Source of the DNA: Candidatus Contendibacter sp.
GTDB lineage: Bacteria; Pseudomonadota; Gammaproteobacteria; Competibacterales; Competibacteraceae
Direction of reading: 5' to 3'
Assembly (NCBI GenBank): GCA_029624675.1
Contig: JARSSP010000036.1
Location: 248,001 to 312,000 of the forward strand
DNA length: 64,000 bases
Positions 1 to 64,000 of this stretch are shown here, piece after piece. Position numbers and translations under genes: made by a program. Each line of letters starts with the position of its first letter. The first letter of the stretch is position 1. The notes under the pieces are model-generated. The model was not told the origin of the DNA. It searched no databases and worked only from the letters and a program-made list of their open reading frames with translations.

Positions 1-34
1 CGCGGGGTGTTCTCGTGGGCGCCAGCCGCCAACC

Positions 35-601
35 TTACCCATTCGAGGAACCGTCCGCTGGGGGTGGGGTGAACGCTGAACGGTGCCTCTCCTTCAGCCG
101 CCGGTAGTTCTGGGCGGAGTATTCCAAAAACTCCAGTTCACGGTCGTTGAGCGGGCGAACCGGTTTCACCGGGCTGCCGACGTAGAGATAGCCGCTGTCC
201 AACACCTTGCCGGGCGGCACCACACTGCCCGCGCCGATGGTCACCCGTGACCGCACCACCGCCTTGTCCATCACGATGGCGCCCATGCCGATCAGGCAGT
301 AATCCTCGATGGCGCAGGCATGCAGGATCACCCGGTGGCCGACCGTGACATCGTTGCCGATCACGGTGGGTTGGCCGCCCGGACAAAACCGGCTGTCGTG
401 GGTCACGTGAACGATGGTTCCGTCCTGGATATTGGTGCGCGCGCCGATGCGGATGCTTTGAATGTCGCCGCGAACCACGCATAGTGGCCACACCGAACTG
501 TCCTCGCCGATTTCGACATCGCCGATCACCACGGCGGTATCGTCCACATGGGCGGAAGGATGGATGCGCGGAATATGATGCTCGAACGGACGAATCGGCA
601 T
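35..601 (-). CDS. Gamma-carbonic-anhydrase family hexapeptide protein (YrdA-like)
   Basis: The 188-residue protein is a left-handed beta-helix hexapeptide-repeat protein of the gamma-carbonic-anhydrase/YrdA family. Repeated I/V-G-x-x motifs cover roughly residues 18-150. The three histidines that bind metal in the archaeal enzyme are conserved, at about H65 (in IVHVTH), H89 and H94 (in GHRVILH). A charged helix follows at the C-terminus, as usual in this family. Many bacterial members show no measurable carbonic anhydrase activity, so the family is secure and the reaction is not. It sits 24 bases upstream of a small lipoprotein gene on the same strand and the two may be cotranscribed. Confidence 0.9.
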   Translation of the reverse strand: MPIRPFEHHIPRIHPSAHVDDTAVVIGDVEIGEDSSVWPLCVVRGDIQSIRIGARTNIQDGTIVHVTHDSRFCPGGQPTVIGNDVTVGHRVILHACAIEDYCLIGMGAIVMDKAVVRSRVTIGAGSVVPPGKVLDSGYLYVGSPVKPVRPLNDRELEFLEYSAQNYRRLKERHRSAFTPPPADGSSNG

Positions 602-625
602 GACGGGGTTCTCTTGGTGGAAAAG

Positions 626-1021
626 TCAACGGTCGCTTTGGAGCAGCCAGCCCCGCTCGGTTTTGTGGAAAGTCGCCTTTTCAGCGCGATGACGGCGTTC
701 GCCGGCCTGGAATTGTCCGTATTTCAACCCTAGCGCCACCAGATCCAGGCCGGCCAGCAAGGGATCGCTACGGTCGCGCAGATTCAGCGCCAGATCGGCC
801 AGGCTTTTCTGGAATGCCAGATCGTATTCCACCTCGGCGACATACACGTTCTGACCTGGTTCAAAGCCATTGGTTTTTCGAAAGTTTTCGACGACATAGA
901 GACTGCCGCCCTCGCGCAGCAGCCGCTCGGTGATTTGTCGCTCGATCTCGCTGTCGCCCGGTCGGTTGGCGCAGGCGGCCAGCAGGAGCAGGGCGAGGAT
1001 CGAAAACAGCGCGCGTTGCAT
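626..1021 (-). CDS. Small predicted lipoprotein of unknown function
   Basis: The 131-residue product starts with a hydrophobic signal ending in a lipobox (LLAAC, Cys17), so it should be lipid-anchored after cleavage by signal peptidase II. The mature part is a charged alpha/beta domain with no motif I recognise. The ATG at 1021 is preferred because it places the signal sequence at the N-terminus; the open frame extends much further upstream, but that part only shadows the reductase gene. It starts 17 bases after the glutathione reductase stop and probably belongs to the same minus-strand transcript. Function unknown. Confidence 0.72.
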   Translation of the reverse strand: MQRALFSILALLLLAACANRPGDSEIERQITERLLREGGSLYVVENFRKTNGFEPGQNVYVAEVEYDLAFQKSLADLALNLRDRSDPLLAGLDLVALGLKYGQFQAGERRHRAEKATFHKTERGWLLQSDR

Positions 1022-1038
1022 GGCGGTTCTCCGCGATT

Positions 1039-2388
1039 TCAGCGCAGGGTCACCAGTTCTTCGGCGCTGGTGGGATGAATGGCGACGGTATCGTCGAAAT
1101 CGCGCTTGGTCGCGCCCATGCGAATGGCGACCGCGAACCCTTGCAGAATCTCGTCCGCGCTCTGACCGATGAGATGGCAACCGACGATCTTTTCCTCGGG
1201 GCCGACGCAGACCAGCTTCATCACCGTGGGCGGCTGGCGGGCGGTAAAGGCATGATAAATCGGACGAAACCGAGTCTGATAAATCCGCACCGCGTCGCCG
1301 TATTGCCGCCGCGCCTCCTCCTCGGTCAGGCCAACCGTGCCGATGGGCGGATGGCTGAAGACCACCGTGGGGATATTTTCGTAGGGCAGCCGGCGTTCCG
1401 GCTGGCCGCCGAACAACCGGTCGGCCAGCCGACGACCAGCGGCAATGGCGACCGGGGTCAGGTGGAAGCGCTCGGTCACGTCGCCGATGGCGTAAATGCC
1501 GGGTACGTTGGTGTTCTGGTAGGGATCGGTGGGAATGGAGCCGTCCGGATTCAACATTACGCCCGCCGCCGCCAGTTCGAGCGCGGCGGTGTTGGGTTCG
1601 CGGCCGATGGCCCACAGCACGACGTTGACGTTCAGCGCGGGCTCCGCGCCTTCGCAGTGCAAGCTGAGCGCGCCGCTAGCCAGTCGCGCCACCGCGCGCA
1701 CCTGGGTACGGGTCATCACATGAATACCATCCTCGCGCAACCGTGCCATCAATTGTTCGCGCAGCATGGCGTCGAACGAGCGCAAAACCTGATCCTTGCG
1801 CACCAACAGGGTGACCTCGGCCCCCAATGCTTGCAGCATGCCCGCCAGTTCCACCGCGATGTAACCGCTGCCCACGATGGCGACCCGCGCCGGGCAGGCG
1901 TTCAGCTCGAAAAAGCCGTCCGAGGTGATGCCAAACTGGGCACCGGGCAGGTTGGGTGTCTGGGGCCGGCCGCCGGTGGCGATGACAATATGATCGGCGC
2001 GGTAACGCTCGCCGCCGACCATCAGGGTGTGGGCGTCCATGAATCGGGCGAAGCCGCGAATCAGCGTGACGCCGGCTTCGGCCAGATAACCCAGATACCA
2101 TTCGTTCAGGTTGCTGACAAAGCGGTCGCGCGCCGTTTTCAGCTTTTGCCAGTCAAAACCGAAGTAATCCAGTCGGAAACCATAACCTGGGGCATCATCG
2201 AGCGCATGGGCAAGATGGGCGGCATGCCACATCACCTTCTTGGGCACGCAGCCGACGTTGACGCAGGTGCCGCCCAGTCGAGCGGTTTCGATCAGGGCGC
2301 AGCGGGTGCCGTGTCGAGCCGCCCGTTCCGCCACCGACAGGCCACCGCTGCCACCGCCGATGGCGATGAGATCGTAATGCTGGGCCAT
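1039..2388 (-). CDS. gor: Glutathione-disulfide reductase
   Basis: This 449-residue flavoprotein should reduce glutathione disulfide with NADPH in the cytoplasm. The FAD-binding GGGSGG motif is at residues 11-16. The redox-active pair is CVNVGC (Cys42 and Cys47), the spacing typical of glutathione reductases. A second nucleotide-binding fold begins at GSGYIA, followed by VRKDQVLR, whose arginines fit NADPH preference. The C-terminal HPTSAEE motif supplies the active-site histidine of the dimer partner. The ATG at 2388 follows a good Shine-Dalgarno (CCCGGAGGAT on the minus strand). Trypanothione or mycothiol reductases are less likely in this lineage. Confidence 0.93.
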
Positions 2389-2517
2389 GAATCCTCCGGG
2401 TTGTCTCCAATGGGTCCGCGTGGGAAGCGGCAAGTTCTCGGTTTGCCGTTACTATAACGTGTGGCCGGCGGTCGTGTCTGTCCGGGTGGTATGGAGTGAC
2501 GGAATATTTTGAAGAAG

Positions 2518-3342
2518 ATGACCATGCGAATACAGATGGGGTGGATGGGGTTGCTCGGGTTGTTGCTGTGGCCGTGGAGCGGCGGGGCTGGCGAGCTGAA
2601 CTGGCAAGGATCGTTGGTCCAGGGTGGCTTGATCACTGGCCGGACCTTGCCAGGAACCCGGCTGGAGTTGGACGGTCAACCGGTGCCGGTGGGACCGGAA
2701 GGCGCGTTCGTGTTCGGTTTTGGCCGCGACGCGCCGCCCCAGGCCCGATTGACCGTGATCCTTCCCAATGGCGCTCGCGAGGAACGGCGATTGTCGATCG
2801 CTCAGCGTCAGTACGATATTCAGCGCCTCGATGGTTTGCCGCCGGAAAAGGTCACGCCGCCCCCGGAACTGCTGGAGCGCATCCGCCGCGAGAATGCGCT
2901 GGTGGACGACGCCCGTCGGCGGGATATTCCACAAGCTTGGTTTCTCGGTGGCTTTGCCTGGCCGGTGATCGGGCGCATCACCGGAGTGTACGGTAGCCAG
3001 CGCATCCTTAACGGCGAACCGCGCCAGCCGCATTACGGCGTGGATATCGCCGCGCCCATCGGAACGCCGGTGCGTGCGCCGGCCGATGGAATCGTGACCC
3101 TGGCCCAACCCGATTTGTACTACACCGGCGCGACGGTGATCATCGATCACGGCTACCGACTGAGTTCCACACTGATGCACCTGGACCGGATCGACGTCCA
3201 GGTCGGCCAGCGGGTGCGCAAAGGCGACATGGTCGCCACGGTGGGCAGGAGCGGCCGGGTGACCGGACCCCATCTGGACTGGCGGATGAACTGGCGCGAG
3301 GCGCGAATCGATCCGGCGTTGCTGGTTCCGCCGATGCCATGA
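2518..3342 (+). CDS. M23 family (LytM-type) peptidoglycan endopeptidase
   Basis: An exported protein of about 274 residues with an N-terminal hydrophobic signal (MGLLGLLLW), an early beta domain at about residues 25-90, and a C-terminal M23 metallopeptidase domain from about residue 145. Visible zinc-site motifs are HYGVD (HxxxD) and HLDW near the C-terminus. In classical LytM enzymes the latter is HxH; here the second histidine is aspartate. It probably cuts peptide cross-links in periplasmic peptidoglycan or activates such enzymes. In-frame ATG codons at 2518 and 2524 are both possible starts. It is divergent from gor, and the defence locus begins 40 bases after its stop, so it marks the chromosomal edge of that insertion. 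Confidence 0.85.
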   Translation: MTMRIQMGWMGLLGLLLWPWSGGAGELNWQGSLVQGGLITGRTLPGTRLELDGQPVPVGPEGAFVFGFGRDAPPQARLTVILPNGAREERRLSIAQRQYDIQRLDGLPPEKVTPPPELLERIRRENALVDDARRRDIPQAWFLGGFAWPVIGRITGVYGSQRILNGEPRQPHYGVDIAAPIGTPVRAPADGIVTLAQPDLYYTGATVIIDHGYRLSSTLMHLDRIDVQVGQRVRKGDMVATVGRSGRVTGPHLDWRMNWREARIDPALLVPPMP

Positions 3343-3382
3343 TCGGCGTTACTGTGTGATAGGCGATTCTGGAGAAACCCCG

Positions 3383-6300
3383 ATGAGGAGTCTGGCGGCA
3401 AACTGCAAACCCCGCGACAGCGTGTTCGACAAAGCGCGCCGCGACACCGTTCTCGATCTCACCGACCTGGTTCAAAACCGCATCGATCCCGAGGCGTTCT
3501 TCCGCGAGAACCACATCACCGAGGGGATGCGCATCCTCCTCACGGAGGGGTTCCGCCGCCTGGAAGGTAAAACCATCCAGGGGGTGTTCAAGCTGACCCA
3601 GGCCATGGGCGGCGGCAAGACCCATAACCTGCTCGTGCTCGGCCTGCTGGCCAAACACCCTGAATATCGCCGTCGGGTCATGGAAGGATTCTACGTGCCG
3701 GGGGCAATGGGCGCGGTGCGAGTGGTGGCCTTCTCGGGCCGAGAGAGCGACGCGCCGCTGGGTCTGTGGGGCGCGATCGCCGATCAGCTCGGCAAAAAAG
3801 AGCAATTCGCGGCGTACTACTCCCCGCTCTCCGCGCCGGGACAGACCGCCTGGGTAAATCTGCTCGCGGGCGAGCCGCTGGTCATCATGCTGGACGAGTT
3901 GCCGCCGTATTTCGAGTACGCCAAGTCGAAGGCCATCGGCAACTCCGACCTGTCCGTCGTCACCGCCACTGCACTGTCGAACTTGCTGGTCGCCATCGGC
4001 AAGGACGAACTCCACAACGTCTGCCTCGTCATTACCGACCTGACGGCGACTTACGTCGGGGGCAGCCAGCGGATCATTCAGGCCCTCGGCGATCTGGACC
4101 GCGAGACCGGGCGCACCGCTATGAGCCTGGAGCCGGTCCGCATGAACACGGATGAGTTCTACCAGATCCTCCGCAAGCGCCTGTTCGAGGAGTTGCCGCC
4201 GAAGGGCGAAATCGCCGAGGTGGCCCAAGCCTACGCCAAGTCGGTGCGCGACGCCCGGCAGATGGATGTCACCAACGCCTCGCCCGAACAGTTCGCGGCG
4301 CGGGTCGTGGAGTCCTATCCCTTCCACCCCGCGATCCGCGATCTCTACGCCCGCTTCAAGGAAAACCCCGGGTTCCAGCAGACTCGTGGCCTGATCCGGT
4401 TGATGCGCATCGTCGCCGCCCGCCTGTGGGAGAGTGGAAAGGCGAAACAGCGTTACCTCATCAACGCTCACGACCTCGATCTCAACGACCGCGAGACCCT
4501 TTCCGAACTCAACCAGATCAACAACAGCCTGGAGAACGCCGTCTCCCACGACATCGCCTCCGGCGGGCAGGCGGTCGCCGAGATTCTCGACACCAACCTC
4601 GGCGGCGACGACGCCCAGGACGTGATGAAACTCCTGCTGGCGTCTTCCCTGTCCACTGTCGCGGGCGGGACCAAGGGCCTCACCATTCCGGAGGCGGTCG
4701 CCAATCTTTGCGCGCCGGACCGGGACATCGCCAAGCTCAAAAATGAGGTCATCAACCGTCTCGTCACCACGGCCTGGTATCTCCACGCGGGACGCGACGG
4801 GCGGCTGTTCATCAAGAACGTGCAGAACCTGGTCGCCCGGCTCCGCACCACGGCGGAGAGCTACCTGCACGACCAATCGCTCAAGGAGTTGCGCGAGCGT
4901 CTGCAAGAACTGTTCAAGCCAAACAGCGGCTGGTGCTACCAGAAGGTCCAGGTCCTGCCGGCGGTGGATGAGATCGACCTCACCCAGGACAAGACCGTGC
5001 TGGTCGTCGCTAACCCGCACGCCGGCGGACTCCACCCGGACCTGCTGAAGCTCTACGACAACATCGACTTCAAGAACCGGGTCTGTTTTCTCACCGGCCA
5101 GCGCGGTGCCGACGCCTTGCTTAACGCCGCCAAGGAACTGAAAGCCATCCGCCACATCATCGACGAGTTGAAGGCCGAAGGAACCCCCGACAACGATCCT
5201 CAACTGGTGCAGGCCCGCGACCTGCTGGACCGCATCCAGAACCAGTTTGGCAGCGCCCTGCGCGAAACCTTTTCCACGCTCTACTACCCGAGCGCCCAGC
5301 GGCTCATGTCGGCGGACTTTCCCATGGAGTTCACCGCCAACAAGTACGATGGCGAAGACCAGATCATCCGCACCCTCAAGGCCAAGATGAAGTACACCGA
5401 GGAGGTCGGCGGCGAGACCTTCCGCAAGAAAGTGGAAGCGCGCCTCTTCACCCAGAAAGTCATGCTGTGGAGCGAGATCAAGCGCCGCGCCGCCACCAAT
5501 CCCGCCTGGCAGTGGCACCACCCGGAGGCGCTGGACAAGATCAAGGGGGAGTGCCTCCACCAGGACCTCTGGCGCGAGAGCGGCGGTTACATCGAGAAAG
5601 GCCCGTTCCCCCAGCCCGCCACTGAGGTCAAGCTGCAGGAGCTTTCCCGCGACGATGACACCGGGCGGGTCAGGCTCCGCGTCACCCCCATCAACGGCGA
5701 TGCCGTTTACCTGGAAATCGGCGGGCAGGCGACCACGGCTTCCCACAAGCTGGCGGGGCGCGATTACGAGACGAACGAGTTGCAGGTGTCTTTTCTGGCG
5801 GTGGATTCAACCGGGGAGCACGAAACCGGTGATGCCGTCATCTGGACCAACCGTATCACCCTGAAGGGCCGCGTCTTTGACGCAGGTTCCGACAAGAGGG
5901 TGGAACTGCGCGCCGCGCCGCCCGCACCGATCCGCTACACCACCGACGGTTCCGATCCCAAGCTTGTCGGCGGTTCCTACCACGAACCGTTTGTTGTGCC
6001 ACCGGGCGTCCGGTTGGTGCTGGCGGTGGCGGAGAAGCAGGGCATCCAATCGGACGTACTCCAGGTCGCCGTCCATTGGGACCAGCGGGAACCCGGAAAG
6101 CCCATCGACCAGGAGAAGCCAGCAACCTGGCGACCGGCTGGTGGCTTCACCTTCTCGACCACCCGCACCGCCTACGGCTTTCTGGAGCGGATTCGCAAAC
6201 ACGGCGGCCAGGCCGCGGTTACCCGGATCGCCGTCCTGAACGGCCAATGGGTGGACCTAAATCTGGCCGACGATCTCAGCCTGGATGCCGACCGGATTCA

Positions 6301-6448
6301 GGCGACGGTCGAGCATCTGCGGTCGCTGCTGACCGAGGGCGAGGTGAATATCGAGGCGTCTGCCCTGTGGTTTCCGACCGGGCAGCAGTTGCTCGATTAC
6401 GTGCGAGACGCCGCCATCGAGTTTCGGCGCGGCGAGGTCGAGCAGTGA
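3383..6448 (+). CDS. DUF499-type AAA ATPase of a predicted anti-phage locus
   Basis: The 1021-residue protein is a large P-loop ATPase. Walker A is QAMGGGKTHN at about residues 73-82 and Walker B is LVIMLDELP at about 165-173, the arrangement expected of the DUF499 family found in predicted defence loci. The middle is mostly helical. Residues of about 840-894 contain IRYTTDGSDP, the hallmark of the chitobiase C-terminal/Fn3-associated domain, which is unusual in an intracellular ATPase. The ATG at 3383 has GGAGA seven bases upstream. It is the first gene of the defence block. By analogy it may be the ATP-driven motor or sensor; direct evidence is absent. Confidence 0.82.
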   Translation: MRSLAANCKPRDSVFDKARRDTVLDLTDLVQNRIDPEAFFRENHITEGMRILLTEGFRRLEGKTIQGVFKLTQAMGGGKTHNLLVLGLLAKHPEYRRRVMEGFYVPGAMGAVRVVAFSGRESDAPLGLWGAIADQLGKKEQFAAYYSPLSAPGQTAWVNLLAGEPLVIMLDELPPYFEYAKSKAIGNSDLSVVTATALSNLLVAIGKDELHNVCLVITDLTATYVGGSQRIIQALGDLDRETGRTAMSLEPVRMNTDEFYQILRKRLFEELPPKGEIAEVAQAYAKSVRDARQMDVTNASPEQFAARVVESYPFHPAIRDLYARFKENPGFQQTRGLIRLMRIVAARLWESGKAKQRYLINAHDLDLNDRETLSELNQINNSLENAVSHDIASGGQAVAEILDTNLGGDDAQDVMKLLLASSLSTVAGGTKGLTIPEAVANLCAPDRDIAKLKNEVINRLVTTAWYLHAGRDGRLFIKNVQNLVARLRTTAESYLHDQSLKELRERLQELFKPNSGWCYQKVQVLPAVDEIDLTQDKTVLVVANPHAGGLHPDLLKLYDNIDFKNRVCFLTGQRGADALLNAAKELKAIRHIIDELKAEGTPDNDPQLVQARDLLDRIQNQFGSALRETFSTLYYPSAQRLMSADFPMEFTANKYDGEDQIIRTLKAKMKYTEEVGGETFRKKVEARLFTQKVMLWSEIKRRAATNPAWQWHHPEALDKIKGECLHQDLWRESGGYIEKGPFPQPATEVKLQELSRDDDTGRVRLRVTPINGDAVYLEIGGQATTASHKLAGRDYETNELQVSFLAVDSTGEHETGDAVIWTNRITLKGRVFDAGSDKRVELRAAPPAPIRYTTDGSDPKLVGGSYHEPFVVPPGVRLVLAVAEKQGIQSDVLQVAVHWDQREPGKPIDQEKPATWRPAGGFTFSTTRTAYGFLERIRKHGGQAAVTRIAVLNGQWVDLNLADDLSLDADRIQATVEHLRSLLTEGEVNIEASALWFPTGQQLLDYVRDAAIEFRRGEVEQ

Positions 6449-6536
6449 AGATTAGCCATCCCGGTTCCCTGGATAAATTTGCCTTGCAGCGAGAACATTT
6501 TTAAACTTGTCCAATCTTTTGAACAAGTAAGCCGCC
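6449..6536 (+). promoter_or_regulatory. Candidate internal promoter and inverted repeat before yefM
   Basis: This 88-base gap is AT-richer than the flanking genes. TTGCCT at 6479-6484 and TAAACT at 6502-6507 are separated by 17 bases and could be a weak sigma-70 promoter. An inverted repeat with arms ACTTGT (6505-6510) and ACAAGT (6523-6528) overlaps its downstream edge, where an autoregulating antitoxin would be expected to bind. Every distal gene of the locus lies downstream of it. Confidence 0.35.
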
Positions 6537-6797
6537 ATGAAAGTCGTGACCTACTCCCATGCGCGTAATGCGCTTAAATCCGTCCTGGATGCGGTGGTCC
6601 AGGACGCGGATGTAATCATCATCAGCCGCCGCGATGCGGAGGGCGATGCCGTCGTGATGTCGCTGGACAGCTATAACAGCATCATGGAGACCTTGCATCT
6701 CACCAGTAATCCCGCCAATGCGGCGGCACTGGCTCGGGCCATCGCCCAGGACCGGGCCGGACAGGCGCAAGAGCACCCACTGATGGCGGACGATTGA
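6537..6797 (+). CDS. yefM: YefM/Phd-family antitoxin embedded in the defence operon
   Basis: The 86-residue product starts MKVVTYSHARNALKSVLD and continues through a hydrophobic strand (ADVIIISRR) and VVMSLDSYNSIMETLHL. That pattern is typical of Phd/YefM antitoxins, whose N-terminal fold binds operator DNA and whose disordered C-terminus neutralises the toxin. Its stop overlaps the start of the yoeB-like gene, as is normal for the pair. What is odd is the location: it follows the DUF499 gene by 88 bases and precedes DUF3780, inside a defence operon. It would be expected to repress its own transcription together with YoeB. Confidence 0.9.
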   Translation: MKVVTYSHARNALKSVLDAVVQDADVIIISRRDAEGDAVVMSLDSYNSIMETLHLTSNPANAAALARAIAQDRAGQAQEHPLMADD

Positions 6798-7075
6798 GCG
6801 TGCGCCATATCCGTTTCGTGCCCGATGCGTGGGAGGCCTATCTCTACTGGCACGACCAGGACCGGAAAACGCTGAAGCGGATCAATGCGCTCATCATCGC
6901 CGCCGCCCGTGACCCTTTCGCCGGGATCGGCAAGCCGGAACCCTTGCGCGGCGACTTGTCCGGCTACTGGTCGCGACGCATCGACGACACGAACCGGCTG
7001 ATCTATCGCGCCACCGAAACCGAGCTGGTGGTGATCGCCTGTCGCTTCCACTACGCCGGCCCAGCGAGTGTCTGA
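6794..7075 (+). CDS. yoeB: YoeB-family mRNA interferase toxin
   Basis: About 90 residues with the RelE/YoeB fold signature: an N-terminal beta strand, then EAYLYWHDQDRKTLKRINALI, then a PFAGIGKPEPLRGDLSGYWSRRI segment and a C-terminal FHY. In YoeB these surround the catalytic residues (Glu, Arg, His, Tyr) that cleave mRNA in the ribosomal A site. The start is either TTG at 6794, overlapping the antitoxin stop, or the in-frame GTG at 6800. Its TGA overlaps the ATG of the DUF3780 gene as TGATG. The toxin is therefore translationally coupled to a defence component. Confidence 0.9.
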   Translation: MSVRHIRFVPDAWEAYLYWHDQDRKTLKRINALIIAAARDPFAGIGKPEPLRGDLSGYWSRRIDDTNRLIYRATETELVVIACRFHYAGPASV

Positions 7076-7740
7076 TGCCCGCCCAACAGAAATCCGCCGC
7101 CTTCGGTTTTGGGTTCCGCCCCGAGGAATCGGCGCATCACTTTCTGGTCACCATTCCGGCCAGTAACCGGGAGGAGGTGCTGATTTCCGAGCATTTCGTC
7201 TGGGATGAAAGCCAGGCCGGTTCTCCCCCGACCTTTGCCCCCGGCGAGATGGAGGGGAAGCTGCGAGTCATGCTCGTCCGTCCCAAGTGGAACGAGATCG
7301 CCGACGAGGTTCGCGTCGAGTTTAACCAGCGCCTGAAAAAAGAAGGGCTGCCGTCCGGGGCCTGGAAAACCGGAACCACGCCGGTGTCCCGCCTGCTCGG
7401 CAAGGAACTGGTGCTGCTGGCCTGGGCCATCGAGGAGGCCGATCCGGCACTCATTCCCACTGCCATCAAAAACTGGCTGGGACTGGTTCCCGAGGAGCGA
7501 TGGTGGCTCTATACCATGACCTCGGCGGCCACCGGCCACGCCATCCAGGGACGCAACAAGGGCTGGCGCAAGGCGGTGCGGTACGCGCTCACCGAGAACC
7601 CGGTGACGGACGCCCCACACCCGCCACCCCCGATCTTTGAATTGCGAACCTCGGAGCAACCCCCCTCCACACCGGTCAGGAAGAAGCGGGCGGTGCGCCG
7701 AACCGGGAAGACCCCCCATTCGGACGACGTTACCCGGTGA
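7075..7740 (+). CDS. DUF3780 family protein of the defence locus
   Basis: A 221-residue soluble protein. I assign it to DUF3780 from the general sequence pattern (FGFRPEESAHHFLVTIPASN near the N-terminus, GWRKAVRYALTENP near the C-terminus) and from its place between the DUF499 and DUF1156 genes, where DUF3780 is the expected partner. No catalytic motif is visible. The last 35 or so residues are basic and proline-rich (KKRAVRRTGK) and may be a disordered nucleic-acid-binding tail. Its ATG overlaps the yoeB stop, and the next gene's ATG lies 5 bases after its own stop. Its role in the system is unknown. Confidence 0.7.
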   Translation: MPAQQKSAAFGFGFRPEESAHHFLVTIPASNREEVLISEHFVWDESQAGSPPTFAPGEMEGKLRVMLVRPKWNEIADEVRVEFNQRLKKEGLPSGAWKTGTTPVSRLLGKELVLLAWAIEEADPALIPTAIKNWLGLVPEERWWLYTMTSAATGHAIQGRNKGWRKAVRYALTENPVTDAPHPPPPIFELRTSEQPPSTPVRKKRAVRRTGKTPHSDDVTR

Positions 7741-7745
7741 GCGCC

Positions 7746-10631
7746 ATGGAAAACGACAAGACCTTCATCGAGACCCAGTTCCCCGTCTCCAAGCTTTCGA
7801 AGGAAAGCTACAAGGAACGCAGCGCAAAGAACAGCCAAACCCTCACCGGCCTGGGTAAATGGTGGGGCCGCAAGCCGCTGATCATGGTGCGGGCCGCGAT
7901 TATTGGATTGTTGCTGCCGGCGACCCGTGACCCGAAGAAGGATCGGGACATCTTCCTCAAGATTCTAACCATGGACGCGGAAGGCTTGTGGCGGCGTAAG
8001 ACCAAGGCCATCGCGCTCAAGGACGTGTTCGAGAAGCTGACGCCAGCCGGGCGGGTACGCTGGTTCGACCTGGATTCGCCCAAACCCAAATTCCGGAAGG
8101 GCACCACCGCTGAGGAAAAGGAAGAGGTGCAGCGCCTCGTCTTCGACTGTCTGAGCTACGACGAGAAGCTCGCCTACTGCGACCGCCCGGAGCAGATCGA
8201 GGGACCTTCGGAGGCGGCCTGGCGGGAAATCAACGCCCATCTCGGAACCGACGCCCAAAGCTTGCCCGATCTGGTCCGCCAACTCGGCGAACGCCGCTTC
8301 GGCCATACGCCGCGAGTCGGGGATGCCTTCTGCGGCGGTGGCAGCGTTCCATTCGAGGCGGTGCGGATCGGTTGTGAAGCTTACGGCTCCGATCTCAACC
8401 CGGTCGCGGCCCTGCTGACGTGGGGCGCGTTGAACATCGTCGGCGGCGGCGCAGACATCGCGGAGCAGGTTCGCGCGGCGCAGCGGCGGGTGTATGAGGC
8501 CGTGGACCGCCAGATCATCGAGTGGGGGATCGAACACAACGAGCAGGGAGATCGAGCCGATGCGTATCTCTACTGCACCGAGACCCGCTGCCCGGAATGC
8601 GGCTGGTCCGTGCCGCTGGCCCCGTCCTGGGTGATTGGCGAGAAGACGCTCACGCTGGCCCGCCTCGTCCCCGACGAAGCGGCCAAGCGTTTTACCGTCG
8701 AAATCCAGCAGGGAACCACCCGAGCCGCCCTCGACCAGGCCCGCGCCGCCGGCACCGTCCGCGATTCGCGACTGGTCTGTCCCCACTGCGGCGAATCCAC
8801 GCCGATGACCGCCATTCGCGGCGACCGGCGCGGCCAGACCACCGAATACGGCTTGCGGCTGTGGGATAACGAGGATTTGGTACCGCAGCCGGACGACGTC
8901 TTTCAGGAACGGCTGTATTGCATCCGCTGGGTCCACACCTGGACCGACGACGAGAGAAAAACCCAGCGCGACCGGTATTACCGCGCCCCGGATGAGAACG
9001 ATTTCCGGCGCGAAGCCAGGGTGCTGGAGCTTTTACGAGAGCGATTCGCTGCATGGCAGGCGAAAGGTTATATCCCCAGTCGCCGGATCGAGCCGGGCGA
9101 TAAAACTGACGAGCCGATACGGACGCGCGGATGGACGCATTGGCATCATCTGTTTATGCCGAGGCAGTTGTTGACCTTGGGCCTTCTCGCATACCAAGTT
9201 GCCAGTAAACAACATGATCTTATTTGCGATGTTCCCATGCTTTTAGGTTTGTCTCGTTGTTATGACTACAACTCACGGCTTTGCCGTTGGCATCCCAGAT
9301 CAGTCGGCGATAAATCAGAACAGACATTTAGCAACCAAGCCCTCAATACCTTGTTCAATTACGCTGGTCGCGGAGTAAGTGCTCTCGACGATAGCTTCTT
9401 GATCAGCTTTCAGCCGAGCGAAAACCCTGGCATCGGGCAGGTGAGTGTTGGTGATGCACGGCAACTATCCACAGAATCAGATTTATGGGTGACAGATCCC
9501 CCCTACGCCGAAGCCATCAACTACCACGAACTCTCCGAATTCTTCCTCGCTTGGTACGAAAAACAACTGCCCAAGCTATTCCCCGACTGGTACGCCGACA
9601 GCAAGCGCGCCCTTGCCATCCGTGGCTCCGGCAAGGAGTTCCGCCAGGGCATGGTGGACGCCTACCGCAACCTCGCCGCCCATACGCCCGACAACGGGCT
9701 GCAAATCGTCATGTTCACCCATCAGGATGCGGGGGTCTGGGCCGACCTGGCGCTCATCCTCTGGGCCGCCGGGTTGCGGGTGACGGCGGCCTGGACCATC
9801 GCCACGGAAACTGAATCCGCGCTCAAGGAAGGCAACTACGTGCAGGGCACCGTGCTCATGGTGCTCCGCAAGCAGACCTCCCAGGACGTGGCGTTTCTCG
9901 ACGAAATCGTTCCCCAGGTGGAAATCGAAGTCGAACAGCAACTCCAGTCCATGCTGGCGCTGGACGACCGGGAAGACCCCAACTTCTCCGACGCCGACTA
10001 TCAACTTGCCGCCTACGCCGCCGCTCTGCGCGTCCTGACCCAGTACCAGGGCATCGAAGACATTGACGTGGCCTACGAACTGTCCCGCGAACGGAAGCGC
10101 GGAGAGGCGTCGCCCATCGCGCGGATCATCGAGAACGCGGTCAAGACCGCCAGCAACTTCCTCGTCCCCAGCGGCCTTGAAGCCCAATTGTGGAAGCGTC
10201 TCTCGCCGGAGGAAAAGCTCTACCTCAAATGCCTGGAGGTGGAATCCCACGGCGACTACCGCAGCGGCGTGTTCCAGGAATTCGCCCGGGGCTTCGGCGT
10301 GCGCGACTACACCTTCATGCTCCAAAGCGGCAAGGCCAACCAGACCCGCCTCAAGACCGCCACCGAATTCAAGCGCCGGGACTGGGGCACGGAAGGCTTC
10401 GGCTCCTCGCTGCTGCGCCACGCGCTGTTCGCCGTCTATCAGACCGCCGACCAGGACAACACCAAGGTCGGCCTCACCTACCTCAAGACCGAGCTTCGGG
10501 ACTACTGGGCGCAGCGCGAAAACTTGGTCGGGATGCTCGGCTTCCTCGCCAAGCTGCCGATCCCGCACTGGACGAAGGACGCGGAAGCGGCCCGGTTGCT
10601 GGCGGGCGCGGTTGAGAATGATCATGTTTAG
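7746..10631 (+). CDS. DUF1156-type DNA methyltransferase of the defence locus
   Basis: The 961-residue protein begins with the DUF1156 signature (GKWWGRKPL near residue 40). SAM-binding motif I is DAFCGGGSVPFEAV at about residue 192. Two CxxC pairs (CPECGW about 281, CPHCGES about 345) form a probable zinc ribbon. The catalytic motif DPPY is at about residue 583, as in N6-adenine or N4-cytosine methyltransferases. It probably modifies host DNA as the self mark. The ATG at 7746 is chosen over GTG 7737, which overlaps the preceding stop. Bases of about 9140-9490, between the zinc ribbon and DPPY, are distinctly AT-richer and suggest a recombined segment. The target sequence cannot be read from the DNA. 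Confidence 0.85.
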   Translation: MENDKTFIETQFPVSKLSKESYKERSAKNSQTLTGLGKWWGRKPLIMVRAAIIGLLLPATRDPKKDRDIFLKILTMDAEGLWRRKTKAIALKDVFEKLTPAGRVRWFDLDSPKPKFRKGTTAEEKEEVQRLVFDCLSYDEKLAYCDRPEQIEGPSEAAWREINAHLGTDAQSLPDLVRQLGERRFGHTPRVGDAFCGGGSVPFEAVRIGCEAYGSDLNPVAALLTWGALNIVGGGADIAEQVRAAQRRVYEAVDRQIIEWGIEHNEQGDRADAYLYCTETRCPECGWSVPLAPSWVIGEKTLTLARLVPDEAAKRFTVEIQQGTTRAALDQARAAGTVRDSRLVCPHCGESTPMTAIRGDRRGQTTEYGLRLWDNEDLVPQPDDVFQERLYCIRWVHTWTDDERKTQRDRYYRAPDENDFRREARVLELLRERFAAWQAKGYIPSRRIEPGDKTDEPIRTRGWTHWHHLFMPRQLLTLGLLAYQVASKQHDLICDVPMLLGLSRCYDYNSRLCRWHPRSVGDKSEQTFSNQALNTLFNYAGRGVSALDDSFLISFQPSENPGIGQVSVGDARQLSTESDLWVTDPPYAEAINYHELSEFFLAWYEKQLPKLFPDWYADSKRALAIRGSGKEFRQGMVDAYRNLAAHTPDNGLQIVMFTHQDAGVWADLALILWAAGLRVTAAWTIATETESALKEGNYVQGTVLMVLRKQTSQDVAFLDEIVPQVEIEVEQQLQSMLALDDREDPNFSDADYQLAAYAAALRVLTQYQGIEDIDVAYELSRERKRGEASPIARIIENAVKTASNFLVPSGLEAQLWKRLSPEEKLYLKCLEVESHGDYRSGVFQEFARGFGVRDYTFMLQSGKANQTRLKTATEFKRRDWGTEGFGSSLLRHALFAVYQTADQDNTKVGLTYLKTELRDYWAQRENLVGMLGFLAKLPIPHWTKDAEAARLLAGAVENDHV

Positions 10632-10682
10632 CAGAGGGTTGTCTGTGGCGACCTTGTCGTGAACCCTTCCCGGAGAATCTCG

Positions 10683-10937
10683 ATGAAGCAGACGATACAA
10701 ATCGATTGTCCAGCGGAAATTTTGCTGAACATTCACCTCAATGCCGAGGGTTTTGCGGAATATCTCAAACGTCAGGCCGCAATCAGCCTGTTTAAGGAAG
10801 GAAAATTATCATCGGGAACCGCCGCCGCCTGGTTGGAGATGCCACGCGCCGAATTCTTATATCTGGCGATGCAGGCTGGCGCAACGCTCCTTGATGATTC
10901 GACGGATGATTACAACCGTGAAACGGCATTATTATGA
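10683..10937 (+). CDS. UPF0175 family antitoxin-like protein (orphan)
   Basis: The 84-residue product (MKQTIQIDCPAEILLNIHLN and onward) has the UPF0175 pattern: a ligand-like N-terminal strand, then AAISLFKEGKLSSGTAAAWLEMPRAEFL, a helix-turn-helix-like region. These proteins are normally antitoxins paired with a downstream PIN-domain (DUF3368) toxin. Here an ATG overlaps its stop (ATGA at 10934-10937) and reads MIVRDSHTK before a TAA, so only a vestigial partner is present. It lies between the methyltransferase and the helicase. It could be a decayed toxin-antitoxin module or a regulator kept for the locus. The start at 10683 avoids a short upstream extension from 10659. Confidence 0.75.
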   Translation: MKQTIQIDCPAEILLNIHLNAEGFAEYLKRQAAISLFKEGKLSSGTAAAWLEMPRAEFLYLAMQAGATLLDDSTDDYNRETALL

Positions 10938-11064
10938 TCGTTCGTGATAGCCATACAAAATAACACGGGATTTTTATCATACTGGCCTGGTCAGGAAACT
11001 GGCGGCGACGGTAGGAGAATAAGGGATGGTTGGCCGAAAGCGACGAAACCGCAGCGAATAACTG

Positions 11065-13752
11065 ATGATCCATCGCTTCTCCTCCCGCCGCTGCCGCCTC
11101 GATCACAGCTTCCTCGCCGGGCGCCTGCGGGGCGCGCAACGCTACGACCGCATCGCCGGGTTTTTCTCCTCCTCCATCCTGGAAGTCGCCGGCGAAGAAC
11201 TGGAGTCGGTTGCCGGCCCGGTCCGGCTGGTCTGCAATTCGGGGCTGGACCCACGAGACGTTGAGATTGCCAAGAAAGCGGCGCAGGTCGCCCTGCGGCG
11301 GGAATGGTGCGCGTCAGCGCCGGAACTGCTTCCCGAACCGGCCAAGCCCCGCTTCCGGCGTCTCTACGAATTTCTCGCCAGCGGCAAGCTCCAGGTCAGG
11401 GTCATTCCCGACCAGAAATTCGGCCTGATCCACGGCAAGGCTGGCGTCATCACGCTGGCGGATGGCCGCCAGACCGCCTTCCTCGGCAGCGTCAACGAAT
11501 CCCTCACCGCCTGGCACCTGAACTACGAGCTGCTCTGGGAAGACGACTCCGAGGACGCCATTCGCTGGGTCCAGGAAGAATTCGATGCCCTGTGGGATTC
11601 GCCTTTTGCCGTCGAACTGTCCGATGCGGTGGTGCAGGACATCCAGCGGCTGGCCGAGCGGGTGGTCATTCCCGATCTGAGAGACTGGCGCCAGGAACCG
11701 GACCCCGCCGCCCCCATCATCGAAGCCCCGGTCTACCGCAAGGAAGTCGGCCTTTGGCAGCACCAGAAGCATTTCGTCAAACTGGCCTTCGACGCCCACA
11801 TCGGCCCGCACGGGGCGCGTTTCATCCTCGCCGACCAGGTCGGCCTCGGCAAGACCATCCAACTCGCCATGGCGGCCCAGTTGATGGCCCTGTCCGGCGA
11901 CCAACCGGTCTTGATCCTCGCCCCCAAGCCGCTGATCGGACAGTGGCAGAGCGAGTTGCAAACCCTGCTCGACATGCCGGCGGCGGTGTGGAACGGCAAA
12001 AACTGGGTGGACGAAAACCGGCTCGAATACCCGAGTACCGGTCCCGAGTCGATCCGGAAATGCCCCCGCCGGGTCGGCATCGTTTCCACCGGCCTGATCA
12101 TCGCCGGCTCCGAGATTCGGGACTGGCTGGTCAACCTGAACTACGAATGCGTGATTCTCGACGAGGCCCATCGCGCCCGGCGGCGTAATCTCGGACCGGG
12201 CAAGGAGTACGATCCCGCCGAACCCAACCATTTGCTGCGCTTCCTATGGGAAATCTCCCCCCGCGCGCACAGCCTGCTGCTCGCGACGGCCACCCCGGTC
12301 CAGCTTCACCCCATCGAAGCCTGGGATTTGCTGGACGCCCTGGCGCGGGGTTCGGACGCGGTCCTCGGGGGTTACGGCAGCCCGTGGCGCAAGCCGCGCC
12401 AGGCTTTGGAATTGCTGCTCGGCGAGGCGCCGCTTCCGACCGAAGAAATCGATCTGTGGAGCTGGATGCGTAATCCGCTACCGCCCGCGTCCGAGGGGCC
12501 GGATTACCGCGCCCTACGGCGCTCCCTGGGGATGTCGGATCAGGATTGCCTGGCGCCCGGCGGCAGCTTCGACCGGTTGCGCCCGCCGGACCGGGCCAGA
12601 ATCCGCCGCGTCTTTCCCCGATTCATGGAACAGTCGAACCCGTTCATCCGTCACATCGTCCTGCGCACCCGCGAATACCTGGAGACCACGCTCGATCCCG
12701 AGACTGGCGAACCTTTCCTGAAGTCGGTGCGGGTCCAACTGCACGGGGAACGCGGCGAGGACGCCATCGCGCTGCCCCCGTTTCTGGAAGACGCCTACCA
12801 CCATGCCGAGACGTTCTGCCGCCTGCTCGCCCAGCGCGCCAACGGGGGTTTCTTCCGAACGCTGCTGCTGCGCCGCGTGGGCAGCACCATGGAGGCCGGC
12901 CGCAAGACCGTGGAGAAAATGCTCTCGGAATGGACCACCCTCGATGACGACGAAGACGATGAGGAGACTCTGAGCCAGCTTCGGACTCTGACACCCGAGG
13001 AGCGGGTGGTGCTGGAGCGATTCCTCAAGGCACTCGAAGCGAACCAGGAACGCGATCCCAAGTACCACATCGTCCGCAAGCTGTTGCTCGATCACGGCTG
13101 GCGCGAACGGGGGTGCATCATCTTCAGCCAGTACTTCGACTCTGTCATCTGGCTGGCGGAACAACTCACCGAGGAGATGCCCGACGAAGAGATCGGTGTC
13201 TACGCCGGGGAACAGCGGTCGGGAATCATGCGCCAAGGCGTCGTCACCCGGACGGCGCGGGACGTGCTCAAGGAGCGGGTCCGAACCGGGGAAATCCGCG
13301 TCCTCGTCGGCACCGATGCCGCCTCGGAAGGACTCAACCTCCAGCGGCTCGGGACGCTCATCAACCTCGACCTGCCGTGGAACCCCTCCCGGCTGGAGCA
13401 GCGCAAGGGCCGCATCCAGCGCATCGGCCAACTCCGCGACACCGTGGACATTTACAACCTGCGCTACGCCAGGTCGGTGGAAGACCGCGTCCATGACCTG
13501 TTGTCCGAACGACTGGAAAACCTCGCCACGCTGTTTGGCCAGATTCCCGATATTCTGGAAGACGTGTGGATCGACCTCGCCCTCGGCGAGATTGAACAGG
13601 CCAGGAAAACCATCGCTGCCGTGCCCCGGAAACATCCCTTCCAAATCCGCTATCACCACGTCCAGAAAGTAGATTGGGAAAGTTGCGCCCGCGTGCTCGA
13701 TGCCGAGGAACGAAAGCGATGTCTATCGGTGGGTTGGGTGAAAATCCGATAA
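11065..13752 (+). CDS. Fused PLD-type nuclease and SNF2-family helicase of the defence locus
   Basis: An 895-residue protein with two parts. The N-terminal quarter is phospholipase-D-like: IHGKAG at about residue 121 followed by GSVNES gives the HxK(x)nN/S pattern of a PLD half-site, probably a nuclease acting as a dimer. The rest is an SF2/SNF2 helicase core: GLGKT at about 257, DEAH at about 364, LLATATP, then in the second lobe TDAASEGLNLQ at about 749 and GRIQRIGQ at about 783. It should translocate on double-stranded DNA and could deliver or trigger the nuclease. It is the last gene of the locus and is separated from UPF0175 by 127 bases. The PLD activity assignment is less certain than the helicase. 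Confidence 0.86.
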   Translation: MIHRFSSRRCRLDHSFLAGRLRGAQRYDRIAGFFSSSILEVAGEELESVAGPVRLVCNSGLDPRDVEIAKKAAQVALRREWCASAPELLPEPAKPRFRRLYEFLASGKLQVRVIPDQKFGLIHGKAGVITLADGRQTAFLGSVNESLTAWHLNYELLWEDDSEDAIRWVQEEFDALWDSPFAVELSDAVVQDIQRLAERVVIPDLRDWRQEPDPAAPIIEAPVYRKEVGLWQHQKHFVKLAFDAHIGPHGARFILADQVGLGKTIQLAMAAQLMALSGDQPVLILAPKPLIGQWQSELQTLLDMPAAVWNGKNWVDENRLEYPSTGPESIRKCPRRVGIVSTGLIIAGSEIRDWLVNLNYECVILDEAHRARRRNLGPGKEYDPAEPNHLLRFLWEISPRAHSLLLATATPVQLHPIEAWDLLDALARGSDAVLGGYGSPWRKPRQALELLLGEAPLPTEEIDLWSWMRNPLPPASEGPDYRALRRSLGMSDQDCLAPGGSFDRLRPPDRARIRRVFPRFMEQSNPFIRHIVLRTREYLETTLDPETGEPFLKSVRVQLHGERGEDAIALPPFLEDAYHHAETFCRLLAQRANGGFFRTLLLRRVGSTMEAGRKTVEKMLSEWTTLDDDEDDEETLSQLRTLTPEERVVLERFLKALEANQERDPKYHIVRKLLLDHGWRERGCIIFSQYFDSVIWLAEQLTEEMPDEEIGVYAGEQRSGIMRQGVVTRTARDVLKERVRTGEIRVLVGTDAASEGLNLQRLGTLINLDLPWNPSRLEQRKGRIQRIGQLRDTVDIYNLRYARSVEDRVHDLLSERLENLATLFGQIPDILEDVWIDLALGEIEQARKTIAAVPRKHPFQIRYHHVQKVDWESCARVLDAEERKRCLSVGWVKIR

Positions 13753-13787
13753 TTCAGGAGTAACCGTTCGGTAAGCGTTCATTCCTT

Positions 13788-13885
13788 CCCCCAACTCCCT
13801 CCCAAAAGGGGAGGGGGAACCAAGCAACCGGTTGTTTCGTAAGGCTCCCTCCCCCCTTGTGGGGGAGGGCTGGGGGGAGGGGGGT
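13788..13885. repeat. REP-like C-run/G-run palindromes
   Basis: Two adjacent imperfect palindromes, each a run of CT/C residues followed by AAAA or TTGT and a run of G/A residues (for example CCCTCCC-AAAA-GGGGAGGG), lie between the helicase stop and the convergent glgP stop. The same pattern recurs in four other spacers of the window, near 22905, 28180-28478, 35540 and 44543. They can form hairpins and may end transcription from both sides, but no T-run is present. Confidence 0.65.
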
Positions 13886-13905
13886 ATGAACGGCCGCGAT
13901 GACGA

Positions 13906-16416
<2,511 letters not shown>

Positions 16417-16522
16417 GGCGTGTAAGGTCCGTAATGAAGTGCTTGTCGGAAATGCTCGGTGCGCCGAATCGAGCCGGCTTGAAAAGGCTTGGTGGTTCCA
16501 GCCACAAACCGCACGCTAGGGT

Positions 16523-16607
16523 TGGTTGTTGTATTGTTGGTCCCGAACGTCCTAACAACCATAGCCGGGCTGTTTCCAAATGCAAGCCGCCGGCGGGAAG
16601 CCGGCGG
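16523..16607. repeat. Two intergenic inverted repeats between glgP and a small gene
   Basis: Arms TGGTTGTT (16523-16530) and AACAACCA (16554-16561) are perfect complements with a 23-base loop. A second hairpin has arms CCGCCGGC (16587-16594) and GCCGGCGG (16600-16607) with loop GGGAA. The second lies about 35 bases beyond the stop of the minus-strand gene at 16643 and could end its transcript, although it has no T-run on that strand. Confidence 0.45.
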
Positions 16608-16642
16608 TGGGGTGGAAGCGAAATCCTTGACGAGGCGAGGTG

Positions 16643-16960
16643 CTAGTCCAGGCAGCGGGCAGCCTGTTCGCGGGTATAAAAGCAGCCCTGATAGATAAAG
16701 CCAGCGATGACGCTAGCTTTGATCGCCGTGATATGGCCGCCGTGGTCGCGCCCTTGAACCAGGTGATCGGGCAGGCCATCCAGCGCGTGAAAGGGCGCGG
16801 GGCGGCCATCGGCCCAGCAGGAGCAGTAGATAACGCCGGTTTCCCGATCCAGGAAGCCGGGAGTGAACCCGTAGCACTGATTTTCCGCGCTGACGCCGCC
16901 CGTGCCCGCGAACAATTGGTTGTCAGCCTCCAACATTTCAGAGGTAAGCATCCGCGCCAT
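16643..16960 (-). CDS. Small conserved-looking hypothetical protein
   Basis: A 105-residue protein with no transmembrane segment or signal. It has a glycine-rich region with YGFTPGF and YCSCW and a C-terminal motif KASVIAGFIYQGCFYTREQAARCL, which looks like a real small domain. I do not recognise the family. The ATG at 16960 is preferred because GAGGG lies about 7 bases upstream; a TTG at 16987 is an alternative. Protein-like composition and an AT-rich upstream region support a real gene. Confidence 0.55.
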   Translation of the reverse strand: MARMLTSEMLEADNQLFAGTGGVSAENQCYGFTPGFLDRETGVIYCSCWADGRPAPFHALDGLPDHLVQGRDHGGHITAIKASVIAGFIYQGCFYTREQAARCLD

Positions 16961-16987
16961 AACGATGCCCTCGCATGGGTGAATCAA

Positions 16988-17169
16988 GTCGACCTGAAAC
17001 CGCCCCTCCTTAAAGCTGTATCATTTAAACAACTCTTTGTTGGAGGGAAATAGATTGTTGTATTTTAGTCTAGAAGGTTTCAGTCAAACAAACAACTGAA
17101 AAGTTGTCATTTGGTCGTCGCCGCGCGCCATGATTCACCCGTGTCATCAAAAGCAGGGAACCGTATCGC
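16988..17169. promoter_or_regulatory. AT-rich divergent intergenic region
   Basis: This 182-base spacer separates the minus-strand hypothetical gene from the plus-strand glycosyltransferase. It is much richer in A and T than its surroundings, particularly 17020-17110, and should hold promoters for both genes. Inverted arms CCCTCC (about 17004) and GGAGGG (about 17042) are present. No single -35/-10 pair is convincing enough to assign. Confidence 0.35.
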
Positions 17170-18258
17170 ATGTCCATGATGCCTCATCTGTACGTTGCCT
17201 TGTCCGGGCACGGTTTCGGTCATCTGGCGCAGGTGGCGCCAGTGTTGAACCAATGGCGTCGCCGATGGCCGACGGCGCGATTGACCCTCCAAAGCGTGTT
17301 GCCGGAGGCGGTTTTACGCGAGCGTATCGCCGGTGCGTTCGGGTGGGTAAACGGCGCGGCCGATTTTGGCATGGTGATGGTGGATGCCCTGGACGTCGAC
17401 ATCGCCGCCAGTCTGGCGGCGTATCGGGCCTTTCACGCCGAATGGGACGCGCGACTGATCTGGCAGGAGAGCGTGTTGCGGGAGGCGGCGCCGAGTCTGG
17501 TGCTGGCCGACATTCCCTACCTGAGTTTGGCGGCGGCGGCCCGGCTGGACATCCCCACGCTGGCGCTGTGTTCGCTGAACTGGGCCGATATTCTGGCCGG
17601 CTACTGCCCGGACGCGCCCGATCTGGCTGGATTGCGCGCGCCGATGCTGGCCGCTTATCGCGGCGCCGTGGCCTTCCTGCGCCCGGCGCCGTCCATGCCG
17701 ATGCCGGAGCTGCCGAATGTTCGATCCATCGGTCCCATCGCCGCCCTGGGTCGGGACCGAAGGATGGAGATCAACCGCCGGCTCGGCCTGGGTGGCAATG
17801 AAACGCTGGTGTTGATGGGACTGGGTGGCGTGGCCATGCGCCCGCCGCTGGAAGCCTGGCCGGAATGGCCGGGGGTGCGCTGGCTGACCCCGCCGGATTG
17901 GAACGTGGCGCGGCCCGACATGGCGAGCTGGGCGGCGCTGGACGATTGCGGGATGCTGGATTTGATCCGCTCGTGCGATGTGCTGTTCACCAAGCCGGGC
18001 TATGGCGCGTTCACCGAGGCGGCCTGCAACGGGACGCGGGTGCTTTACGTCGAGCGCGACGACTGGCCGGAGGAACCGTGGTTGAGTGATTGGTTACTGA
18101 AATATGGGAACGGAGTCAAAATCAACCGTCGGCAACTGGCGCGCGGCGAGTTGGCGGAGTCGTTGCGGGAGTTGCTGGTCCAGCCCGCCAAGCCGCCGGT
18201 GGCGCCGACCGGCGTGGACGAGGCCGCTGAGTGGCTGGATCGGCTGCTGAAATTATGA
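17170..18258 (+). CDS. GT-B fold glycosyltransferase-like protein
   Basis: The 362-residue protein starts with a GT-B nucleotide-fold pattern (LYVALSGHGFGHLAQVAPVL), in which GHGFGH resembles the glycine-rich N-terminal loop of MurG/UGT-type enzymes. The C-terminal half has SCDVLFTKPGYGAFTEAACNGTRVLYV, the donor-binding region typical of UDP-sugar transferases. There is no signal peptide, so it is cytosolic. Neither acceptor nor donor can be inferred, and the neighbours give no pathway. The start at 17170 has CAGGGAA upstream; ATG 17176 is an alternative. Confidence 0.7.
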   Translation: MSMMPHLYVALSGHGFGHLAQVAPVLNQWRRRWPTARLTLQSVLPEAVLRERIAGAFGWVNGAADFGMVMVDALDVDIAASLAAYRAFHAEWDARLIWQESVLREAAPSLVLADIPYLSLAAAARLDIPTLALCSLNWADILAGYCPDAPDLAGLRAPMLAAYRGAVAFLRPAPSMPMPELPNVRSIGPIAALGRDRRMEINRRLGLGGNETLVLMGLGGVAMRPPLEAWPEWPGVRWLTPPDWNVARPDMASWAALDDCGMLDLIRSCDVLFTKPGYGAFTEAACNGTRVLYVERDDWPEEPWLSDWLLKYGNGVKINRRQLARGELAESLRELLVQPAKPPVAPTGVDEAAEWLDRLLKL

Positions 18259-18292
18259 AGGCGGTTTTTTAGAGGCGGTTTTCAATCCAAGG

Positions 18293-19313
18293 TTGTTGCC
18301 CTGTTTTACCGTGCGATCCGCTGTCCTCACAGCTGTCGCTCGGTTCCATCGCAGCACCCCTCCAGTTGCTCATGCCGACGAGGATCGCATCGCCCATGTC
18401 GGCGGGCGGATTATCCTGGATGGTAGCGTTTCTAGCGATGCCGACAGCGACCCTTTGATTTTCCGGTGGCGGTGGATCGAACGTCCAGCGACCAGCACCG
18501 CCGCGTTGTCCGATCCCAGCGCGATCCAACCCCGGTTCACTCTTGATGCGTCCGGTAATTACCGTATCGAATTGGTCGGCAACGATAGCCATGAAGACAG
18601 CGCCCCAAATACGGTCATCGTCAGCACGATCAACAGTCCGCCGGTGGCCAAGGCCGGCCCGGAGCGCGCCGCCGTAGTGGGGACGACGGTCCTGTTGGAC
18701 AGCTCCGCCTTGACCAAGGCCGACGGCGACCCCTTGAGCTATCACTGGTTCTTCGCAAACAGATACCCAGGCCGCTTTCGCCGTGGCGGGCATCCACACC
18801 CTGCGCCTGATCACCCACGACGGCGAGCGAAACGCCTTTGCCACCGTTACCGTCACGGTCAATCCCGAGAGTGCCCCACTGCCGCCCGACCCAGCTACCG
18901 TCGCCCCGCCGCTCGACCCGACGATGGTGACCAGCTTGCAAGTGGAAACCGAGTTTCTGTACACCGACGCCAACCCGATCCAGACCGGGGTCGCGGCCGG
19001 GACCATCGATCCAAAGCGCGTCGCGGTGATTTGGGGCGAGGCAGGGCTAACGCATGTCGAACGGCACTGTTTTGGACGAGGCGCCACCGTCGGGCCCGCG
19101 CTGGACGCGTTTGATGAGGGGCATGGCCAACTAGTCCGCCGAAGGGTCTTCGCCGATCCTCGGGCCGCCTCGCTGGAGACGCTCAAAGATTGGCCAAAAC
19201 TCAAGACGGTGCTAGCGGTCGAGGCGATTCGCAGCGTCGACGGCAGCAACAAAGTCGAGGCCGAAATTCGTTGGGGGCAACATACTTCAGCATCCCTAAA
19301 CTTGGAATTCTAA
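18293..19313 (+). pseudogene. Frameshifted and truncated PKD-repeat protein
   Basis: Two reading frames join into one coherent protein. The first, up to about 18752, has a K319L/PKD-like repeat (GGRIILDGSVSSDADSDPL, FRWRWIERP, NYRIELVGNDSHEDSAPN) and the start of a second (AKAGPERAAVVGTTVLLDSS, DGDPLSYHWF). The second frame resumes with TDTQAAFAVAGIHTLRLITHDGERNAFATVTVTVN. A one-base shift at about 18750-18756 (TTCTT) separates them. There is no signal peptide or good start codon, so the 5' end also appears lost. PKD domains normally belong to exported surface proteins. A sequencing error could explain the shift but not the missing N-terminus. Confidence 0.7.
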
Positions 19314-20306
<993 letters not shown>

Positions 20307-20372
20307 CCAATTGTTTTTCATTAAACTATCCAATTCAAAACCGGCAACGCCACCGATGGAGAACTCCCTAAA

Positions 20373-20648
20373 ATGGCCCGCATCACCGTGGAAGACTGCC
20401 TCGTCCGGGTCGACAACCGGTTCGAGCTGGTGCTGATCGCCGCGCGCCGCGCCCGCGATCTGGCGTTGGGACGAGAACCGCTGGTACCCCGGGAAAACGA
20501 CAAGCCCACTGTCGTCGCCCTGCGGGAACTGGCCGAAGGCAAACTCGATACCTTGATCAAGGAAAAATATGGCCGCTTCAGCCTGCCCCCCGTGGAACCC
20601 GATCCGCCTCTCGCCGCGCGTGACGAGCTCACGCCTGAATCGGACTAA
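20373..20648 (+). CDS. rpoZ: DNA-directed RNA polymerase omega subunit
   Basis: The 91-residue protein begins [30 protein letters not shown], the standard omega N-terminus, followed by the conserved [15 protein letters not shown] segment. Omega helps beta-prime fold and assemble, and in gammaproteobacteria it contributes to the first ppGpp site on RNA polymerase, which fits its position just before spoT. It follows gmk by 66 bases and precedes the spoT start by 33 bases. Confidence 0.96.
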
Positions 20649-20681
20649 CCGCGCCGTCCGCGCGGCTGGAAGCCCGCCATC

Positions 20682-22886
20682 GTGATGGGTGCGCCATTGC
20701 GGGACGCTCGCGCCGCGGTTGCGTCCAACCCCCCCCTGGCGGTGGCTGAGGAATGGCTGGATGATCTGCGGTTGCGCATCGACGATCTGTGCGCCATCGC
20801 TGGCGACTATCTTGAGCCGGCGCAGGTCGAGCGCCTGCGCGAAGCGTGCTATTTCGCCACCGAGGCCCACGCCGGCGTCTACCGCAAAAGCGGCGAGCCG
20901 TACATCTTCCATCCGCTGGCGGTGACCCGCATCCTCGCCAACGTCCGCTTCGACCACGAAACCCTGATCGCCGCCCTGCTACACGATGTCATCGAGGACA
21001 CCCCCCACGACAAGGAACAAATTGGCGTCCGCTTCGGATCGGAAGTTGCCGAGCTGGTGGATGGTGTCAGCAAGCTGACCCAGATCCAGTTCAACTCCAA
21101 GCTGGAAGCGCAGGCCGAAAACTTCCGCAAGATGTTCCTGGCCATGGCCAAGGACCTGCGCGTGATCATGATCAAGCTGGCCGACCGCCTGCACAACATG
21201 CGCACCCTCGGTGCCATGCGGCCGGAATCGCGGCGTCGCATCGCCCGTGAGACCCTGGAAATCTACGCCCCCATCGCCGGCCGACTGGGCATGAATCATT
21301 TGCGCCAGGAACTCGAAAATCTCGGTTTCAGCCACTTGTATCCCCTGCGCCATCGGATCCTGCAAGACGCGGTGCGCAAGCTGAGCGGCAACCGCCGCGA
21401 GATCGTCAGCCAGTTGGAAGCTCGTATCCAGGACCGATTGCGCGACGAGGGCATCGCCGGGCGGGTGGTGGGCCGCGGCAAGCACCTGTGGGGCATTTAT
21501 CAGAAGATGCGCCTTAAGCATCTGCCGTTCAGGGAGGTGTACGACGTCTACGCGGTACGGATTATCGTGGACGTGGTGGACACCTGCTACCGGGCGCTGG
21601 GCGTGGTGCACGGTCTGTACAAGCCGATCATGGGCCGGTTCAAGGACTATATCGCCATTCCCAAGACCAACGGCTACCAGTCGCTGCACACGGTGCTGTT
21701 CGGCCCCAACGGCGTGCCGATCGAGGCGCAGATTCGCACCGAGGAAATGCATGTCATGGCCGAGGTCGGTGTCGCCGCCCACTGGCGCTACAAATCCGAC
21801 GGTGACGGCCAGGGCAGCCACGCCCAGCAGCGCGCGCGCGAATGGTTGCGCAAACTGCTGGACATGCAGCGCCGGGCCGGCAACCCGGTGGAATTCCTGG
21901 AAAGCGTCAAGATGGACCTGTTTCCCGACGAGGTGTATGTGTTCACCCCGCGCGGTGAGATCATCCAACTACCGCGCGGCGCCACTGCGGTCGATTTTGC
22001 TTACGCCATCCATTCCGATGTCGGCAACACCTGCGTGGGCGCCAAGGTCGATCGGCGGCTAGTGCCGCTACGCACCCCCCTGGTCACCGGCCAAACCGTC
22101 GAGGTCATCATCACCCCCACCGCCCGGCCCAACCCGGCCTGGCTCAACTTCGTGGTCACCGCCAAGGCCCGCGCCAGTATCCGCCACTATCTGAAGCACT
22201 TGCAGCGCGGAGAGGCGATCCTGCTCGGCAAGCGGTTGCTGGAAAAGGCGCTGGCGGGCCGGGTCGGCGGTCTGGGCGAGTTGCCCATCGGTCGGATCAA
22301 GGCGCTGGCGCGGGAATTCAATCTGACCGATTTCGACGACCTGCTGGCTGACATCGGGTTGGGCAACCGGGTGGCGGCGCTGATCGCCAAGCGACTGCTG
22401 CCGGAGGAGGACGAGGAAGAGAGCATCGCGCTGGATACCAGTGCTCAACCACTGTTGATCAAGGGTGCCGAGGGCACGGTGGTCAGCTTCGGCAAATGCT
22501 GCCGGCCGCTCCCAGGCGACGCCATCGTCGGCTATCTCAACGCCGGGCGTGGCATCGTCATCCATCGCCATGGTTGCAAGAACGTCGCGAGCTACAAGAA
22601 GAACCCCGAGAAGTGGATCGAGGTCGAGTGGGAAGCGTCGGTAGCCGCCGACTTCAGCGCCGAACTGCGCCTCGACGTGGTCAACCGGCGCGGGGTGCTG
22701 GCCACCATCGCCGCCGCCATCGCCGCCACCGATTCCAACATCGAAACCATCAACACGTCCGAACGGGATGGCAACACCACCACGGTGCATCTGCTGCTGA
22801 CCGTCCGCGATCGGGCCCATCTGGCTCGGGTGATGCGCCAGTTGCGCACCCTGCCCGAGACGCTGAGACTGGCTCGACGCGGTTAG
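20682..22886 (+). CDS. spoT: Bifunctional (p)ppGpp synthetase/hydrolase
   Basis: A 734-residue RelA/SpoT homologue with the complete long-RSH layout. The HD hydrolase domain is at the N-terminus (HAGVYRKSGEPYIFHPL, then LLHDVIEDT near residue 100). The synthetase domain follows at about 240-400 (FKDYIAIPKTNGYQSLHT), then TGS at about 405-470 (YVFTPRGEIIQLPRGATAVDFAYAIH), a cysteine-containing region (GKCCRPLPGD) and a C-terminal ACT domain from about 660. The intact HD residues support the bifunctional SpoT type rather than RelA. A GTG at 20682 is used; ATG 20685 is next to it. Confidence 0.95.
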   Translation: MMGAPLRDARAAVASNPPLAVAEEWLDDLRLRIDDLCAIAGDYLEPAQVERLREACYFATEAHAGVYRKSGEPYIFHPLAVTRILANVRFDHETLIAALLHDVIEDTPHDKEQIGVRFGSEVAELVDGVSKLTQIQFNSKLEAQAENFRKMFLAMAKDLRVIMIKLADRLHNMRTLGAMRPESRRRIARETLEIYAPIAGRLGMNHLRQELENLGFSHLYPLRHRILQDAVRKLSGNRREIVSQLEARIQDRLRDEGIAGRVVGRGKHLWGIYQKMRLKHLPFREVYDVYAVRIIVDVVDTCYRALGVVHGLYKPIMGRFKDYIAIPKTNGYQSLHTVLFGPNGVPIEAQIRTEEMHVMAEVGVAAHWRYKSDGDGQGSHAQQRAREWLRKLLDMQRRAGNPVEFLESVKMDLFPDEVYVFTPRGEIIQLPRGATAVDFAYAIHSDVGNTCVGAKVDRRLVPLRTPLVTGQTVEVIITPTARPNPAWLNFVVTAKARASIRHYLKHLQRGEAILLGKRLLEKALAGRVGGLGELPIGRIKALAREFNLTDFDDLLADIGLGNRVAALIAKRLLPEEDEEESIALDTSAQPLLIKGAEGTVVSFGKCCRPLPGDAIVGYLNAGRGIVIHRHGCKNVASYKKNPEKWIEVEWEASVAADFSAELRLDVVNRRGVLATIAAAIAATDSNIETINTSERDGNTTTVHLLLTVRDRAHLARVMRQLRTLPETLRLARRG

Positions 22887-22902
22887 CTTTTTCAACCGTT
22901 CG

Positions 22903-22946
22903 CTCCCCTCGCCGGCCCGCGGGAGAGGGGCTGGGGGTGAGGGGCG
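22903..22946. repeat. REP-like palindrome between spoT and ridA
   Basis: An imperfect palindrome of C-rich then G-rich tracts (CTCCCCTCGCC, then GGGAGAGGGG and GGGGGTGAGGGG) fills most of the spoT-ridA spacer. It belongs to the same family as the copies near 13800, 28200-28480, 35540 and 44550. Confidence 0.55.
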
Positions 22947-22997
22947 GCTTTCCTCCCTGGCTCGAAAACCAGGCAAAACTTTCAGGAGCATTCGACC

Positions 22998-23384
22998 ATG
23001 CCGCGTGAAATCATCCATACCGACCAGGCCCCCGCCGCCATCGGCGCCTACTCCCAGGCGGTCAAGGTCGGCGCCACCGTCTACCTGGCCGGCCAGATTC
23101 CGCTCGATCCCGCGACCATGCAACTGGTCGAGGGCGGCATGGAGGCGCAGATTCGCCGGGTGTTCGACAACCTGGCGGCGGTGGCCCGCGCCGCGGGCGG
23201 GAGCCTGGCCGATACCGTCAAGCTCAACGTGTTTCTGACCGATCTCGGCCATTTCGCCCTGGTGAACCAGGTCATGGCCGAGTATTTTCAGGAACCGTAT
23301 CCCGCGCGGGCGGCGATTGGCGTCGCGGCCCTGCCCCGCGGCGCCCAGGTCGAAATGGACGCGGTCCTGGCGCTGGAACCATAG
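22998..23384 (+). CDS. ridA: RidA family reactive enamine/imine deaminase
   Basis: A 128-residue trimeric YjgF/RidA protein. It should hydrolyse 2-aminoacrylate and related enamines formed by PLP enzymes. Family features visible are the N-terminal [11 protein letters not shown], the AGQIPLDP strand, [10 protein letters not shown], and the C-terminal [22 protein letters not shown] with the carboxylate-binding arginine. The start is preceded by AGGAG. In Escherichia coli the corresponding slot holds trmH; ridA here matches the arrangement in pseudomonads. Confidence 0.93.
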
Positions 23385-23427
23385 CCGTCAGGCCGTCAGC
23401 GCCGGGCCGCCGGCCTTGGGAAAGCTC

Positions 23428-25539
23428 ATGTCCTCCGCGCCCAATCCCCTGAAAGCGCCACCGGTCCCCGAACCGCTTCCGGTCACCGCCTTGAAGGGCA
23501 TCGGCCCCAAACTGGCGGATCGGCTGCTCCGGCTGGGCATTCGCACGGTCGAGGATGTGCTGCTGCACCTGCCGTCGCGCTATCAGGACCGCACCCGCAT
23601 CACCCCCCTCGGCCAACTGCGTCCCGGCGATGAGGCGCAGATCGAGGCCGATCTCGTCGGCAGCGAGGTGACGGCGCGGGGTCGGCGCTTCCTGCTCTGT
23701 CATCTGGCCGACGCAACCGGGGTTCTGACCCTGCGCTTCTTCCATTTCAGCCCCGCCCAGGAACAACTCTTCAGCCGCCCCGGCGCGCGGCTGCGCTGCT
23801 TCGGCGAGGCGCGGCAAGGCTACACCGGCCTGGAAATGATTCACCCCGAATGCCGACGACTTGGCCCGGACGCGCCGGCGGTGGACGACCGCCTGACCCC
23901 GGTCTATCCCGCCACCGCCGGCTTGCAACAATTCACCCTGCGCGGGCTGGCGGAACAGGCGTTGGCGCAACTGGATGGGACGACGCTGTTGCCGGAGCTG
24001 TTGCCGGCGGAATGGCGGGCGCGACTGCAACTCCCGCCCATCGCCGAGGCGGTGACGCTGCTGCACCGGCCACCGGCGGGAACGTCGTTGGCGGCGCTAG
24101 AGAGCGGCCGCCATCCCGCCCGGCGGCGGCTGGCGTTCGAGGAGCTGTTGGCCCATCAGCTCAGCCTGCGCCGACTGCGGGCGCGGATGCAGCGCCAGGC
24201 CGCGCCGGCGCTGGCCGGTCAGGGCGGATTGAGCCGGCGGTTTCTGGAACGGTTGCCGTTCACCCTCACCCCGGCCCAGCGGCGGGTCCTGGCCGAAATC
24301 GACGCCGATCTGGCCCAGCCCCGGCCGATGCTGCGGCTGTTGCAAGGCGACGTCGGCTCTGGCAAGACCGTGGTGGCCGCCGCCGCCGCGCTGCGGGCGG
24401 TGGAAACCGACGCGCAAGCGGCGCTGATGGCGCCCACCGAGCTGTTGGCGGAGCAGCATTACCGCAACTTCCGCGCCTGGCTGGAGCCGCTGGGCGTCGA
24501 GGTGGCCTGGCTGACCGGGCGGCTGACCGGCAAGACGCGACAAACCCTGCTGGAGCGGCTGGCCGCGGGTGAAATCCACATCGCGGTCGGCACCCACGCC
24601 CTGTTTCAGGAAAGCGTGATCTTTGCCGAGCTGGCGTTGGCGATTGTGGACGAGCAGCACCGTTTCGGCGTCCATCAGCGGCTGGCGCTGCGCGAGAAGG
24701 GCCGCGCCGGCGGCCGTTGCCCCCACCAGTTGATTATGACCGCCACCCCGATTCCGCGCACCCTGGCGATGAGCGCCTATGCCGATCTCGACACCTCGAC
24801 CATCGACGAACTGCCGCCGGGCCGCCAGCCGGTGCGAACCGTGGTCGTGCCCGATGGCCGCCGCGACGAGGTGATCGAACGGATTCGCCGAGCGTGCCGC
24901 GCCGGCCGGCAAGCCTACTGGGTCTGTCCGTTGATCGAGGAGTCGGAGGTGTTGCAATGCCAAGCGGCGGCGGTCACCGCCGAGCGGTTGACCGTGCTCC
25001 TGCCCGAACTGCGGATCGGCCTGGCCCACGGCCGCCTGTCGGCCACCGAGCGGGAAACGGCGATGACCGCCTTCAAGGCCGGGGAGCTGGATCTGCTGGT
25101 CGCCACCACGGTGATCGAGGTCGGGGTGGACGTGGCCAACGCCAGCCTGATGATCATCGAGAACGCCGAGCGGCTGGGGCTGGCGCAATTGCATCAGTTG
25201 CGGGGTCGGGTCGGGCGCGGCGCGGCGCAAAGCAGTTGCGTGCTGCTGTACCGGCCGCCGCTGTCCCAAATCGCCTACAGTCGGCTGGCGGTGCTGCGAG
25301 AATGCAACGACGGGTTCGAGATCGCCCGCCGCGATCTGGAACTGCGCGGCCCCGGCGAGGTGCTCGGTACCCGCCAGACCGGCGAGCAGACCCTGCGGGT
25401 CGCCGACCTGCTGCGCGATCAGGATTTACTCAACGCCGTCCGCCATGTCGCTGACGGGTTGTTGCGCGATCATCCGGACCAGGTGGAGCCGCTGATCCGG
25501 CGTTGGATCGGCGCGGGCGCGCACTACGGGGAGGTGTAG
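23428..25539 (+). CDS. recG: ATP-dependent DNA helicase RecG
   Basis: A 703-residue branch-migration helicase that rewinds and regresses stalled forks. It has an N-terminal wedge/OB domain (GIGPKLADRLLRLGIRTVEDVLLHLPSRYQDR), then SF2 motifs GDVGSGKT, DEQH with RFG, MTATPIPRT, and the RecG-type VIEVGVDVANASLMIIENAERLGLAQLHQLRGRVGRG. The length is normal. The ATG at 23428 is chosen because it gives the standard N-terminus. It begins 43 bases after ridA and probably shares the gmk transcript. Confidence 0.95.
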   Translation: MSSAPNPLKAPPVPEPLPVTALKGIGPKLADRLLRLGIRTVEDVLLHLPSRYQDRTRITPLGQLRPGDEAQIEADLVGSEVTARGRRFLLCHLADATGVLTLRFFHFSPAQEQLFSRPGARLRCFGEARQGYTGLEMIHPECRRLGPDAPAVDDRLTPVYPATAGLQQFTLRGLAEQALAQLDGTTLLPELLPAEWRARLQLPPIAEAVTLLHRPPAGTSLAALESGRHPARRRLAFEELLAHQLSLRRLRARMQRQAAPALAGQGGLSRRFLERLPFTLTPAQRRVLAEIDADLAQPRPMLRLLQGDVGSGKTVVAAAAALRAVETDAQAALMAPTELLAEQHYRNFRAWLEPLGVEVAWLTGRLTGKTRQTLLERLAAGEIHIAVGTHALFQESVIFAELALAIVDEQHRFGVHQRLALREKGRAGGRCPHQLIMTATPIPRTLAMSAYADLDTSTIDELPPGRQPVRTVVVPDGRRDEVIERIRRACRAGRQAYWVCPLIEESEVLQCQAAAVTAERLTVLLPELRIGLAHGRLSATERETAMTAFKAGELDLLVATTVIEVGVDVANASLMIIENAERLGLAQLHQLRGRVGRGAAQSSCVLLYRPPLSQIAYSRLAVLRECNDGFEIARRDLELRGPGEVLGTRQTGEQTLRVADLLRDQDLLNAVRHVADGLLRDHPDQVEPLIRRWIGAGAHYGEV

Positions 25540-25550
25540 CCACGAAGCGA

Positions 25551-25916
25551 TCAAGGGGTGCCGCGGGCGAAAAACCGCTCGGCGCCAATCAGCGGCAGCA
25601 ATCTCACCAATACCGCGTCCATCACCCCCGGTTCGGCCTCGGTTTCCTTTCTAGCCTTGCGCTGGGTCCAATCCAGGGTCATGACCAAATTCGCCACTAC
25701 CACGCTGGGCTGGCCGAGAACGCCAACCGTGACTTCCGTGGCGGCGCCCCGAATACTGGTGCTGACCGGACAGCAAATCAACAAACCCGTCGCCCGGTTA
25801 TAGGCCTGTCCCGAAAGGACCAGGGCGGGTCGGTACTTGCCGATTTCCTTGCCCTTCGTCGGTTCGAAATCGAGCCAGACGATGTCGTTGCGCTCGGGCA
25901 CGTAACGGGTATCCAT
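25551..25916 (-). CDS. mazF: MazF/PemK-type mRNA interferase toxin
   Basis: A 121-residue CcdB/PemK-fold protein. The N-terminus YVPERNDIVWLDFEPTKGKEIGKYRPALVLS is the classic MazF pattern, in which GREI/GKEIGKxRP forms the RNA-binding and catalytic edge. LLICCPVSTS and SVVVANLVMTLDW follow as the middle strands. It should cleave mRNA at a short sequence and arrest growth when the antitoxin is degraded. It starts 2 bases after the antitoxin stop. Its stop is close to and convergent with that of recG. Confidence 0.9.
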   Translation of the reverse strand: MDTRYVPERNDIVWLDFEPTKGKEIGKYRPALVLSGQAYNRATGLLICCPVSTSIRGAATEVTVGVLGQPSVVVANLVMTLDWTQRKARKETEAEPGVMDAVLVRLLPLIGAERFFARGTP

Positions 25917-25918
25917 GA

Positions 25919-26194
25919 CTATTGCCCAGTTTCCGACGGCAAGATCGTGGGCAATTCATCCGCGTGGGCGCACGTCGGCGTTAGCCCCGCCACCAATTCC
26001 GCCTCGGAAAATGGCAATGCCCACGCCTCGCGTTCCACCGGCTTGGGTTTGACCAGCAAACCGCCGTCCACCACTTCGACGGTCACCACCGTGCCCCGCT
26101 CCAAACGCGCCAACTCGCTCAGTATCCGGGTAATACGCAGGCCAAGGCTGTTTCCCCAAGGCTGTATGGTCGTATCCAACGTAAAATGCTTCAT
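25919..26194 (-). CDS. mazE: MazE/AbrB-type antitoxin
   Basis: A 91-residue protein with an N-terminal swapped-hairpin AbrB/MazE fold (TIQPWGNSLGLRITRILSELARLERGTVVTVEVVDGGLLVKPK). WGNSLGLRI is the typical DNA-contact turn. The acidic C-terminal part should wrap the toxin. The ATG at 26194 is used, since longer upstream frames have no support. A perfect palindrome lies 27 bases upstream of the start and is the obvious operator. Confidence 0.88.
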   Translation of the reverse strand: MKHFTLDTTIQPWGNSLGLRITRILSELARLERGTVVTVEVVDGGLLVKPKPVEREAWALPFSEAELVAGLTPTCAHADELPTILPSETGQ

Positions 26195-26220
26195 CACCGT
26201 GTCCCTTAGCGCCGGGTTGG

Positions 26221-26237
26221 TAACTACAATGTAGTTA
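26221..26237. promoter_or_regulatory. Perfect 17-base palindrome, probable MazEF operator
   Basis: The sequence is TAACTACA, one central base, then TGTAGTTA. It lies 27 bases upstream of the mazE start in an AT-rich stretch. On the minus strand a TAGAAT/TATAAC-like -10 region overlaps or adjoins it, so binding of MazE-MazF here would block transcription. Confidence 0.65.
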
Positions 26238-26385
26238 TATTCTACGCTGAATCCTTGGTGGGAGGAACGAAGCGCGAGTGGGTTCACCAATTCATTGGCC
26301 TAGAGCTCCCGCCAATCCATCCTTTCGCAAGCTCGCGGGCAGCATTATGATTTCTCAGTCCCGGCGAGATCGGAGCACGCATTCC

Positions 26386-26772
26386 ATGAATGGAAAAGGC
26401 CCATCCAGCGGTTTTACCCTGACCGAGGTACTGGTCGCCTTGCTGGTGCTCTCGATCGGGCTCCTCGGTCTGGCGGGGCTTCAGCTTCATGCCCTGCAGT
26501 ACGCGCACTCCAGCTATCAGCGCGCCTTGGTCAACCTGCAGGCGTTGGATCTAGCGGAGCGAATGTGGACGCATCTGGCGGATCCGCTCGCCGAGGTGGA
26601 GGAGTGGCGGGATTCGAACCGGCTGTCCCTGCCCAACTGGAAGGGCGTGGTCACGGCCGCGCCCGAGCGACCGGGCGCCTATCAACTGACGATCTCCTGG
26701 AGCGATCGCCGTTTTTCCGGCGTGGGAACCTATTCCTTTTCATACCAACTGCGGTTGCCGGCCCTGGATTAG
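26386..26772 (+). CDS. pilV: Type IV pilus minor pilin PilV-like (first cluster)
   Basis: About 128 residues with a class III (prepilin) signal: a short basic leader ending in SSG, then FTLTEVLVALLVLSIGLLGLAGLQLHAL, where the glycine/phenylalanine junction is the PilD cleavage site and Glu5 of the mature protein is present. The LSIGLLGLAG continuation is characteristic of PilV. The ATG at 26386 has GGAG ten bases upstream; an in-frame ATG at 26347 would give a longer leader. It begins a three-gene pilV-pilW-pilX set that lacks its own fimT and pilY1. Confidence 0.85.
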   Translation: MNGKGPSSGFTLTEVLVALLVLSIGLLGLAGLQLHALQYAHSSYQRALVNLQALDLAERMWTHLADPLAEVEEWRDSNRLSLPNWKGVVTAAPERPGAYQLTISWSDRRFSGVGTYSFSYQLRLPALD

Positions 26773-26833
26773 CGGCGCGGTGGAGCGACCGAACATGGCG
26801 ACTGGACGGCGTGGGTCCGGGGAAGCGGGCAAC

Positions 26834-27436
26834 ATGTCCGACGCTACGCGGCGGGCGGCGGGATTCACGCTGATCGAAATCCTGGTCACCTTGTTGATCA
26901 GCGCGTTCTTGTTGAGCGGCGTCATCAGCATTTTCCTGAGTAGTCAGCAGTCCTATCGGGTGAAGGAAGCGATGGGCCGCGCGCAGGAAAGCTTGCAGTG
27001 GTCGTCGGAAATCCTGTACCGGACGCTGAGCATGGCGGAATCCCTCCATTCGGACAGTAGCCCGGACCAGATCATCGTGAATTACGCGGGGGGCGCGGGG
27101 GTCGTGAACTGTCTGGGCCAGCCGGCGCCGTCCGGCGTGGTGGTCGTCAATCGTTTTTACGTCAGAAATCAGGCGCTCCATTGCGGTACGGCCTATCCGG
27201 CGACGCCCGACTCGGACCAGCCGTTGGTGGAGGGCGTGGCGCGAATGACGATCCGGTATGGCGTCGACGAGCGTCATCGCGGCCAGGCGGACCGTTACGT
27301 GGACGCGCCGAGCGACTGGAACCAGGTCGTCAGCGCCCGGATCACCCTGCGGTTGCTGGATTCGTCTTCGCCTCGGCAGCCGGAGGCGGTTCTGACCGTG
27401 GCGATGCGGCCGAGAATTTTCTCCCGCCTGCCGTGA
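26834..27436 (+). CDS. pilW: Type IV pilus minor pilin PilW-like (first cluster)
   Basis: About 200 residues with prepilin signal RRAAG/FTLIEILVTLLISAFLLSGVISIFLSSQQSYRV, the typical PilW N-terminus. The C-terminal part has an extracellular domain with two cysteines (VVNCLG, LHCG). In-frame starts exist at GTG 26780, ATG 26795 and ATG 26834; the last gives an ordinary 9-residue leader and has a purine-rich ribosome-binding region upstream. Its stop overlaps or closely precedes the pilX-like gene. Confidence 0.85.
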   Translation: MSDATRRAAGFTLIEILVTLLISAFLLSGVISIFLSSQQSYRVKEAMGRAQESLQWSSEILYRTLSMAESLHSDSSPDQIIVNYAGGAGVVNCLGQPAPSGVVVVNRFYVRNQALHCGTAYPATPDSDQPLVEGVARMTIRYGVDERHRGQADRYVDAPSDWNQVVSARITLRLLDSSSPRQPEAVLTVAMRPRIFSRLP

Positions 27437-27459
27437 CCGTATCCGACGGAGGATGGGCG

Positions 27460-28176
27460 GTGATCGCCAGTCGTCGAACGCAGCAGGGAACCGTGTTGGT
27501 GCTCGGTCTGCTGATCCTGCTGGTGATGACCACGCTCGGCGTCAAAGCCATCCTCGGCTCCAATCTACAGGAGCGCCTGGTGGTCAACCAAAAGCAAACC
27601 ATCGAGGCAACGCTGGCGGCGGAATCCGGCGCGGCATTGGCCATCGGGTGGCTGCGGACTCACCCGGAGGCCTGGGGGAACGCGGAGACCTGGAAAAACG
27701 ATCCGGCGCTGCCTTCCCGGACGTCGGCTCTTGCCAAGGGAATCCAGGGACCGGTCCATTGGATCGAGCGCATCGATTTCCAGGGCGATACCGCGATCAT
27801 CGTCAGTCGCGGAGGAATCCAGGTGGGTGACGAGATTCTGGTGCAACGCACGGTGACGGTGGCCTGGCAAGACGCGGGGCCTGATTTGGCGGCGGCGCCG
27901 GCGGCGAACAGCCCGGCCGAAACGGGAGAGCGGCCGGGCGAAAACCGGCCCGACGACGCCCACGGATCCACCGGTCGGATGGCCGCCGCCGGTTCCCTGG
28001 ATGGGATCGTGGGATGGAAGACCCCAGCCACCGGGGCGGGCGGCGAACCCGTAACCGCCCGCGATGCCGTGAGTCACGCCGGCGGGGCGGCGACGCCCGA
28101 TGATCGCCCTCGGATCAGGAAGATACGAGGCAGGGTTCTTTTTTGGAGGCTGTCGGCTACGGTGAGCGGACAATAA
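27460..28176 (+). CDS. pilX: Type IV pilus assembly PilX-like protein with long tail (first cluster)
   Basis: About 238 residues. The N-terminus RRTQQGTVLVLGLLILLVMTTLGVKAILGSNLQERLVVNQKQTIEATLAAESG is the PilX pattern (short basic stretch, hydrophobic helix, then ER and an E-rich helix). The recognisable domain ends near VQRTVTVAWQ. About 95 further residues are low-complexity, rich in Gly, Ala, Pro and Arg, and do not resemble a PilX C-terminus; they may reflect drift or an old frameshift. The GTG at 27460 has GGAGG upstream; GTG 27433 overlapping the pilW stop is an alternative. Confidence 0.75.
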   Translation: MIASRRTQQGTVLVLGLLILLVMTTLGVKAILGSNLQERLVVNQKQTIEATLAAESGAALAIGWLRTHPEAWGNAETWKNDPALPSRTSALAKGIQGPVHWIERIDFQGDTAIIVSRGGIQVGDEILVQRTVTVAWQDAGPDLAAAPAANSPAETGERPGENRPDDAHGSTGRMAAAGSLDGIVGWKTPATGAGGEPVTARDAVSHAGGAATPDDRPRIRKIRGRVLFWRLSATVSGQ

Positions 28177-28177
28177 C

Positions 28178-28478
28178 CCCCCACCCCAACCCTCCCCCAC
28201 CAGGGAGCTGTCCATTACACGTATCTTCAACCAATTGATTTCATTATTATTAAAACCAGGAAATCCCCTCCCCCCTTGCGGGGGAGGGCGAGGGAGGGGG
28301 GTAGGGTTGAATCGCAACTCCTTGAATGATGGAATGATGGCAGGCTGATCGGTCAACCCCCCACCCCAACCCTCCCCCGCAAGGGGGAGGGAGACTTGTG
28401 TGTAATCGACAGCACCAGGGGGGAGGGAGACTGATGTGGAATCGAGAACCGACAGTTCCCGCAAGGGGGAGGGAGTTT
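28178..28478. repeat. Array of REP-like palindromes between the two pilin clusters
   Basis: This 434-base spacer (28177-28610) holds no gene. It contains at least three full copies of a palindrome of type CCCTCCCCC-GCAA-GGGGGAGGG, together with CCCCCCACCCCAACCCTCCCCC arms, in both orientations, plus partial copies near 28418 and 28455. The copies are spaced irregularly, so this is not a CRISPR. The segment 28479-28610 before fimT should contain the promoter of the second cluster, but I cannot assign one. Confidence 0.7.
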
Positions 28479-28610
28479 TTTACAGTTTTTTACCGCTCAT
28501 CAGCCGGGAACCGCCGTTCGTCTGGTGGAAGTGACCATCGCCACTTCAAAGTGTTTTATTGAGACTCGTCCACGAGCGCCCGGCGCGGCGCTAAAGTCAG
28601 GAGATTCGAC

Positions 28611-29177
28611 ATGTCGTTCAGGACCAGAGGGTTTACGTTGATCGAACTGATGGCCGTGGTCGCGGTCGTGGCCATCCTGGTGATCGTGGGCGTGCCGACG
28701 CTGCGGGACACCCTGATCCGAAGTCGGCTGTCGGGACATATTCAGGAGTTTTACGGGACGCTGGCCCTGGCGCGCAGCGAGGCGATCAAGCGCGGCATCC
28801 CGGTCTCCATTTGCAAAAGCAACACCGGAACCGGCTGCACCGCCGGCAGCGAGTGGACGGATGGCTGGATCGTCTTTGTCAACAACGACAACGACGTTCC
28901 GGCGGCCGTGGACGGTGGCGAGACCATCCTGCGGGTCTTCCCGGCCCTGCCCGCCACCGACACGCTGTACGCCAACAATAATTTCACCAACTTCATTACC
29001 TACGACCGCTTCGGCATGGCCAACAATGTTGGAACCTTTGTGTTTTGCGCCAACAGCGACGAGACCAGGGCCAGGACCATCGCGGTCATCCGAACCCGTC
29101 CACGCGTCGTTGCCGACACCCGCACCATCCCCAAGAAAGAGGATGGGACGAACATCACCAGTTGCGAGAATCCCTAA
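28611..29177 (+). CDS. fimT: FimT/GspH-family minor pseudopilin
   Basis: A 188-residue protein with prepilin signal MSFRTRG/FTLIELMAVVAVVAILVIVGVPTLRDTLIRSRL, the GspH/FimT N-terminus. The LALARSEAIKRGIPVSICKS segment is the conserved GspH core. A disulfide pair is likely between SICKS and GCTAG, and another cysteine pair lies further on. It begins the second, complete minor-pilin cluster, and its stop is immediately followed by pilV. It should form part of the pilus-initiating complex at the inner membrane. Confidence 0.9.
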   Translation: MSFRTRGFTLIELMAVVAVVAILVIVGVPTLRDTLIRSRLSGHIQEFYGTLALARSEAIKRGIPVSICKSNTGTGCTAGSEWTDGWIVFVNNDNDVPAAVDGGETILRVFPALPATDTLYANNNFTNFITYDRFGMANNVGTFVFCANSDETRARTIAVIRTRPRVVADTRTIPKKEDGTNITSCENP

Positions 29178-29615
29178 ATGAACGGACAGCCCCGCCGTCG
29201 CCGCCAGTCCGGCTTCTCCCTGATCGAGGTTCTGATCACGGTGCTGATCATCGCCATCGGGCTGATGGGCTTCGCGGCGATGATGCTCAATTCGATGAAG
29301 AACAACCGTCTCGCCATGCAGCGCAGCATGGCGACCGCTCACGCCTACGACATCATCGACTGCATGCGCGTCAATCGGGCCGCCGCGCTGGGCGGCAATT
29401 ACACGGTCACCTTCGGTGGTAGCTTGAGCTCGGGCACCGTGGCCGGCAACGACGTGACCGCGTGGAAAACCCAGCTATCGACGCTGCTGCCGGAGGGGAA
29501 GGGGCAAATCAGCCTTCCGGGCAACAATGTGGTCAGGGTCGAAATTCAGTGGCAAGAGAGCGCGAACGCGGGCGACAACGCCACGCATACCTGGCAAACC
29601 GAGACGACGTTATGA
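29178..29615 (+). CDS. pilV: Type IV pilus minor pilin PilV (second cluster)
   Basis: A 145-residue minor pilin with leader MNGQPRRRRQSG and mature N-terminus FSLIEVLITVLIIAIGLMGFAAMMLNSMKNNRLAMQRSMATAHAYDIIDCMRVNR. The IIAIGLMG and YDIIDCMRVNR segments match PilV. It starts directly after the fimT stop, and its TGA overlaps the pilW ATG (ATGA), so translation is coupled. It is clearly diverged from the PilV-like protein at 26386. Confidence 0.9.
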   Translation: MNGQPRRRRQSGFSLIEVLITVLIIAIGLMGFAAMMLNSMKNNRLAMQRSMATAHAYDIIDCMRVNRAAALGGNYTVTFGGSLSSGTVAGNDVTAWKTQLSTLLPEGKGQISLPGNNVVRVEIQWQESANAGDNATHTWQTETTL

Positions 29616-30721
29616 ACCTCCACCCCCCTATCCCCGCGCCGACGCTGACGCCCCCCGCCCGGCGGAAAGGTTTTTCGATCATCGAGTTGATGGTCGCCAT
29701 GACCATCGGTCTGCTGCTGGTGGCCGGGCTGTTTTACGTTTACCTCGGCGCCTCGCAAAGCTCGCGGTTTCAAGGCGCGCTGGCCGCGATGCAAAGCAAC
29801 GCCCGCTTTGCCATTGAACTCATGGGTCTGGACCTGCGGATGACGGGGTTCACCGGCTCGCAGGCCATCAATCCCGGCAATGTCGTCGACGTTCCGCTGA
29901 CGGGCAACCTGTGTCCGATGGTCGACGCCTTTGGCAACAAGAACTGCACCGCCGGCGGCAATCCGGTGGCGGGTCCCCTGGTGGGCTACGAAAACACCAA
30001 CCCGCCCGGTGTCTGCACGACCGCGAACACGACGCCCTGTTATCGGGCCGGCACGGATTCCCTCACCGTGGTGCGGGTGGACACCGCCAACAAATACGCC
30101 GTCACGGCGCACGACTCGGGGACCACCACGTTCACCTTGGCGAACTGGCCGACCAGCGACGCGCCGCAGCCTGGCGAAATCTTCGTGGCGGCGGATTACG
30201 TCAACGCCGCCGTCTTCCAGGTCGGGACCGCGACCAGCCCAAACGTGACCTACGGCGCGGGCGGCACGCCGGGCAATACCGGCGCCGCGCTGGGCACGTT
30301 CGGCCCCAGCATCAACGCGCTGGGTCTGTATCGGCTGAGCGGCGTCTCGTATTACGTCGGCAGGAACCCCGCCGGCGAACCCGCGCTGTATCGGGACAGT
30401 TTGGATCATACCGGCGCAACCTTGAGCACCACCGCCGAGGAACTGGTGCAGGGCATCGATGACATGGAAATCACCTATGGGATCGACGCCACCGATCCGC
30501 TCAACAACGTCGAGGGCTACTGGACCGCTGCCCAGGTCACCGCCGGAACCGATGGCACGTTGACCATGCCGGCGGGTACTCCCAGCAGTTACTGGAGGCG
30601 CGTCCTCAGCGTTCGCATCACCCTGACCCTGGTGTCGGGGGAACAAGAGAAAGTCAGCGCCACCGGCGACAAGCTGCGCAAGACCTTCACCAACACCATC
30701 GCCATTCGAAACCGGATATGA
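29612..30721 (+). CDS. pilW: Type IV pilus minor pilin PilW (second cluster)
   Basis: A 369-residue PilW. The leader of about 20 residues is proline-rich and ends RRKG, followed by FSIIELMVAMTIGLLLVAGLFYVYLGASQSSRF, then LMGLDLRMTGFTG, the characteristic PilW stretch. The ectodomain is large, with cysteines at NLCPM/KNCTAG and VCTTANTTPC. It is nearly twice as long as the PilW-like protein of the first cluster. Start and stop overlap pilV and pilX by ATGA. Confidence 0.92.
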   Translation: MNLHPPIPAPTLTPPARRKGFSIIELMVAMTIGLLLVAGLFYVYLGASQSSRFQGALAAMQSNARFAIELMGLDLRMTGFTGSQAINPGNVVDVPLTGNLCPMVDAFGNKNCTAGGNPVAGPLVGYENTNPPGVCTTANTTPCYRAGTDSLTVVRVDTANKYAVTAHDSGTTTFTLANWPTSDAPQPGEIFVAADYVNAAVFQVGTATSPNVTYGAGGTPGNTGAALGTFGPSINALGLYRLSGVSYYVGRNPAGEPALYRDSLDHTGATLSTTAEELVQGIDDMEITYGIDATDPLNNVEGYWTAAQVTAGTDGTLTMPAGTPSSYWRRVLSVRITLTLVSGEQEKVSATGDKLRKTFTNTIAIRNRI

Positions 30722-31353
30722 ACACGTTGCGTGTCCCCTTCAAGAAAACCCAGCGCGGGGCGACGCTGATCATCGCCCTGCTGCTTCTCGTCATGATCGC
30801 CATGTACGGCATTCCCGCCGCCATGAACAGCATGCAGAACGAGCGCATGACCGGAAACACTCGCAACCGGGACCTGGCCTTTCAGGCCACCGAGCACGCG
30901 ATCAAGGCGGCGGAAACCTGGCTTTTTGCCCAAACCGACGCCACGCTGAACGCCCTGGCCCCGGCCAACCTGCCATGCACCGCTGTCCCCGACGATGCGG
31001 ACCCCACTCCTGGAGACGGCATCCTTCCCAATGGCGAATGCCACCCCAACGACGCCGCCTATTGGCAAAACACGTTCGATTGGGCCGCGAACGCCGTTAC
31101 GCCAACGGGTACCGCCCTTGGCGCGAGCCTGGTCGCCACCCAGCCCCGTTACGTGGTGGAAAGAATGCCGAATGCGTGTACTCCATCGGGCGCGCTGCCC
31201 ACGGGGAACCCCCCAGAGACCTGCCCGACGGGAGGGACGCCGCCCGACAGAATCGGTCATTACTACCGAATCACCGCGCGGGGCGTCGGTCAGGACAGCA
31301 ACGCCGTCGTCATCTTGCAGACCATGTACGTATTTCAGGCGCCGTCGCCGTGA
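30718..31353 (+). CDS. pilX: Type IV pilus assembly protein PilX (second cluster)
   Basis: A 211-residue PilX. The N-terminus KKTQRGATLIIALLLLVMIAMYGIPAAMNSMQNERMTGNTRNRDLAFQATEHAIKAAETWL has the standard hydrophobic helix, NERM and the glutamate-rich helix (AxEHAIKAAE). The C-terminus (IGHYYRITARGVGQDSNAVVILQTMY) is the normal PilX ending, in contrast to the first cluster's version. It is coupled to pilW by ATGA, and pilY1 follows after 11 bases. It probably belongs to the priming complex with PilV, PilW, FimT and PilY1. Confidence 0.92.
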   Translation: MNTLRVPFKKTQRGATLIIALLLLVMIAMYGIPAAMNSMQNERMTGNTRNRDLAFQATEHAIKAAETWLFAQTDATLNALAPANLPCTAVPDDADPTPGDGILPNGECHPNDAAYWQNTFDWAANAVTPTGTALGASLVATQPRYVVERMPNACTPSGALPTGNPPETCPTGGTPPDRIGHYYRITARGVGQDSNAVVILQTMYVFQAPSP

Positions 31354-31364
31354 AGGAGAAAGCC

Positions 31365-34300
31365 ATGTCATCGACAACCTTTTCGCATCGCGTTCGGGTG
31401 GTTTTCATCGCCGCCCTGCTGTGGTCCATCGGCGGCCAAGCCGTCGCTCAACTGGCCATTCCGGATTTTCCGCTGTTCCTGACTTCCGCCGGCGTCCCTC
31501 CAAATCTGGTACTGACGCTGGATGATTCAGGCAGTATGTCCTGGGCATATACCCCGGACATATTAAATATAAATTATTACGATGGGGATCAGTCAAACCT
31601 TCCCAATCGCTACTGGAGATCGGCTGACTACAACCCCATCTATTACAACCCGAAAACCGTTTACACTGCGCCGGTTAACGCTAGTGGAACCTCACTAACC
31701 ACTTCTTTTACCAACGCCTACATCAATGGGTTTAGTCCCACCACGAACTACTCGAATCACGGGACGGCTGCTGGAAGCTTCTTTAATCTTCAAACGAGCT
31801 ATCGACCCACCGCAGGTCTAAAATTCAATAATAATCCACAACATTGGTTCATGCTGCATTATAGCAGTGACGCACGCTGCCGTCGGCCTTCTTCTGGAGT
31901 TCCCTTACGCTGTCAATACAACAGAGCCGTCGGGACAGGACTCGCAGACTGGGTCAATATGAAATCACCAGCGGGAACTTGCGATAACCATGACGAGTGC
32001 TACAGAACACCCATGCCGGCTTACTATTACGTCTACGACGGCGCCAACGCCAACTGCGATGGCAATGGCACTCCTACGCTGCAGGGTAAGTTAGTCGATA
32101 ACGACTGTTACGATATCAAGATCGTCAGCGCCACTTCCGGTCCCGGCACACAGGACATCAACGGCGATGGCGTTATCGGCGAGAGTGATAAGGACGAGCG
32201 CCAGAATTTCGCCAACTGGTACTCTTTTTATCGGACGCGCAACCTGATGACCGTCGCCGCCGCCTCCCTAGCCATGGACACATTGCCCGGAACAGTTCGG
32301 ATTGCCTGGCAGGCGCTCAATAGCTGCAAAGGCACCGACACCGCCTGGTCCGCCGACAATTGCAGGGGTTGGGACAGCACCGTCCCCGTCGTCAGCAACG
32401 CGATCAAGCCCTACGCTAACAATAAAACCGCTTTTTACAGTTGGCTTCTGCGCCTGCCCGCCGACGGCAGCACCCCATTGCTCTCTTCGACGATCCGCGC
32501 CGGTAACTATTACAGTGCAGCTCAGAACACTGACAATGGTCCTTACGACGATGACTTGAATAGCAGCACGAACAATAATAAAGCCACATGCCGAAAGTGC
32601 TATCACCTCCTGATGACCGACGGTATGTGGAACAGCGATAACGTGACTGCCTATGGCAACTACGATAGTCAGAACCGGACCTTGCCTGATGGCAAGCAGT
32701 ATCAAGCCAATCAGAACTACGCCAGACCCTACCGAGATACAAACCTTAACAGTTTGGCCGACATTGCCTTTTCCTACTGGGCAACCGATTTGGTGGACCC
32801 GGATCTGGATAATAAGGTTTCGGCTTCATTCCTTGATCTGACAGGTAACGAAGACGCCCGCTACTTCAACCCAAAGAATGATCCGGCGACGTGGCAGCAC
32901 ATGGTCAATTACACCGTGGGCCTGGGAACGACTCCTTTCCTTACCAGCACCGGCCTGACCTGGGGCTCCAATACCTACGACGGCAGTTACCCCGATATTT
33001 TGAATGGCGTCAAACTCTGGCCCGCGACCGGCGCAAACAGCGCTGGCAACGCCGCCGACTTGTGGCATGCCGCCATCAACAGTCGGGGCCGGTTCTATAA
33101 CGTGGAGGGTCCGAAACAACTGAACGACGCCTTCAACGACATCATCAACACCATCAGCTCGGCGGCGGACGCGGGCGGTGGCTCCAGGATCAGCACCAAC
33201 GTCGCGCGGACCACGGAAACGGGCGCCACGGCCTTCGTGGCCCGCTTCAACGCCGACTGGAGCGGCACGTTGCAGGCGATCCCGCTCGACCCGACGAACG
33301 GTACTCTTAAGCAGGACGAGACCTGGTGGGAAGCGGGCGTCCTGATTCCGCCGGGCAATCTGCAACCGCCCGCCGACTCGCGCAAAATCTTCACCCGCAA
33401 CGGCGTCGTCTCCCAGGCCTTCGCCAGTTGCAGCACCCCCCTGAAAACGGCGCTGGACAAGGTCACCAAGCTGGACGGGACGACCGTGGTGGACAACCTC
33501 TGCCCGCAACGGTTGGCCTGGCTCCGTGGTTATATCGCCATCACCGGCATCACCAGAGCCTTCAATAGCGGCACCGGCAAGTGGGAAGCCACCTACACCG
33601 CGCCCAACCACGGCTTTAGCGCCGGCAACACCGTCGCCGTGTCGGGGGTGACTCCGACCGCCTACCAGGGAAGCGACCTGACGATCCTGAGCACCCCCGC
33701 GCCCACCACCAGCACCTTTACGGTCGCATTGACCGTGAGCACGGACCCCGGCGCTTACGTTGCCGATGAGAGCGACAACGACCCGGGCAACGACGATCGA
33801 GTCCGCTACGCCAATTTCCGGGATCGGACCCTTTCGGTGCTGGGCGACATCGTCAGTTCCGGCACCACCTACGTCCACAAGGACAACTTCGGCTACGGCG
33901 GCGACCTTATCGAGGTGGGGGGCAAGGACAGCTATAAGTCCTACGTCGATGGGAAAGAAACCGGGAACCCGCCCGTGGTCTACGTCGGCGCCAACGACGG
34001 CATGCTGCACGCCTTCAACGCGAAAACCGCCATCGCGGACGGCGGCGGCAAGGAATTGTTCGCCTACGTTCCAGCGGGGGTCTACAACAACCTGAGCCGG
34101 CTGACCGATCCGGACTACAGCAAGTCCCACAAGTTTTTCGTGGACGGCACGCCGAGCGTGGGGGATGTCTACCTCGGCAGTTGGAAAACCTATCTGGTCG
34201 GCGGTCTACGGGCGGGCGGCAAGAGCATCTACGCCCTCGACATCACCGACCCCGTCAACTTCAGCGCCACCGATGTCAAATGGGAATTCAACGACAGCAC

Positions 34301-35492
34301 CGATCCCCTGACCCCCGGCAACGATATGGGGCTCACCTTCGGTCAACCCCAGATCGCGGCGGTCAGTCTCACCCAGTGGGCGGCGATTTTCGGTAACGGC
34401 TACAACAGCGCCTCCGGCAAGGCGGTTCTGTACATCGTCGATATTTCCTCGGGCGCGCCGATCGCCAAGATCCCCGTCCCCACCAACAGCACGTCTTGTG
34501 GCAGCGCCCTGTCCACGAATGGTCTGTCCACGCCGTTTGCGTTCGACAAAGACGGCAACGGGGTCGTGGACGTGATCTACGCCGGCGACTTGCAAGGCCA
34601 CCTGTGGCGATTCGATAAGTCGTCGGGCTCCTGGGATGTCGGCAACGGTGGCGAGCCCTTGTTCAAGGCTTGCAGCGAAAACGGCCAGGCGCAGTCCATC
34701 GTCGCCCAGCCCAAGGCGATCAAAACCACGAACGCCAATGGCACCAGCGTGATAACGGTCTATGTTGGTACTGGCCGCTATCTGCAGGCCGATCCCAGCG
34801 ACCCGACGAACCCGCTGAAAAACGACCTGATCAACACCGTCGTGCAAAGCTTCTACAGCATCATCGACGAGAGCGACGATCCCGCCAAGCAAGGCACGGT
34901 CCCCCGCGACAAGCTGTTGCCCCAGACCATTACCCAGACGAACGCCCCGATCGGCCCGTACAGCGCCAGCCGAACCGTCTCCAACAACAGCGTCGACGAC
35001 CCCGGCTACAGCGACCGCGACAAGGGCTGCTACATGGACTTCGACACCACGTCGCCGGGCGAACCCTCCGAGCGGATCACGTCGGGCGTGCTGATCAAGA
35101 CCTTTACGACACTGGAAACCCGGGTGATCTTCGTGACCTCGACCCCCACCAAGGACCCCTGTGAAAAGAGCGGCGACAGTTGGTTGATGGAAGTGAACAC
35201 CAGTTGTGGTCGTCTGAAGAATACGCCCTTCGGCACGGTCGACGAGCAAGGGAACTTCCAGTCGCTCAGCGAGACTACCAGCATCAGCGGCATCAAGCTC
35301 GATACGCAAACCGGACAAACCGGTATCGTCAACGAAATCACCTGGATCGGCGGCCCCGCCGACAAGGGGATCGCCTTCAAGCTGTTGCCGGGCACGACGG
35401 GCAAGGTGGAGTCGGTCGCTCAAGCCGACGACAAGGAACCTCCGGCCGGCGCCAAAACTCCCAAGCGCCTTTCCTGGGAGCAAATCCAGTGA
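31365..35492 (+). CDS. pilY1: Type IV pilus tip-associated adhesin PilY1
   Basis: A 1375-residue exported protein with a signal peptide (FIAALLWSIGGQAVAQ). An N-terminal von Willebrand A-like region has the metal-site motif DDSGS at about residues 53-57. The C-terminal PilY1 beta-propeller carries VYVGANDGMLHAFNAKT, FVDGTPSVGDVYLG, GGKSIYALDITDP and, near residue 1061, DKDGNGVVDVIYAGDLQGHLWRFD, whose DxDxNxxxD is the calcium-binding loop needed for pilus retraction control in Pseudomonas. The ATG at 31365 follows AAGGAGAAAGCC. Bases of about 31550-32880 are AT-richer and use different codons from the rest, so the N-terminal half may be a swapped segment. Confidence 0.93.
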   Translation: MSSTTFSHRVRVVFIAALLWSIGGQAVAQLAIPDFPLFLTSAGVPPNLVLTLDDSGSMSWAYTPDILNINYYDGDQSNLPNRYWRSADYNPIYYNPKTVYTAPVNASGTSLTTSFTNAYINGFSPTTNYSNHGTAAGSFFNLQTSYRPTAGLKFNNNPQHWFMLHYSSDARCRRPSSGVPLRCQYNRAVGTGLADWVNMKSPAGTCDNHDECYRTPMPAYYYVYDGANANCDGNGTPTLQGKLVDNDCYDIKIVSATSGPGTQDINGDGVIGESDKDERQNFANWYSFYRTRNLMTVAAASLAMDTLPGTVRIAWQALNSCKGTDTAWSADNCRGWDSTVPVVSNAIKPYANNKTAFYSWLLRLPADGSTPLLSSTIRAGNYYSAAQNTDNGPYDDDLNSSTNNNKATCRKCYHLLMTDGMWNSDNVTAYGNYDSQNRTLPDGKQYQANQNYARPYRDTNLNSLADIAFSYWATDLVDPDLDNKVSASFLDLTGNEDARYFNPKNDPATWQHMVNYTVGLGTTPFLTSTGLTWGSNTYDGSYPDILNGVKLWPATGANSAGNAADLWHAAINSRGRFYNVEGPKQLNDAFNDIINTISSAADAGGGSRISTNVARTTETGATAFVARFNADWSGTLQAIPLDPTNGTLKQDETWWEAGVLIPPGNLQPPADSRKIFTRNGVVSQAFASCSTPLKTALDKVTKLDGTTVVDNLCPQRLAWLRGYIAITGITRAFNSGTGKWEATYTAPNHGFSAGNTVAVSGVTPTAYQGSDLTILSTPAPTTSTFTVALTVSTDPGAYVADESDNDPGNDDRVRYANFRDRTLSVLGDIVSSGTTYVHKDNFGYGGDLIEVGGKDSYKSYVDGKETGNPPVVYVGANDGMLHAFNAKTAIADGGGKELFAYVPAGVYNNLSRLTDPDYSKSHKFFVDGTPSVGDVYLGSWKTYLVGGLRAGGKSIYALDITDPVNFSATDVKWEFNDSTDPLTPGNDMGLTFGQPQIAAVSLTQWAAIFGNGYNSASGKAVLYIVDISSGAPIAKIPVPTNSTSCGSALSTNGLSTPFAFDKDGNGVVDVIYAGDLQGHLWRFDKSSGSWDVGNGGEPLFKACSENGQAQSIVAQPKAIKTTNANGTSVITVYVGTGRYLQADPSDPTNPLKNDLINTVVQSFYSIIDESDDPAKQGTVPRDKLLPQTITQTNAPIGPYSASRTVSNNSVDDPGYSDRDKGCYMDFDTTSPGEPSERITSGVLIKTFTTLETRVIFVTSTPTKDPCEKSGDSWLMEVNTSCGRLKNTPFGTVDEQGNFQSLSETTSISGIKLDTQTGQTGIVNEITWIGGPADKGIAFKLLPGTTGKVESVAQADDKEPPAGAKTPKRLSWEQIQ

Positions 35493-36025
35493 GCGCTAAA
35501 GTGAACCACCCATCGAGTTGTCGCCCCTCGCTGTCATCTCCCGCCCCCCAAGGGGGGGAGGGTGGTGGAGGCGGATCATGGACACCGTCGCGCCGGAATC
35601 GTCGGAAAGCCGGCTTCACGCTGGTCGAATTGATGATCACCGTCGCCATCATCGGCATCCTGGCCGCCATCGCGATACCGAACTATCTCCAATACACCCG
35701 CCGCGCCCACCGGGCCGCCGCCAAAACGGCCCTGTTGGGCAACGCCAATTTCCTGGAGCGAAACTTCACTGAAAGCAACCGTTACGACCAAAACTCCGCC
35801 GGCGTCGCCATCACGGCCGCCTCCTTGCCCTACCCACAATCCCCCGTTGACGGCGCCGCGATCTACAACATCGGGCTGGTGGTGGCCCAAACCACCTACA
35901 CCCTGACCGCGACCGCCGTCGCCGGCGGTCCCATGGATGGGCAGACTTGCAACACGCTGGGCGTCAACAACCTGGGCCAGCGGTCGGCGGGGGCGGACAG
36001 CGTGGCGTATTGCTGGCAAAAATAG
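35489..36025 (+). CDS. pilE: Type IV pilin-like protein PilE with unusually long leader
   Basis: The mature part is a PilE/major-pilin-like protein: KAG/FTLVELMITVAIIGILAAIAIPNYLQYTRRAHRAAAKTALL, about 137 residues, with a C-terminal cysteine pair (QTCNTLG and AYCWQK). No ATG is in frame upstream. The usable starts are GTG 35489, which overlaps the pilY1 stop and has GGGAG eight bases before it, and GTG 35501. The first gives a 42-residue leader, far longer than normal, and its GGEGGGGGS part is a translated REP-like palindrome. It would still be cut by PilD. A terminator follows. The start is the uncertain point; the pilin is not. Confidence 0.82.
   Translation: MSAKVNHPSSCRPSLSSPAPQGGEGGGGGSWTPSRRNRRKAGFTLVELMITVAIIGILAAIAIPNYLQYTRRAHRAAAKTALLGNANFLERNFTESNRYDQNSAGVAITAASLPYPQSPVDGAAIYNIGLVVAQTTYTLTATAVAGGPMDGQTCNTLGVNNLGQRSAGADSVAYCWQK
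35537..35572. repeat. REP-like palindrome inside the pilE leader region
   Basis: CCCGCCCCCCAA followed by GGGGGGGAGGG forms one copy of the window's C-run/G-run palindrome. It lies between the pilY1 stop and the pilin core and is in frame with pilE, encoding glycines. Confidence 0.6.
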
Positions 36026-36047
36026 GCGATCTTCCTTTCATCCCTTG

Positions 36048-36072
36048 GGCCGGCTCACCGCCGGCCTTTTTT
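36048..36072 (+). terminator. Rho-independent terminator after pilE
   Basis: A perfect 7-bp stem (GGCCGGC, loop TCACC, GCCGGCC) is followed by six T residues, 23 bases after the pilE stop. It closes the fimT-pilE operon. Confidence 0.85.
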
Positions 36073-36095
36073 CATGGGGTCGGGAACAGTGGATA

Positions 36096-36138
36096 GTAAT
36101 GCAGATTTGCATTACCATGGCGGTATCAACACGCCATG
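36096..36138. promoter_or_regulatory. Two inverted repeats, probable operator of the AbrB/PIN module
   Basis: First palindrome: GTAATGCA, four bases, TGCATTAC (36096-36115). Second: CATGGCG, nine bases, CGCCATG (36116-36138). They abut each other and end 11 bases before the antitoxin start, as expected for an autoregulated toxin-antitoxin promoter. Confidence 0.6.
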
Positions 36139-36149
36139 AGGGCCAGGCC

Positions 36150-36401
36150 ATGACCACGCTGACGGTGACCGCACGGGGACAGGTGACGTTCCGGAAAGAG
36201 ATGCTGCAACACCTCGGCATCAAGCCGGGAGATAAGATCGAACTGGACTTGCTGCCGGGCGGTCGAGGAATTCTCAAAGCCGCCCGGCCCGCCGGAACCA
36301 TTGACGGCTTCGTCGGATTGCTGGCGGGACGAACGCGGAAAGTCGCCACCCTCGAAGAAATCAACGAGGCAGCGGCGCAAGGTTGGGCGGGCCAGGAATG
36401 A
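36150..36401 (+). CDS. AbrB-family (VapB-like) antitoxin
   Basis: An 83-residue protein with an AbrB/MazE swapped hairpin: TTLTVTARGQVTFRKEMLQHLGIKPGDKIELDLLPGGRGILKAA. The TARGQVTFRKEMLQHLGIKPGD stretch is the defining DNA-binding motif. The C-terminal acidic part (ATLEEINEAAAQGW) should contact the toxin. The ATG at 36150 has a purine-rich GAGGGCCAGG region upstream. Its stop overlaps the PIN gene start (ATGA), and two palindromes lie just upstream. Confidence 0.88.
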   Translation: MTTLTVTARGQVTFRKEMLQHLGIKPGDKIELDLLPGGRGILKAARPAGTIDGFVGLLAGRTRKVATLEEINEAAAQGWAGQE

Positions 36402-36793
36402 GGGTCGCCGTTGATACGAACGTCCTGGTTCGCGCGGTCGTGCATGACGATCCGGCCCAAGGAAGCATTGCCGCCCAGCTATTGACCGACGCCAAATTGA
36501 TCGCCATCGCACTACCGTGTTTGTGTGAATTGGTGTGGGTGCTGCGCCGGGTCTACGGCTTCCCGCCCGCCGATGTCGCCGCCGCGATTCGCGCCTTGCT
36601 GGCGGCGGCAAACGTGGCAATGAACCGGCCCGCCGTGGAAGCGGGTCTGGCGGTGCTTGAGGCAGGGGGCGATTTCGCCGATGGCGTGATTGCCTACGAG
36701 GGGAACTGGCTCGGCGGGGAAACCTTCGTGTCCTTCGATAAGAAGGCGGTTGCGCTGCTGGTGGCGCAGGGACAGTCCGCGCGCCTGTTGTGA
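36398..36793 (+). CDS. PIN-domain (VapC-like) ribonuclease toxin
   Basis: A 131-residue PIN protein. It opens MRVAVDTNVLVRAVVHDDPAQ, with the first catalytic aspartate in DTN. LPCLCELVWVLRR supplies the conserved glutamate, and GGDFADGVIAYEG supplies the acidic pair (DFAD). SFDKKAV near the C-terminus gives the last aspartate, so the metal-binding set is complete. It is probably an RNase that targets tRNA or rRNA and is held in check by the preceding AbrB-type protein. The ATG at 36398 overlaps the antitoxin stop. Confidence 0.9.
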   Translation: MRVAVDTNVLVRAVVHDDPAQGSIAAQLLTDAKLIAIALPCLCELVWVLRRVYGFPPADVAAAIRALLAAANVAMNRPAVEAGLAVLEAGGDFADGVIAYEGNWLGGETFVSFDKKAVALLVAQGQSARLL

Positions 36794-36845
36794 GGCGAAA
36801 TTCGCGGCTTCGCGCCCTGCGGGTCCAGCATGGGTTTTCCGTTCC

Positions 36846-36873
36846 TTGGTCAAACTGCCGGTTTTGCTATAGT
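36846..36873 (+). promoter_or_regulatory. Predicted sigma-70 promoter with extended -10
   Basis: TTGGTC at 36846-36851 and TATAGT at 36868-36873 are separated by 16 bases, with TG one base before the -10 (TGC-TATAGT). It lies 40 bases upstream of the zinc-ribbon/TPR gene at 36914. Confidence 0.5.
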
Positions 36874-36913
36874 TCCCTCACGATCCAACCCATTGCAGTG
36901 AGGTCTTTCCCTG

Positions 36914-38920
36914 ATGGAACCCACCTTCAAACTTACCGCCCTGGGCATTCAACCCGGTCAGGATCCGCAAACGGTGCGGACCCAGTTGCAGGCCATCCTC
37001 AAGGACGACCCCACGGTCCTCGAAGCCACTCTCCACCGCCTATCCCTCAACCAACCGGCGGTGCTCGGCGAAGGCATTTCGCGAGCCGAGGCCGAAAGCC
37101 TGCTGGAAGAATTCACGGCCACCGGTCTCAACTGCCGCATCGACCCGATAGCACTGAGTCTGGTACCGATGGAGGAAATGGGTCAAGCCTCATTTTATCA
37201 ATGCCCGGCCTGTGGTCATCGTCAACTCCCCGCCACCAACAACCTGCCGGACACCTGCGAGCGCTGCGGCGTCGTGGGCCGTAACTACGCCGCGAGCAAT
37301 GAACTCAAGCAGGCGCTGGAACTCGAACGCCGCCGACTCAAAACATTGATGAGCCACGAAGATGAGGCGGAAGAGCGGGAGAAGGCCCGCCAGCGCCAGG
37401 AAAAGCTCCGGGCGATCGCCAAACGCCAGGTCGAGAAGGAAATGGGCATCACCTCCGTCGACAAACTCAAGGCCCTGTTCAAACCCGGCGCCCCTTTGCC
37501 CATCATCGGGGGCATGACCGCCGCTGTCATCGGCGTCGGATTGCTGGTCTGGCAACTGCAAACCGACAAACCGGCGGCGACCGACAACCCTAGCGCCCAA
37601 ACCAACGCCAGCAAGCCGGCCAACGTGCAATCTACGATCAACGCGCCCGACGCGGTTTTCAAGGTGGAAGGCGCCAAGCCACCGCTGGTGCAATCCAACA
37701 CGAACAGCCCCGCCTCGGGCGCGGTCACCGGAGCAGCCACCGCGTCGGAGACCGCCGCGACCGCGACCGCCGCCGACTCCAAGCCCACGACCGCGATCGC
37801 CGCCACCGGCTCCAAGCCCGTCGCCGGCGCCACGATCTCGACCGCCGGCCGCATCGGCGCCGTTCAAACCCCACCGCTCGTCAGCACGGGAACCACCGCC
37901 GCCACCCCTCCCACCTCGGGCGGTTCGACGCCAGCGCCGGCCACGCCTCCCGAAACTGGACCCAAACCCTTGCTGGACATCGGTAAGCTGGCCCTGGCAA
38001 CGCCCACCGCCGGGGGCGCGGGCGCCTCCGGAAAAATGGCCCGCCCGCCCGCCCGCGATCCCCAGTTGTTGACCAGCCTGGCGCTCTACCAACTGGAGGT
38101 CGGCGATCTACCCGCGACGATTCGCAGCATCGAGCGGGCCGTCGAAGTACTCGGCGCCGAACACAGCAATCTGCCCAGCGCGCAACTGGATGCTTTCAAC
38201 CGTCAGCAAGTGGACCTCCGGGCCGGCATCGCCAGCCAATACTACCGACGGCAAGAACCGGCCACCGCGCAAACCCACTGGCTTCGAGCCACCAACCTGG
38301 CCAACTCCATCGTCACCCTTGGCGAGCGCGCCCAAACCTTCAGCAGCCTGGCCCGGACGCTCCACGAAGTCCAGGCGTCCACCGCCAAGGATTATTTCAA
38401 TCGAGCCATCGAAACCGCCCGCACCATTCCCGATCCTTCCAGCAAGGCTCTGGCGTTCGGGGCCATCGCCCGGGATCTCGCGCATACCAGTCGCCTTGAG
38501 CAATCCCAGGACTGGTTCGTTCAGGCGGCGGCGGCGGTGAGCACCATCCAAGATCGCCCCAGCCGGCTCATCGCGCTAGCGGCGCTAGCCCAGCAGCGCG
38601 CCGAAGCCGGCGACACCGCCGCCGCTCATGCCCTATTGACTCAAATCGACAATGAAATCGCGGCAAGCGGCGACACCGCGCCGCCGGAGCTCAACCAGTA
38701 TCGGGCCAAGGCGCGCAGCGCCCTGGCGCTGAGCCGGGTCGCCGGCGGCGACCGGGTGCTGGCCCGAACCGACTTCGCCGCCGCGCTCAGCCAAACTCAG
38801 CAATTGCCTGACCCGACCATGCGCGCCGACGCCCTGCTCTATCTGGCGCGGGATATCGCGGCGGCCGGCGACCGAGACGCGGCGGCCAAACTGGTCGCGG
38901 CGGCCGGCACCTGGAATTAG
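36914..38920 (+). CDS. Zinc-ribbon, membrane-anchored protein with TPR-like C-terminus
   Basis: A 668-residue protein that I cannot name. Residues 1-80 form a small alpha/beta domain. CPACGH and CERCGV at about 96-118 are a zinc ribbon. A basic, charged coiled coil follows (about 135-180), then one transmembrane helix (GGMTAAVIGVGLLVWQL, about 197-215). A long Ala/Thr/Pro-rich linker follows to about 375, then a helical C-terminal domain to the end with repeated AxxxxxxR-type helices resembling TPRs (RAIETARTIPDPSSKALAFGAIARDL and similar). The layout suggests a cytoplasmic sensor joined to a periplasmic interaction domain. It has its own promoter upstream. Confidence 0.7.
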   Translation: MEPTFKLTALGIQPGQDPQTVRTQLQAILKDDPTVLEATLHRLSLNQPAVLGEGISRAEAESLLEEFTATGLNCRIDPIALSLVPMEEMGQASFYQCPACGHRQLPATNNLPDTCERCGVVGRNYAASNELKQALELERRRLKTLMSHEDEAEEREKARQRQEKLRAIAKRQVEKEMGITSVDKLKALFKPGAPLPIIGGMTAAVIGVGLLVWQLQTDKPAATDNPSAQTNASKPANVQSTINAPDAVFKVEGAKPPLVQSNTNSPASGAVTGAATASETAATATAADSKPTTAIAATGSKPVAGATISTAGRIGAVQTPPLVSTGTTAATPPTSGGSTPAPATPPETGPKPLLDIGKLALATPTAGGAGASGKMARPPARDPQLLTSLALYQLEVGDLPATIRSIERAVEVLGAEHSNLPSAQLDAFNRQQVDLRAGIASQYYRRQEPATAQTHWLRATNLANSIVTLGERAQTFSSLARTLHEVQASTAKDYFNRAIETARTIPDPSSKALAFGAIARDLAHTSRLEQSQDWFVQAAAAVSTIQDRPSRLIALAALAQQRAEAGDTAAAHALLTQIDNEIAASGDTAPPELNQYRAKARSALALSRVAGGDRVLARTDFAAALSQTQQLPDPTMRADALLYLARDIAAAGDRDAAAKLVAAAGTWN

Positions 38921-38956
38921 AGGGCTCCGCGTGGAAGAGAATTCCCGTGCCACCTC

Positions 38957-39985
38957 TTAGGTGGCGGCGTCCGCCAGCAATTCCCCACGCCCAAACCGCA
39001 CCAGCGCGCCAATTCGCCGCTCCTCCAGGGAATCCCACTCGCACAGCGCCAGGGTTTCGCCCGGCTCCGACGAATCCGCGTCGAGCTTGATCCCGAGCCG
39101 GTTGATTCGCAGGGACAGCGGATGAAGATGTAGATACGGCTCCGGCTGACCGACGATCCGCCGGACCTGTTCCAGATAGTCATCCAGTGTGGTCAACGGC
39201 TTGCGAGCGTCGATCAATTCCTCCTCGGTTCGGGCCAGCCGTTGCTCCAGCGTCGCCAAGCGGCGCTCGTCGGCGGCGGTGCTCGACAACAACGGTCGCA
39301 AGCCCCGGGCCTGACCGCGCAGGGCTTGCAACTGCGCCCGCAATTGCCGCCGTTGCTCCTCCAGCGCATCGCGCCGCCCCCGTAGTTCGCCAATATGCTC
39401 CCGCGCCCGGCTCGCCAGAAACACCAGCATCCGCTGTCGTAGATTCTGGCGCAGTTCGGCCTCGCCGACGGCGGGAAAATGCAACCGGTGTTCCGAAAAG
39501 CTGACCTGAATCTGGCGAACCTCGCGTACCAGCATGTCGCCCTCCAACGCCGTGCCGAAGGCTTCGGTTTCCTGTTTGACCATCAGCATCAAGGCGAAAC
39601 ATTCCTCGGGCGGGCTGGGCTGCTGGAAAAACTCCCGCACTGACCGGGACGCGCTCAAGGTGGTCCGCAGGTCGGCCACCGTCGCGAAAAAGGCATTGAC
39701 CCGTGGATCGCTGGCCCAGGCGCGCGCGCTCAGGATCAGCGTCGGCGGCAATTGCCGGGTCAGTTGGTGGCAATGGGTCAGCGCGGTCTCCACCGCGTCC
39801 ACCAGTTTGTCGGCATAGTCGCCCACCAGCCGGAGGCGCGGCTCGCTGGCGTCCACCACCTGTTCGATGGCGTCCCGCAGCGCCGCCAGTCGTTCCTGAT
39901 GATGCCGGCGCTCGGCCAACTGTCGCTGGGCAAAGGTGGTGATGCCATCGAACAGGTGGTGCAGAAAGCCGAGGTCGTTCGACAT
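38957..39985 (-). CDS. Hypothetical coiled-coil protein
   Basis: A 342-residue soluble protein with no family I can name. The N-terminal half is helical. Residues of about 190-275 form a strong coiled coil (RRDALEEQRRQLRAQLQALRGQ, then LATLEQRLARTEEELIDAR). A C-terminal beta-rich domain follows (EPYLHLHPLSLRINRLGIKLD). There is no signal peptide or membrane segment. It starts 32 bases after the HNH gene on the same strand, so the two probably form an operon that converges on the zinc-ribbon gene. Codon usage matches that of its neighbours. Confidence 0.6.
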   Translation of the reverse strand: MSNDLGFLHHLFDGITTFAQRQLAERRHHQERLAALRDAIEQVVDASEPRLRLVGDYADKLVDAVETALTHCHQLTRQLPPTLILSARAWASDPRVNAFFATVADLRTTLSASRSVREFFQQPSPPEECFALMLMVKQETEAFGTALEGDMLVREVRQIQVSFSEHRLHFPAVGEAELRQNLRQRMLVFLASRAREHIGELRGRRDALEEQRRQLRAQLQALRGQARGLRPLLSSTAADERRLATLEQRLARTEEELIDARKPLTTLDDYLEQVRRIVGQPEPYLHLHPLSLRINRLGIKLDADSSEPGETLALCEWDSLEERRIGALVRFGRGELLADAAT

Positions 39986-40017
39986 GGGTCAACCCTCCGC
40001 GCCACCGGATTCGACTG

Positions 40018-40617
40018 TCAGGACAACCGCGCCAGGCGTTGGTGCAGCGGGCTGGTCCGGGGAAAGTGGGCTCGCAGAAAATCCATCTGATCGACCAACA
40101 CCCGCCGGCCCTGCAAGAAAACATATTCCGCGTGATTGGGCGTGAACGGAATGGCCAGCAACTGCATCCCCGCCTGTTCCGGAGTCTTGCCGCCCTTGGC
40201 GTGGTTGCAAGGCTTGCAGGCGGTAACCACGTTGTTCCAGCGATCACCGCCACCCTGCACGATGGGCCGGATATGATCGCGGGACAGATCACGAACCGAA
40301 AAGGTCTCGCCGCAATACAGGCAGGTATTGCAGTCGCGCCGGAACAACGCGGCGTTCGAAAGCGGCGGCGTGTAGTCCTGGCGGGCGCGCAGCCGCGCGT
40401 AGGCCCCACCCTGGGTGGCGATGATCGAATTCACCGTAACGGCGCTCCGCCGGCCACTGCGGGCGTTGACGCCCCCGTGCACCGTGTAAAGGGTCCTGCC
40501 ACAGGTGTAGGCTACCTGGCCGGCGTGGTACAAACGCACCGCCTGCTGATAATCAATCCACTCCAACGGCATTCCCGTGATGTCCGTGTGCAGAATCTGC
40601 TGCTCCAACCCGTACAT
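40018..40617 (-). CDS. HNH endonuclease family protein
   Basis: A 199-residue protein with an HNH domain at about residues 95-145: CLYCGETF, then LSRDHIRPIVQGG, DRWNNVV, and CKPCNHAKGGKTPEQAG. The two CxxC pairs hold a structural zinc, and the DH plus the asparagine and histidine give the beta-beta-alpha metal catalytic site. This form (HNH with flanking CxxC) is common in stand-alone chromosomal proteins of unknown target, not only in phage or restriction systems. The ATG at 40617 is used. It is followed by the coiled-coil gene. Confidence 0.85.
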   Translation of the reverse strand: MYGLEQQILHTDITGMPLEWIDYQQAVRLYHAGQVAYTCGRTLYTVHGGVNARSGRRSAVTVNSIIATQGGAYARLRARQDYTPPLSNAALFRRDCNTCLYCGETFSVRDLSRDHIRPIVQGGGDRWNNVVTACKPCNHAKGGKTPEQAGMQLLAIPFTPNHAEYVFLQGRRVLVDQMDFLRAHFPRTSPLHQRLARLS

Positions 40618-40975
40618 GCTTTACCCACCCATCTGTGCCCGTGATCCATCATGCTCGACGACTATTCGACGGCCGTATTGTCGCATGGTCAACCGGTCCT
40701 TGCGCCAACATTGACCCCTGCTCTCCGCGCCGGCGCTCGGCGGACCGCCGTCCGCCCAAAATCCGCCATGGCAATTCAGCCCGCGCCTTTTATACTGTTG
40801 GCGGTGTAGGTTACTCTATAATTCAAGGTTATCGCGCGCCTTCCCGCCGTTGGCGCGCGCATTCCCTAAAACCAACGCTGGCATCACCCCTAACAGGCTT
40901 GTTAAAAGCCTTTTTTTCGCGCCCATTTCCGGGTCGGCGGGACCCGGTGGAATCACCATTTAGGAGGACAACAAC
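40618..40975 (+). promoter_or_regulatory. Transhydrogenase leader with promoter element and hairpins
   Basis: A 358-base spacer between the divergent HNH gene and pntAA. A perfect -10 TATAAT occurs at 40817-40822, but no clear -35 with good spacing. Downstream are an inverted GCGCGC pair (about 40834-40855), a terminator-like hairpin at 40895-40917, and a 7-bp hairpin CCGGGTC/GACCCGG at 40929-40947. AGGAGG lies just before the pntAA ATG. The 5' part, 40618-40800, shows nothing identifiable. Confidence 0.45.
40895..40917 (+). terminator. Terminator-like hairpin upstream of pntAA
   Basis: AGGCTT, loop GTTAA, AAGCCT followed by an unbroken run of T residues. It sits 59 bases before pntAA and downstream of the candidate -10 at 40817, so it may be an attenuator, or a terminator if a further promoter lies after it. 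Confidence 0.6.
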
Positions 40976-42097
40976 ATGCCTGCTCGTATGGCCGTCCCGA
41001 AGGAAATCGTCTCGGGCGAACGACGGGTCGCCTTGGACCCTACGATGGCCGAGCGTTTCGCCAAGCTCGGCGTGGAAATGCTGATGGAAAAGGGCGCGGG
41101 TCTCAGCGCCTTTTTTCCCGATGAGGCTTACGGCAAGAGCAGCCGGCTGATCGACGACGTCAAGGCGTTGTACGCCGAGGCCGACGTCGTGTTCAAGGTA
41201 CAAGCTCCCACCTTGGAAGAGGTGGAACTGCTTCGGGAAGGCTCGACCTTGCTGGCGGTCCTGTTGCCGCATCGCAATCTGGAGATGACCAAGCGGCTGC
41301 GCGACAAGAAAATCACCAGTTTCGCCATGGAACTGATTCCGCGTATCTCCCGCGCCCAGTCCATGGACGTGCTGTCCTCGCAGGCGGCGGTTTCCGGCTA
41401 CAAGGTGGCGCTGCTGGCGGCCAACCTGGCCAGTGGCTTCTTTCCGATGCTGACCACCGCCGCCGGCACCATCCGCCCGTCCAAGGTGGTCATCATCGGC
41501 GCGGGCGTGGCCGGCTTGCAGGCCATCGCCACCTGCCGCCGCCTGGGCGCGATGGTGGAAGCCTACGACGTTCGCCCGGCCGCCCGGCAGGAAATCGAAT
41601 CGCTCGGCGGCAAGATGATCGACACCGGGGTCAGCGCCGCCAGCGAGGGCGGTTACGCCCGCGAACTGACGGCGGAAGAGAAACAGAAACAGGCCGACGT
41701 ACTGGCCAAGCACATCGCCGCCGCCAACGCGGTGATCAGCACCGCCGCCGTGCCGGGCCGCGCCGCGCCGAAGATCATCACCGCCGCCATGGTCGAGGGC
41801 ATGAAACGCGGTTCGGTCATCGTGGACTTGGCGGCCGAGTCCGGCGGCAACTGCGAGCTGACCCAACCCGGCGAGACCATCGAGCACAACGGCGTGATCA
41901 TCGCCGGCCCGCTCAACATCCCCAGCAGCTTCCCGGTTCCGGCCAGCGAGATGTACGCCAAGAACCTGTACAACTTCCTGTCGCCGATGATCAAGGACGG
42001 CAACCTGAACCTGGACTGGAACGACGAGGTGATCGCCAAGAGCGCGCTGACCCGCGACGGGCGGATCGTCCACGAGCCCACCAGCAAGCTGGTATAA
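40976..42097 (+). CDS. pntAA: Proton-translocating NAD(P)+ transhydrogenase, alpha subunit part 1
   Basis: A 373-residue cytosolic dI domain of transhydrogenase, which binds NAD(H). It begins MPARMAVPKEIVSGERRVALDP, the alanine-dehydrogenase/PntA N-terminal pattern. The Rossmann motif is VVIIGAGVAGLQAIATCRRLGAMVEAYDVRPA (GxGxxG and an acidic residue for NAD). The usual RQEIESLGG segment follows. The gene is split from the membrane part, as in many alpha- and gammaproteobacteria with a three-gene system. A strong AGGAGG precedes the ATG. Confidence 0.95.
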   Translation: MPARMAVPKEIVSGERRVALDPTMAERFAKLGVEMLMEKGAGLSAFFPDEAYGKSSRLIDDVKALYAEADVVFKVQAPTLEEVELLREGSTLLAVLLPHRNLEMTKRLRDKKITSFAMELIPRISRAQSMDVLSSQAAVSGYKVALLAANLASGFFPMLTTAAGTIRPSKVVIIGAGVAGLQAIATCRRLGAMVEAYDVRPAARQEIESLGGKMIDTGVSAASEGGYARELTAEEKQKQADVLAKHIAAANAVISTAAVPGRAAPKIITAAMVEGMKRGSVIVDLAAESGGNCELTQPGETIEHNGVIIAGPLNIPSSFPVPASEMYAKNLYNFLSPMIKDGNLNLDWNDEVIAKSALTRDGRIVHEPTSKLV

Positions 42098-42119
42098 CCA
42101 CAAAGATCGGAGAAGCGTT

Positions 42120-42431
42120 ATGGAAATCATGAAGCAAGTCGTCGAGTTCTTCTCCCCCATCTACATCCTGATGTTGGCCGGCTTTCTCGGCTATGAAATC
42201 ATCAGCAAGGTGCCGGTCATCCTGCACACCCCGCTGATGTCGGGCACCAACTTCGTCCACGGCATCGTGCTGGTCGGCGCGATGGTGGCGCTGGGCCAGG
42301 CGGTGACGCCGCTGGAGCAGGCCATCGGGTTTCTCGCGGTGCTGTTGGGCGCCGGCAACGCGGTGGGCGGCTATTTCGTTACCGAGCGCATGCTGGAAAT
42401 GTTCAAGAGCAGCAAGGGTCAGGAGAAGTAA
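42120..42431 (+). CDS. pntAB: Transhydrogenase alpha subunit part 2 (membrane)
   Basis: A 103-residue membrane protein with three to four hydrophobic helices: FFSPIYILMLAGFLGYEII, LMSGTNFVHGIVLVGAMVALG, AIGFLAVLLGAGNAVGGYFV. It ends TERMLEMFK, the usual PntAB C-terminus. It forms part of the dII proton channel with PntB. It lies 22 bases after pntAA and only 3 bases before pntB. Confidence 0.95.
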   Translation: MEIMKQVVEFFSPIYILMLAGFLGYEIISKVPVILHTPLMSGTNFVHGIVLVGAMVALGQAVTPLEQAIGFLAVLLGAGNAVGGYFVTERMLEMFKSSKGQEK

Positions 42432-42434
42432 GTC

Positions 42435-43835
42435 ATGGGCTACGCGATTGAAACGATTTATTTCCTGACGGCCGTTCTATTCATCGTCGGCCTCCAGCGG
42501 ATGTCGCACCCGACCACCGCCCGCAGCGGCATCGTCTGGGCCGGCTACGGCATGGTGCTGGCGACCGTGGTCAGCTTCGTCCATCCGCAAATCCAGGCTG
42601 GCCCTGGCAATTACGCGCTCATGGTGATCGCCATCGCCATCGGCGGCGCCATCGCCTGGTGGGGCGCCAAGAAAGTGGCGATGACCGCCATGCCGCAAAT
42701 GATCGCCATCTACAACGGCATGGGCGGCGGCGCGGCGGCGGCGATTGCGGCGGTGGAGTTGCTCAAGGTTCACGCGCACCCGTTGCCGATCAGCACCTTG
42801 ATCATGGCGGTGGCTGGCGCCCTGATCGGGGCGGTGGCGTTTTCCGGTTCGGTGGTCGCGTTCGGCAAGTTGCAAGAGCTGAAATTTTTCAAGGATGACG
42901 CCAAGTTCCGCTTCACCGGCCAGCAGAAGGTGAATGCGGCGGTCTTTACGGCCGCGGTGGTGCTGGGCTTGATCATCGCGATGACTCATAGCTCCAGCGG
43001 CGCGCTGATCACGGTGTTCTTCCTGCTGGCGCTGGCCTTCGGCGCGATGATGGCGTTGCCCATCGGCGGCGCGGACATGCCGGTGGTGATTTCGCTGTTC
43101 AACGCCTTCACCGGTCTGGCGGTGGCGCTGGAAGGCTTCGTGCTCGGCAATTCGGCCATGATCATCGCCGGCATCATCGTCGGCTCTTCGGGCACCTTGC
43201 TGACCCTGATGATGGCCAAGGCGATGAACCGCTCGGTCTCCAACGTGCTGTTCAGCAACTGGGCGGCGCTGGGCAGCGGCGAGGCGCAAGCCGTGACCGG
43301 CAGCCTCAAGCCGATGGAGCCGCCGGATGCGGCCATTCAGATGGCGTATGCGAGCAAGGTCATCATCGTGCCCGGTTACGGCATGGCGGTGGCCCAGGCG
43401 CAGCACAAGATCTGGGAAATGTGCAAGCTGCTCATCGAGCGCGACGTCACGGTCAAGTTTGCCATTCATCCCGTCGCGGGCCGGATGCCCGGCCACATGA
43501 ACGTGTTGCTGGCCGAAGCGGGCGTGCCTTACGATCTGATCTTCGACATGGACGAAATCAACGAAGAGTTCTCCACGGCGGACGTGGCGCTGGTGATCGG
43601 CGCCAACGACGTGGTGAATCCGGCGGCGCGCACCGACAAGGCCAGCCCGATCTACGGCATGCCGATCCTGAACGTGGATCACGCCAAGAACGTGCAAGTG
43701 ATCAAGCGCGGCAAGGGCGTGGGCTTTGCCGGCATCGAAAACGCGCTGTTCTTCGCCGACAACACCCGGATGGTCTACGGCGACGCGCAGAAGGTCGCGG
43801 CGGGAATGATCCAGGGCATCAAGGATCTCGGCTGA
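42435..43835 (+). CDS. pntB: Transhydrogenase beta subunit
   Basis: A 466-residue subunit. The N-terminal half has about nine transmembrane helices (dII), with the conserved [10 protein letters not shown] and [30 protein letters not shown] segments. The C-terminal dIII domain binds NADP(H): [16 protein letters not shown] and [27 protein letters not shown], then [12 protein letters not shown]. With PntAA and PntAB it uses the proton gradient to drive NADPH formation. A strong terminator follows. Confidence 0.96.
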
Positions 43836-43860
43836 GCGTCGCGAGGTAGCACGCAAAACG

Positions 43861-43885
43861 AGGCGGCCCACGGGCCGCCTTTTTC
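43861..43885 (+). terminator. Rho-independent terminator after pntB
   Basis: Perfect 8-bp stem AGGCGGCC, loop CACG, GGCCGCCT, followed by TTTTT. It lies 25 bases after the pntB stop and ends the transhydrogenase operon. Confidence 0.88.
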
Positions 43886-43938
43886 ATGCGAGTTGCGCTA
43901 TTCTCGCCCGCGCATCCTCAACCGATGGAGAGACCGTC

Positions 43939-44427
43939 ATGCATCGCATTCTCTCAGCCGGACTGTGCGGCGGCGTGCTGTGGGCGCTGACCGGCGCTGG
44001 CGTCGCGCAGGAAATCGGCAGCGTGGACACCGCGTTCCAATGGCTCGGGCCAAACCACAAAATCGTGATCGAAGCCTTCGACGATCCCAAGATCGACGGC
44101 GTGACCTGCTACGTCAGCCGCTCCCAAACCGGCGGTGTCAAGGGCGGGTTGGGGCTGGCTCAGGACACTTCTGATGCGTCCATCGCCTGTCGGCAGGTCG
44201 GGCCGATCAGCATCAAGGAGAAATTCAAGGCCGGCGAGGAGGTATTCACCGAACGCCGCTCCCTGCTGTTCAAGAAAATGCGGGTGGTGCGGTTCCTGGA
44301 TCAACCCCGCAATACCCTGGTGTACCTGGTCTACAGCGACAAGCTGGTGGAAGGTTCGCCGAAAAACTCGCTGTCGGCGGTGCCGATGATGCCCTGGGCC
44401 GGCGCGCCGCCCAAGACGGCGCCGTAA
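43939..44427 (+). CDS. creA: CreA family periplasmic protein
   Basis: A 162-residue exported protein with a signal peptide ([21 protein letters not shown]) and a CreA domain: [65 protein letters not shown]. The two cysteines (TCYVS and IACRQ) match the family. [39 protein letters not shown] is the normal ending. CreA proteins have no established biochemical role. It is a single gene between the pnt terminator and a repeat-bearing spacer. Confidence 0.93.
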
Positions 44428-44788
44428 GCCAAGGACTCAACACCCCCGCTTGCCGAAGAATAGCCACCACCACAACCGCCACCGAAAACTCCCACTGAAA
44501 TTCGCCAGCGGGTAGTCCTGAAATGCGAATGATCCATCGAGCGTTCCCCCCTTTCGCAAAGGGGGCGAGGGGCGATTTGAACCGGTCGGGCCGAGCGAAA
44601 CCCGAAATCCCCCCGACCCCCCTTTGCGAAGGGAAACTCTCATCGTTCGATGAGCAGGATTACCTACTAACCAATGGTACCAGTTTAGTATGTCAGGTAA
44701 TTGATCTTTATGAATTTGTGCTGTCTGGCGTCGGCGGCCTAACGATCATAGGCACCTAATTTCGTTTGCTCGTAATGAACTAGCGCCA
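44428..44788. other. Gene-free spacer with large inverted repeat and AT-rich half
   Basis: A 361-base spacer. The first half carries two oppositely oriented C-run/G-run palindromes (44543-44573 and about 44610-44640, with CCCCCCTTTCGCAAAGGGGG and CCCCCCTTTGCGAAGGG cores) that together form a long inverted repeat. The second half, 44640-44788, is AT-rich and should hold the promoter of the metallopeptidase gene. No gene is supported. Confidence 0.5.
44543..44640. repeat. REP-like palindrome pair
   Basis: Two copies of a CCCCCCTTT-GC-AAAGGGGG-type palindrome in opposite orientation, about 60 bases apart. The loop sequence (TTTCGCAAA) differs slightly from the GCAA/AAAA/TTGT loops of the other copies. 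Confidence 0.65.
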
Positions 44789-45526
44789 ATGGTTACCGAG
44801 GCTCACCACATCACCATCGGTGGTCTGACCGTCGAAGTGGTGCGTAAGAACATCAAGAACCTGCACTTGAGGGTCTATCCACCCAACGGACGGATCCGGG
44901 TGGCGGCGCCGCTGGTGGTGAGCGACGAGGCGGTGCGGCTGGCGGTGATCGGCAAGCTAGGCTGGATCAAGCGCCAGCAAGCTAAGTTCGCGGGCCAGCC
45001 GCGCCGGTCTCAGCGGGAAATGGTCAGCGGCGAAAGCCACTACTTTTTAGGGCAGTGTTACCGATTGCGAGTGCTGGCGTATACGGGTCCGCCCCGCATC
45101 CGTTGCGGTGGCGCTGATTTTCTCGATCTGTTCGTGCGTCCGGAAACGACAGCGGCGCAGCGACAACGGGTCTTGGAAGACTGGTATCGAGAGCAGTTGC
45201 GCGGGCGGATTCCCGCTCTGCTGGAGCAGTGGCAACCCGTCCTGGGCGTGGCGGTGGCCGAATGGGGCATCAAGAAAATGAAGACCCGCTGGGGCAGTTG
45301 CAATATCGGAGCCCGGCGTGTCTGGTTCAATCTGGAACTGGCCAAGAAGCCGGCGCGATGTCTGGAGTACGTCGTCGTCCACGAACTCGTGCATTTGCTG
45401 GAGCGCAACCATAACGACCGGTTCAAGGCACTGATGGACCGGCATCTGCCGACGTGGCACGCCTGCCGGGAAGAGTTGAACCGCGCGCCACTCGGACACG
45501 AAGAATGGCGGTATCTGACTCGGTGA
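44789..45526 (+). CDS. YgjP-like (DUF45) zinc metallopeptidase
   Basis: A 245-residue cytosolic protein of the YgjP/DUF45 family. The zinc site HELVHLLERNHNDRF (HExxH, then a third histidine five residues later) is at about residues 194-208. KTRWGSCNIGARRVWFNLELAKKP upstream is the family's second signature (RWGSC). The N-terminal beta region (VEVVRKNIKNLHLRVYPPNGRIRVAAP) is also typical. Such proteins often sit next to type I restriction genes, but none is here. Substrate unknown. The ATG at 44789 is used. Confidence 0.9.
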   Translation: MVTEAHHITIGGLTVEVVRKNIKNLHLRVYPPNGRIRVAAPLVVSDEAVRLAVIGKLGWIKRQQAKFAGQPRRSQREMVSGESHYFLGQCYRLRVLAYTGPPRIRCGGADFLDLFVRPETTAAQRQRVLEDWYREQLRGRIPALLEQWQPVLGVAVAEWGIKKMKTRWGSCNIGARRVWFNLELAKKPARCLEYVVVHELVHLLERNHNDRFKALMDRHLPTWHACREELNRAPLGHEEWRYLTR

Positions 45527-45552
45527 CCGCAAGCGCACGGACCAACGGAAAC

Positions 45553-48138
45553 TCACCGCCGCCGCAAGCGCGCCAACAACAGGCCCAATACCCCAATCAA
45601 CACACCCAGTCCCCAGGGTGTGAACGCCGGAATGGACTCCGCCCCACTCGAAAGCCGCAAGAAACGGAACGTGGCAGTCACGGCCTGGCCGGGCAAGGGA
45701 GTGACCGTAACACTGCCGGGTACGCACACCGGTGGCGGCGCGGAGCAGAGCACCTCGTCGAATACCCAGCCCGGCGGTGGCGGCTGATCGTCGACGACAT
45801 AGGATTGCCCAGAGAGCAGGCCGGTAAACGGCTGGGTTTGCCCATCCTGCAAGGCGAAGGCGGCGGGAGCCAGCCCAACGGTGGTGAAGTCGAAAGCGGT
45901 CGGAGCGGAGCCGGGAGCGTCCAGCCCGATGACCAGAGTCGCCCGTTGCGTGTTGGTGAAGGTGCAGGTGACCGTCTCGCCCACTTCAAGATTGATCGAG
46001 GCGGTGGCGCCCTGAAGGATTCCGCTGTTGGCGTCGTCGCAGACGATGGCGGTCAAATCCCAATCCGTCGGCACGGTTTCGCTGACCGTGTAATTCCCTG
46101 ACGGCAGGGTCGCGCTCAGTTGTTGGCCGTCCCCGATATTCCCATTGACCGCGCCACTGAAGGTGAAGGCGGTCGGGCTACCGTCGGGCAAGGTCTGTTT
46201 TTCGATGATCACCGTGCCACGTTGGGTGTTGGTGAAGACGCAAGTGACGGTTTCGCCGGGATCGACGTTGAGGGTGGCGGTCCGGTTTTGCAGATTGCCG
46301 CTGCTGGGCGTGGCGCTGCCGCCGTCATTGCACGTAATGGCGGTCAAGTCCCAACCGGCCAGGGCAAGCTCGCTGACGGTGTACTGACCCGGCGCCAGGT
46401 TGCCGAAACTTTGCGGCGCGGCGCCATCCGTGAGTGGGAACTGACCCAGGTCCATACTGCTGAAACTGAAGGAGGCGGCGCTGCCGCCCGGCACGGTCTG
46501 CTTGTCGATGACCACCGCGCCGCGCTGGGTGTTGGTGAAGGTGCAGGTGATGGTCACGCCAGCGCCGGTCAGGGTGAAATTGAGGTTGGGACGCGCTGCT
46601 GGGTTGGTCTGTACGCTTTGATCGTCGCAGACGATGGCCGTCAAATCCCAGCCGTCGGGCACCGTTTCATTGAGACTGTGTTGGCCCGGCGCGGGATTCA
46701 GGATCAGTTGTCCGCCATCCGTGATGGGCGAGTTGAGCGCCCCGCCATCCAGGCTGAAATCGAAGGTTTGCGGGCTACCATCGGGCAGGGTCTGCTTGAC
46801 GATGATCAGGGTATCGACGGGCAGTTCGAAGGCGCCGATGTCGCAGTCGCCCGTTCGGGGGGCATTCACGGCTCCGGCGGCATTGTAGCCACGCGCGACG
46901 CCCCGCTGGTCAAGGCCGCTGACCGGGGCATTGGCGCAGATCGCATTGTCGGCGGCGTCCAGCGCCGGGCTGACCGCCAGCAGGGCGTGGGTCTGGGTCG
47001 GGCCACCGTTGTTCGCCAGGGGGTCGAGTTGAGGAGTATCGGTGAAGAGGTTGTTGATATTGCCGCTCAGCTGGGCTTGAACGCCGGTGCCGAGGAGGCT
47101 GTGACTGGCGTTGACGGTGATGGAGCCACTGGTGATCTCCCTGTAAAGGTCAGGATCGTTGATGATGCTGCTGTTGTCCGAGAGGATGCTGTTGTTCAAG
47201 GTAACGGTGAAGTTGCCTCCGCCAACCTGATTGGTGCTCACGACCACTCCACCGCCGGTTGTTGCCGTATTGTTCGTGACCGTGCTGTTGATGAGGGTCA
47301 CATTGTCCGTTGCATAGATTCCTCCACCGCCACCCGTCGCCGTGTTTCCGGAGACCGTGCTGTTGATCGAGGTGATGGGTCCATCTCCACCCACCCCGCC
47401 ACCGGCGTTGGTCGCCGTGTTGCCCGACACCGTGCTGGAATCGAGGGTAATGGAGCCTAGGGCGTACAATCCACCGCCTACCCCGCCGTTACCCGCGGAA
47501 TTGCCCGAAACGGTGCTGTGATTCAAGGCGATATTGCCATTGGCGAAAATTCCACCGCCAAAGCCCGCCACCCCACCCAAGCCGATGCTCGACGAATTGT
47601 TCGAAACGGTGCAGTAGTTCAGGGTGACGTTGGAGCTGGTGCGAAACCCGGCCCCGCCAAGGGAATTGGTCGTTCCCTGGGTGATGGTCAGGTGTTGCAG
47701 GGTCACCGGTTGGGAGGCGATAAACACCGGAAGCGCATTATTGCCGTTGAGGGTGATTCCATTTGGGTCGTTTGCCACCGGGCCGGTGATGGTCACGGCC
47801 TTTCCCGTTCCGAAGGCCCCCCCACCGGCCAACGTCACTGTGATGGTGCCGTTGGCCAGCGCGCCCGCAAAGAGAATGGTGTCGTTGACGCCGTAGCCAT
47901 TGCCGCTACCGTTGAGGCAGTCGTTGGCGTCATTCGCCCCGGCGTCGATGGCCGCCAAGGCCTCCCGCAGGGTGCATTGATTGTCATTCGCCACTCCAGG
48001 GTCGGCGGTGCTGGTGACGGTAAGGGTCGCGGCCCGCGTGGCGCCGCTCAGGGTCAGCAATATCAGCAATGCCAAACCAAGCCAGCGGCGCAACGGTAAC
48101 ATCGGATTCAAACAATGTTGTGAAATCCGCCTCGACAT
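45553..48138 (-). CDS. Exported CSLREA/beta-helix protein with repeats and IPTL-type sorting tail
   Basis: An 861-residue surface or secreted protein. A signal peptide (LGLALLILLTLSGATRA) is followed by a CSLREA-type domain (TLTVTSTADPGVANDNQCTLREALAAID). A right-handed beta-helix of SG/NT-rich turns spans about residues 130-330, then a choice-of-anchor-like region (SPALDAADNAICA) and three or four tandem beta-sandwich repeats of 65-85 residues (IIVKQTLPDGSPQTFDF, VVIDKQTVPGGSAASFSF, VIIEKQTLPDGSPTAFTF). The last 30 residues, SIPAFTPWGLGVLIGVLGLLLARLRRR, fit the IPTL-CTERM sorting signal. AAGGAGA precedes the ATG at 48138. Confidence 0.88.
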   Translation of the reverse strand: MSRRISQHCLNPMLPLRRWLGLALLILLTLSGATRAATLTVTSTADPGVANDNQCTLREALAAIDAGANDANDCLNGSGNGYGVNDTILFAGALANGTITVTLAGGGAFGTGKAVTITGPVANDPNGITLNGNNALPVFIASQPVTLQHLTITQGTTNSLGGAGFRTSSNVTLNYCTVSNNSSSIGLGGVAGFGGGIFANGNIALNHSTVSGNSAGNGGVGGGLYALGSITLDSSTVSGNTATNAGGGVGGDGPITSINSTVSGNTATGGGGGIYATDNVTLINSTVTNNTATTGGGVVVSTNQVGGGNFTVTLNNSILSDNSSIINDPDLYREITSGSITVNASHSLLGTGVQAQLSGNINNLFTDTPQLDPLANNGGPTQTHALLAVSPALDAADNAICANAPVSGLDQRGVARGYNAAGAVNAPRTGDCDIGAFELPVDTLIIVKQTLPDGSPQTFDFSLDGGALNSPITDGGQLILNPAPGQHSLNETVPDGWDLTAIVCDDQSVQTNPAARPNLNFTLTGAGVTITCTFTNTQRGAVVIDKQTVPGGSAASFSFSSMDLGQFPLTDGAAPQSFGNLAPGQYTVSELALAGWDLTAITCNDGGSATPSSGNLQNRTATLNVDPGETVTCVFTNTQRGTVIIEKQTLPDGSPTAFTFSGAVNGNIGDGQQLSATLPSGNYTVSETVPTDWDLTAIVCDDANSGILQGATASINLEVGETVTCTFTNTQRATLVIGLDAPGSAPTAFDFTTVGLAPAAFALQDGQTQPFTGLLSGQSYVVDDQPPPPGWVFDEVLCSAPPPVCVPGSVTVTPLPGQAVTATFRFLRLSSGAESIPAFTPWGLGVLIGVLGLLLARLRRR

Positions 48139-48331
48139 GAATATTCTCCTTGGATCGTCGCCATGGTTCAGCGGGGGCGCGGCGGTCCAACCGAACCGGG
48201 CTGGTCAAAACCTGTGACCGCCGTCATCAATCCCGCCCGTCGATTCAAAGATTAGTCGAAGAGATTGGAAACCGCGTCATTACAATCCCGTCTTCCTGAT
48301 CCGAACCGGGTCTTTTGTGGTGGAGGTATCG

Positions 48332-49195
48332 ATGACTGTCGAATCCGGCGCGCTGTACGTGGTGGCCACGCCCATCGGCAATCTGGAGGACATCAGCGCT
48401 CGGGCGCTGCGGGTGTTGCGGGAAGTGAACCGCATCGCGGCGGAGGATACCCGCCACACCGGGCAACTGTTACGGCATTTCGGTATCGAGACACCGTTGC
48501 TGTCGCTGCACGAGCACAACGAACGGGACCGGCTGGAGTCCATCGTCGCCCGCTTGCGGGAGGGCCAGGCGCTGGCGCTGGTGTCGGACGCCGGCACGCC
48601 GTTGATCAACGATCCCGGCTTTCCGTTGGTGCGCGAACTGCGCCGGCAGGGATTGAAAGTGATCCCGGTGCCAGGACCGAGCAGCCTGCTGGCGGCGCTC
48701 TCCGTGGCGGGGTTGCCGACCGACCGTTTCGTGTTCGAAGGTTTTTTGCCCGCCAAATCCACCGCTCGTCGGGAACGCTTGCGCGCGTTGGCGGCGGAGG
48801 AACGCACCCTGGTGTTCTTCGAAGCCAGCCACCGCGTCGCGGAGGCGTTGGCCGACCTGGCGGCGGCGTTCGGCCGAGAACGACCGGCGGTGGTCGCCCG
48901 CGAGCTGACCAAGTGCTTTGAAGAAGTTTACGGCGCGTCTTTGGGCGAACTCATGGCCTGGTTGGAAGCCGACCCCCATCGTCGGAAGGGTGAATTCGTG
49001 TTGATGATTCAGGGAGCGCCGACGGCGACCGAGGCGGATACGCCAGCGACTCGCCGGCTGCTGGCGGCGCTGTTGACGGAGCTGCCCACCAGCCGAGCAG
49101 TGACGGCGGCGGCCAAGGCGACGGGTCTACGGAAAAAACCGCTGTACGAACTGGCGCTGACCCTCGGCGGCCGACGTGAGTCGGAAGAAACCTGA
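48332..49195 (+). CDS. rsmI: 16S rRNA (cytidine-1402-2'-O)-methyltransferase
   Basis: A 287-residue SAM-dependent methyltransferase with the tetrapyrrole-methylase fold. It begins GALYVVATPIGNLEDISARAL, the RsmI signature. AEDTRHTGQLLRHFGI, LVSDAGTPLINDPG and VIPVPGPSSLLAALSVAGLPTDRFVFEGFLP follow in the expected order. It methylates the ribose of C1402 in the ribosomal decoding centre; the base of the same nucleotide is methylated by RsmH, encoded just downstream in this window. The ATG at 48332 has GGAGG before it. It lies upstream of rnpB. Confidence 0.96.
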   Translation: MTVESGALYVVATPIGNLEDISARALRVLREVNRIAAEDTRHTGQLLRHFGIETPLLSLHEHNERDRLESIVARLREGQALALVSDAGTPLINDPGFPLVRELRRQGLKVIPVPGPSSLLAALSVAGLPTDRFVFEGFLPAKSTARRERLRALAAEERTLVFFEASHRVAEALADLAAAFGRERPAVVARELTKCFEEVYGASLGELMAWLEADPHRRKGEFVLMIQGAPTATEADTPATRRLLAALLTELPTSRAVTAAAKATGLRKKPLYELALTLGGRRESEET

Positions 49196-49238
49196 ACCGG
49201 GCCTTGCCAATTCCGGCGCCGCCATGGACACTAGCGGC

Positions 49239-49587
49239 GGGAACCGGCCGGACGGTCGCCGTATCGCCACGCGGTATGGAGGAAAGTCCGGGCTCCACAG
49301 GACAGGGCGCCAGGTAACGCCTGGGCGGCGCAAGCCGACGGAAAGTGCCACAGAAAACATACCGCCCAAGTTCGCGAGAACCGGCAAGGGTGAAAAGGTG
49401 CGGTAAGAGCGCACCGCGCGACTGGCAACAGGCGCGGCACGGTAAACCCCGCCCGGAGCAAGACCAAATAGAGGAGCATTTACGTGTGGTCCGCATGGCT
49501 CCTGGGTAGGTCGCTACAGGCGCCTGGCGACAGGCGTCGCAGAGGAATGACCGTCCTCGACAGAACCCGGCTTACAGGCCGGTTCCC
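49239..49587 (+). ncRNA. rnpB: RNase P RNA (bacterial type A)
   Basis: The catalytic RNA of RNase P, about 349 bases. The ends pair perfectly in helix P1 (GGGAACCGGCC at 49239-49249 with GGCCGGTTCCC at 49577-49587). Universally conserved segments are present in order: GAGGAAAGTCCGGGCTCC (about 49287), ACAGAAA (about 49351), GGTAAGAGCGCACCG (about 49403), AAACCCC followed by GGAGCAAGACCAAATAG, and AGAGGAATGACCG with ACAGAACCCGGCTTA near the 3' end. It processes tRNA 5' ends. Confidence 0.96.
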
Positions 49588-49806
49588 TCCCTAAGCGCCC
49601 ACACCGATAACCACCCGTCTCGATTTCCTAGCGGAAAGCCCCGCAATTTTTCTCTAGTGGCATCCTGTTTTTTCCTGTCACACTACCCAATCATTTTTGT
49701 ACTTCTCGCCCCATTTTGATGAGCAGGTGATCCTAATAAATTATTTTAAAAATCATAACATTTTGTATATAAAACTATTTTTTAAAATCCTATCAGATAG
49801 CCTTCC
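49588..49806. other. AT-rich spacer between rnpB and the mraZ promoter
   Basis: About 220 bases without a gene. GCGG/CCGC arms followed by ATTTTT near 49631-49655 may be a weak terminator for rnpB. Bases of about 49720-49800 are strongly AT-rich (TTATTTTAAAAATC and similar), the lowest GC of the window, and may act as an upstream element for the mraZ promoter. Confidence 0.35.
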
Positions 49807-49836
49807 TTGACAGTCACCAGCGCCCCTACCTATAGT
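49807..49836 (+). promoter_or_regulatory. Sigma-70 promoter of the dcw operon
   Basis: Consensus -35 TTGACA at 49807-49812, an 18-base spacer and -10 TATAGT at 49831-49836. Transcription would start at about 49843, inside the MraZ box. Confidence 0.75.
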
Positions 49837-49839
49837 TAG

Positions 49840-49864
49840 TGGGGAAAAGTGGGGAAAAGTGGAG
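49840..49864 (+). promoter_or_regulatory. MraZ box (three TGGGG-type repeats)
   Basis: TGGGG at 49840, TGGGG at 49850 and TGGAG at 49860, separated by AAAAG, give three direct repeats with a 10-base period. This is the known MraZ operator design. It lies directly downstream of the -10 element, so MraZ should repress its own operon. Confidence 0.88.
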
Positions 49865-49900
49865 CCTAAGGATCAGCCGGTTCCATCAAGAGGCGCGACA

Positions 49901-50350
49901 TTGTTTCGAGGGATTAATCCGCTATCGCTGGATGGCAAGGGCAGACTGGCGGTGCCGACCAAGTATCGCCAACCTCTGTTGGATACGGCCGGTGGCCAGT
50001 TGGTGTTGACCATTGATCGTGATCGCTGTCTGTTGCTCTACCCACTGCCAGTTTGGGAAAGCGTCGAGCGCCAACTGATCCAGCTCTCCAGCACCAACTC
50101 ACGCGCGCGCGCCTTGAAACGCCTGTTGCTGGGGCACGCCGAGGAATGCGCCCTGGACGCCAGCGGCCGGATTCTGTTGCCAGCGCCGCTGCGGGAATTC
50201 GCCAATCTGGAAAAACGGGTCGTGCTGGTGGGACAGGGCAACAAATTCGAGATCTGGAACGAGCAGGCCTGGAACGATTGGCGCGAGGCGCTGCTGAAGG
50301 GCGGGGACGACGGCGAATCCCTGCCCGAACTGGATGCGCTGGCGTTCTAG
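49901..50350 (+). CDS. mraZ: Transcriptional regulator MraZ
   Basis: An MraZ protein of 149 residues built from two AbrB-like halves: LSLDGKGRLAVPTKYR and LDASGRILLPAPLRE, each with the DxKGR/DxSGR DNA-contact motif. The usual N-terminus is (M)FRGxN, so TTG 49901 (LFRGIN), with AAGAGG seven bases upstream, is preferred. The GTG at 49859 would lie inside the operator and add 14 unlikely residues. It should bind the TGGGG repeats and regulate the division and cell-wall operon. The rsmH GTG follows after 2 bases. Confidence 0.92.
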   Translation: MFRGINPLSLDGKGRLAVPTKYRQPLLDTAGGQLVLTIDRDRCLLLYPLPVWESVERQLIQLSSTNSRARALKRLLLGHAEECALDASGRILLPAPLREFANLEKRVVLVGQGNKFEIWNEQAWNDWREALLKGGDDGESLPELDALAF

Positions 50351-50352
50351 TC

Positions 50353-51294
50353 GTGACGAATCCGGCGGGGTTACCACATCAGCCAGTGCTGCTGACCGAG
50401 ACCTTGGCTGGGCTGAATCCGCAACCAGCAGGTTGTTACCTGGACGCCACGTTTGGCCGGGGTGGTCACGCGGCGGCGATCTTGGCGGCGCTCGGGCCGA
50501 AGGGTCGGTTACTGGCCCTGGATCGCGATCCGGCGGCGGAACACTGGGCGCGGACCCGGTTTGGCGGCGATCCCCGGTTTACGTTCGCGCGGAGCACCTT
50601 CGGCCAGTTGGGAAAAGTAGTCGCCGAACGAGGCTTGGCCGGACGGTTGGATGGAGTGCTGTTCGATTTGGGGGTCTCGTCGCCCCAATTCGACGATCCG
50701 GCGCGCGGATTCAGCTTTAGTCGGAACGGGCCGTTGGACATGCGGATGGACCCGGATACAGGGATCGCCGCCGCCGAGTGGCTGGCCCAAGTGAAGGAAG
50801 CCGAGTTAGAGCGCGTGTTGGCGGAATGGGGCGAGGAACGTTTTCACCGGCGGATTGCTCGCGCTCTGGTCGCGGCCCGCCAGCGAACGCCGATCACGAC
50901 CACGGCGCAATTGGCGGAACTCGTCGCCGCCGCCGTACCGACCCGCGAACCGGGTCAGCATCCGGCCACCCGCGCATTTCAGGCGATTCGCATCGCGATC
51001 AACGACGAGTTGGGCGAACTGTGGGTCGCGCTGCCGCAAGCGGTGTGGGCGCTGGCGCCAAGCGGACGGCTGGCGGCGATTAGCTTTCATTCCCTGGAGG
51101 ATCGAGTGGTCAAGCGGTTCATGCGAGACCAGGCGCGGGGCCGCCAATGGCCGCCAGATTTGCCGGTGCAAGGTGAGCCGGAGGGGATGACCCTGCGCCT
51201 CGTCGGGCGGGCGGTTCGGCCGAGCGCGGCGGAAATCGCCGCCAATCCCCGTGCCCGTAGTGCGGTATTGCGAGTGGCGGAACGGCGGCCATGA
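50353..51294 (+). CDS. rsmH: 16S rRNA (cytosine-1402-N4)-methyltransferase
   Basis: A 313-residue enzyme, the same length as in Escherichia coli, that N4-methylates C1402 in 16S rRNA. Key motifs: HQPVLLTETLAGL, the SAM loop YLDATFGRGGH, GVLFDLGVSSPQFDDPARGFSF, and the C-terminal AISFHSLEDRVVKRFMRD. The GTG at 50353 lies 2 bases after the mraZ stop and gives a normal N-terminus. Its own stop overlaps the ftsL ATG (ATGA). Confidence 0.95.
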   Translation: MTNPAGLPHQPVLLTETLAGLNPQPAGCYLDATFGRGGHAAAILAALGPKGRLLALDRDPAAEHWARTRFGGDPRFTFARSTFGQLGKVVAERGLAGRLDGVLFDLGVSSPQFDDPARGFSFSRNGPLDMRMDPDTGIAAAEWLAQVKEAELERVLAEWGEERFHRRIARALVAARQRTPITTTAQLAELVAAAVPTREPGQHPATRAFQAIRIAINDELGELWVALPQAVWALAPSGRLAAISFHSLEDRVVKRFMRDQARGRQWPPDLPVQGEPEGMTLRLVGRAVRPSAAEIAANPRARSAVLRVAERRP

Positions 51295-51563
51295 AAGGTC
51301 AGGTCTTATTGGTGGCGGGGTTGACCGTGGCGGTGCTGGGCTCCGGCCTGGGGGTGGTCTATACCCAGCACGTCAATCGGCGCCTGTTCATCGAATGGCA
51401 AAAATTGCAAGTGGAGCGAGATACGCTTGAGGTGGAATGGGAATTGTTGCGGCTGGAACAAAGCACGCTGGTGACGGACGCCGCGGTCGAGACGGTGGCG
51501 CGAACGCGCCTGAACATGTTGACGCCGGATCCCGGCGCGATTCTCTACATCGCGCCCCCATGA
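51291..51563 (+). CDS. ftsL: Cell division protein FtsL
   Basis: A 90-residue bitopic membrane protein. A short N-terminus is followed by one transmembrane helix (VLLVAGLTVAVLGSGLGVVYTQHVNRRLF) and a periplasmic leucine-zipper-like coiled coil (WQKLQVERDTLEVEWELLRLEQSTL). VETVARTRLNMLTPDPGAILYI is the usual FtsL ending. It forms the FtsQ-FtsB-FtsL complex that activates septal synthesis. ATGA overlaps join it to rsmH and ftsI. Confidence 0.93.
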   Translation: MKGQVLLVAGLTVAVLGSGLGVVYTQHVNRRLFIEWQKLQVERDTLEVEWELLRLEQSTLVTDAAVETVARTRLNMLTPDPGAILYIAPP

Positions 51564-53314
51564 AGAAGTTAACGTCTGGCAAAACCTGGCCGAACGCGCT
51601 GCGCGCGGTGATTGCGTTCGCCCGAACCACGACCCGCCACGGGCTGGTATTGGGGCTGCTGGGCGCGGCGGCGGCGGGCTTGGTGACGCGCGCCGCGTAC
51701 ATGCAGGTGGTCAATACCGACTTTTTCCAGGACAAGGGCGCGGCGTACTTCGTGCGGACGATGGACGTACCAGCGCATCGGGGCATGATCCTGGATCGCA
51801 ACGGCGAGCCGTTGGCGGTCAGTTCGCCGGTGGATTCGATCTGGGTGGATCCACGGGAATTTCTCAACCAGCGCGACCGCTGGCCGCAACTGGCGACAGC
51901 GCTGGAAATGACGACGGCGGAACTGGAGCAAAAGTTGGCCGGGCGCGGCCGGTTCGCCTGGTTGCGCCGACACTTGGCGCCGAGCGTGGCCCAACGGGTT
52001 CTGGACCTCGACATTCCCGGTGTGTACGCCCGGCGCGAATATCGCCGCTATTACCCAGACGCCGAGGTGACCTCGCACCTACTGGGCTTCACCGATATCG
52101 ACGACATGGGCCAGGATGGTCTGGAAAAGGCGTTCGAGGCTCGGTTGCGTGGAGTACCGGGCCAGAAACGAGTCATCCAGGATCGGCTGGGTCGGGTGGT
52201 GGCGGAAGTGGAAAACCTGCGGGCGCCGCAACCGGGCCAGACGCAGATATTGAGCATCGACCGCCGCTTGCAATATCTGGCCTACCGCGCGCTCAAGACA
52301 GCGGTGGTGGAGAACAAGGCTAACGCCGGCGCGGCGGTGATCGTGGACGTGCGCACTGGGGAAATCCTGGCGATGGTGAATCAGCCGGCCGGCAATCCCA
52401 ACAACCGCGCCGAACTGCACGGCGACCTGTTGCGCAACCGGGTGATCACCGACGTGTACGAACCAGGATCGACCGTGAAACCCTTCACCGCCGCCCTGGG
52501 TCTGGAAAGCGGCAAGTGGATGCCCAACACGCTGGTGGACACCACCCCGATGCGAATCGGCCGTTACATGGTGCGCGACACCCATAACTACGGCACGATC
52601 GACGTCACCCACGTCATCAGCAAATCCAGCAATGTCGGCGTCACCAAGATCGCGTTGTCGATGCCAGCCGAACGACTGTGGCAATTGTACAAGAACCTGG
52701 GTTTCGGCGCGCCGACCGGGGTGGCGGGGAAAGACAGCGAACAGGCCGGCGTGCTGCGCCATTTCAGCAAGTGGGCGGAGATCGGCCACGCCAACCACTC
52801 GTTCGGTTACGGCTTTTCCCTCACCATCCTGCAACTGGCCCAAGCTTACGTCGTGCTGGCGGCGGATGGGGTTCGGCGGCCGTTGACCCTGGTCAAGCGG
52901 GAACAACCGCTTGGCCCGACCGACGAGCGGCGAGTGCTATCGGCGCGGGCGGTGCGGCAGGTGCGGGCGATGATGGAGGATGTGGTAACCCGGGAAGGCA
53001 CCGGGCTGAAGGCCAGCGTGCCCGGCTACCGGGTGGCGGGCAAGACCGGAACGGCCCGCAAGATCGCCGGCGGCCACTACACTAGCCGCTATTTCGCGCT
53101 GTTCGCCGGCATGGCGCCGGCCAGCGATCCCCGGCTGGTGATGGTGATCCTGATCGACGAACCCAAAAGCGGCGCCTATTACGGCGGCACGGTGGCGGCG
53201 CCGGTGTTCAGCGCCACCATGGGTGGCGCGCTGCGCATCCTCAACGTAACTCCGGACGATCTGCCGAACCTGCGCCTGGCGGGCGCCGGGTCGGCGGCGG
53301 GCGCGACGCCGTGA
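51560..53314 (+). CDS. ftsI: Septal peptidoglycan transpeptidase (PBP3)
   Basis: A 584-residue class B penicillin-binding protein. It has one N-terminal transmembrane helix (GLVLGLLGAAAAGLVTRAAYMQ) and a pedestal domain starting near RGMILDRNGEPLAVSSPV. The transpeptidase domain carries all three active-site motifs: STVK (the catalytic serine in YEPGSTVKPF), SSN (SKSSNVG) and KTG (AGKTGTARK). It cross-links septal peptidoglycan together with FtsW, encoded downstream. The ATG overlaps the ftsL stop. Confidence 0.96.
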   Translation: MKKLTSGKTWPNALRAVIAFARTTTRHGLVLGLLGAAAAGLVTRAAYMQVVNTDFFQDKGAAYFVRTMDVPAHRGMILDRNGEPLAVSSPVDSIWVDPREFLNQRDRWPQLATALEMTTAELEQKLAGRGRFAWLRRHLAPSVAQRVLDLDIPGVYARREYRRYYPDAEVTSHLLGFTDIDDMGQDGLEKAFEARLRGVPGQKRVIQDRLGRVVAEVENLRAPQPGQTQILSIDRRLQYLAYRALKTAVVENKANAGAAVIVDVRTGEILAMVNQPAGNPNNRAELHGDLLRNRVITDVYEPGSTVKPFTAALGLESGKWMPNTLVDTTPMRIGRYMVRDTHNYGTIDVTHVISKSSNVGVTKIALSMPAERLWQLYKNLGFGAPTGVAGKDSEQAGVLRHFSKWAEIGHANHSFGYGFSLTILQLAQAYVVLAADGVRRPLTLVKREQPLGPTDERRVLSARAVRQVRAMMEDVVTREGTGLKASVPGYRVAGKTGTARKIAGGHYTSRYFALFAGMAPASDPRLVMVILIDEPKSGAYYGGTVAAPVFSATMGGALRILNVTPDDLPNLRLAGAGSAAGATP

Positions 53315-54840
53315 GTCGAGCGACGAGCATGGCTCTGGGCGAGTTGCTCGCCGGATTTGCCGCCGTTCCAGCGGATCTGGCCGACCAGCCGGTAAGCGGC
53401 CTGGCGGCGGACAGCGGGACGGTGCGGCCGGGCGCCGTGTTTTGCGCGTTACGCGGCGGGCGACGACACGGCTTGGAATTTCTGGATGCGGCGCGGGCGG
53501 CGGGCGCGCGGGCGGTGCTGTGGGAACCGCCCTGCCCTCAGCCGTTGCTGGAACGGGGAACGGCGCCACCGTCGTTGGCGGTCCCGGAGTTACGCCGCAA
53601 CCTGGGGTGGATCGCCAGCCGATTTTATGGCGAGCCATCGCGGCGGTTGCGAGTGGTAGGCATCACCGGTACCGACGGCAAGACGTCCTGCGCTCACTTC
53701 ATCGCCCAGGCGCTCAGTACCCCCGACACCGGGCCGTGCGGCATCCTCGGCACCCTGGGCGCGGGCGTGTATGGCGCGACTGAATCTTCCTCGTATACGA
53801 CGCCGGACGCGGTGGCGGTACAGCGCTGGCTGGCGGAGCTAGTTGCCGCCGGCCGGTGTTACGCGGCGATGGAAGTTTCCTCGCACGCCCTGGACCAGGG
53901 GCGGGTCAACGGGGTTGGGTTCGCGGTGGCGGTACTGACCCAGTTGAGCCGGGATCATCTGGACTATCACGGTACGTCGGAGGCTTACGCGGCGGCCAAG
54001 CGCCGGCTGTTTTTCGATTGCCGGCCCGAGTGGATGGCGCTGAATCTGGACGATGCCTTTGGGCGTGAGATCGCCGCCGATCGAGATTCTCCGTCCCGAA
54101 TCGTCGGTTACGGTCTCGGCCCGCGGCCGGAGCGATTGGAACGGTTTGTCTGGGGCGAGAATCTGGAACTGTCGCCAACTGGTTTGCGGTTGCGCGTCCG
54201 CTCGTCCTGGGGCGACGGCGAACTGGAGGCCGGATTGCTGGGGCGGTTCAACGCGCACAACCTGCTGGCGACGCTGTCGACCCTATTAGCGCTGGAATTG
54301 CCGTTGGCCGAGGCGCTGGTGCGGCTGGCCCGCTCAGCCACGGTCCCGGGGCGGATGGAGCGCCTGGGCGGCGGGCCTGGCGAACCGTTGGCGGTGGTGG
54401 ACTACGCCCATACGCCTCATGCGCTGGAGCAGGCGTTGACCGCCCTGCGGGAGCACGGCGGCGGCCGGCTGTGGTGCGTGTTCGGCTGCGGCGGCGACCG
54501 CGATCCCGGCAAGCGACCGCTGATGGGCACGGTGGCCGAACGACTCGCCGACCGGGTCATCGTCACCGACGACAATCCGCGCACCGAGCAGCCGGACCGG
54601 ATCGTCGACGGCATTCTGGCCGGAATGCGGCGGCCTGGAACGGCAGTGGTGATCCGGGATCGCCGCGCCGCCATCCTGCGCGCGCTGGCCGAGGCCGAGG
54701 CCGGCGATCTGGTGCTGATCGCCGGCAAGGGCCATGAGGATTATCAGATCGTGGGGGTGGAGCGCTTGCCGTTTAGCGATCGCGCTGTCGTCCTCGCGGG
54801 TTTGTCCAGTAAAACCAGGGATTGCAATCAGCTCCAATGA
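53311..54840 (+). CDS. murE: UDP-MurNAc-L-Ala-D-Glu:meso-diaminopimelate ligase
   Basis: A 509-residue Mur ligase that adds the third stem-peptide residue. The ATP loop is GITGTDGKTSCAHF. The carbamylated-lysine region is EAYAAAKRRLF. The motif DNPRTE is the DNPR signature that selects meso-diaminopimelate rather than lysine, so the cell wall is of the Gram-negative type. The GTG at 53311 overlaps the ftsI stop; an ATG at 53329 is an alternative. Its stop overlaps murF. Confidence 0.95.
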   Translation: MSRATSMALGELLAGFAAVPADLADQPVSGLAADSGTVRPGAVFCALRGGRRHGLEFLDAARAAGARAVLWEPPCPQPLLERGTAPPSLAVPELRRNLGWIASRFYGEPSRRLRVVGITGTDGKTSCAHFIAQALSTPDTGPCGILGTLGAGVYGATESSSYTTPDAVAVQRWLAELVAAGRCYAAMEVSSHALDQGRVNGVGFAVAVLTQLSRDHLDYHGTSEAYAAAKRRLFFDCRPEWMALNLDDAFGREIAADRDSPSRIVGYGLGPRPERLERFVWGENLELSPTGLRLRVRSSWGDGELEAGLLGRFNAHNLLATLSTLLALELPLAEALVRLARSATVPGRMERLGGGPGEPLAVVDYAHTPHALEQALTALREHGGGRLWCVFGCGGDRDPGKRPLMGTVAERLADRVIVTDDNPRTEQPDRIVDGILAGMRRPGTAVVIRDRRAAILRALAEAEAGDLVLIAGKGHEDYQIVGVERLPFSDRAVVLAGLSSKTRDCNQLQ

Positions 54841-56225
54841 ACCCGAATTTTTCACCCCCGCGCCTGGGCCAAGTAGCCCGTCTGCTGGATGGCGAGATGA
54901 CCGGCGCGGACGTGATTTTCACCGCGGTGAGCACCGATAGCCGCCGACTACCCGCCGGCGCGTTGTTTGTGGCGCTGACCGGGCCGCACTTCGACGGCCA
55001 CGACTTTGTCGTCGCCGCCCGCGAGCGAGGCGCGGTCGCCGCCCTGGTCAGCCGATCCGTGGCCGATCCGTTGCCGCAACTGCGAGTGGCCGACACCCGA
55101 CTGGCGCTGGGTCGGCTGGCGGCGGCATGGCGGGCGTGCTTCACCGGCCCGCTGATCGCGCTGACCGGTAGCAACGGCAAGACCACCCTGAAGGAGATGA
55201 TCGCCGCCATTCTGCGGGTTCGCGGACCGACGCTGGCAACCGAGGGCAATCTCAATAACGACATCGGCGTGCCGCTGACCTTGTTGCGGCTGAACGACGA
55301 ACACACCCACGCCGTGATCGAGATGGGGGCCAACCATCACGCCGAAATCGCGTATCTGACCGATCTGGCGCGTCCGGATGTCGCGATCATCAACAACGCT
55401 GGACCCTGCCATCTGGACGGCTTTGGCGACCTAGCCGGGGTAGCGCGCGCCAAGGGCGAGATTTTTCAGGGTTTGGGACCGAAGGGCGTCGCGATCATCA
55501 ACCGCGACGATGCGTATGCCGACTACTGGACCAGCCTGAATCCGGGTCGACGGGTCGTCGATTTCGGGCTGGACCAGCCAGCGGCGGTGCGCGGTGTGGT
55601 GTTGGATCCCGCCAGCAACCGATTTCGGCTGATCGCGATTGGGGACGAGATCGTCATTCAATTACCGCTGCTCGGTCAGCACAACATCCGTAATGCTCTG
55701 GCGGCGGCGGCGGCGGCTCTGGCGGTCGGCGCGACGTTGCACGACATTCGGCTTGGCCTTGAAAGCCTGCGCGGCGTCGGCGGCCGGTTGCAACGCCTGC
55801 CAGGCCGGCACGGCGGCGTGGTGATCCACGATGCCTACAACGCCAACCCCGCCTCGCTGGCGGCGGCGCTGGAAGCGGTGGGTGCCGATCCGAGCCGTAA
55901 GTGGCTGGTCTTGGGCGATATGCGTGAATTGGGGCCAGCGGCGGATGCGTTGCATGCCCATTCCGGACGCGAAGCGAAAAACGCGGGGTTCGAGCGGCTG
56001 TACGCCCTGGGCGAACATAGCCGCGTGGCCGTGGCGGCGTTTGGAACCGGCGGTTTACATTTCGAGAGTGTGGACGCGCTCGTCGCCGATCTGGATCGCG
56101 ATCTTCAGCAAGGCGGCGAACCGACCGTCGTCCTAGTCAAGGGTTCGCGCGGGATGCGGATGGAACGGGTAGTGGCGGCGTTGGCGGCGAATGAACTTGC
56201 CGCCAACGAGGGAGGACACGGCTGA
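54837..56225 (+). CDS. murF: UDP-MurNAc-tripeptide:D-alanyl-D-alanine ligase
   Basis: A 462-residue Mur ligase that adds the D-Ala-D-Ala dipeptide. The ATP-binding motif is [50 protein letters not shown] is the characteristic central segment. [17 protein letters not shown] and [11 protein letters not shown] are the C-terminal signatures. The ATG at 54837 overlaps the murE stop; an upstream TTG at 54822 is less likely. Its TGA overlaps the mraY start by one base. Confidence 0.95.
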
Positions 56226-57310
56226 TGCTGGTGTTGCTGGCCGAGTGGTTGGCCGATCATTTCTACAGCGGCTTCAATGTTTTTCAGTACCTAACGCTGC
56301 GCGGGATCTTGGGCGTGCTCACGGCGCTGGGCATCGCGCTGATCGTGGGGCCGACCATGATCCGGCGGCTGAGCCGCGACCAGATCGGCCAACAAATCCG
56401 CGAGGATGGTCCTAAAAGCCATTTCTCCAAGGCCGGCACCCCCACCATGGGCGGGGCGTTGATCCTGGTCGCCATCGCGGTCGCCACCCTGTTGTGGGCG
56501 GACCCACGCAATCGCTATGTGTGGATCGTCCTGTTGACCACGCTGGCGTTTGGCGCCATCGGCTGGTTGGACGATTATCGGAAACTGATTCTGCGCAACT
56601 CCAAGGGCCTATCAGCGCGTGCCAAGTATTCGTTCCAGTCCGGCGTCGGCCTGGCGGCGGCGCTGTTGCTGTACTTCACCGCCCAGGCGCCGGTGGAAAC
56701 CCAGTTGATCATGCCGTTCTTCAAGAACGTCGCTCTGAATCTAGGTTGGTGGTTCATCCCGCTGACCTATTTCGTCATCGTCGGTTCCAGCAATGCCGTC
56801 AATCTCACCGACGGGCTGGACGGGTTGGCCATCGTGCCGACCGCCATGGTCGCCGGAGCGCTGGCGGTATTTTGCTACGCTTCCGGCAACCGGATCTTCG
56901 CCGACTATCTTGGCATTCCCCATGTGCCGGGCGTCGGCGAGGTCATGGTGTTTTGCACGGCGATCGTGGGAGCCGGGCTGGGCTTTCTCTGGTTCAACGC
57001 CTACCCAGCCCAGGTATTCATGGGCGACGTGGGGGCGTTGGCGCTGGGCGCGGCGCTGGGCGTCATCGCGGCGACGGTGCGGCAGGAACTGGTGTTGTTC
57101 GTCATGGGTGGAGTGTTCGTGATGGAGACCGTGTCGGTGATCCTGCAAGTCGCCTCGTTCAAGCTGACTGGTCGGCGCATCTTCCGCATGGCACCGCTTC
57201 ATCATCACTTTGAATTGAAGGGCTGGCCAGAACCACGGGTGATCGTCCGCTTTTGGATCATCACCATCATTTTGGTGTTGATCGGCTTGGCGACCTTGAA
57301 GATTCGCTAG
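56225..57310 (+). CDS. mraY: Phospho-MurNAc-pentapeptide transferase (lipid I synthase)
   Basis: A 361-residue integral membrane enzyme with about ten helices. It moves phospho-MurNAc-pentapeptide to undecaprenyl phosphate, making lipid I. Signatures visible: [24 protein letters not shown] with the catalytic aspartate pair, [34 protein letters not shown], and [23 protein letters not shown] at the C-terminus. The length is exactly typical. It precedes murD by 16 bases. Confidence 0.97.
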
Positions 57311-57326
57311 AAGGGGGTAGCCGCGG

Positions 57327-58682
57327 ATGTCGCGATTGGACGGACTTACCCTGGTCGTTGGACTCGGCAAGAGCGGATTGTCCGTTGCGCGGGCACTCAA
57401 GGCGGTGGGCGCGACCTTCGCCGTAACCGACAGCCGCGCCGATCCACCGGGACTGGCGGCGCTCCAGGCGGAGTTTCCGGATTTGCTTTGTCGTCTAGGT
57501 GGTTTCGATCCGGCCGCATTTGCCAGCGCGGCGCGATTGGTGGTCAGTCCGGGCGTGGCGGTGGCGACGCCGGTCATCGCCGAGGCGGCGGCGCGCGGTG
57601 TGCCGGTCTGGGGCGACATCGAACTGCTGGCCCGCCTGACCCAGATTCCCGTCGCGGCCATCACCGGTTCCAACGGTAAGAGCACGGTCACCACCCTGCT
57701 GGGACTGATGGCGGAGCGGGCCGGAATTCGGGTGGCGGTGGGCGGCAATCTCGGCACCCCGGCGTTGGAGTTGTGGTTGCGAGACGAGTGGAACGTCGGC
57801 GCGGCACTCGAGTTATACGTGCTGGAACTGTCCAGCTTTCAGTTGGAGACCACCCACAGTCTCAACGCCCAGGTGGCGACGGTGCTGAACCTCAGCCCCG
57901 ACCACATGGATCGCTATGCCAGCCTGGCGGATTACAGCGCCGCCAAGCGGCGCGTGTTCCACGGCGACGGGGTGATGGTGGTCAACGCCGACGATCCGGC
58001 GGTCATGGCGATGGTCGAACCGGGGCGGCGGGTGGTGCGTTTCACGTTGGCCGAGCCGACCGAGGGTGAGTTTGGCTTGCGCCGGGACGCGGGCGAGACC
58101 TGGCTGGCCCATGGCCCGGACCGCTGGATCGCCGCGACCGAGTTGAAAATCAGCGGCGATCACAACGTCGCCAACGCGCTGGCGGCGTTGGCCATGGGGT
58201 ACGTCCTCGGCCTGCGACGGGAAGGTATGCTGGCGGCGCTGCGAGAGTTCGCCGGGCTGGCGCACCGCACCACGCGGGTGCGGGAACGCGCCGGGGTCAA
58301 CTGGTTCGACGACTCCAAGGGCACCAATGTCGGTGCGACAGTGGCGGCGGTGCGCGGTCTACCGGGCCGAGTGGTGCTGATTGCCGGGGGCGACGGCAAG
58401 GGTCAGGACTTCAGTCCACTGCGAGCGGTGCTGGCCGATAAGGCGCGGGCGGTGGTGTTGATCGGCCGCGATGCCCCGCTGATCGCCGCCGCGCTGGGAG
58501 ACAGCGTTCCACTGCGGACAGTGGCGGACATGGAAGCAGCGGTGACAGCGGCGGCGCAACTGGCCCGACCGGGCGATAACGTGTTGTTGTCGCCGGCCTG
58601 CGCCAGCTTCGACATGTTCAGCGGTTACGAGGAGCGCGGCGCGGCGTTCGCCGCCGCGGTGCGGAGATTGCCCAAATGTTGA
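57327..58682 (+). CDS. murD: UDP-MurNAc-L-alanine:D-glutamate ligase
   Basis: A 451-residue Mur ligase that adds D-Glu, the second stem-peptide residue. The N-terminal Rossmann motif is LVVGLGKSGLSVARAL, the ATP loop is ITGSNGKSTVTTLLG, and ELSSFQLETT and VATVLNLSPDHMDRY follow. NWFDDSKGTNVGATVAAV and LLSPACASFDMFSGYEERG are the C-terminal signatures. The ATG at 57327 has a GGGGGTAGCCGCGG region upstream. Its stop overlaps the ftsW start. Confidence 0.96.
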   Translation: MSRLDGLTLVVGLGKSGLSVARALKAVGATFAVTDSRADPPGLAALQAEFPDLLCRLGGFDPAAFASAARLVVSPGVAVATPVIAEAAARGVPVWGDIELLARLTQIPVAAITGSNGKSTVTTLLGLMAERAGIRVAVGGNLGTPALELWLRDEWNVGAALELYVLELSSFQLETTHSLNAQVATVLNLSPDHMDRYASLADYSAAKRRVFHGDGVMVVNADDPAVMAMVEPGRRVVRFTLAEPTEGEFGLRRDAGETWLAHGPDRWIAATELKISGDHNVANALAALAMGYVLGLRREGMLAALREFAGLAHRTTRVRERAGVNWFDDSKGTNVGATVAAVRGLPGRVVLIAGGDGKGQDFSPLRAVLADKARAVVLIGRDAPLIAAALGDSVPLRTVADMEAAVTAAAQLARPGDNVLLSPACASFDMFSGYEERGAAFAAAVRRLPKC

Positions 58683-59878
58683 ACCCAACCGTCAGTATTC
58701 CCGCGAATCGGAATTCGTTGCCGCGCGCGGGGGCGGATCGCGCCGCGTTGCCGTTCCCCGATCCTTGGGTCCTGGTTCCGGCGCTGCTGTTGTTGGCGCT
58801 AGGCCTGCTGATGGTCGCCTCGGCTTCCATGCCGATCGCCGAGCGTCAGACCGGCCAGCCCTTCTATTTTCTGCTGCGCCAGGGCACGTTCGCGGGACTC
58901 GGCCTGCTGGCGGCCGGAGTTGTGTTTCAGATTCCCATCGCGCGCTGGCGGCGGGCAGGTCCGTTGTTGCTGCTGGCCGCCGTCGGTCTGCTGGCGCTGG
59001 TGCTGGTGCCTGGCATCGGCAAGGAGGTGAACGGCAGCAGGCGCTGGATCGGTATTGGCCCCATCAACGTCCAAGCCTCGGAAATCGCCAAGTTGTTCGC
59101 TCTCGTCTACATCGCCAGCTATCTCAAGCGGCACGGCGACGAATTGCGAACCGCTGATTTTCGCACCTCGGCGCTGGCCTTGCTCCGGCCGATGGTGGTG
59201 TTGGGAGCCCTGGCGGCCCTGCTGCTGCTGGAGCCGGATTTCGGCAGCGTGGTGGTGCTGATGGCGACCGCGCTGGGGATGGTGTTCCTGGCCGGCGTCA
59301 ATCTCTGGCAGTTCGGGGCCTTGCAGATTGGGACAGTCGTAGTAATGGGGGTGCTGATTTTGTCCTCGCCCTACCGACTGGTACGGGCGCTCAGTTTTCT
59401 CAATCCCTGGGCGCATCCCGAAACCAGTGGCTATCAGTTGGTCCATTCGCTCATTGCCATCGGTCGCGGCGAGCTGTTCGGTGTCGGGCTGGGCGAGAGC
59501 GTGGAAAAGCTGTTTTATCTGCCCGAAGCCTATACCGATTTCCTGTTCGCGGTGCTGGCCGAGGAACTGGGGCTGGTCGGCGTCTTGCTCGTCATCATCC
59601 TGTTCATGACCGTGGTGCGACGAGCTTTCGTGATCGGACGGCGGGCGGAGCGGTTGGATCTGAAGTTCTCGGCCTGGCTGGCCTACGGCATCGGGCTGTG
59701 GTTTGGGATCCAGGCGCTGTTCAACATGGGCGTCAACATGGGCGTGCTGCCCACCAAGGGTCTGACCCTGCCGCTGATGAGCTATGGCGGCAGTAGCGTG
59801 ATGACGATGTGCGTAACGTTGGCCCTGCTGTTGCGGATCGATGTCGAGACCCGGGCCGGGGGGGTTCACGAGGAATGA
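58676..59878 (+). CDS. ftsW: Septal peptidoglycan glycosyltransferase FtsW
   Basis: A 400-residue SEDS-family polymerase with ten hydrophobic helices. The family motifs NGSRRWIGIGPINVQASEIAKLFALVYIASYL and, near the C-terminus, MGVNMGVLPTKGLTLPLMSYGGSS are intact. The aspartate thought to be catalytic lies in the periplasmic loop region between the middle helices. It works as a pair with FtsI. It has a cytoplasmic N-terminal tail of about 35 residues. Its stop overlaps the murG start. Confidence 0.95.
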   Translation: MLNPTVSIPANRNSLPRAGADRAALPFPDPWVLVPALLLLALGLLMVASASMPIAERQTGQPFYFLLRQGTFAGLGLLAAGVVFQIPIARWRRAGPLLLLAAVGLLALVLVPGIGKEVNGSRRWIGIGPINVQASEIAKLFALVYIASYLKRHGDELRTADFRTSALALLRPMVVLGALAALLLLEPDFGSVVVLMATALGMVFLAGVNLWQFGALQIGTVVVMGVLILSSPYRLVRALSFLNPWAHPETSGYQLVHSLIAIGRGELFGVGLGESVEKLFYLPEAYTDFLFAVLAEELGLVGVLLVIILFMTVVRRAFVIGRRAERLDLKFSAWLAYGIGLWFGIQALFNMGVNMGVLPTKGLTLPLMSYGGSSVMTMCVTLALLLRIDVETRAGGVHEE

Positions 59879-60960
59879 ACGGTAAGCATCCGGTGCTGAT
59901 CATGGCCGGTGGAACCGGCGGTCACGTCTTTCCGGCGCTGGCGGTGGCCGAGCGCCTGCGGGCGCGCGGCGTACCGGTGATGTGGATGGGCGCCCGGAGC
60001 GGTCTGGAAGCGACCCTCGTGCCGAAGGCGGGCATCTCCATGGAATGGATCGAGGTGCATGGCCTACGCGGCAAGGGACTGACCCGAAAGCTCCTGATGC
60101 CGCTAATGTTGGGGCGGGCATTGTGGCAGGCTGGCGCGATCCTGCGACGCTTGCGCCCGCGCGTGGCGTTGGGCATGGGTGGTTTCGCCAGCGGCCCCGG
60201 CGGGCTCATGGCTCGGCTGCTAGGCATCCCGCTGGTGGTGCACGAGCAGAACGCCATCGCCGGCCTGACCAACCGTTGGCTGGTCCGATTCGCCAGCCAG
60301 GCGCTGGAGGCGTTTCCCCATACGTTTCCGTCGACGCGGCGCGCGATTACCGTCGGCAACCCGGTGCGGGCGGCTATCGCCACCCTGCCCCCACCCGAGG
60401 AACGATGGGCCGGACATGGCGGCCCGCCGCGCTTGCTGGTGTTGGGCGGTAGTCAGGGCGCGTTAGCCCTGAACCAGCTCGTTCCACAAGCGTTGGCGCT
60501 GCTCGACGCCGCCGAACGTCCGGAGGTCTGGCATCAGGCCGGCGGTCAGTTGCGCGAGGCCGCTGAAACCGCATACCGGGAGGCTGGAGTGACGGCCCGG
60601 TTGACGCCGTTCATCGAGGACATGGCCGAGGCTTACGGCTGGGCCGATCTGGTGCTGTGCCGCGCCGGAGCGTTGACGGTCGCGGAACTGGCGGCGGCGG
60701 GAATTGGCGCGGTGCTGGTGCCCTTCCCATTCGCGGTGGACGACCATCAGACCGCCAACGCCCGATTTTTGGAGCAGGGTGGCGCGGCCTTGGTTCGCCA
60801 GCAGGCGGATCTGACCGCCGAACGGCTGGCCGCGATCCTGCGCGAGCGACTCGGTGACCGTTCCCGCTTGCTGGACATGGCGCGGGCGGCGCGGTGCCTA
60901 GCGAAAATCGACGCCGCCGAACAGGTGGCGCGGGCGTGTCTGGACCAGGCACGCTCCTGA
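59875..60960 (+). CDS. murG: UDP-GlcNAc:undecaprenyl-PP-MurNAc-pentapeptide GlcNAc transferase
   Basis: A 361-residue GT-B glycosyltransferase that converts lipid I to lipid II on the inner face of the membrane. It starts LIMAGGTGGHVFPALAVAERL, where GGTGGH is the defining loop. HEQNAIAGLTNR, LLVLGGSQGALALNQ and CRAGALTVAELAAAGIGAVLVPFPFAVDDHQTANA complete the MurG set. The ATG at 59875 overlaps the ftsW stop, and the upstream extension has no support. Confidence 0.96.
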   Translation: MNGKHPVLIMAGGTGGHVFPALAVAERLRARGVPVMWMGARSGLEATLVPKAGISMEWIEVHGLRGKGLTRKLLMPLMLGRALWQAGAILRRLRPRVALGMGGFASGPGGLMARLLGIPLVVHEQNAIAGLTNRWLVRFASQALEAFPHTFPSTRRAITVGNPVRAAIATLPPPEERWAGHGGPPRLLVLGGSQGALALNQLVPQALALLDAAERPEVWHQAGGQLREAAETAYREAGVTARLTPFIEDMAEAYGWADLVLCRAGALTVAELAAAGIGAVLVPFPFAVDDHQTANARFLEQGGAALVRQQADLTAERLAAILRERLGDRSRLLDMARAARCLAKIDAAEQVARACLDQARS

Positions 60961-60986
60961 ACGATGGGTAAACGAGAGTTGAGGAC

Positions 60987-63409
<2,423 letters not shown>

Positions 63410-63422
63410 GCGAGGGACGACG

Positions 63423-64000
63423 ATGCGACTCGGACGGGAACGCCGCCGGGGGGCGACATCGCTCAGGCGCGCGCCGGCGGCCAGGACAGGCCAATGGCGG
63501 GCCATCCTGAAACCATGGCTGCGTGGGTTGGGGGTGGCGGTGGTGCTGGCGGCGGTCGGCTTCGGTCTGGAGGCCGGGATCCGCGCGCTGCGCGCGCCGG
63601 GCGCGTTCCCCTTGCGGCAGGTGCGGGTCGAGGGCGAACTGCGCAACCTGACCGAGACCGACTTGCAGCCCCTCGCTAGCACCTATCTGGGTCAAAATTT
63701 CTTCGTGGCTAACCTGGACGATCTGCGCGTGGCGCTGGCCGCCGATCCCTGGGTCGAGGAAGTCATGGTGCGGCGCGGCTGGCCCGATACGGTGGCAATC
63801 CATCTGCGCGAGCGGATGGCCTTCGGCTACTGGGGCGAGCGTGGGGAGATGGTTGATATCAACGGTCGCCGTTTTCACCCGGCCGCGCTGCGCCAATCAG
63901 GGCCGTGGCCGCGCCTGATTGGCCCCGAAGGTCGCGAGAAGGCGCTGATCCAGGCATGGCGCGAGGTCCGCGCCCAGCTCGACCCCGTCGGCCTGACCCT
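63423..64000 (+). CDS. ftsQ: Cell division protein FtsQ (5' part, cut by window end)
   Basis: The first 192 codons of ftsQ. After a basic cytoplasmic tail comes one transmembrane helix (GLGVAVVLAAVGFGLEAGI), then the periplasmic POTRA domain (FPLRQVRVEGELRNLTETDLQPLASTYLGQNFFVANLDDLRVALAADPWVEEVMVRRGWPDTVAIHLRER). The DPWVxxVxVRRxWPDTxxIxxxE pattern is diagnostic of FtsQ. The reading frame is open to the last base of the window, so the C-terminus is missing only because the sequence ends. Confidence 0.93.
   Translation, partial: MRLGRERRRGATSLRRAPAARTGQWRAILKPWLRGLGVAVVLAAVGFGLEAGIRALRAPGAFPLRQVRVEGELRNLTETDLQPLASTYLGQNFFVANLDDLRVALAADPWVEEVMVRRGWPDTVAIHLRERMAFGYWGERGEMVDINGRRFHPAALRQSGPWPRLIGPEGREKALIQAWREVRAQLDPVGLT

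Follow-up and report, generated by a model that had tools for sequence, protein, structure and literature searches.

The AT-rich patch within the DUF1156 methylase gene of Candidatus Contendibacter sp. most probably (about 80%) encodes the main part of a target-recognition domain (TRD) that is nested between motifs II and III/DPPY and exchanged via its conserved flanks, with an accompanying change of target as our inference. Alignments of homologues demonstrate that this putative cassette (aa 476 to 568, core aa 512 to 568) is replaced as a unit between near-invariant flanks, and the specificity of the methylase would change through such block exchange. The gene lies in a 64,000-nucleotide stretch of contig JARSSP010000036.1 (the window), and its features are collected in Table 1. 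Residues are numbered over 960 aa after the Met, residue k starting at position 7749 + 3(k − 1).

Table 1. Features of the defense locus and of the methylase gene, in window positions
Feature	Position	Strand	Basis or remark
DUF499 AAA+ ATPase	3356..6448	+	PDLC02192 715 bits; NF042962 841 bits, under its cut-off of 1200
DUF3780 protein	7075..7740	+	PF12635, E 3e-53
Predicted DUF1156 anti-phage N6-adenine methyltransferase	7746..10631	+	NF042963 1432 bits (cut-off 1000), full-length; PF06634 DUF1156
Hypervariable region 1 (aa 84-130)	7998..8138	+	length-variable; GC3 normal; no co-variation with block
SAM-binding motif I (DAFCGGGS, aa 192-199) to motif II (YGSDLNP, aa 212-218), core strands 1 and 2	8322..8402	+	
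Zn-ribbon/beta insert (aa 231-380)	8439..8888	+	divergence partly co-varies with block
Conserved left flank GWTHWHHLFMPRQLL (aa 461-475)	9129..9173	+	identity 0.95 over aa 461-470, close pairs
AT-rich hypervariable block (aa 476-568), putative exchanged target-recognition cassette	9174..9452	+	
Core exchange unit (aa 512-568)	9282..9452	+	differs between otherwise near-identical genes of one clade
Conserved right flank, motif III-like GDAR (aa 568-571) to motif IV DPPY (aa 583-586)	9450..9506	+	
PLD (HKD) nuclease-SNF2 helicase effector	11065..13752	+	NF042964 1279 bits, above cut-off; PLDc_2 and Helicase_C

The methylase and its predicted defense locus

Profile searches placed a DUF499 ATPase, a DUF1156 N6-methyltransferase, and a helicase effector in one locus, with DUF3780 as a standalone protein and the HKD/PLD nuclease fused to the helicase. 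The DUF499 and DUF3780 proteins score under the NCBIfam cut-offs, yet both have strong PADLOC and Pfam matches. By these domain assignments, the DUF499/DUF3780/DUF1156/PLD-helicase set is a predicted "Type-2 BREX-related" (Type-2 BR) defense system, a name that comes from a 2026 survey (PMC12839542). The same four core genes in their usual order make up the Type-2 BR set of that survey (PADLOC DUF1156_MTase/DUF3780/DUF499/PLD_Helicase), while the locus here differs in two insertions between core genes: a YefM/Phd antitoxin (PF02604) and YoeB toxin (PF06769) pair at 6537-7075, between the DUF499 and DUF3780 genes, and a UPF0175 gene (PF03683) at 10683-10937, between the methylase and PLD-helicase genes, which lies in a second AT-rich stretch (GC, ∼0.48). 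A copy of the locus on the Acinetobacter plasmid CP146230.1 adjoins a Tn7-like tnsE, and its methylase and DUF499 genes are annotated in pieces, apparently frameshifted.

Motif I (aa 192) precedes the insert of the methylase and DPPY (aa 583) follows it, which is the nested (alpha-class-like) TRD layout. Within motifs I and II, G196, G198, and D215 are invariant. The AlphaFold2 model (pLDDT, 88.8; pTM, 0.85) has core strands at aa 189-192 and 210-215 and the DPPY strand at 579-582; the block appears in it as helices 471-486 and 491-506, a loop, a strand, a helix, and then strand 562-567 before GDAR. A Foldseek search against the PDB returned generic SAM-methylase matches, none with an E value of <1e-3, and no solved relative with DNA contacts. 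The Pfam search found no PF01420 (Methylase_S) domain, which an HsdS subunit would carry. The methylase family and its nested TRD have already been published: the survey proposes the TRD as an insert of ∼250 aa after core strand 2, with a Zn finger (PMC12839542). The AT-rich patch lies at the place of this proposed insert, which supports the suggestion of an earlier note on this DNA that it could hold the target-recognition part of the methylase. Relative to the survey, whose consulted passages do not mention exchange, variability here falls mainly in the C-terminal ∼60 to 95 aa of the insert.

An AT-rich patch with sharp edges

The earlier note had read from the letters an AT-rich patch at 9140-9490 that starts abruptly and leaves the frame open, and our measurements agree. 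GC in 300-bp windows is 0.477 to 0.480 at 9100-9500 and ∼0.58 to 0.69 on either side, the reading frame is open throughout, and composition and variability both shift near 9174, directly after GWTHWHHLFMPRQLL; with the change near 9174 and an end at 9452-9490, before DPPY, the coordinates were correct to within a few codons. Among the codons said to be enriched in the patch and rare in the flanks, TTA, TTT, AAT, and GAT are indeed enriched, as are AGT and GTT, but AAC is not rare outside. GC3 is 0.461 in 9174-9480, compared with 0.78 to 0.85 in the remainder of the gene, and a division of the gene into two compositions fits best at 9139-9580. Over 93 codons, GC3 drops furthest in the stretch that starts at 9204 (−0.37), a depth reached by 0 of 20,000 codon shuffles. 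When 184 genes with 300 or more codons were taken from 464 kb of this genome, only 2 had deeper dips; in at least one of these, IGPS, the domain is recognized from residue 204 and the dip lies upstream of it, in an extension of the ORF, so that this dip is probably a start-codon artifact.

Searches of plasmids, 398 genomes of the phylum, and viral contigs for a donor of the window's block gave only partial matches to other DUF1156 methylases, the nearest known block being 53% identical, and a phage collection yielded only weak archaeal-virus methylases. Phase variation through an invertible specificity gene was considered and rejected, as there are no inverted repeats in 8900-9800 and no second or silent copy in the genome.

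Across hosts, fourfold-site GC of the block is on average 0.188 below that of the remaining gene; it is lower in 67 of 82 genes, a stronger bias to one side than random exchange by itself would give. Block GC follows host GC with a slope of 0.51, against 0.88 to 1.05 for other segments of the methylase. HsdS genes of the class, compared with a neighboring gene in 30 loci (L185-L214), gave a fourfold-site offset of −0.190 and a slope of 0.54, and because both values match, the block resembles a Type I specificity gene in composition. Within a clade from the class of Thermoanaerobacter wiegelii, AT-rich hosts often have the sign reversed, the block being GC-richer than the gene (0.34 to 0.48 versus 0.22 to 0.29), which is what import of DNA would produce. 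In the window's copy, the AT-richness may reflect an imported cassette whose composition has ameliorated only in part.

Variability between conserved flanks

Homologues were drawn from eighty loci of many phyla, among which 148 pairs at least 75% identical outside the block served as close pairs. The block (for this average, aa 481-580) is 43% identical in these pairs, compared with 78% outside, which is the opposite of the equal identity in block and flanks that would have spoken against the earlier note. Its edges are sharp. WHHLFxPRQLL is near-invariant, identity drops from aa 476, most of aa 551-561 has less than 20%, and conservation then returns at D569, A570, and R571 (97 to 99%) and at DPPY (100%). 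Conserved islands within the core exchange unit (W514, F527, NQALN at 529-533, and R541) suggest a common scaffold bearing variable loops. Hypervariable region 1 was rejected as a part of the same cassette: its divergence is uncorrelated with that of the block (r = 0.09), its GC is normal, and loci L066 and L067 have the block in common but not this region, which is probably a linker.

Divergence of the block correlates with that of aa 231-295 (r = 0.49) and aa 296-380 (r = 0.35), and the Zn-ribbon/beta insert is by this alignment evidence a secondary part of the predicted recognition domain. It is possible, though we consider it the less probable arrangement, that specificity resides in the insert as a whole (the Zn ribbon and beta module, aa 231-380, together with the block), in which case the block alone would be insufficient to set the motif. 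Besides the co-variation, two methylase copies in one genome (G154) fit this arrangement in differing in both segments, mainly in the block plus aa ∼285-372 of the copy, although the assembly is a draft and the case a weaker one. The HmaB methylase of Type-1 BR likewise dips at aa 361-420 in addition to the position just before DPPY, which is its least conserved and most AT-rich part, as in the DUF1156 methylase; HmaB is represented by 10 sequences only, and it differs from the DUF1156 methylase in belonging to another subfamily and lacking DUF3780. Against the whole insert as the unit stand natural genes (L238/L242 and L244-L246) whose differences lie almost only in the block.

The genome of the window itself carries an HmaB methylase, at L223:4079-7552 (G000:C5:84139-87525), in which an insert between motif I and DPPY keeps the frame and carries a DUF559 nuclease-like domain. 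Peptides resembling SPPNPLSLPGEGE near this insert may mark a mobile repeat, and a HEPN-DUF499 gene comes after the HmaB gene.

Exchange of the block between genes

The proposal that the patch is exchanged by recombination is borne out by a block phylogeny decoupled from that of the gene and by alleles swapped between closely related backbones. The block tree has 1 of 79 splits in common with the rest-of-gene tree (delta lnL, 701), whereas six control segments, hypervariable region 1 (15 splits) among them, retain 15 to 28 of 79 (delta lnL, 106 to 368). Since the controls also reject the rest-of-gene tree, the incongruence is partly generic noise and only the contrast counts.

The clearest swaps are in the T. 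wiegelii-class clade, where the exchanged unit runs from after WNSKL (∼aa 511) to DAR. DNA identity among L244, L245, and L246 is 0.90 to 0.99 outside the block and 0.61 to 0.66 inside it (L245/L246, 0.91 to 0.99 in the flanks and 0.61 in the block), while L244 and L249, with flanks at 0.73 to 0.90, have a block in common at 0.86 DNA and 0.91 protein identity, and the blocks of L246 and L248 are 0.96 identical. Because near-identical genes differ in the block and more distant backbones have it in common, alignment indicates that the block moves between genes. The view that the block has merely diverged fast because constraint on it is relaxed, its low GC being mutational drift, is therefore very improbable: a variable, surface-like block that is GC-poorer than the rest of the gene in most hosts would fit it, but the common block of L244 and L249 on diverged backbones, together with near-identical backbones that differ, refutes it unless the assemblies are in error, and the abrupt edges, the normal GC and 15 common splits of hypervariable region 1, and the reversal of block GC in AT-rich hosts also oppose it.

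In a draft assembly, and thus a weaker case, two tandem DUF1156 methylases (L038:1117-7130) are ∼91% identical in protein sequence outside the block and 32% inside; judged from their sequences, they are possibly one system with two specificities. In Escherichia coli, strain-level exchange was not seen among 32 and 17 genomes, which hold two clonal block alleles; each allele is essentially invariant, so exchange is not fast in this species. Relatives in the order of Accumulibacter supplied no additional close methylases with which to repeat the test in another clade.

Partner proteins and a proposed mechanism

In the same close pairs, the partner proteins (DUF499, DUF3780, and PLD-helicase) have a median identity of 0.80, and none has an internal block comparable to that of the methylase. 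Their variation is limited to the termini and one mild dip in DUF499 (aa 906-920, 0.49 over 15 residues). As no partner has such a block, a change of cassette would re-target methylation and restriction together.

We propose that homologous recombination in the conserved flanks brings in cassettes from other strains or species, that a methylase with a new cassette would bind another sequence, and that methylation and defense would thereby be re-targeted jointly, much as with PglX/BrxX in BREX. PglX/BrxX sets the sequence motif for both methylation and defense in BREX (PMC11341690, PMC11842806), and this single methylase acting as the specificity factor of Type I BREX is the likeness proposed here; its TRD is C-terminal, whereas the putative TRD of the DUF1156 methylase is nested in the methylase fold.

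In a different account, phage inhibitors (DNA mimics or anti-defense proteins) would target the block as a surface, and in the resulting arms race exchange would serve escape and not specificity. Hypervariability and exchange are by themselves silent on what is selected, and Ocr does bind BrxX/PglX (PMC11341690, PMC11842806). We nevertheless regard this account as improbable, given that the block has its place between motifs II and III, at the TRD insert proposed in the survey (PMC12839542), that its composition is indistinguishable from that of HsdS, and that the partner proteins are not similarly variable; the target of a DNA mimic would, moreover, usually overlap the DNA-binding surface anyway.

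Relation to known systems and implications

A recognition cassette exchanged between conserved flanks has parallels in known systems. HsdS of Type I restriction-modification likewise has a variable, exchanged recognition domain between conserved flanks and an equal compositional decoupling from the host, but it forms a subunit of its own and has two TRDs, whereas the methylase would have one cassette inside the catalytic polypeptide. Helicobacter Type III Mod proteins undergo TRD exchange and domain movement by recombination at sequences encoding conserved methylase motifs (PMC3983042, PMC3077401), as is proposed for the DUF1156 methylase. They belong to another methylase class and defense system, while the exchange described here concerns a BREX-related locus and extends across phyla. 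The open-access literature searched gave no earlier description of the cassette exchange or a fine map of it, and no methylation motif for the DUF1156 family was found in the literature searched.

The block map tells which residues to swap for testing specificity, and nature supplies near-identical gene pairs (e.g., L245/L246 and L238/L242) that differ almost only there. It also argues that the target is chosen in the methylase and not in the RRM domain of the ATPase, the proposed invader sensor. The half-way amelioration of base composition, which the block has in common with HsdS, may be a general flag for exchanged recognition domains. We give even odds to the stronger claim that this one methylase cassette of ∼60 to 95 residues is the only sequence-specific reader of the four-gene system. 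If that is true, the RRM domain of DUF499 and the DUF3780 protein would not choose the target sequence, and recombination of ∼200 to 300 bp would re-target methylation and restriction together across phyla.
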